From Pseudolabrys sp. (GTDB lineage Bacteria; Pseudomonadota; Alphaproteobacteria; Rhizobiales; Xanthobacteraceae): DNA of 8,060 nucleotides. The stretch is taken from positions 1-8,060 of the forward strand of contig JAHCKF010000146.1 of assembly GCA_026125925.1 (NCBI GenBank), read 5' to 3'. Position 1 is the stretch's first letter; each line of letters opens with the position of its first letter. The translations under genes were made by a program, and so were the position numbers. Positions 1 through 8,060 of the stretch are shown in pieces. Under the pieces are notes generated by a model. It was not told the DNA's origin. It searched no databases and was given only the letters and a program-made list of their open reading frames with translations.

Positions 1-31
1 ACCCCCCGGACTATCGAGAGGACACGGCGTA

Positions 32-56
32 TGGGTCCCCGCCTTCGCGGGGACGA
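32..56 (+). repeat. Small palindromic intergenic repeat, copy 1
   Basis: An 8-bp perfect inverted repeat has arms GTCCCCGC (35-42) and GCGGGGAC (47-54) around a CTTC loop. The same 25-base unit recurs inverted, with one loop mismatch, at 1248-1272, so the two copies bracket dapE. It lies just past the dapE stop codon and would form a hairpin in the dapE transcript. No T-tract follows in the dapE direction, so it is a repeat rather than a clear intrinsic terminator. The rest of 1-59 shows no gene. Confidence 0.8.
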
Positions 57-59
57 CAG

Positions 60-1220
60 CTAAGCAAAATACCGATCGACGATCTTCCGATAGATCGTCG
101 TCAGCGCGCGCAGGTCGGCGATCGGCACGCGCTCGTCGATCGCATGCATGGTCTGGCCGACCAGGCCGAATTCGACCACCGGGCAATAATGCGTGATGAA
201 GCGCGCGTCGGAGGTGCCGCCGGTGGTCGAGAGCGTCGGTGCGCGGCCGGTGGTCTCCTTCACCGCGTTCGAGACGAGTTCGGTGAACGGCCCGGGCTTC
301 GTGACGAATACGCCGGCATTGGACGGCTGAAACTTGAACTCGAATTTGATCTTGCCGCCTGCGGCCTTCTCGGCGCGCTGCTGCAGCAACGCCTTCAGCG
401 AGTCGAGCGTGTGGCAGTCGTTGAAGCGGATGTTGAACATCGCGCTGGCCTGGCCCGGAATAAGGTTGACGGTCTTGTTGCCGACATCGACCGAGACGAA
501 CTCCAGGTTCGACGGCTGGAAGTTGGCGTTGCCATTGTCGAGCGGCTCGGAGAGCAGGGCGTCGATCAGCTTGACGATGCCGCGTACCGGATTGTCGGCG
601 CGCTGCGGATAGGCGACGTGACCCTGCTTGCCGGTGACGATCAGGTGGCCGTTGAGCGAGCCGCGGCGGCCGATCTTGATGGTGTCGCCCATGTCCTCCT
701 GATTGCTCGGTTCGCCGAGAATGCAATGGTCGAATTTTTCGCCCATATCGGCGACCCATTGCAGCAGCTTCGGCGTGCCGTTGACGGCGATGCTTTCCTC
801 GTCGCCGGTGATCAGGAACGAGATCGAACCCTTCTTCGGCTTGCCGCCATTGGCGGCGAGATGGTCGAGCACGGCGGCAACGGCGCAGGCAATCCCGCCT
901 TTCATGTCGACGGCGCCGCGGCCGTAGAGCTCACCATTGGCGACCTCGCCGCCGAAGGGAGGATGGGTCCAGGCCTTTTCATCGCCGGTCGGCACCACGT
1001 CGGTATGGCCGGCGAAGGTCAGATGCGGCGCTTCGGTGCCGATGCGGGCGTAGAAGTTCTCGACGTCGTCAGTGCCGGGCTCGGAAAACACCTTGCGGTG
1101 CACGGTGAACCCGGCGGCCCTCAGCGTCGTCTCGAGGTAGCTCAGCGCACCACCTTCCGCCGGCGTTACCGACGGACAGCGGATGAGTTCGCGGGTAATG
1201 GCAACGGGATCGGCGGACAT
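60..1220 (-). CDS. dapE: Succinyl-diaminopimelate desuccinylase DapE
   Basis: This cytoplasmic di-zinc M20-family amidohydrolase splits N-succinyl-LL-2,6-diaminopimelate into LL-diaminopimelate and succinate, a late step of lysine and peptidoglycan precursor synthesis. It has 386 residues, normal for the family. Visible motifs in order are [10 protein letters not shown] (H72 metal ligand, D74), [10 protein letters not shown] (D105 bridging ligand), ITGDEES (E141 general base, E142 ligand), LGEPSN (E170 ligand), and the C-terminal MHAIDERVP (H359 ligand). The ATG at 1220 opens the conserved [24 protein letters not shown] N-terminus. The frame stays open to a TTG at 1259, but that extension is repeat-derived. 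No good Shine-Dalgarno precedes the ATG, so translation may depend on an A-rich leader or on coupling. It lies downstream of dapD on the same strand, 137 bp away, probably in one transcript. Confidence 0.97.
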
Positions 1221-1247
1221 TATTGGCTCAGGCTTTCGTTTTTCCGC

Positions 1248-1272
1248 TCGTCCCCGCAAAGGCGGGGACCCA
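1248..1272 (-). repeat. Small palindromic intergenic repeat, copy 2 (inverted)
   Basis: Arms GTCCCCGC (1250-1257) and GCGGGGAC (1262-1269) flank an AAAG loop. The reverse complement matches 24 of 25 bases of the copy at 32-56, including the flanking TGG and GA. It lies in the dapD-dapE gap and would be transcribed as a hairpin between the two genes, about 28 bases upstream of the dapE start codon. Confidence 0.8.
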
Positions 1273-1306
1273 GAAGGCTACAACCGATGGCGTCGATTTG
1301 TCGCCC

Positions 1307-1331
1307 TGGATTCCCGCCTTCGCGGGAATGA
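1307..1331 (+). repeat. Small palindromic intergenic repeat, variant arm type
   Basis: An 8-bp perfect inverted repeat has arms ATTCCCGC (1310-1317) and GCGGGAAT (1322-1329) around the same CTTC loop as copy 1. Relative to the GTCCCCGC type, two arm bases differ and both partners have changed to match, so pairing is kept. Together with copy 2 it forms a small repeat cluster between dapD and dapE. Repeats with this TTCCCGC-CTTC core are common between genes in Bradyrhizobium-like genomes (from memory, not searched). Confidence 0.75.
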
Positions 1332-1357
1332 GCGGAGTACGGGGCGGGCGCGATCGA

Positions 1358-2215
<858 letters not shown>

Positions 2216-2246
2216 GACGACCCCGACGTTTAAACTGACGGCCCGG

Positions 2247-2275
2247 TTTGTCGGGGGCGGGGCGGGGGATGTCAA
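2247..2275 (-). promoter_or_regulatory. Candidate sigma-70 promoter for dapD
   Basis: On the minus strand a perfect TTGACA -35 hexamer (2270-2275) stands 17 bases before GACAAA (2247-2252), which matches the -10 consensus at only three positions. The start point would be near 2240, giving a leader of about 25 bases before the dapD ATG. The -35 and spacing are good and the -10 is weak. It lies in the 106-bp divergent gap with the HupE-like gene. Confidence 0.45.
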
Positions 2276-2282
2276 GCGAGGC

Positions 2283-2306
2283 GGGAGCCGCTACTCTGCG
2301 GCACCC
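2283..2306 (+). promoter_or_regulatory. Small hairpin before the HupE-like gene
   Basis: GCCGC (2287-2291) and GCGGC (2298-2302) pair around a six-base loop. GGG (2283-2285) and CCC (2304-2306) extend the stem beyond one A/A mismatch. The hairpin ends five bases before the AGGAG ribosome-binding site at 2311-2315, so it could tune translation if transcribed. The gap is too short for a known cobalamin riboswitch and I see no riboswitch motif. Confidence 0.3.
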
Positions 2307-2321
2307 CAACAGGAGACCGCC

Positions 2322-2942
2322 GTGCGCCGAAACCTCCGAATTCCGAGCCTGCTGCTCGCCCTCATCGCCGCCGAGCCGGCCCTGGCTCATCACGTCATGG
2401 GCGGCCAGATGCCGGCGACCTTCGCCCAGGGCCTCATGTCGGGGCTCGGCCATCCGGTCATCGGCCTCGATCATTTCGCCGCGGTGGTGGCGGTCGGCTG
2501 CCTCGCCGCCGCGCATGGCAGCGGCACGCGGCTGGCGCTCGGCTACGTGCTGGCGATGATGGCCGGCGTCGCCGTGCATCTGATGGGCGCCAGCCTGCCG
2601 GCCGCCGAGCTGTGGGTGGCGGCCTCGGTGATCGGCCTCGGCGTCGTGCTGCTGGCGCGCCGCGACATGGCCGCCGGCCCGGCGCTGGTATTGTTCGCCG
2701 TGGTCGGCCTGCTGCATGGCTACGCGCTCGGTGAATCGATCTACGGCGCCGAACAGACGCCGCTGGTCGCCTACCTGATCGGCCTCGCCGTCATCCAGGG
2801 CAGCATCGCGCTCGCCGCCATGAGCATCGCGCGCCTTCTCATGCGCCGCATGGCGCAGGCCGCGCCGCTGCGGCTGATCGGCGCCGGCATTGCCGGCGTC
2901 GGCCTGGCGATCCTGGTGCAGCAGCTGGTGCCGGCGGTGTGA
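2322..2942 (+). CDS. HupE/UreJ-family nickel/cobalt transporter
   Basis: This 206-residue inner-membrane protein matches the HupE/UreJ family, secondary permeases linked to nickel or cobalt supply for hydrogenase, urease or cobalamin. A signal peptide (residues 1-22, ending EPALA) precedes an exposed HHVMGGQMP. The family signature HPVIGLDH is at 44-51, a second polar motif LHGYALGE is at 131-138, and about six membrane spans follow. The GTG start at 2322 is set by AGGAG at 2311-2315 with six-base spacing and by the signal peptide. Longer in-frame upstream sequence is antisense to dapD. No hydrogenase, urease or B12 gene is visible, so the metal and client enzyme are unknown. A strong hairpin terminator follows 54 bases after the stop. 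Confidence 0.88.
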   Translation: MRRNLRIPSLLLALIAAEPALAHHVMGGQMPATFAQGLMSGLGHPVIGLDHFAAVVAVGCLAAAHGSGTRLALGYVLAMMAGVAVHLMGASLPAAELWVAASVIGLGVVLLARRDMAAGPALVLFAVVGLLHGYALGESIYGAEQTPLVAYLIGLAVIQGSIALAAMSIARLLMRRMAQAAPLRLIGAGIAGVGLAILVQQLVPAV

Positions 2943-2996
2943 AGATCCGAGTTCCGTGCGGTCACAATAATGCCGCGCGGTTGTTTGATTTGTTGA

Positions 2997-3042
2997 GGCG
3001 CGCCCGCGATGGGTCAGACCCGTCGCGGGCCTCGCCATTTTT
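2997..3042 (+). terminator. Intrinsic-terminator-like hairpin abutting the mscS ribosome-binding site
   Basis: A 13-bp stem (3002-3014 with 3018-3030, one T-G wobble at 3010/3022) has a CAG triloop. It is extended by GGCG (2997-3000) pairing with CGCC (3033-3036) across a small internal loop. TTTTT follows at 3038-3042. This is the classic shape for terminating the HupE-like transcript. The T-tract runs directly into AAGGAGG (3043-3049), the Shine-Dalgarno of the MscS gene, so the same structure is also a 5' leader element for that gene unless it starts inside the hairpin. Confidence 0.75.
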
Positions 3043-3056
3043 AAGGAGGCGGAAGC

Positions 3057-3944
3057 ATGGATGTTCCGAACGTCGAGCAGCTGGGCAACGAGATCTCCGT
3101 GTTCGTGACGCAGCTCACCGCTTGGGCCGCGGTGGCGATCCCGAGCTTCATCGGCGCGCTGATCATGCTGACTGTCGGCTGGTGGTTCGCCAGCCGTGTC
3201 GAGACCGGCCTGCGCAGCCTGCTCGGCCGCCAGCGCCACATCGACCCGACCCTGTCGGGCGTCATCTCGTCGCTGGCGCGCTACACCATCCTCATCCTCG
3301 TCGTCGTCGCCGTGCTCGGCCAGCTCGGCATCCAGACCACCAGCATCATCGCCGCGCTCGGCGCCGCCGGCCTCGCCATCGGCCTTGCCATGCAGGGCAC
3401 CTTGTCGAACATCGCCGCCGGCATGATGCTGCTGTGGCTGCGGCCGTTCCGCGTCGGCGATTACATCGACACCGGCGCGGTCGCCGGCACGGTGAAGGAT
3501 GTCGGCCTGTTCGCCAGCGAACTGCATTCCTGGGACGGCATCTATCTGTTCGTGCCGAATTCCGAGTTGTGGAACAAGCGCATCATCAATTATTCGCGGC
3601 TGCCGACGCGGCTGGTCGATCTGAAATTCGGCATCGACTATGGCGACGACCCGCAGCGAGGCCAGCAGATCCTGCTCGACCTCGCCAACAATAATCCGAT
3701 GGTGCTGAAGCTTCCGTCGGAGCCGATGACCTTCGTCGATGAGCTCGGCGACAGCGCGGTGGTGCTGCGGCTGCGCTGCTGGGTTGCCAACGTCAATTAC
3801 TGGACCGTGCTGCGCGCGCTGACCGAGCAGGGCAAGGCCGCGCTCGAAGGCGCCGGCTTCACCATTCCGTTCCCGCAGCGCCAGTTGCGCTACGTCGGCC
3901 CTCCGATCGCGCCGACCGGCAATGACGACAAGAGCGCCGCGTAA
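3057..3944 (+). CDS. MscS-family small-conductance mechanosensitive channel
   Basis: This homoheptameric inner-membrane channel opens under membrane tension and releases solutes on osmotic downshock. Its 295 residues are close to E. coli MscS. It has TM1 about 22-45, TM2 about 72-92 and TM3 about 97-128. TM3 carries the pore-lining Gly/Ala pattern AALGAAGLAIGLAMQGTLSN and then the LRPFRVGDYI linker that enters the beta domain. VPNSELWNKRIINYSR (166-181) and the carboxy-terminal GFTIPFPQR (267-275) are further family signatures. The ATG at 3057 has an excellent AAGGAGG seven bases upstream. It stands between a terminator-like hairpin and the DUF1989 gene, with no sign of shared function. Assignment to the family is firm, and a specific symbol is not justified among paralogues. 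Confidence 0.95.
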   Translation: MDVPNVEQLGNEISVFVTQLTAWAAVAIPSFIGALIMLTVGWWFASRVETGLRSLLGRQRHIDPTLSGVISSLARYTILILVVVAVLGQLGIQTTSIIAALGAAGLAIGLAMQGTLSNIAAGMMLLWLRPFRVGDYIDTGAVAGTVKDVGLFASELHSWDGIYLFVPNSELWNKRIINYSRLPTRLVDLKFGIDYGDDPQRGQQILLDLANNNPMVLKLPSEPMTFVDELGDSAVVLRLRCWVANVNYWTVLRALTEQGKAALEGAGFTIPFPQRQLRYVGPPIAPTGNDDKSAA

Positions 3945-3949
3945 CACCA

Positions 3950-3979
3950 TTGCCGCTTGTCGCGGCGCGGCGTTATAAG
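3950..3979 (+). promoter_or_regulatory. Candidate promoter for a leaderless DUF1989 transcript
   Basis: TTGCCG (3950-3955) is followed after 18 bases by TATAAG (3974-3979), which matches five of six -10 positions. Only seven bases then separate the -10 from the ATG at 3987, so transcription should begin at or within a base or two of the start codon. No Shine-Dalgarno is present, consistent with a leaderless mRNA. A 5-bp inverted repeat (3968-3972 with 3980-3984) brackets the -10. Confidence 0.6.
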
Positions 3980-3986
3980 CGCCGGC

Positions 3987-4640
3987 ATGCAAACCGGCAC
4001 ACCGATCGAAATCCCCGCGCGTCACGGCAAGGCGCTCAAGCTCGACAAGGGCCAGGCCGTGCGCCTCATCAATACGCACGGCACCCAGGTCGTCGATTGC
4101 TGGGCCTGGAACGCCGCCGACCTGACCGATCACATGAGCATGGAGGCGACGCGCGTCTGGCTGCAACGCCTCAATCCGGTGGTCGGCGACACCTTCGTCA
4201 CAGCGAAGCGCAATCCGATCCTGACCATCGTCGAGGACACCTCGCCGGGCGTGCACGACACCTTCATGGCGGCCTGCGACAGGCACCGCTACGAGCGCCT
4301 CGGCGTCAAGGAGTATCACCGCAACTGCCTCGACAACATGTTCGAGGGCATGCGGGAACTTGGGCTGGAGCCGCCGATGCCGATCCTCGCCTCGTTCAAC
4401 GTGTTCATGAACATCGCCGTCCAGAGCGACGGCCGCACGCTCCATACCGGACCGGTCGTCACCAAGGCCGGCGATTACATCACTTTGCGCGCCGATATGG
4501 ACTGCTACGTCGCCTTTTCCGCCTGCCCGCAGGACATCGTCAAGATCCAGGGCGAGGCCGGCGTGCCGCGCGCGGCGCATTATGTGGTGCTGGATCAGGG
4601 CTTCCCGTCACCGCCGCCGCGCGCCACCTGGGTGCCCTGA
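3987..4640 (+). CDS. DUF1989 / urea-carboxylase-associated family protein
   Basis: This 217-residue soluble protein belongs to DUF1989. The best-studied members, long annotated as urea-carboxylase-associated proteins, form the CgdA/CgdB carboxyguanidine deiminase of guanidine use. Family features visible are GTQVVDCWAW (32-41), SMEATR (51-56), HDTFMAACD (90-98), YHRNCLDNM (110-118), SFNVFMNI (136-143) and GDYITLRADMDCYVAFSACP (162-181). The spaced His, Cys and Asp residues could bind a metal or form an active site (inference). No partner subunit and no carboxylase gene is in view, so it may act on another substrate. The ATG at 3987 is preferred over the in-frame TTG at 3957 because the -10 box would fall inside the longer version. 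It is followed 69 bp later by a solute-binding protein on the same strand. Confidence 0.88.
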   Translation: MQTGTPIEIPARHGKALKLDKGQAVRLINTHGTQVVDCWAWNAADLTDHMSMEATRVWLQRLNPVVGDTFVTAKRNPILTIVEDTSPGVHDTFMAACDRHRYERLGVKEYHRNCLDNMFEGMRELGLEPPMPILASFNVFMNIAVQSDGRTLHTGPVVTKAGDYITLRADMDCYVAFSACPQDIVKIQGEAGVPRAAHYVVLDQGFPSPPPRATWVP

Positions 4641-4648
4641 CGCATTGA

Positions 4649-4664
4649 TGGCACGGTAATTGCT
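4649..4664 (+). promoter_or_regulatory. Sigma-54 (RpoN) promoter
   Basis: TGGCACGGTAATTGCT matches the sigma-54 core TGGCACG-N4-TTGCW at every defined base. The -24 GG is at 4650-4651 and the -12 GC at 4662-4663, with exactly ten bases between. The expected start is about 4675, leaving a leader of about 35 bases that contains GAGGAG (4696-4701) ahead of the ATG at 4710. The site is nine bases past the DUF1989 stop, in the only position that makes sense for driving the solute-binding protein. An enhancer-binding activator such as NtrC would be required; I found no convincing activator site. Confidence 0.88.
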
Positions 4665-4669
4665 CCAAA

Positions 4670-4694
4670 CTTGGGCAGCTTTTGTTGTCCCAAG
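4670..4694 (+). repeat. Inverted repeat across the predicted sigma-54 start point
   Basis: CTTGGG (4670-4675) and CCCAAG (4689-4694) are perfect complements separated by 13 bases. The left arm ends at the predicted sigma-54 start point, and the right arm ends two bases before the GAGGAG ribosome-binding site. As DNA it could be an operator; as RNA it would be only partly transcribed from that start. Six-base arms can arise by chance. Confidence 0.3.
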
Positions 4695-4709
4695 CGAGGA
4701 GTGGTTTTC

Positions 4710-5489
4710 ATGTCGTTTTTTCGTGCAGTGGCTGCCGGTTTATTGGGCGTCGCTTTGCTGTCGGGCGCCGCGCACGCGGACGCTCTCAGTGACATCGTCA
4801 AGGCCAAGGTCATCAAGGTCGCGGTGCCGCAGGATTTCGCGCCGTTCGGCTCGGCCGGCCCCGACCTCAAGCCGCAAGGTCTCGATGTCGACATGGCGAA
4901 TTACATTGCGGAACAGCTCGGCGTGAAGGCCGAGATCATCGCCGTCACCTCGGCGAACCGCATTCCCTATTTGCAGACCAAGAAGGCCGATCTCGTCATC
5001 TCCTCGCTCGGCAAGAACGCCGAGCGCGAGAAGGTCATCGACTTTTCGGTTCCCTATGCGCCGTTCTTCTCCGGCGTGTTCGGAACCAAGGACATCGCGG
5101 TCGCCAAGGTTGCCGATCTCGCCGGCAAGACCATCGGCGCGACGCGCGGCGCGATCGAGGAGCAGGAGATCACCAAGGACGCGCCGAAGGACACCACCAT
5201 CAAGCGCTTCGAGGACAACAACGCGACCATCGCCGCCTTCGTCTCCGGTCAGGTCGATCTGATCGCCACCGGCAACGTCGTTGCCGCCGCGATCACCGAG
5301 AAGAACCCGTCGCGCCCGGCGGTGACCAAATTCATCATGAAGGATTCGCCCTGCTATGTCGGCCTCAACAAGGATGAGCCGGCGCTGAAGGCCAAGGTGA
5401 ACGAGATCATCGAGAAGGCCAAGAAGGACGGTACGCTCAACAAGTTCTCCGAGAAGTGGCTGAAGAACCCGCTGCCGGCGAGTTTTTGA
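4710..5489 (+). CDS. ABC transporter periplasmic solute-binding protein, family 3
   Basis: This secreted receptor of the polar amino acid class (SBP_bac_3 fold) delivers a small solute to an inner-membrane ABC permease. The 259 residues begin with a Sec signal peptide (1-23, cleavage after GAAHA). Domain-1 signature GLDVDMANYIAEQLGVKAE starts at 57, NRIPYLQTKKADLVIS at 83-98, and EREKVIDFSVPY at 105-116 is the usual ligand-pocket segment. A second lobe follows (about 125-205) and the chain closes with GTLNKFSEKWLKNPLP. The ATG at 4710 is fixed by GAGGAG eight bases upstream and by the signal peptide. A sigma-54 promoter precedes it, suggesting nitrogen-status control. No permease or ATPase gene follows, since the next gene is convergent, so it is an orphan receptor here. 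Ligand unknown. Confidence 0.93.
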   Translation: MSFFRAVAAGLLGVALLSGAAHADALSDIVKAKVIKVAVPQDFAPFGSAGPDLKPQGLDVDMANYIAEQLGVKAEIIAVTSANRIPYLQTKKADLVISSLGKNAEREKVIDFSVPYAPFFSGVFGTKDIAVAKVADLAGKTIGATRGAIEEQEITKDAPKDTTIKRFEDNNATIAAFVSGQVDLIATGNVVAAAITEKNPSRPAVTKFIMKDSPCYVGLNKDEPALKAKVNEIIEKAKKDGTLNKFSEKWLKNPLPASF

Positions 5490-5510
5490 GTTCTTCCTTG
5501 TCCACCCACC

Positions 5511-5615
5511 CTGTCATGGCCGGGCTTGACCCGGCCATCCCGCTTAGGGACGCACAATGCCCACCTAAGCGGGATCACCGGGTCTCGCGCCTTCGGCGCG
5601 GCCCGGTGATGACAG
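5511..5615. repeat. 105-bp four-way-junction palindromic element
   Basis: Four perfect stems abut with no unpaired base at the junction. The outer stem is CTGTCAT (5511-5517) with ATGACAG (5609-5615). Hairpin 1 is GGCCGGG (5518-5524) with CCCGGCC (5530-5536). Hairpin 2 is ATCCCGCTTAGG (5537-5548) with CCTAAGCGGGAT (5564-5575). Hairpin 3 is CACCGGG (5576-5582) with CCCGGTG (5602-5608), holding an inner CGCGCC/GGCGCG stem (5586-5591, 5595-5600). It sits in the 133-bp gap between convergent genes, where a two-way terminator would be useful, although T-tracts are lacking. Single arms resemble repeats I recall from Bradyrhizobium-type genomes. It is probably a mobile non-coding repeat. Confidence 0.85.
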
Positions 5616-5622
5616 CAGAATC

Positions 5623-6802
5623 TTACGCGCGCGCAGCTCTTGCCGAATTTGGTTGCGCCTGCCCTAGCTCTCTCAAAATCTCCTCATTGTGCTGCCCGAG
5701 CGTCGGCGGCGGCGTGTCGATGCGCGGGCCGCCGTGGGCAAACATGAACGGCGAAACCGGCACGCCATAGCCGCCGTTGACGCCGTTGCCGCCCGCGTGG
5801 CGGTGGATCACGCCGCGGCTTGCGATCTGCGGATCGGCCAACGCTTCGCCCATGGTGCGCACGCGCGCCGCCGGCACGTGGTTGGCCTGCAGGAACGTCT
5901 CCCACTCGTCCGCGGTGCGCGTCGGCATGATCTCCTCCAGCACCGCGATCTCGCGGGCGTGGTCGGCCTCGCGCTCGTCGTTCGTCTTCTTGATCATGTC
6001 CGGGCGGCCGAGCAGCCTCCACAGCCGCGCCTGCTGGCGGATGTTGGAGGCGCCAAGCATCACCAGTCCGTCCTTGGCCTGGAACGCGCCGTTGGTGGCG
6101 TGCGGATGGCGGTTGCCGTGGGGCTTGGGATGCACGCCGTTGCGCAGATAGCCGGTGACGAGCGAACTCATCAGGATCGTGGCGACGTCCAGCATCGCCA
6201 TGTCGACGCGCTGGCCCTGGCCGGTCTTCTCGCGCTGGAACAGCGCGGCGGAGAGCGCGAACGCGCCCGACATGCCGGTGGCGTAGTCGATCACGGGCGA
6301 ACCGAGCTTCACCGGATTGACCTCCCGGGTGCCGGTCATCGCCATGATGCCGGAGGTCGCCTGGATGACGTGGTCGTAGGCGGTCTGCTCGCGCCGCGGC
6401 CCGCCTTGCCCGAAGGCCGAAAACGAGGCGTAGATCAGCCGCGGGTTGATCTTCGACAAATCCTCGTAGCCGAGCCCCAGCGCCTCGAACGCGCCGGGCC
6501 GGTAGTTCTCCACGAACACGTCGGCGGTCGCGACCAGTTTTTTTCAGCACTTCGCGGTCGGCTTCCTTTTTCAAGTCGAGCGCGATCGAGCGCTTGTTGG
6601 AGGCTTGCGTCAGGAACGACGTGCCCATGCCGGCATGGTTGAGCGCCTTGTCGGTGCCACCGCCGCGGCTCTGGTCGGGGTCGTTCGGGTCCTCGACCTT
6701 GATCACGTCGGCGCCCAGCACGGCGAGCTGATAGGCCGCGAACGGCCCCGCCAGCTCGTGGGTCACGTCGATCACCCGGATGCCTTCGAACGGCCGCGTC
6801 AT
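5623..6802 (-). pseudogene. CaiB/BaiF family III CoA-transferase, frameshifted
   Basis: Family III enzymes move CoA between carboxylic acids through an aspartyl intermediate. The first frame starts at ATG 6802 (AGGAG at 6809-6813, six-base spacing) and gives the normal N-terminus FEGIRVIDVTHELAGPFAAY, GADVIKVEDP and NKRSIALDLKKEADREVLKK (to residue 88). At the A7 run (plus-strand T7, 6538-6544) that frame leaves homology. Removing one A restores LVATADVFVENYRPGAFEALG and the rest, for 392 residues, a normal length. The presumed catalytic Asp is D172 in VIDYATGMSGA, downstream of the shift. The rest of the protein is intact up to TAA at 5623-5625. A single homopolymer indel with no other decay suggests a recent mutation or a sequencing error rather than an old pseudogene. 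Substrate unknown. Confidence 0.88.
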
Positions 6803-6879
6803 TTCAAGCTCCTGTTTCCCTTGGGCGGGCGCCGCGGCAACCTAGCGCGGATCGCGGCACGCCTCCAACCGTGACGCAC

Positions 6880-6910
6880 TTGCCGGCAAACGCCGCCGTT
6901 GCGCTACTAT
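6880..6910 (+). promoter_or_regulatory. Candidate promoter and TTGCCGGCAA palindrome before the aminotransferase
   Basis: TTGCCG (6880-6885) and TACTAT (6905-6910) resemble -35 and -10 boxes, but the spacer is 19 bases, which is long. The -35 is embedded in a perfect 10-bp palindrome, TTGCCGGCAA (6880-6889), near the middle of the 156-bp divergent gap, so it could be an operator acting on either gene. I see no other clear motif in 6803-6958. Confidence 0.35.
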
Positions 6911-6958
6911 GCGGGCTGACTTAGGCGACCGACCGGCCATCGCACAACAAGGTCAAGC

Positions 6959-8060
6959 ATGAACGCCCCCACCTTCGACTTCGCGCCCCTGCTCCGCCCC
7001 GGACTGCCGCAGCCCGCCGCGAAATGGACCGGGCTTGCGCCGTACAATTTCACCGGCGGCAACAACGACGCCGACGAGCTGCCGCTCGACGGCCTGATCG
7101 CGGCGGCAAACTCGGTGATGGCGCGCGAGGGGCGCACGCTTGCGACCTACGGGCTGGAAAGCGGCCCGCAAGGCTACCGGCCGCTACGCGAATTCCTGGC
7201 GGGAAAGCTCAAACGCGATGCGTCCATCGTTTGCTCCGCCGACGACATCCTCATCACCTCGGGCTCGCTCCAGGCGCTCGATCTCGTCAACGGCATCTTC
7301 CTCGCGCCGGGCGACACCGTGATCTGCGAGCGCGACTGCTACCAGGGCACGCTGAATCGCTTCACGCGGCTTGGCGTCACTGCGGTCGGCGTGCCGCTCG
7401 ACCGCGACGGCATGCGGATGGACGCGCTCGCCTCCGCCCTCGCCGATCTCAAGGCTCGCGGCGTGCGGCCGAAGTTCATCTACACCATTCCCACGGTGCA
7501 GAATCCGTCCGCGACCGTGATGAGCGAAGCACGCCGGCGCGAGCTGCTGCAGATCTCCAGCCGGTTTCGCGTACCGATCTTCGAGGACGAGTGCTATGCC
7601 GATCTGGTGTGGGACGGCCGCCGGCCGCAGGCGCTGCGCGGCATGGTCGGGGACGACCAGGTGGTGCACATCGGCTCGTTCTCCAAGTCGATCGCGCCGG
7701 CGTTGCGGCTGGGCTACCTGGTGGCGGGCTGGCCACTGATGAGCCGCATTCTCAGCATCAAGAACGACGGCGGATCCGGCGCCCTGGAGCAGATGGTGCT
7801 GGCCGAGTACTGCCAGGCGCACTTCGAGCCGCACGTGCAGGCGCTGCGACGAACCCTGCGCGGCAAGGTGCAGGCGCTGATGTCGGCGCTGCGTACGCAG
7901 TTCGGCACACAGGTCGAGTTCGACGATCCGGCCGGCGGCATCTTCCTGTGGGTCAAGCTGCCACCGCAGGTGGACACCACGCGCCTGGCACAGGTCGCCC
8001 TGCAGGCCGGCGTGGCGATCAACCCTGGAGCGGAGTGGATGACCGACAGCGTGATCGGAA
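6959..8060 (+). CDS. PLP-dependent aminotransferase, class I/II (partial, 3' end outside window)
   Basis: This is a fold-type I PLP enzyme of the aspartate-aminotransferase superfamily, of the kind annotated as MocR-like or 2-aminoadipate-type aminotransferase, but without a DNA-binding domain. The frame is open from ATG 6959 to the window end (367 residues). Visible are YGLESGPQGYRPLREFL (64-80), ITSGSLQALDL (99-109, phosphate-contact region), YTIPTVQNPSATVMS (175-189, N182/P183), FEDECYADL (208-216, D210 and Y213 contact PLP), and SFSKSIAPALRLGY (240-253) with the PLP lysine K243 and R250. PAGGIFLWV (324-332) begins the small domain. Perhaps the last 30 residues, including the arginine that binds the substrate carboxylate, are missing. 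AAGG (6949-6952) is a modest ribosome-binding site. It is divergent from the CoA-transferase. Substrate not deducible. Confidence 0.92.
   Translation, partial: MNAPTFDFAPLLRPGLPQPAAKWTGLAPYNFTGGNNDADELPLDGLIAAANSVMAREGRTLATYGLESGPQGYRPLREFLAGKLKRDASIVCSADDILITSGSLQALDLVNGIFLAPGDTVICERDCYQGTLNRFTRLGVTAVGVPLDRDGMRMDALASALADLKARGVRPKFIYTIPTVQNPSATVMSEARRRELLQISSRFRVPIFEDECYADLVWDGRRPQALRGMVGDDQVVHIGSFSKSIAPALRLGYLVAGWPLMSRILSIKNDGGSGALEQMVLAEYCQAHFEPHVQALRRTLRGKVQALMSALRTQFGTQVEFDDPAGGIFLWVKLPPQVDTTRLAQVALQAGVAINPGAEWMTDSVIG

What the first reader, a model, noticed from the sequence alone, without database searches (positions are those of the whole stretch)
4649..4664. Consensus-perfect sigma-54 promoter driving an orphan solute-binding protein
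All core positions of TGGCACG-N4-TTGCW are present with exact -24/-12 spacing. A ribosome-binding site and secreted solute receptor follow at the right distance. Eleven to twelve fixed bases make chance unlikely in 16 kb of strand (about 0.002 under equal base frequencies, my own estimate). The receptor is therefore probably under activator-dependent, likely nitrogen-related control, separate from the housekeeping-type promoter of the DUF1989 gene just upstream.
Basis: partly seen in the sequence, partly recalled or inferred. Interest (0 to 1): 0.72.

Follow-up and report, generated by a model that had tools for sequence, protein, structure and literature searches.

The report
Nitrogen-type promoter before solute receptor
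A DNA switch of the kind that bacteria use when nitrogen runs short really does sit before this nutrient-receptor gene and is kept in close relatives, but in those relatives the gene heads a normal uptake operon, so its lonely state here is either a local rearrangement or a sequence-assembly error.

Summary
The -24/-12 core TGGCACG-GTAA-TTGCT at 4649-4664 is present as stated and is almost certainly a real sigma-54 promoter of the SBP_bac_3 receptor gene 4710-5489. The core begins 61 nt before the ATG in four close relatives (89-93% identical protein) and 60 nt before it in more distant ones where a different gene lies upstream. Among 80 related loci it precedes this gene in 42 (at most 2 mismatches, GG/GC intact), against 0, 1 and 0 of 80 in three controls. 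RpoN was found in 9 of 9 relatives searched; G001 has NtrC and NtrX. NtrC control is likely, but no enhancer site was found. 'Orphan' fails in relatives: 80 of 80 loci have two permease genes behind the receptor. In the window these are missing; the join lies in a dispersed repeat and the right part resembles another lineage: rearrangement or chimeric assembly. Side results: some sister lineages carry a divergent LysR regulator instead of this promoter, and the receptor family lacks the residue that normally holds an amino acid's alpha-amino group. New member of a known kind.

The parts
4649..4664 (+). sigma-54 promoter core TGGCACG-N4-TTGCT (GG 4650-4651, GC 4662-4663)
   Evidence: conserved in relatives
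4672..4677 (+). TGGGCA over the predicted transcription start; identical in 9 of 9 sigma-54-type rows of the near clade (window included), role unknown
4696..4701 (+). GAGGAG ribosome-binding site, 8 nt before the ATG
   Evidence: read from the sequence
4710..5489 (+). receptor gene: secreted solute-binding protein, Pfam SBP_bac_3 (259 aa)
3987..4640 (+). DUF1989 gene upstream; ends 8 nt before the core
   Evidence: below the cut-offs of the urea-amidolyase-associated models
5511..5616 (.). dispersed repeat, present many times in related genomes; site of the join between the two parts of the window
5541..5647 (.). zone of the join: homology to the close relatives reaches 5540, homology to G062 starts at 5648
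5623..6802 (-). CoA-transferase-like gene with its reading frame broken near the T-run 6538-6544; not part of the promoter's unit
6959..8060 (+). aminotransferase class I/II gene (runs off the window); not part of the promoter's unit

Best explanation
4649-4664 is a sigma-54 (RpoN) promoter of the solute receptor gene 4710-5489. RNA polymerase with sigma-54 would wait there as a closed complex until an enhancer-binding activator, most likely NtrC under nitrogen shortage, opens it; transcription would start near 4674-4676. The promoter is old: it drives the same receptor at the head of a receptor-permease-permease-ATPase operon in relatives. In this window the rest of the operon is gone because of a join inside a dispersed repeat just behind the gene. 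Shown: core, position, conservation, operon in relatives, sigma-54 and NtrC genes in relatives. Inferred: RpoN dependence, NtrC as activator, start site.
For: Unique exact core. Core begins 61 nt before the ATG in the window, L001, L157, L158, L159 and 60 nt in L003, L005, L119; upstream of the ATG by the same spacing in L164; in L003, L005, L119, L164 a HupE gene and no DUF1989 match lies upstream, so the promoter goes with the receptor. In 9 rows the 12 fixed core positions average 95% identity, N4 81%, 25 nt upstream 55%, 45 nt downstream 74%. 42 of 80 loci have the core with at most 2 mismatches (25 with at most 1, 5 exact) against at most 1 of 80 in any control. RpoN in 9 of 9 relatives; 4 to 7 strong sigma-54 activator domains each; G001's four include NtrC, NtrX and FlbD above their cut-offs. 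Perfect cores in seven relatives: 28, against 7 for the reversed pattern; they precede nifH, nifB, urtA and others. NtrC-like dyads: 21 of 48 rows, 5.8 expected.
Against: No NtrC-like dyad in the window or the other 8 rows of the near clade; no such dyad before the 28 perfect cores either, so the test has little power in these bacteria. 38 of 80 loci, and 16 of 23 family loci counted, have no core within 2 mismatches, among them the close relatives L002 and L160 and the Bradyrhizobium loci L006-L008 and L011-L014. In G001 the exact core occurs 2 times against 1 for the control. The window's own genome is not held, so RpoN and NtrC were seen in relatives only.
Confidence: 0.93

Rival explanations
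1. The receptor's orphan state is an assembly artefact: two organisms' contigs were joined at a shared dispersed repeat, and in the real genome the permease and ATPase genes follow.
For: The join lies at 5541-5647, overlapping a repeat found many times in relatives (G001: 62 matches to the 2.6-kb query). Left of it the window is 84-92% identical to the four close relatives; right of it 83% to G062 over 2.4 kb, while the six genus-level genomes searched have only CoA-transferases of at most 37% identity and an aminotransferase of 68-70%. G062's match to the left part is 76-79%. The CoA-transferase frame is broken at a T-run, a typical sequencing fault.
Against: Both parts belong to the same broad family and G+C content does not jump (61-73% left, 68% right). 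A real transfer or recombination at the repeat would look the same.
Confidence: 0.5
2. The loss is real: recombination at the repeat removed or moved the permease and ATPase genes, and the receptor now works alone with another transporter's membrane parts or as a sensor, as the lone receptor ArgT does with HisQMP in Salmonella (that partnership is recalled).
For: The window as given has no permease. Stand-alone receptors under sigma-54 and NtrC exist: argT is listed as a known case (PMC3844500, passages).
Against: 80 of 80 related loci keep both permeases, 76 of 80 also the ATPase; no second genome with a lone receptor was seen.
Confidence: 0.4
3. The activator is not NtrC but NtrX, FlbD or the fourth NtrC-like protein.
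For: G001 carries these too; no NtrC-like dyad found in the near clade.
Against: Perfect cores in relatives stand before nitrogen-supply genes; NtrC-like dyads stand before the same gene in several beta and gamma relatives.
Confidence: 0.2
4. The match is chance and the receptor is read from the DUF1989 gene's promoter.
For: The DUF1989 gene is on the same strand and ends 69 nt before the ATG.
Against: Core conservation far above controls, also where DUF1989 is absent.
Confidence: 0.03

Closest known systems
argT of Salmonella (lysine/arginine/ornithine receptor, sigma-54 and NtrC)
   Same: Receptor of the same broad fold family with its own sigma-54 promoter, listed as a known NtrC case (PMC3844500, passages).
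   Different: Not an ortholog: the window protein scores 56 bits against the ArgT model with cut-off 440 and lacks the alpha-amino pocket.
glnHPQ and gltIJKL operons of Salmonella
   Same: Amino-acid-type ABC operons headed by the receptor gene and under sigma-54 with NtrC (glnHPQ known, gltIJKL predicted), like the full operon in the window's relatives.
   Different: Different receptor families by NCBIfam scores.
RpoN sites before receptor genes in Bradyrhizobium sp. DOA9
   Same: Same core before several ABC receptor genes, an isochorismatase gene and urtA (PMC13207237, passages of Table 1).
   Different: Most Bradyrhizobium loci of this receptor fetched here (L004, L006-L008, L011-L014) have no core.

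Membership tests
sigma-54 (-24/-12) promoter | GG at -24 and GC at -12 with exact spacing and the wider core | tested here: met
sigma-54 (-24/-12) promoter | core kept in relatives while its surroundings change | tested here: met
   but 38 of 80 loci lack it
sigma-54 (-24/-12) promoter | RpoN and enhancer-binding activators encoded in the organism | tested here: inconclusive
   present in 9 of 9 relatives; own genome not held
sigma-54 (-24/-12) promoter | transcription start and dependence on rpoN | not testable with these tools
   needs an experiment
NtrC regulon | NtrC-binding dyad 80-150 nt upstream | tested here: inconclusive
   0 of 9 near-clade rows; 21 of 48 rows overall, 5.8 expected; enteric consensus has no power at alphaproteobacterial sites
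SBP_bac_3 receptors (PF00497) | family profile and fold | tested here: met
   120 bits, cut-off 26.4; model pLDDT 88.9, matches to amino-acid receptors
classical amino-acid receptors of this family (AncQR, LAO, GlnBP) | Arg that binds the ligand's alpha-carboxylate | tested here: met
   R106 in 104 of 104 rows, aligned with AncQR R83 (roles from PMC5431781)
classical amino-acid receptors of this family (AncQR, LAO, GlnBP) | Asp that binds the alpha-amino group | tested here: not met
   G188 in 104 of 104 rows, aligned with AncQR D167
orphan receptor gene | no transporter genes beside it | tested here: inconclusive
   absent in the window, present in 80 of 80 related loci; the join lies in a repeat

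The most novel reading that the evidence does not exclude
This receptor and its operon form an unnamed nitrogen-scavenging uptake system across alpha-, beta- and gammaproteobacteria whose ligand is not a plain alpha-amino acid (alpha-carboxylate Arg kept, alpha-amino Asp and the Thr replaced by Gly throughout), and whose control has switched repeatedly, even within one genus-level clade, between a sigma-54 promoter and a divergent LysR regulator; in the window's organism the receptor is left alone under the sigma-54 promoter.
Probability: 0.3. Interest if true: 0.5.

Novelty: new member of a known kind. Interest (0 to 1): 0.32.

Why it matters
It gives a receptor family that records name only 'transporter substrate-binding domain-containing protein' or 'amino acid ABC transporter substrate-binding protein' a likely physiological setting, nitrogen shortage, and a testable ligand prediction (a carboxylate without a free alpha-amino group). 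It is also a compact example of one operon swapping between sigma-54 and LysR control among close relatives. And it warns that 'orphan' genes next to dispersed repeats should be checked against relatives before a function is built on their isolation.

Tried and rejected
Chance match: rejected by conservation. Read-through from DUF1989 as the only source: unlikely, since the core stays where DUF1989 is absent. NtrC dyad in the window: none within 2 mismatches; deriving a local dyad from the 28 perfect cores of seven relatives failed (0 of 28 exact at each spacing 3-11, and 1-mismatch counts not above the control stretch). A leader hairpin: folds of 9 leaders were no stronger than shuffles, except that the row for L159 was cut at a false ATG and does not count. 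Sigma-70 promoter between 3900 and 5700: none found. A terminator-like stem at 4660-4678 overlaps the core; 1.6 such hits are expected by chance over both strands and 2 were found. In one search loci were read in contig orientation, so its values for minus-strand matches are void; one search repeats the close rows in the right orientation. The protein called DAPD was translated in a wrong frame and only marks the region; the dapD-side synteny rests on the DNA comparison. In one search the simple gene caller mis-placed several genes; operon counts rest. Papers: for PMC13207237, PMC5491218, PMC12316311, PMC3844500 and PMC5431781 I saw passages only; all other papers only as search listings. The searches for orphan receptors found 2 papers that hold one of the three phrases; I did not read them.

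Full report
Observation. The core TGGCACG-GTAA-TTGCT is at 4649-4664 on the + strand, the only exact match in the window (mean 0.01 in dinucleotide shuffles, 1 of 200 shuffles with a match). The next best sites have 3 mismatches. The wider consensus with Y before TGG, as printed for Bradyrhizobium (PMC13207237, passages), has one mismatch here. Behind it come GAGGAG at 4696-4701 and the ATG at 4710.

The gene. 4710-5489 encodes a 259-residue receptor of Pfam family SBP_bac_3 (120 bits); the best NCBIfam model, lysine/arginine/ornithine receptors, stays below its cut-off (143.8 against 256.35). The gene before it is a DUF1989 gene that ends 8 nt before the core.

Conservation. In the four closest sigma-54-type relatives (L001, L157, L158, L159; 89-93% identity) the core begins 61 nt before the ATG with 0, 0, 1 and 1 mismatches, and in L003, L005 and L119 60 nt before it with 1, 0 and 1; L164 has it with 1 mismatch and the same core-to-ATG distance. 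L003, L005, L119 and L164 have a HupE gene and no DUF1989 match upstream. Over these 9 rows (window included) the fixed core positions average 95% identity, the N4 81%, the 25 nt upstream 55% and the 45 nt downstream 74%; in the five genus-level rows the values are 97, 65, 66 and 87%. A hexamer TGGGCA over the expected start (4672-4677) is identical in 9 of 9.

Counts with controls. Within 260 to 20 nt before the receptor, with GG and GC intact, the core occurs with 0, at most 1 and at most 2 mismatches in 5, 25 and 42 of 80 loci. Controls on the same 80: opposite strand 0, 0, 0; reversed pattern 0, 0, 1; stretch inside the gene 0, 0, 0. In the family loci (23 of 24 counted; one too near a contig end) the numbers are 1, 6 and 7. 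The two sets overlap in part, and near-identical species are counted separately. So 38 of 80 and 16 of 23 lack the site, among them the close relatives L002 and L160 (the genome of L160 gave the family locus L108).

Machinery. The window's own genome is not held. In 9 of 9 relatives searched the sigma-54 DNA-binding domain is present (4 of 14 control genomes have it). Sigma-54 activator domains over 150 bits number 4 to 7 per genome (weaker hits are not informative, as all 14 control genomes ring). The four of G001 are NtrC (731 bits, cut-off 558.6), NtrX (738.5, 600), FlbD (820, 750) and one that reaches no cut-off.

What perfect cores do in these bacteria. Seven relatives hold 28 exact cores against 7 for the reversed pattern; in G001 it is 2 against 1. 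I profiled the genes behind 17 of the 28. Seven look nitrogen-related: nifH, nifB and urtA above their cut-offs; a biuret-amidohydrolase-like gene (G001's only other perfect core), an AtzE-like amidase and an EtfB-like (FixA-type, my reading) gene below cut-offs; and an acetamidase/formamidase family gene. Three are transport genes (DctP-like, SBP_bac_5, TctB), three others are a Rieske, a PfkB and a GntR-aminotransferase protein, and four gave no match at the limits used. NtrC-like dyads (TGCAC-N7-GTGCA, at most 2 mismatches) stand upstream of the core in 21 of 48 rows against 5.8 expected by shuffling, chiefly in beta- and gammaproteobacteria, but in 0 of the 9 near-clade rows.

Orphan or not. 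All 80 loci have both permease genes directly behind the receptor and 76 also the ATPase. The close relatives L001, L157 and L159 share the window's upstream order including HupE, MscS and DUF1989 (L158 shows no MscS match) and have the full transporter behind the receptor. In the window the homology to L157 and L160 runs to 5540, into a repeat at 5511-5616 that occurs many times in related genomes. Beyond 5648 the window matches G062 at 83% over 2.4 kb, while six genus-level genomes have CoA-transferases of at most 37% identity and the aminotransferase at 68-70% elsewhere in the genome; G062 in turn matches the left part at 76-79%. A transfer with recombination at the repeat and a chimeric assembly both explain this. 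I give the chimera 0.5 and a real loss 0.4.

Alternative control. L002, L160, L122, L114, L117 and L120 have no core but a LysR gene pointing away, 147-190 nt before the receptor, and a box with ATATATTGGA between; L009 and L015 have both the LysR gene with the box and a 2-mismatch core; L004 has the LysR gene (box not examined) (the family was profiled for L002 only, the rest by similarity). The box is absent in 8 of 8 sigma-54-type loci tested. On a quick tree of 48 receptors the window's clade of 7 (SH-aLRT 99) holds five sigma-54-type and two LysR-type rows, and the label needs 9 changes against a shuffled mean of 15.5, 0 of 500 shuffles as low.

Pocket. In AncQR and LAO receptors, Arg binds the ligand's alpha-carboxylate and an Asp its alpha-amino group (PMC5431781, passages). 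The window keeps the Arg (R106) but has Gly at the Asp (G188, AncQR D167) and at the Thr (G101, AncQR T78); each of these is the same in 104 of 104 rows (window and 103 homologs; 11 rows left out, namely L073, which was mis-framed, and 10 duplicate stretches; near-copies remain). AncQR's E17 aligns with P40, which is invariant in the 41-row alignment. The model is confident (pLDDT 88.9) and resembles amino-acid receptors. The ligand is therefore probably not an ordinary amino acid held in the usual way; this is inference.

Verdict. A real, conserved sigma-54 promoter of a familiar kind; nitrogen control likely; orphan status doubtful.

Noticed in passing
window 5511-5616; also 1243-1337: Dispersed repeats found many times in related genomes; the first marks the join behind the receptor, the second lies between the two dap genes.
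   Followed up: partly
window 6530-6548: The CoA-transferase-like gene's frame is broken near a run of seven T; relatives have it intact.
   Followed up: partly
window 4672-4677: TGGGCA over the expected start site is identical in 9 of 9 near-clade rows although the surroundings vary.
   Followed up: no
L002:389-1294 and upstream of the receptor in L160, L122, L114, L117, L120, L009, L015: Divergent LysR gene and an ATATATTGGA box stand before the same receptor operon, in most cases in place of the sigma-54 core.
   Followed up: partly
window 4710-5489 (residues 101, 106, 188): Receptor family with the carboxylate Arg but Gly in place of the alpha-amino Asp in 104 of 104 rows.
   Followed up: partly
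G001:C20:53834-53849 (L131): The only other exact sigma-54 core in the close relative G001 precedes a biuret-amidohydrolase-like gene.
   Followed up: no
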